This document shows positions 1 through 11,475 of a DNA stretch of 11,475 bases, piece by piece. Location: assembly GCA_003151215.1 (NCBI GenBank), contig PLXB01000094.1, forward strand, positions 10,597 through 22,071, written 5' to 3'. This stretch comes from Ignavibacteriota bacterium (GTDB lineage Bacteria > Bacteroidota > Kapaibacteriia > Palsa-1295). The notes beneath the pieces were generated by a model, which worked only from the letters and a program-made list of their open reading frames with translations, was not told the DNA's origin and made no database searches. Numbering within the stretch: the stretch's first letter is position 1; each line of letters starts with the position of its first letter. The position numbers and the translations under genes were made by a program.

Positions 1-511
1 TTAACTCCGCATAGGTTTTTGGTATTTCTTGCTCAAATATATCGAATAGCCCACAGATTTGACCACAAACAGCTGCTTGTTTTTCTAAGAAAGCGGGTAA
101 TTTTGAAAATGCTTCATTCATGCTTTTGATCAAAAGCTCAGCAAACCAGAGCTCCATGTGATAAGCAAAAACTTCACTCCAGATATCTTCTTGGATGCCC
201 TTTCCTTCAAATCTGGTTGCGTTCAAAGCACCGCAACGGAAATACAGTCCTATATATCCGTCGTTAAGAACTCCAGACATTAAATTTCCGCGATGACGAA
301 TTTTTTGGATTGCAAAGGATTTGTGCCTCATTAAATGAGTTTTGCCACTCCCTCGTCCGCCAAGAATAAGGATAGGTCCCGACGATGCAGGATTTAACTT
401 TCTTAGGTAGTCCTCCCCTCCGGGAAAATCAACCCAGTACTCAGAAATCATCTCATCGCTAAGATGACTTGCATAAGTAAGGGAAAAAGGATTATTGGGG
501 TTTTCTGTCAT
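1..511 (-). CDS. P-loop (ORC/CDC6-like) ATPase, N-terminal part only
   Basis: This is an open reading frame that starts at ATG 511-509 and runs uninterrupted off the left edge, so only about 170 residues are visible. It begins MTENPNNPFS. Residues 46-51 form a hydrophobic strand (PILILG) leading into a clear Walker A motif, GGRGSGKT, at residues 51-58, followed by HLMR. Walker B and the sensor motifs would lie further on or outside the window. The ATG overlaps the stop codon of the preceding PRTase-like gene (ATGA, 511-508), which indicates translational coupling and a shared function. I see a P-loop NTPase directly. The assignment to the ORC/CDC6-like ATPases that accompany PRTase-CE proteins rests on the Asn-Pro-Phe start, the GGRGSGKTHLMR loop and this neighbour, and is recalled family knowledge. 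The C-terminal half could carry an effector or DNA-binding domain that cannot be seen here. Confidence 0.75.
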   Translation of the reverse strand, partial: MTENPNNPFSLTYASHLSDEMISEYWVDFPGGEDYLRKLNPASSGPILILGGRGSGKTHLMRHKSFAIQKIRHRGNLMSGVLNDGYIGLYFRCGALNATRFEGKGIQEDIWSEVFAYHMELWFAELLIKSMNEAFSKLPAFLEKQAAVCGQICGLFDIFEQEIPKTYAEL

Positions 512-1461
512 GAATATACTTTCTGATATCTCCTGAATATTGGTGCCCAGTTTGATTCGGGATTATCGTACCAAAAAATGGGGAGCGTACTATCAGGTGT
601 ATTGTGAAAAAATCCAAAAAGAAATTGCCCATCAGAAAAGCCTAATGGGTTGCCCTCTAGCGCGTGCCCCTGAAGGAGTTTTTCTCCATAATATTGGACG
701 ATTTCTTTCGCAGTGTCTTTATTAATCTCTGGACCACAAGTTTGAAAAAATCGCGAATTTTCATCAAAGCACTTAAAGGAATCATCGAACTCCATTACCG
801 CCAAAACTTGCTTAAATTTAGTATTATCTCTTACATTTTTTAATGCGCTCGTAGATCCGAAAAGCACAAGATAAGAAGTTTCGGCTTCAGGATTGAGGCG
901 AGATAAGTCTTCCAAAATACTTTTAGAGTATTCAATGGCTTGATTACCACTTCCTGTAAAATCATCAAGTAGAACATAACGATTGATTTCAGGTTTAGCA
1001 AGTGAAGCGGGGCTTTCACTGCCATAGCGATTAAATATCTCATGTGTATTAATGAACAAGTTTTTATCGACGTTGTTTTCTTGTCTAAAATAATAGAGCA
1101 AATGGCTCCCACTTTCTGAAGGATTCCCGATTCCAAGGAACCGTGTTTGCTTCAACTCGGCTTCAAAAAGAGGATTAATCACTCCAGAGTCTATCGTATC
1201 GTGATTCGCTTTTCGAATCTTTTCAATAATCGAATATCTGAAAAGGTCTCGATAAAGCGATTTTAAAAGCTCCCTAATTTCACGATTCCCAAAATACATA
1301 AATTTAGTAAGTAAGAAGATCGCATGATCTTGCTGAAGTTCGGCTCCAAATTTTTCATCAGAAAAATTTTTCTCCCACTTATAAATTTGGGGCATTCTCA
1401 CTTTCCCTTCCCATAAAGTCTCTGTCAAAATTTTCAGAGTTTTCTCATACTTTGCTTTCAT
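508..1461 (-). CDS. Phosphoribosyltransferase-like protein (PRTase-CE type, conflict system)
   Basis: A 317-residue soluble protein with no signal peptide or membrane segment. The key motif is a hydrophobic strand with an acidic pair and a Gly-rich loop, YVLLDDFTGSGNQ (about residues 162-174). This corresponds to the PRPP-binding loop of type I phosphoribosyltransferases, but it is two residues shorter between the Asp pair and the Thr-Gly than in canonical enzymes. Other features recalled for the PRTase-CE family are a GNPSESGSHLLYYFR segment (112-126) and a C-terminal NTPDSTLPIFWYD segment (287-299). These match conflict-associated PRTase-CE proteins better than nucleotide-salvage enzymes. 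Substrate and reaction are unknown; a role as sensor or effector in anti-phage defence is an inference. An AGGA eight bases before ATG 1461 is a plausible ribosome site. The gene lies 18 bp after the DNA methyltransferase and overlaps the ATPase start by four bases, so all three are probably one operon. Confidence 0.75.
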   Translation of the reverse strand: MKAKYEKTLKILTETLWEGKVRMPQIYKWEKNFSDEKFGAELQQDHAIFLLTKFMYFGNREIRELLKSLYRDLFRYSIIEKIRKANHDTIDSGVINPLFEAELKQTRFLGIGNPSESGSHLLYYFRQENNVDKNLFINTHEIFNRYGSESPASLAKPEINRYVLLDDFTGSGNQAIEYSKSILEDLSRLNPEAETSYLVLFGSTSALKNVRDNTKFKQVLAVMEFDDSFKCFDENSRFFQTCGPEINKDTAKEIVQYYGEKLLQGHALEGNPLGFSDGQFLFGFFHNTPDSTLPIFWYDNPESNWAPIFRRYQKVYS

Positions 1462-1479
1462 TGAAATGTTCCTGATCTT

Positions 1480-2892
1480 TTAGCTTTTTTCAAAAACGTA
1501 AACCCATTCCCGTGTGATCAAACTTGCAGTTTTGTTTCTTTTTGTCATCAAACCTCTTGATCTGATTTCATCCACTACGCGCAGAATAGTACTAAAACCC
1601 AAACTCTCTATTGTTTTTGCAAGAAAATCCACCGTCATAAATTCGTGTCCACAAACATTATTATTTCCTGCGACAAGTACAAAGTATCCTCCCCTCTTCA
1701 AGAGTGAACATGCTTTCGTTAAAGCATCCTTCATCTCAATGAGGTATGTCGCAGAAATATGTGCTCGCAACTCATTTTCCTTCCTCGTGCGCAGGAGAAA
1801 CTCATCGGCTTCAGATATACCAGTTGTCGGAAAAGTCAAGTAATCACTTTTCCTGAAGTGCTCCCTACCGATACAACTGTCTTCTACAGAGGAAACATGA
1901 ATATTGTCAATTGCAGACATCCACGCCAAACTTAGTTTTGTGGCGCGAGTATATTTTTGTGCTCCTGAATACGGCGGTGATGTAATAATCATATCCACCA
2001 CATTTCTACGTTTTGAACGAGGATTATTCTCTCCGATTAATCTTGCATCATGAGCAATGTCAAATACTTTAACATTACCCCTTATCTTTTCTTCCAACTG
2101 CTCTACCCGCGTTTTGTTGTTCTCAACAATGTCCCAGAATTCAGAGAAAACATTAATGCGCTTCAATCTTCTTAATCGTATCTCTGCTTGTTCGCGGAGT
2201 GGGTGCCCGTCAGGATAGTGGCTGGCTCGCTGTCTGACCGGAACCGAGAGCCTCGGATCCGCTAAACTGACCTTTTTCAATAATGCAGAAAAGCATACTA
2301 AAAAAAAATCTCTATGGTAAACATTTCTGGTAGATTTTATCCCGGAAAAAATCCGGGCGAGTTGTCGCAGAATATGAGGATAAAACCAATATTCATAGTC
2401 TTCCTCAAGTGTAATGGGCAGAGCAGCTGTTATCGGGATGCGTGAGTATAGCCTCTCAATACTATTGCCTAAATTAGTCTTATTCAAAGGTGTGGTTTTA
2501 ACCCGTGAAATGATTCTAGCAAGAGGATTAACGTCTGCACCCATCGCATTTCGTCCAGCAATAAGCGACTCCAACAAGACAGTGCCCGATCCGCAGAATG
2601 GATCTAAAATTAAATCTCCACGTTTTGAAAAAATTTCGGATGAAAGGAAAAAATAAGGGATTTGAGCGAGTAGCTTGGCTGTATATGGATGAATCGAATG
2701 TGTCAGTCTCCCAGAATTTTCAAACGCCGGGCGCACGAGTGCTCTGAAATCTACCTCAATAGCAGTAGTTCCTGATGAGTAACTCTTTACCAGCTTCTCG
2801 ATTTCTTTTGAACTATCAAAGCTCATTTCAACATTCGGTATTAGATATTCAACAAAAATACGGCAGAATAGCCATTTTGCCCACGGAACCAC
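1480..2892 (-). CDS. DNA amino-methyltransferase (N4-cytosine or N6-adenine)
   Basis: A 470-residue SAM-dependent DNA methyltransferase. Residues 97-104 are DPFCGSGT, the SAM-binding motif I, preceded by a motif X-like HPYTAKLLAQIP (68-79). Residues 304-308 are TSPPY, the catalytic motif IV of exocyclic amino methyltransferases. The roughly 200 residues between them include a basic segment (214-245) and could hold the target-recognition region. A further strand, GGYFVLVAGN (401-410), and a C-terminal LITREWVYVFEK complete the fold. The SPPY form is commonest in N4-cytosine enzymes, but N6-adenine cannot be excluded. The start is GTG at 2892, chosen because an AAAGGAG sequence ends seven bases before it; an internal ATG (residue 23, base 2826) is the alternative. 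No restriction endonuclease is visible next to it. As first gene of the cassette with the PRTase-like protein and ATPase, it may mark self DNA, which is an inference. Confidence 0.85.
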   Translation of the reverse strand: MVPWAKWLFCRIFVEYLIPNVEMSFDSSKEIEKLVKSYSSGTTAIEVDFRALVRPAFENSGRLTHSIHPYTAKLLAQIPYFFLSSEIFSKRGDLILDPFCGSGTVLLESLIAGRNAMGADVNPLARIISRVKTTPLNKTNLGNSIERLYSRIPITAALPITLEEDYEYWFYPHILRQLARIFSGIKSTRNVYHRDFFLVCFSALLKKVSLADPRLSVPVRQRASHYPDGHPLREQAEIRLRRLKRINVFSEFWDIVENNKTRVEQLEEKIRGNVKVFDIAHDARLIGENNPRSKRRNVVDMIITSPPYSGAQKYTRATKLSLAWMSAIDNIHVSSVEDSCIGREHFRKSDYLTFPTTGISEADEFLLRTRKENELRAHISATYLIEMKDALTKACSLLKRGGYFVLVAGNNNVCGHEFMTVDFLAKTIESLGFSTILRVVDEIRSRGLMTKRNKTASLITREWVYVFEKS

Positions 2893-2940
2893 TAATATAC
2901 TCCTTTGTTAATATTCCGTATTATAAGTTGATTATAACTG
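2893..2940. promoter_or_regulatory. Divergent promoter region between the DNA methyltransferase and thyX
   Basis: This 48 bp gap separates two divergent genes and must hold or overlap the start signals for both, unless promoters lie inside the coding regions. It is AT-rich. It contains two direct copies of ATTATAA at 2920-2926 and 2931-2937, eleven bases apart, just before the thyX start. They could be promoter -10 material or an operator. I could not fit a well-spaced -35/-10 pair, so no precise promoter is claimed. Confidence 0.4.
2900..2906 (-). promoter_or_regulatory. Strong Shine-Dalgarno site of the DNA methyltransferase
   Basis: On the minus strand the bases read AAAGGAG, followed by a seven-base spacer (TATATTA) and the GTG start at 2892. 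This near-perfect site supports the GTG start over the internal ATG at 2826. Such a strong site is unusual in this window, where most other starts have none. Confidence 0.7.
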
Positions 2941-3861
2941 ATGGATTCGGAAAAAACTATTAGAACTTCGGTGACTGATATAGATTTGATTCTAGGGCGA
3001 TCATTTCCAGTTCTAGATGATGGTTTTGTTCGTGTTGTAGATTATATGGGCGGAGATGCTTCTATCGTTCAAGCTGCACGTGTATCTTATGGGGAAGGTA
3101 CGAAGAAGGTCAGTGAAGATCGTGGGCTTATACGGTATCTTATGCGCCACCAACATACTACACCTTTCGAAATGTGCGAAATTAAGCTGCATGTTCGTGT
3201 CCCTATGGATTGTTGGCGTCAGTGGATTCGTCATAGAACTGCAAACGTGAACGAATATTCAACGAGATATTCCATAGCCATTGATTCTGCCCAACGAACA
3301 CCCAAGAACCACTGGAGAAAACAGTCATCTACGAATAAACAAGGTAGCGAAGAATTCTTAACAGAGGATATCGGTCTCGCTTTGTCAGAGAATGAGGAAC
3401 AATTGCATAAACAAATTCGAACCCTATATGATGAGCGCATTGAGAAGGGTGTGGCAAGGGAGCAGGCGAGAAAAGATTTACCTCTTTCTACTTATACTGA
3501 AGCCTATTGGAAAATTGATTTGCATAATCTATTCCATTTCTTGGCTCTCAGAATGGATAGTCATGCACAGTATGAAATTCGCAGTTACGCAAATACTATT
3601 GGCCATGAGATAGTAAAAAAATGGTGCCCACTTGCTTGGGAAGCATTTGAGAGTTATCGATTGAACTCCTATAAATTTTCCGACCTCGAAATGAAAACTT
3701 TGAGTTATTTCATTAGACAAGATCGTGATGGAGCAAAAGAATTTCTATTGTCAGTAGGTTTTTTAACACTTGAAAATGGTGTTTTGAAACGTAGCAGGGA
3801 GATGATTGAATTAGAGAGCAAGCTACAGAATCTTGATATAAGTTTCGACTGGTCTGCTTAG
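2941..3861 (+). CDS. thyX: Flavin-dependent thymidylate synthase ThyX
   Basis: A 306-residue FAD-dependent thymidylate synthase. It converts dUMP to dTMP using methylene-tetrahydrofolate as carbon donor and reduced FAD, in place of classical ThyA. The family signature RHR-X7-S is intact: Arg97-His98-Arg99 followed by TANVNEY and Ser107. Other expected parts are MGGDASIVQAARVSY (36-50), HQHTTPFEMCE (70-80), ARKDLP (176-181), and the LRMDSHAQYEIRSYA helix (203-217) that supplies substrate-binding residues. A C-terminal extension of about 70 residues makes it longer than the compact bacterial forms, but similar lengths are known. No Shine-Dalgarno sequence precedes ATG 2941. The gene diverges from the DNA methyltransferase operon, so it may be co-acquired accessory DNA or simply the host's thymidylate synthase; whether another thyA or thyX exists in the genome cannot be seen. 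Confidence 0.95.
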   Translation: MDSEKTIRTSVTDIDLILGRSFPVLDDGFVRVVDYMGGDASIVQAARVSYGEGTKKVSEDRGLIRYLMRHQHTTPFEMCEIKLHVRVPMDCWRQWIRHRTANVNEYSTRYSIAIDSAQRTPKNHWRKQSSTNKQGSEEFLTEDIGLALSENEEQLHKQIRTLYDERIEKGVAREQARKDLPLSTYTEAYWKIDLHNLFHFLALRMDSHAQYEIRSYANTIGHEIVKKWCPLAWEAFESYRLNSYKFSDLEMKTLSYFIRQDRDGAKEFLLSVGFLTLENGVLKRSREMIELESKLQNLDISFDWSA

Positions 3862-3877
3862 ATCTTCATCCATAAGT

Positions 3878-3907
3878 GAGTACAATATGAGTACTCAGAA
3901 TGAGTAC
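3878..3907. repeat. Three spaced GAGTAC motifs
   Basis: GAGTAC occurs at 3878-3883, 3889-3894 and 3902-3907, with starts 11 and 13 bases apart, roughly one helical turn each. The middle copy continues as GAGTACTC, a perfect 8 bp palindrome. They lie just after the thyX stop. They may be a small protein-binding array or chance; nothing else in the window identifies a binding protein. Confidence 0.45.
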
Positions 3908-4012
3908 AGAAACCCCATTTTTGATATATTCGAAATATTTCAGAACCCGATTGAACCTCTCTGACATTTGAAACGCCTGAAATTTCGCGCGTGTTGTATC
4001 TTATTGAAATAA

Positions 4013-4042
4013 AAAACGTTACGACGGATGCCGTAACGTTTT
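4013..4042 (-). terminator. Intrinsic terminator after tRNA-Gln
   Basis: Bases 4013-4023 (AAAACGTTACG) and 4032-4042 (CGTAACGTTTT) are perfect 11 bp inverted repeats around an 8-base loop. On the minus strand the hairpin runs into six T residues and then ATT, so it should end leftward transcripts from the tRNA side, about 30 bases past the tRNA 3' end. On the plus strand the T-run is only four long, so it may serve thyX weakly as a bidirectional terminator. An alternative inner pairing ACGG-ATG-CCGT (4024-4034) is also possible. Confidence 0.8.
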
Positions 4043-4074
4043 GCATAGTGTTCTTTGATATGCTTTTTCTATGT

Positions 4075-4145
4075 TGCCTCGCCAGGACTCGAACCTGGAA
4101 CCCCCTGATCCAGAATCAGATGCCATACCATTAGGCCACGAGGCA
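4075..4145 (-). tRNA. tRNA-Gln (anticodon CUG)
   Basis: The reverse complement folds as a full 71-base cloverleaf. It has a 7 bp acceptor stem TGCCTCG/CGAGGCA, a short D arm GCC/GGC with a nine-base loop, anticodon stem TCTGA/TCAGG with loop TTCTGGA, a five-base variable loop, and T arm CCAGG-TTCGAGT-CCTGG. The anticodon CTG reads CAG (glutamine), and the T1-A72 end pair is typical of bacterial glutamine tRNAs. CCA is not encoded. The gene lies 45 bp after the dimethylformamidase-like gene on the same strand and may be read from the clpX transcript. Its 3' end faces the AT-rich accessory block. Confidence 0.95.
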
Positions 4146-4190
4146 AAATTCTTAAGAATGGCATTAAACAATAGTTTTTACGGCTGCGTT

Positions 4191-5564
4191 TCAGTCACCT
4201 AAAACATACTTTTTAATGAAATTTTGTATTATCGTCGTAAAAACTTTATCTGTTCCTAAACCAGATGCACATTGAATAGAACCTGCTGCAAGGATCGCAT
4301 TCCTATCCGAAAGATTTTTCAGCAGAATATCTCCACCACCTTCTCCATTCCATCTTGTATCTGTCCCGTCATAATTCTTTCCTGTTCCTTCAGAATCACA
4401 ATTCATACCGTGTGCAAGGATCTCTCCATCAGGCGATCTCTTCACTTTATCGGTTTCAGCACCCGAAATCCCAAGTTCATTTATTCCATGTATTCCAAAG
4501 AGGTCGCCATCGCGAACATTACTCCCCTCTAAGAGCCAATGCCCGGCATTCGTAACTTTATATGGTGCGAAGGTGTGCATTCCGGATCCGGTGTAGCCCT
4601 CACCGAATAGAGAGTTCTGATGTCGGAAATGATGTTTCCACATCCCTCCATATTCTAAAGAATCATCGAAGAATGTCAGATCTTTTCTGCATTCCATTCG
4701 GGTGTGATCTTCATGCCATCTCATACTCCAGTAATATTGATTCGCACCCAGAGAGATAAGGGAGCTGTCCCTTGTGAGAAAATGCAACGTATTATCATAC
4801 ATCTTCCGCGAAATATATTCGCAATGATAGACCAAAACCATCATTTTTGCACCCATCCAATTTTCATGGCGATCTTCCAGAAAATAATCGGGTATAATAT
4901 TCACGCTTTCATATTGCTTGGAAAACCAGTTGAAGGCATTTGCTTCTACCTGAATATCATGATTGAGTTGAAAAGCATTATTCGGACGCTGCGAAGAAAC
5001 ATAATAGACGGTCTTCGCTTCCAGATTATTTTGATAAAGTGACTTGCCGCCATAGGGATTATAAGCATTCCACGTGCTCACTGGTGCAATAATAAGAATA
5101 TCGGCTTTCTTGCGAGAGCCAACAATAAAATAGATCGGATATTCAATATTCCCTTCTTCGGATTTCAGCAATGCCTGATAATACCCCGGCTTCGTTTCAG
5201 GTTCAAGTGTGATCTCAAGCGTTTTTTCCCATCCGCAGCCATGCTCCGATGCATTGGATTTCCGTACTTGTACTACTTTAGAGAACTCTTTCGAAAGTAT
5301 ATCCTCAAATTCATATGGCGCTTTCATTCTGCGAAGCAAGAGTGAGTTGCGCTCGTACTCGGAATATAAAAAGAATAAGATCTTTTCACCCGGCAAATAA
5401 TAATATTTATCCGAATAACCTTCAATGCTTGCAGGATCCATGTCCGGACTATGTTCATTTCTGACAAAGGAGACAAATCTGAAATGGTAATAATGGTAGA
5501 ACAAGAAAGCAGCAATAAGCACAAGAAGAGCTATCAAGAAAACTATGATTGCTTCAATCGTCAT
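4191..5564 (-). CDS. Membrane-anchored N,N-dimethylformamidase large-subunit-like protein
   Basis: A 457-residue protein with one N-terminal hydrophobic segment (about residues 4-23) and no clear cleavage site, so it is probably anchored in the membrane with the rest outside the cytoplasm. Residues 55-150 look like a beta-rich domain ending YPIYFIVG. The remainder matches the domain found at the C-terminus of the N,N-dimethylformamidase beta subunit: KADILIIAPVSTWNAYNPYGG (153-173), VLVYHCEYISRKMYD (243-257, the family's HDEYW-like region) and SLGANQYYWSMRW (271-283). Known dimethylformamidase is an iron amidohydrolase with tyrosine and glutamate ligands; the match of those ligands here is not established, so activity and substrate are unknown. 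It starts six bases after the stop of the methyltransferase gene and is probably in the clpX operon. Confidence 0.75.
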   Translation of the reverse strand: MTIEAIIVFLIALLVLIAAFLFYHYYHFRFVSFVRNEHSPDMDPASIEGYSDKYYYLPGEKILFFLYSEYERNSLLLRRMKAPYEFEDILSKEFSKVVQVRKSNASEHGCGWEKTLEITLEPETKPGYYQALLKSEEGNIEYPIYFIVGSRKKADILIIAPVSTWNAYNPYGGKSLYQNNLEAKTVYYVSSQRPNNAFQLNHDIQVEANAFNWFSKQYESVNIIPDYFLEDRHENWMGAKMMVLVYHCEYISRKMYDNTLHFLTRDSSLISLGANQYYWSMRWHEDHTRMECRKDLTFFDDSLEYGGMWKHHFRHQNSLFGEGYTGSGMHTFAPYKVTNAGHWLLEGSNVRDGDLFGIHGINELGISGAETDKVKRSPDGEILAHGMNCDSEGTGKNYDGTDTRWNGEGGGDILLKNLSDRNAILAAGSIQCASGLGTDKVFTTIIQNFIKKYVLGD

Positions 5565-5570
5565 TGATTG

Positions 5571-6353
5571 TTAAGAAGAAAGCTGCCCGAAAGAAACTTC
5601 GGTTTGATAGAGCATCTCGATTTTTCCATTTTTTTGATGCCGGCTAAAAATCTGTTTCAACTCGGCGAGCATAGGTAGGAAATGCGGCGAATCTGTTTTC
5701 GGAACATAAGAAGATGAGAGCAGCCTGCCTTTCAATCCGTCGTAATCAAATGACTGGCTATTCGAAAATAGCCGGAATGTAAATCCCCGTTCAAGAAATA
5801 AATGTCTGATATTTTCCTTAATGTCTTTTTCAGCTACAACAGGGTATCCTACGCCATATTGCAAAAGGAGAGCTTCGTATTCCTGCAAAAAAAGAGAAGC
5901 ACCCAAAAGTCTTTCATTCCAGAAAAGAACTACCCAGCCATTTTGTTTGATAATTCGCCTGAATTCCTTTTTTGTCTCTTCGATCTGAAACCAATGAAAG
6001 GCCTGTCCTGCAATAAGAATGTCAATAGCAGCATCAGAAAGAGTCGTTTTTTCTGCAGTCCCATCGATACTATGGAATTTCGGATAAGCGGAAAGGTATT
6101 CTTCGCCGGCTTCGCGCATTTCTTTATTCGGCTCTACTCCGAATACTTCATTTCCGTTTTTCAAAAATAATTCTGAGGAAATGCCGGTACCCGAACCGAT
6201 ATCGGCAATAACCGAAGATGGCTCCAGACCTGTTGCCCCTGCAAGAAACGGAATAAAAGTATCAGGATAATGCGGACGATATTTCCGGTAATTCTCCACC
6301 CGATCGGAAAATCGCTCCGTTGGCTTCAAAAAATCATGCTGCTTGTTTTTCAC
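5571..6353 (-). CDS. Class I SAM-dependent methyltransferase (Methyltransf_11 type)
   Basis: A soluble class I methyltransferase. Counting from GTG 6353, motif I is VIADIGSGTG (48-57), the acidic end of strand 2 is FGVEPNKEM (71-79), and the post-I region is DGTAEKTTLSDAAIDILIAGQAFHWF (97-122). The AFHWF sequence is typical of small-molecule methyltransferases of this group. A YRKYRPHYP segment (22-30) near the N-terminus is also characteristic. The substrate cannot be told. The reading frame stays open to 6431, but that start would overlap clpX by 98 bases. GTG 6353 (260 residues, 20-base overlap with clpX) or TTG 6329 (252 residues, just after the clpX stop) is more likely; neither has a clear ribosome site. 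It lies between clpX and the dimethylformamidase-like gene on the same strand. Confidence 0.8.
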   Translation of the reverse strand: MKNKQHDFLKPTERFSDRVENYRKYRPHYPDTFIPFLAGATGLEPSSVIADIGSGTGISSELFLKNGNEVFGVEPNKEMREAGEEYLSAYPKFHSIDGTAEKTTLSDAAIDILIAGQAFHWFQIEETKKEFRRIIKQNGWVVLFWNERLLGASLFLQEYEALLLQYGVGYPVVAEKDIKENIRHLFLERGFTFRLFSNSQSFDYDGLKGRLLSSSYVPKTDSPHFLPMLAELKQIFSRHQKNGKIEMLYQTEVSFGQLSS

Positions 6354-7662
6354 CGCTGCGTATAAGAACTGGCGGCACGACCCCTTCGACTGATAGCCGG
6401 GTAACGATGCATTTCTCAAGCTTCTGATCATCCGGCAATGAGAACATCAGTTCTGTCAGCACACTTTCCATGATCGAACGCAATGCGCGCGCGCCTGTTC
6501 CACGCTTCACCGCTTTTTCGATGATGGCTTCGAGAGCATCCTGTTCGAAGATCAGGTCGACGCCTTCCATGGCGAAGAGCTTGCGGTATTGCTTAACCAG
6601 CGCATTCTTCGGCTCGGTAAGGATCTGCATCATTGCTTCTTTCGAAAGAGCTTCGAGCGCAGTAAGGACAGGAAGACGACCGATCAGTTCAGGAATAAAA
6701 CCAAATTTCAGAAGATCTTCCTGCTCGACAAAATGAAAGACATTCCGAACATGCTCGGATTCTTTCGAAGGAAATTCAGCGCCGAAACCGATCGGATTTT
6801 TATGCAAACGTTTCTGAATGATTTTTTCTAATCCTTCGAATGCGCCGCCGGCAATAAAGAGAATATGTTTCGTATTGATATAGACAAGGGGCTGCTCGGG
6901 ATGCTTGCGTCCGCCTTTGGGGGGAACTAAGGCAACAGTGCCTTCCAGTAATTTCAGAAACCCCTGCTGAACCCCTTCACCTGAAACATCACGAGTAATG
7001 GAAGCGCTATCGCTTTTCCTGGCAAGTTTATCTATCTCGTCAACATAAACAATGCCACGCTCAGCGCGAGGCACGTCATAATCCGCAGCCTGAAGTAAAG
7101 CAGATAGAATCGATTCGACATCATCACCGACATACCCGGCCTCGGTAAGTGTTGTTGCATCGGCAACGGCAAAAGGAACATCGAGAATTCGAGCAAGTGT
7201 CCGCGCAAGAAGGGTCTTCCCTGTACCTGTCGGACCGAGCATGAGAATATTCGCTTTCTCGATCTCCGTATCTTCAAAACCCTCAACTCCAAGGATCGTC
7301 TCGGATTCAATGCGTTTAAAATGATTATAAACGGCAACGGATAGTACCTTTTTCGCCTGTTCCTGCCCGATCACGTAATCGTCAAGCTCTTTTTTGATCG
7401 CGCGCGGAGTAAAATGCGAAATACCGGCTCTGCGGGCATTTGCCTTCGTCGTGTATTGCGGCAAATGTGAACGAAGAAGCTCGACATTATTGGCCGAGCA
7501 AATATCGCAGATGAATGCCGAGCCATACGGCGCACTGATAAGTGTCGTTACTTCATTCGCCGAGCGCAAACAGAATGAACAATGCGGCATAGCGCCACTG
7601 CCGTCATCACTCCCTGATCCCCCATTTTTAGTCTTGCGAGTCCGTATTTTCTTTTCTTCCAT
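6334..7662 (-). CDS. clpX: ATP-dependent Clp protease ATP-binding subunit ClpX
   Basis: A 442-residue AAA+ unfoldase that recognises tagged proteins and feeds them to ClpP. Counting from ATG 7662: a C4 zinc-binding domain (Cys28, Cys31, Cys52, Cys55), DDYVIGQ (94-100), Walker A GPTGTGKT (143-150), pore-1 loop GYVGDD (176-181), Walker B IVYVDEID (204-211), the RKH pore motif (252-254), the IGF loop that docks to ClpP (291-293), and sensor II GARALR (390-395). All key residues are present, so it should be active. A TTG two codons upstream could start it, but the ATG fits better because a promoter box lies immediately before it. clpP is not adjacent. It is the first gene of a leftward group. Confidence 0.97.
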   Translation of the reverse strand: MEEKKIRTRKTKNGGSGSDDGSGAMPHCSFCLRSANEVTTLISAPYGSAFICDICSANNVELLRSHLPQYTTKANARRAGISHFTPRAIKKELDDYVIGQEQAKKVLSVAVYNHFKRIESETILGVEGFEDTEIEKANILMLGPTGTGKTLLARTLARILDVPFAVADATTLTEAGYVGDDVESILSALLQAADYDVPRAERGIVYVDEIDKLARKSDSASITRDVSGEGVQQGFLKLLEGTVALVPPKGGRKHPEQPLVYINTKHILFIAGGAFEGLEKIIQKRLHKNPIGFGAEFPSKESEHVRNVFHFVEQEDLLKFGFIPELIGRLPVLTALEALSKEAMMQILTEPKNALVKQYRKLFAMEGVDLIFEQDALEAIIEKAVKRGTGARALRSIMESVLTELMFSLPDDQKLEKCIVTRLSVEGVVPPVLIRSGEKQAA

Positions 7663-7665
7663 GTA

Positions 7666-7673
7666 CAAATATA
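7666..7673 (-). promoter_or_regulatory. TAnnTTTG-like promoter box of clpX
   Basis: On the minus strand 7673-7666 reads TATATTTG, a perfect match to the Bacteroidota -7 element TAnnTTTG. It ends three bases before the clpX ATG, which would place the transcription start at or within a few bases of the start codon. A TTTG at 7691-7688 could be the upstream element, but its 14-base spacer is shorter than usual. No Shine-Dalgarno sequence is present. Confidence 0.5.
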
Positions 7674-7710
7674 ACAGTTTCCGGTTCCAAATGGGTTGCG
7701 GAAAGAAAAA

Positions 7711-7738
7711 TTAGGTATTAGGAATTACGAATTGCGAA
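7711..7738. repeat. Degenerate heptanucleotide tandem repeat
   Basis: Four consecutive seven-base units: TTAGGTA (7711-7717), TTAGGAA (7718-7724), TTACGAA (7725-7731) and TTGCGAA (7732-7738). Neighbouring units differ by only one base. The array sits in the gap between divergent clpX and the DUF1801 gene. It is similar in style to short tandemly repeated heptamers known from other bacterial genomes; a function is unknown. Confidence 0.6.
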
Positions 7739-7778
7739 TTTTGTTATCTCATATTCATTGCACTAATATCTAAACTCT

Positions 7779-8393
7779 ATGCCCAAGAATGATCCTAAAA
7801 TTGATGCATACATTGCAAAAACGCAGCCTTTTGCAAAACCGATCCTGATTCATATCCGTGAGTTAGTGCATAAAGCGTGTCCCGATGTGGAAGAAAAAAT
7901 AAAGTGGGGCTTTCCGCATTTTGATTACCGGGGTGAGATGATGATGTCAATGGCAGCTTTCAAAAACCATACGGTGTTTGGTTTCTGGAAAGCAGCGCTG
8001 ATGAAGGATAGATCACTATTCAAAATGGGACAAAGTGAAACGGCGATGGGACATTCCGGAAAATTAACGGGCGTGAAAGATCTGCCTTCGGATAAAGTCA
8101 TGCTTGGTTATATTAAAGAGGTAATGAAGCTTAATGACGATGGCATAAAACTTCCTTACCGCGAAAAAAAGCCGGTCAAAGAACTGCCGGTACCGGATTA
8201 TCTGGTCTCAGCATTCAAAAAAAATAAGAAAGCGCAAACAGCCTTCGAACATTTTCCTCCCTCACATCGGAAAGAATATATACAGTGGTTCGAGGAGGCA
8301 AAAACGGAAGAAACACGCGACAAACGATTAGCGCAGGGGCTTGAGTGGATAGCAGAAGGCAAATCGCGGAATTGGAAATATATGAAGAAGTAA
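7779..8393 (+). CDS. DUF1801 / YdeI-OmdA-like protein
   Basis: A 204-residue soluble protein with two recognisable parts. The N-terminal region (about 20-115) is a DUF1801-like fold with IRELVHKACPDVEEKIKWGFPHFDY (26-50). The C-terminal region (about 145-200) is the OmdA/YdeI type, with FPPSHRKEYIQWFEEAKTEETRDKR (158-182) and a final EGKSRNWKY. The YdeI family is of unclear function; a stress or peptide-resistance role has been proposed for some members, but nothing here shows that. The ATG is at the start of the conserved sequence and has no ribosome site. It lies seven bases before the DUF952 gene on the same strand, and both are probably transcribed together. Confidence 0.88.
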   Translation: MPKNDPKIDAYIAKTQPFAKPILIHIRELVHKACPDVEEKIKWGFPHFDYRGEMMMSMAAFKNHTVFGFWKAALMKDRSLFKMGQSETAMGHSGKLTGVKDLPSDKVMLGYIKEVMKLNDDGIKLPYREKKPVKELPVPDYLVSAFKKNKKAQTAFEHFPPSHRKEYIQWFEEAKTEETRDKRLAQGLEWIAEGKSRNWKYMKK

Positions 8394-8400
8394 ATCTGTC

Positions 8401-8739
8401 ATGTCCCGCATATTTCATTTTATCTCGCAATCGGATCTTTCATTATACTTACAAGCTCATCTGTTGCATGTTCCCTCTCTTGCAGATCAAGGATTCATTC
8501 ATTGTTCCTTACCGGAACAAGTTACCGATGTCGCAAACGCAATTGCTCCCGGGAAAAGAGATCTTGTTCTACTGGAAATCGATGATGCGAAAGTCATTCC
8601 GATGATACTCTATGAAAATCTCGAAGGCGGCGAAAAATTATTTCCGCATATTTACGGACCGTTGAATGATGATGCAATAATTGCAATTCATCCTTTCGTA
8701 TGGGATGAGGAAAATGGCTATACGTTTCCTCTCACGTGA
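8401..8739 (+). CDS. DUF952 family protein
   Basis: A 112-residue cytoplasmic protein matching DUF952. Typical elements are IFHFISQSDL near the start (4-13), DQGFIHCSLPEQV (29-41), LVLLEID (55-61) and KLFPHIYGPLNDDAI (79-93). The fold is related to small ADP-ribosyltransferase-like proteins in some classifications, but no function is established. It follows the DUF1801 gene by seven bases. Its last 22 bases overlap the 3' end of the convergent DinB-like gene. Confidence 0.9.
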   Translation: MSRIFHFISQSDLSLYLQAHLLHVPSLADQGFIHCSLPEQVTDVANAIAPGKRDLVLLEIDDAKVIPMILYENLEGGEKLFPHIYGPLNDDAIIAIHPFVWDEENGYTFPLT

Positions 8740-9203
8740 TATTTGTATAGCCGCTTTACTAATACGATCTGCGCTGCATGCCAGGCATCATGACGAACAA
8801 CGTTACGCACGAAGAGCGCTACCGTATCGCCGTTACTCATCTTCTCATTCAGTTCACCATCGCGAAGAGATGCAATAACATTGCGAAGCTCACTGCGAAA
8901 GAGACGAAAATTGTTTATGCCTTCATCTAATGCATTTGCTTCCGGCGCTTCAGGTTCGGGAGTTCTTACCGGCCTCTCACTAATCAGCGTTGTATAATGA
9001 CGGTAACATTGCGCAAGATGGACAAGATGCCACAGTATCGTACCGGCTTTAGGATAGTGTAATTCATCCGGCTCGTCGGAATATGCAGGATGCTGATAAT
9101 GTACTTCCTCTTCGCTCACTCCTCGCAAGGCAGCGTCTAACGATTCCCATTTATGGGACAATACATCATCGAACGAAGCAAGCAATTCTTCTTTCTGCGT
9201 CAT
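8718..9203 (-). CDS. DinB-like protein (DinB/YfiT superfamily)
   Basis: A 161-residue helical protein of the DinB superfamily. The likely metal-binding histidines are in ILWHLVHL (His59 or His62) and RHDAWHAAQ (His138 and His142), the usual triad of this four-helix fold. Family members include thiol-dependent S-transferases and many proteins of unknown role; the substrate cannot be told. The ATG overlaps the stop of the upstream peptidase gene (ATGA at 9203-9200), so translation is probably coupled. The 3' end overlaps the convergent DUF952 gene by 22 bases, with no terminator between them. Confidence 0.85.
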   Translation of the reverse strand: MTQKEELLASFDDVLSHKWESLDAALRGVSEEEVHYQHPAYSDEPDELHYPKAGTILWHLVHLAQCYRHYTTLISERPVRTPEPEAPEANALDEGINNFRLFRSELRNVIASLRDGELNEKMSNGDTVALFVRNVVRHDAWHAAQIVLVKRLYKYHVRGNV

Positions 9204-11062
9204 GACGTTTGTTTCGGGTAATGTTTTACTACCCAGGTTTTAAATTCTTCGTTGGCTTTCGAAAAATCCCCGTTCGTAAATTCCGTGATCTTTTCATTAC
9301 CGTGAACAACCTTGATGTCGGCTTGAAGATCGGGGCTCTTGTTTGCGTCGGTTGCAGGATGTTGATGTTCGGCAAGCTGCTTCGCTTCTGCAATAGCCTG
9401 ATCCACCGTTCTATTCGCTTGGGCGATCAGTGCATCGCCGCTAAGGGGTTTACCTGTTAAGCGCTCGACGAGATCGAAGAAGCGTTTAGAGTTGCCGTAT
9501 TTCCAATAACCGCTTTCCAGTTCGGGACCGATCTTCGGGTTATCGGCAATATATCCGTATTTTTCAAGAAAATATTTTCGTGTCTGCTGCACTGCCATTT
9601 CAGCGAGAACGTAGCCGTGATAATATGCGCTCGATTCACCTGCTAATAAATGTGGTACGGCAAGGATCGGACGGGGAGATGCGGGCAGTGCATACATGCG
9701 TTTTTCGATCTCTAAGAAAACATGCTGAATATTTTCCGGTGTCAATTCCGCTTCGCTCATTTCATAGATCGCTTTTTCTGCATAGCATACTCCGAGCATT
9801 GCGCGAATCGTCATGGCAAGAAACGGCTGCTCTTGTTTAATTGCCTTAGCCATTAAATCGAATGGCATTGCTTCGCCCTTTTCATTGCGGGCATAATGCA
9901 GTAACCAATCGGGATCGGAAATTACAGAATCAAGAAACATGGATTGTGTTTCGGCATAAGCAACCGAGGTCGGAGCGAATTCCTGACCAAAGCATGGAGC
10001 GTTCATCTGGACATTTGAGAAATGCGCAGCGTGTCCGCCTTCATGGAAAAGTGTATTTAATGCCTCGACTCCCGAACCCACTTTATTCGGAATAGCATTT
10101 GCCGTAAAATTAATGCGTGCATGATTCCAAGTGCCATGATCGAAGAACGATGGCACGGGTCCGTGCATAAAACCATTCTCATATTTTCCTTTGCGGTCAA
10201 TGAGATCGAGCGTTAGCTGCGCGTGGCGGTATTTTATATGCATTGCGCTGAAGGATTGCGCCCAGCGCTCAAGCGAATGCGAGAACGGATGATACGGATC
10301 CATCTCTTTTGCAAGATCGCCGCCGCGATAATATTTGAAATTCCAGGGCTGGCGCGCCGCCTCGCCTTTTTCTTTTATAAAATTCTCGACGGCAATCTTA
10401 TTTGCTTCGACCGTTTTTACTTCCAGATCATCGAGCAGTTGAAAAAGCCTTTTCTTCGAAAGGCCCTCTGCTTTCTGCACCTTATAATCATAATAATCTT
10501 CATAGCCGCATAACCTGCCAAGCTCATTACGCTTTTTGACGATCTCTATAAATCCGTTTGCAAGAACGAACGGACCGATCGTCAGTAAACCCTCATACGC
10601 AGCTTTGCGCATAGCTTCGTCTTTTTCAGAGATCAGCATATTGCTTAAAGCATTTGTCGAAGCAATAACTTTTTCTCCGGTTTTCGGATCGATATATCCA
10701 AGCCCCATGCCGCCGCGCTTGACAAGCAGATCGCCTTCCATGCCGATGATCTCTTCAGCCAGTGCCTGCGCTTTCGGATCTTCGATCACATTCGCTTCGA
10801 AGAACATCTTCCAGCCATCGAGGGCAATAAGCTCATCCCTCGTTGCAGTGAATTTCTTCTCAAGTTCACGCAGTTTTTTCAGCTTGCCGGCATCCTGAAT
10901 GAACTTCGATACGGCGATCTCCGCATCCGAGCATTTTTGCTGGCTTCGGGCAGCATCTGTACCCAGCCCCATTTTTGCTTCCCAGAAAGCATCTTCTTTC
11001 TTCGTATGAAGGGCAAGGTATTCGTTGGAGAGAGAATCGAGATATGCGGATAATTCTGACAT
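9200..11062 (-). CDS. M3-family oligopeptidase (zinc metallopeptidase)
   Basis: A 620-residue zinc metallopeptidase of family M3 that should cut short peptides. The catalytic site is HEGGH (His340, Glu341, His344) and the third zinc ligand is probably Glu371 in SVAYAETQSMF, at the expected distance. The N-terminal half is mostly helical with a coiled-coil-like stretch (about 45-80), as in the family. There is no signal peptide, so it is probably cytoplasmic. A C-terminal region (about 570-620) is more variable and charged. The length is in the family range. ATG 11062 has no Shine-Dalgarno sequence. The stop overlaps the DinB-like start, making a two-gene operon. Confidence 0.93.
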   Translation of the reverse strand: MSELSAYLDSLSNEYLALHTKKEDAFWEAKMGLGTDAARSQQKCSDAEIAVSKFIQDAGKLKKLRELEKKFTATRDELIALDGWKMFFEANVIEDPKAQALAEEIIGMEGDLLVKRGGMGLGYIDPKTGEKVIASTNALSNMLISEKDEAMRKAAYEGLLTIGPFVLANGFIEIVKKRNELGRLCGYEDYYDYKVQKAEGLSKKRLFQLLDDLEVKTVEANKIAVENFIKEKGEAARQPWNFKYYRGGDLAKEMDPYHPFSHSLERWAQSFSAMHIKYRHAQLTLDLIDRKGKYENGFMHGPVPSFFDHGTWNHARINFTANAIPNKVGSGVEALNTLFHEGGHAAHFSNVQMNAPCFGQEFAPTSVAYAETQSMFLDSVISDPDWLLHYARNEKGEAMPFDLMAKAIKQEQPFLAMTIRAMLGVCYAEKAIYEMSEAELTPENIQHVFLEIEKRMYALPASPRPILAVPHLLAGESSAYYHGYVLAEMAVQQTRKYFLEKYGYIADNPKIGPELESGYWKYGNSKRFFDLVERLTGKPLSGDALIAQANRTVDQAIAEAKQLAEHQHPATDANKSPDLQADIKVVHGNEKITEFTNGDFSKANEEFKTWVVKHYPKQTS

Positions 11063-11475
11063 AAGGAATTCTTTAGTTAATAGCTTGATAAGAACAGGGA
11101 AGATGGGAAGGGTGTTTCAGGAAAAGGATTGGGAGCATTATTCGTAGAAAGTTTTTCTTGTCTTCCTTGTCTTCAAATAATTACCCCTGTTTTTTGATCC
11201 CAATAATAGTTTAGGCATCTTGACAAACCGTTTTTTTTCGTATATTGGTTTTGCGAGTGATAGGCACCTAATTCAAGCGAAAAGCTAAAAAATAGGAAAG
11301 GAAAACTGCGGGTGTATAAACTTAGAATGTTGATCTATAATGGGTTATATATGGCTCAGCGATCTACTTCTAACGGATTTTTTTTGATTGCTACGCCGAA
11401 CTTGAGTCCGGCTCGCATTGACATCCTTTACTCTGTTTTGTAAAAAGGACGAGCACCTGTTGTGTGCATAGCGAT
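11063..11475. other. 413 bp without a convincing gene
   Basis: This stretch before the M3 peptidase gene holds no strong coding region on either strand. It contains a tandem nine-base repeat (TTGTCTTCC then TTGTCTTC, 11158-11174), a candidate plus-strand promoter (11220-11246), and an imperfect 18 bp palindrome at 11395-11412 (GCCG and CGGC arms). A plus-strand ATG frame at 11327-11443 encodes only 38 residues with no recognisable family. The peptidase promoter must lie in the proximal part but I could not define it. Confidence 0.6.
11220..11246 (+). promoter_or_regulatory. Candidate plus-strand promoter
   Basis: TTGACA at 11220-11225 is a perfect -35 consensus. TATATT lies at 11241-11246 after a 15-base spacer, and TATATTGG differs from TAnnTTTG by one base. 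It would drive transcription rightwards, off the window, through a leader with no clear gene yet. The short sigma-70 spacer keeps confidence low. Confidence 0.4.

Follow-up and report, generated by a model that had tools for sequence, protein, structure and literature searches.

A candidate four-gene anti-phage cassette: proposed control of a PRTase-CE effector by an ORC/CDC6-like ATPase and CARF6

What might a DNA methyltransferase, a PRTase-CE protein and an ORC/CDC6-like ATPase do together in one bacterial locus? We addressed this question for an 11,475-nucleotide stretch of an Ignavibacteriota contig (PLXB01000094.1, positions 10,597 to 22,071; henceforth the window), at the left end of which the three genes lie. 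The initial annotation, made from the sequence alone, had described them as tightly packed on the minus strand, and the open reading frames (ORFs) bear this out, with a gap of 18 bp (1462-1479) after the methyltransferase ORF and then a 4-bp overlap (Table 1).

Table 1. Features of the locus, in window coordinates
Feature	Position	Strand	Details
ORC/CDC6-like AAA+ ATPase, N-terminal 170 residues	2..511	-	open at window edge (base 1)
ATGA start/stop overlap, PRTase-CE stop and ATPase start	508..511	-	4 bp, minus-strand reading
PRTase-CE protein, predicted effector	508..1461	-	317 aa
DNA methyltransferase, N4/N6 amino type, cassette gene 1	1480..2892	-	470 aa, GTG start
Divergent spacer between methyltransferase and thyX start codons	2893..2940	.	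48 bp
thyX, flavin-dependent thymidylate synthase	2941..3861	+	PF02511 4.2e-53, TIGR02170 6.6e-56

The motifs read from the sequence are present in all three proteins, and the Pfam matches lie far above chance. The methyltransferase carries motif I (DPFCGSGT, 2581-2604) and TSPPY (1969-1983), a motif that goes with a preference for N4-cytosine, and matches N6_N4_Mtase (PF01555, 7.8e-13) and the PADLOC model MTase_II (PDLC03322, 2.1e-36, residues 59-446). The PRTase-CE and ORC/CDC6-like families had also been named correctly: the former protein matches PF24390 over its full length (3e-62, 211 bits against a cut-off of 27, profile positions 3-253 of 253) with a PRPP-binding loop, DDFTGSGNQ, at 940-966, while the latter matches PF24389 (1e-30, residues 7-157, profile positions 1-145 of 571) with the Walker A motif GGRGSGKTH at 335-361 and covers roughly the opening quarter of a protein whose length in relatives is mostly 640-720 aa. 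These motifs are widely kept. Counting the window, SPPY occurs in all 63 methyltransferase relatives of sufficient length and DPFxGxGT in 62 of them, and DDxx[AG][ST]Gx[QT] is found in 64 of 67 PRTase-CE relatives (L010, L021 and L026 deviate). A D230/E231 pair is retained in the ATPase relatives, among which 54 of 61 full-length proteins have the Walker A lysine; the other seven, all actinobacterial, have arginine, and ATP hydrolysis may therefore not extend to every member.

The conserved neighbourhood that had been anticipated exists, but as a unit of four genes rather than three, because a CARF6 gene follows the ATPase gene in relatives. Of 67 related loci, 59 yielded each of the four genes once, invariably arranged as methyltransferase, PRTase-CE, ORC/CDC6, CARF6; the window genes follow this order on one strand. 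Judged by sequence comparison, the window holds three genes, the third truncated, of a four-gene cassette recurring across many bacterial phyla, and the CARF6 gene, known here from relatives, is predicted to lie left of base 1. The open-licence literature that we searched gave no account of this four-gene set and no experimental test of any of its members. Two of its families, PF24390 and PF24389, are shared with the PRTase-CE/HD-CE/Calcineurin-CE systems.

The fourth protein of the relatives matches the PADLOC CARF6 model over its full length (PDLC01914, 4e-112), and the CARF motif D-x-T-G is invariant among them. It was modelled as two CARF-like halves resembling the nucleotide-sensing Can1/Csm6 and SAVED proteins; in Foldseek only five rows reach 1e-3, the best by E-value being the unrelated CobK reductase (3.7e-04), and a sequence search against solved structures returned a chance-level row only. 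Based on the PADLOC match, the motif and VIA-align, the fourth gene is predicted to encode a CARF6 nucleotide sensor. Makarova et al. reportedly described CARF6 as a clade of the CARF superfamily in 2020. In the cassette, CARF6 is a separate gene, placed behind the ORC ATPase and the PRTase, and no nuclease domain was found in it; a kinase-AAA-CARF-wHTH architecture is described in another study (PMC4012209).

If CARF6 is a sensor, what could it sense? The resemblance of its model to the cA4-binding Csm6, Can1 and Card1 and to SAVED receptors would suit a protein listening to cyclic oligonucleotides from Cas10 of a host type III CRISPR system or from CBASS cyclases. We surveyed 49 carrier genomes with Csm1/Cas10, Cas10 palm and SMODS models: the Csm1/Cas10 model exceeded its cut-off in none (weaker matches in four) and the SMODS cyclase in only four, which makes such a borrowed signal very unlikely. 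The Cas10 palm model PF22335 was set aside as a test of type III CRISPR. It passed its cut-off in nine of the 49 carriers and E 1e-3 in 16, all at 38.9 bits or less, and is uninformative because the E. coli control matches too, probably through GGDEF cyclases. Alternatively, PRTase-CE itself could combine PRPP with a base into a nucleotide messenger for CARF6 to sense, as its intact PRPP loop, the predicted sensor and the lack of a cyclase family among the four genes would allow. However, ORC and CARF6 persist in five loci (L174, L179, L172, L182 and L183) in which no PRTase was detected and an HD-CE protein, phosphoesterase or kinase occurs instead; the ligand of CARF6 therefore cannot generally be a PRTase product, and we consider this route distinctly improbable.

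The same swapping reveals what is constant in the cassette. In all ten ORC/CDC6-like loci of a 297-genome sample, CARF6 lies beside the ATPase or is fused to it, whereas the adjoining enzyme varies between a PRTase, HD-CE (PF24391), a calcineurin-like phosphoesterase (PF00149) and a protein kinase. When 274 genomes of the class of G016 were searched with PDLC01925 for Rosetta-stone fusions, a single match came up, a split pair of kinase-ORC and CARF6; a fully fused protein of this type was found in L182. Since CARF6 is constant in these ten loci while the neighbouring enzyme is exchanged, the ORC/CDC6 and CARF6 proteins appear, at the level of sequence, to be the cassette core. Of the ATPase/PRTase sensor-effector pair proposed at first, PRTase-CE stands as the likely effector, but the switch would be the ATPase with CARF6, not the ATPase alone.

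Is DNA modification then the main function of the locus? The initial annotation suggested self-marking, possibly in a restriction-like system lacking a classical endonuclease, and a related possibility is modification and exclusion in the manner of BREX or MADS, in which the methyltransferase would mark self, the ORC/CDC6 ring would scan for unmarked DNA and block replication, and PRTase-CE and CARF6 would be regulators rather than killers. Both BREX and MADS carry DNA methyltransferases: the BREX set combines a PglX/DUF1156-type enzyme with PglZ or a DUF499 ATPase, and the MADS set comprises mad1-mad8. In favour of this possibility, the methyltransferase was called in 65 of the 67 loci (the exceptions are L029 and the fragment L064), and a PADLOC scan of the three window proteins gave partial matches to mad2 (2.1e-9, methyltransferase) and mad8 (0.0039), with the ATPase of the relative L006 also matching mad8 weakly (1.3e-4). 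Several BREX and BREX-related proteins are STAND/ORC-Cdc6-type ATPases (PMC12839542). However, the mad2 match covers only residues 26-125 of the methyltransferase, that to DUF1156 is likewise weak and partial (7.2e-07, 27.7 bits against a cut-off of 1000), and no BREX set was found among 10 window proteins scanned with Pfam, right of base 1, in which PglZ, a helicase and DUF499 went undetected; the cassette has PRTase-CE and CARF6 instead. Moreover, the place of the PRTase is taken in related loci by nucleotide-acting enzymes or kinases.

The methyltransferase also co-varies least: its distance matrix correlates with those of the other three proteins at r 0.63-0.65, compared with r 0.83-0.87 among PRTase-CE, ORC/CDC6 and CARF6. 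In related ORC-CARF6 loci its class changes to m5C; it was found in five of ten and was undetected in the other five when all ORFs of at least 70 aa were searched with a methyltransferase profile and two query proteins (the Pfam scan of these loci covered one or two neighbours each). On these sequence comparisons it is the loosest partner of the cassette, and with only half of the ten loci carrying one, methylation looks accessory. No nuclease family was found among the proteins of the four-gene unit, and the position downstream of the methyltransferase is occupied by the PRTase. A self-marking, restriction-like reading is thus not the best one, given so loose a partner, and the evidence agrees better with an ATPase/CARF switch in control of a nucleotide-targeting effector; a BREX- or MADS-like exclusion system we regard as unlikely. 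Nevertheless, a methyltransferase kept in nearly every close relative must have a role that the PRTase-effector model leaves vague.

We next consider PRTase-CE. Its model resembles UPRT and XGPRT, with low Foldseek TM-scores, and suggests a type I PRTase-like fold with a DD...SG PRPP loop. Resemblance in fold, with no base-binding residue assigned, is not proof of enzymatic activity. This resemblance could point to ordinary nucleotide salvage or housekeeping, with a metabolic PRTase and ThyX, a normal enzyme family, beside a stray methyltransferase. Against this, PRTase-CE had no sequence match to solved PRTases, profile search included; close relatives occur in only two of 297 genomes of one order, centre genome counted; and its relatives group in part across phyla in their tree, with carriage on plasmid and viral contigs. 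A salvage role is therefore extremely doubtful, and neither a salvage placement of the PRTase nor a loss of the neighbourhood, which had been named in advance as evidence against a defence cassette, was found. PRTase-CE and CARF6 had no match in the INPHARED phage collection.

Nicastro, Burroughs, Iyer and Aravind (NAR, 2023) are said to have proposed PRTase-CE as a nucleotide-targeting effector. In a sample of 296 genomes from the phylum to which G011, a Bacteroidetes MAG, belongs, PF24390 matched in 98 at E 1e-3 and in 15 over its cut-off. We examined 12 of these 15 loci, leaving out L094, L095 and G011 (the last covered by L007); methyltransferase, ORC and CARF6 profiles matched no listed ORF in them, indicating that the more distant PRTase-CE proteins occur in different genomic contexts. 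Retron type III-A and DprA-PRTase defence systems have a PRTase as probable effector (PMC9122126), and PRTase-CE matches PADLOC PRTase_III-A (6.7e-35). The window nevertheless differs from such a retron: PRTase-CE lies between the methyltransferase and the ATPase, Pfam detected neither a reverse transcriptase nor DprA among 10 window proteins scanned, and Rfam found no retron RNA in the window (E 0.1). Most likely, PRTase-CE is the cassette effector, and it is predicted to act on free nucleotides with putative damage to the nucleotide pool.

Taken together, these data are consistent with anti-phage defence by four genes, an ORC/CDC6-CARF6 switch controlling a PRTase-CE effector that would act on the nucleotide pool, a model that we hold with about as much belief as doubt, the anti-virus role of the cassette being likely. 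The model builds on the observed gene order, on the assignment of the proteins to their families, on catalytic motifs that are intact in the window genes, on a CARF motif invariant in relatives and on the swapping of effectors around a constant ORC-CARF6 pair, to which the structure models add a predicted PRTase-like and a predicted tandem-CARF-like fold. The ATPase would sit on DNA and report the state of invading DNA, and the methyltransferase, accessory to the switch, would mark host DNA or set what counts as foreign. CARF6 would bind a nucleotide ligand, needing neither the PRTase nor host Cas10 as its maker. Once activated, PRTase-CE may attack the glycosidic bonds of free nucleotides through its PRPP-type site, breaking or exchanging them, or may alternatively drain PRPP; either way phage DNA synthesis would stop, and the cell would pay a price. 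Clover (PMC12265719) resembles this scheme in that nucleotide signals restrain a nucleotide-attacking enzyme and thymidine nucleotides play the central part, the dNTPase CloA sensing dTTP and CloB making a signal; it differs in having two genes, for an HD effector and an NTase, without an ATPase, CARF or methyltransferase. A defined four-gene unit, with a constant core and a swapped enzyme, makes two questions testable: which ligands CARF proteins bind outside type III CRISPR, and how PRTase effectors act on nucleotides.

Thymidylate is the first place to look, given the link to ThyX in Hyphomicrobiales, where 12 of 13 loci have ThyX close to the cassette, compared with none of 54 elsewhere, and where it forms a dedicated clade. 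The added ThyX may support thymidylate supply there or tune a thymidine-nucleotide signal. A bolder reading, speculative and rather unlikely, has ORC/CDC6 and CARF6 form a universal immune switch of two proteins with a dedicated nucleotide ligand, likely thymidine or another deoxynucleotide as opposed to a Cas10-made cyclic oligoadenylate, a switch that would drive any plugged-in effector (PRTase-CE, HD-CE, phosphoesterase or kinase), with the Hyphomicrobiales ThyX, on top of the host ThyA, as signal-pool or antidote enzyme.

In the window, thyX adjoins the methyltransferase gene divergently, and its product is approximately 45-54% identical to full-length Hyphomicrobiales cassette ThyX in local alignments and falls in a different clade, with Bacteroidota-type ThyX. 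ThyX was found at E 1e-60 or better in 41 of the 296 genomes sampled from the G011 phylum, and the 18 closest of these loci (61-66% identical) held no cassette gene in the stretch examined (14-15 kb in 17, 5 kb in one). We rejected the window ThyX as a proven cassette member on account of its position outside the Hyphomicrobiales clade and these 18 loci; its membership is a possibility. No sigma-70-like site was found in the spacer, and a promoter scan near thyX gave nothing above shuffled sequences. The spacer does contain a ribosome-binding-like site, AAAGGAG, ahead of the methyltransferase GTG start.

The initial annotation had proposed that three minus-strand genes of a candidate defence cassette lie at the left end of the window, and this was borne out, layout included (see table): the methyltransferase gene is separated by 18 bp from the 317-aa PRTase-CE gene, which in turn shares an ATGA overlap with the ATPase gene. 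The PRTase-CE-like and ORC/CDC6-like families assigned to the latter two agree with the Pfam profile search. ClpX encoded in the window shares 94% identity with a protein labelled Candidatus Kapaibacterium and 93% with one labelled Ignavibacteriota, which makes a Kapabacteria-like host probable.

Features of the window and of related loci (L numbers denote loci examined; positions refer to the window unless a locus is named)
Feature	Position	Strand	Remarks
Methyltransferase, 470 aa	within 2-2892	-	Pfam N6_N4_Mtase 7.8e-13
PRTase-CE, 317 aa	within 2-2892	-	Pfam PRTase-CE 3e-62, profile matched in full
ORC-CDC6-like, open frame of 170 aa	within 2-2892, exits at base 1	-	Pfam 1e-30, first 145/571 profile positions
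tRNA-Gln(CTG)	4073-4145	-	adjoins thyX end of region; possible insertion site
DMFA2_C (N,N-dimethylformamidase beta C-terminal-like) protein	4191-5564	-	hydrophobic N-terminus; odd neighbour for clpX
Methyltransferase ORF	5571-6431		98-bp overlap with clpX end (6334-6431) as called; true start probably further downstream
Walker A Lys to Arg (GRTH for GKTH)	L015, L029, L031, L033, L041, L042, L058		all actinobacterial contigs
Kinase-effector version of proposed ORC-CARF6 switch, split	L172:6787-11450		other sample; operon of kinase-ORC, CARF6 and methyltransferase
Kinase-effector version, fused	L182:6494-10213		single 1239-aa protein
HD-CE, ORC/CDC6, CARF6 and m5C DNA methylase	L174:8071-13923		one operon; cassette-clade ThyX alongside
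PRTase-CE gene overlapping NADAR-domain gene	L112:8503-10120		possible separate two-gene conflict system
AAA-type ATPase domain with C-terminal PRTase-CE, 1060 aa	L111:6500-10680		followed by PADLOC PDC-S02 protein

With the window PRTase as protein query, 1340 relatives were recovered among 2071 candidates. Gene neighbourhoods were compared in 67 loci, comprising 60 genome-contig and three IMG/VR-contig loci from pattern scans, which capture close relatives only, and four taken from 12 plasmid matches; L041/L042, L018/L022, L051/L065 and L052/L067 are near-copies. Their ORFs were classed by profiles seeded with the window and S. meliloti proteins. Each of four genes was present once in 59/67 loci, and in all 59 the same-strand order is methyltransferase, PRTase, ORC and CARF6, the genes being separated by -1, 1 and -4 bp at the median (starts assigned mechanically). 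Elsewhere, order is kept with genes broken across two frames (L002, L010 and L017), the sequence stops short of the CARF6 gene (L032, L037 and L046), profile classification of the ORFs gave no methyltransferase call (L029), or the locus is a fragment (L064). The survey thus upheld a conserved gene set and extended the three-gene unit first proposed: the conserved unit is four genes, with CARF6 as the fourth. One four-gene cassette (L023) lies on a 6.8 kb contig labelled Heimdallarchaeota; it may be genuinely archaeal or the contig may be misbinned.

We sampled 297 genomes from the order to which G001 belongs (Sinorhizobium medicae, source of L008), scoring at most four candidates per genome. 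Ten carried an ORC-CDC6-like protein at E 1e-10, and CARF6 adjoins or is fused to ORC in all ten (G001 and G582 by our own profile, eight by PADLOC). The enzyme partner changes: six genomes have a PRTase (G001, G582, G368, G490, G583 and G405, by our own profile), two have a Ser/Thr kinase joined to the ATPase (G561 and G365), G594 has HD-CE and G554 a calcineurin-like phosphoesterase. The kinase of G561 is part of a single 1239-aa protein together with ORC and CARF6, and G368 has an HD/HD_assoc protein nearby besides its PRTase. A DNA methylase occurs in 5/10 (two N4/N6 type, three m5C); in the other five, no ORF matched the methyltransferase profile or two query methylases (Pfam covered one or two neighbours each). 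Across 57 complete loci, distances correlate at r 0.83-0.87 among PRTase, ORC and CARF6, and at r 0.63-0.65 between the methyltransferase and these three. The simplest reading is that ORC and CARF6 are the switch, the changing enzyme the effector and the methyltransferase a looser accessory. At the PRTase/ORC/CARF6 loci L178, L181 and L184, the methyltransferase is replaced nearby by an HD/HD_assoc protein, a PfkB-type kinase or a HAD hydrolase, plausibly nucleotide or sugar-phosphate enzymes.

The window ATPase has the Walker A motif GGRGSGKTH. Of 61 full-length ORC relatives, 54 keep the Walker lysine and seven, all actinobacterial, have arginine instead; a D-E pair at positions 230-231 is conserved in at least 95%. 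These residues suggest that ATP hydrolysis is likely in most relatives and perhaps lost in one actinobacterial lineage, whose ATPase may bind ATP without hydrolysing it.

For the CARF6 ligand, we searched 49 carrier genomes each time (50/60 genome loci entered the Csm1 and SMODS tests, 49/60 the palm test). Csm1/Cas10 was above cut-off in none, with weaker matches in four, and SMODS in four; a Cas10 palm model exceeded its cut-off in nine, but the E. coli control was also positive, making this test uninformative. Within the Csm1/Cas10 and SMODS families, a cyclic-oligonucleotide source is thus not obvious in most carriers. Since CARF6 persists at loci without a detected PRTase, a PRTase-made ligand is unlikely as a general rule.

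ThyX lies near the cassette in 12/13 Hyphomicrobiales loci (the gene is split in L002; the exception is the fragment L064) and in 0/54 others (among them MAGs whose order is not given, and 15 loci flanked by less than 2 kb on one side); L173, a further cassette (G582), also lacks it. ThyX was found in 12/17 genome handles checked, and the nine Hyphomicrobiales genomes among them have exactly one each plus ThyA, which makes the cassette ThyX an additional enzyme. In the 297 genomes, five had ThyX above cut-off, and G001 and G594 belong to both this set and the ten with ORC (Fisher p 0.0097); in G594, ThyX accompanies the HD-CE variant. G458 carries a ThyX on a short contig. Eleven full-length Hyphomicrobiales cassette ThyX proteins cluster with the G594 ThyX in a single clade (100/97). 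The PRTases of these cassettes fall in separate lineages, the ThyX label changing six times, five of them forced (window included). Because the window ThyX lies outside this clade, inside a Bacteroidota-like one (100/100), and the nearest tree neighbour of the window cassette, L007, has no adjoining ThyX, the window thyX may be either part of the cassette or the host's own gene.

Nicastro et al. (2023) reportedly put forward Calcineurin-CE, HD-CE and PRTase-CE as effectors that target nucleotides; the consecutive numbers of the Pfam families PF24389-PF24391 fit one source. A 2020 CARF survey is said to have defined CARF6. In the open-licence papers searched, a scope outside which both of those works fall, we found no account of ORC-CARF6 constancy or the ThyX clade.

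Families, gene order, motifs, model folds and enzyme swaps are established here; beyond them, we propose that the cassette would act as a defence system in which the ORC/CDC6 ATPase may sense DNA, CARF6 would gate the response through a ligand, PRTase-CE would attack nucleotides and ThyX might play a part. Published work lends support: PRTases of retrons and of a tested DprA-PRTase system are termed probable effectors (PMC9122126), ORC/CDC6 ATPases are described as a mainstay of conflict systems and predicted to encircle DNA as rings (PMC10853773), and in Clover both dTTP and a thymidine-based signal govern a dNTPase (PMC12265719).

Among distant PRTase-CE proteins, some carry a fused AAA, HD or wHTH domain and others are encoded next to a NADAR gene.
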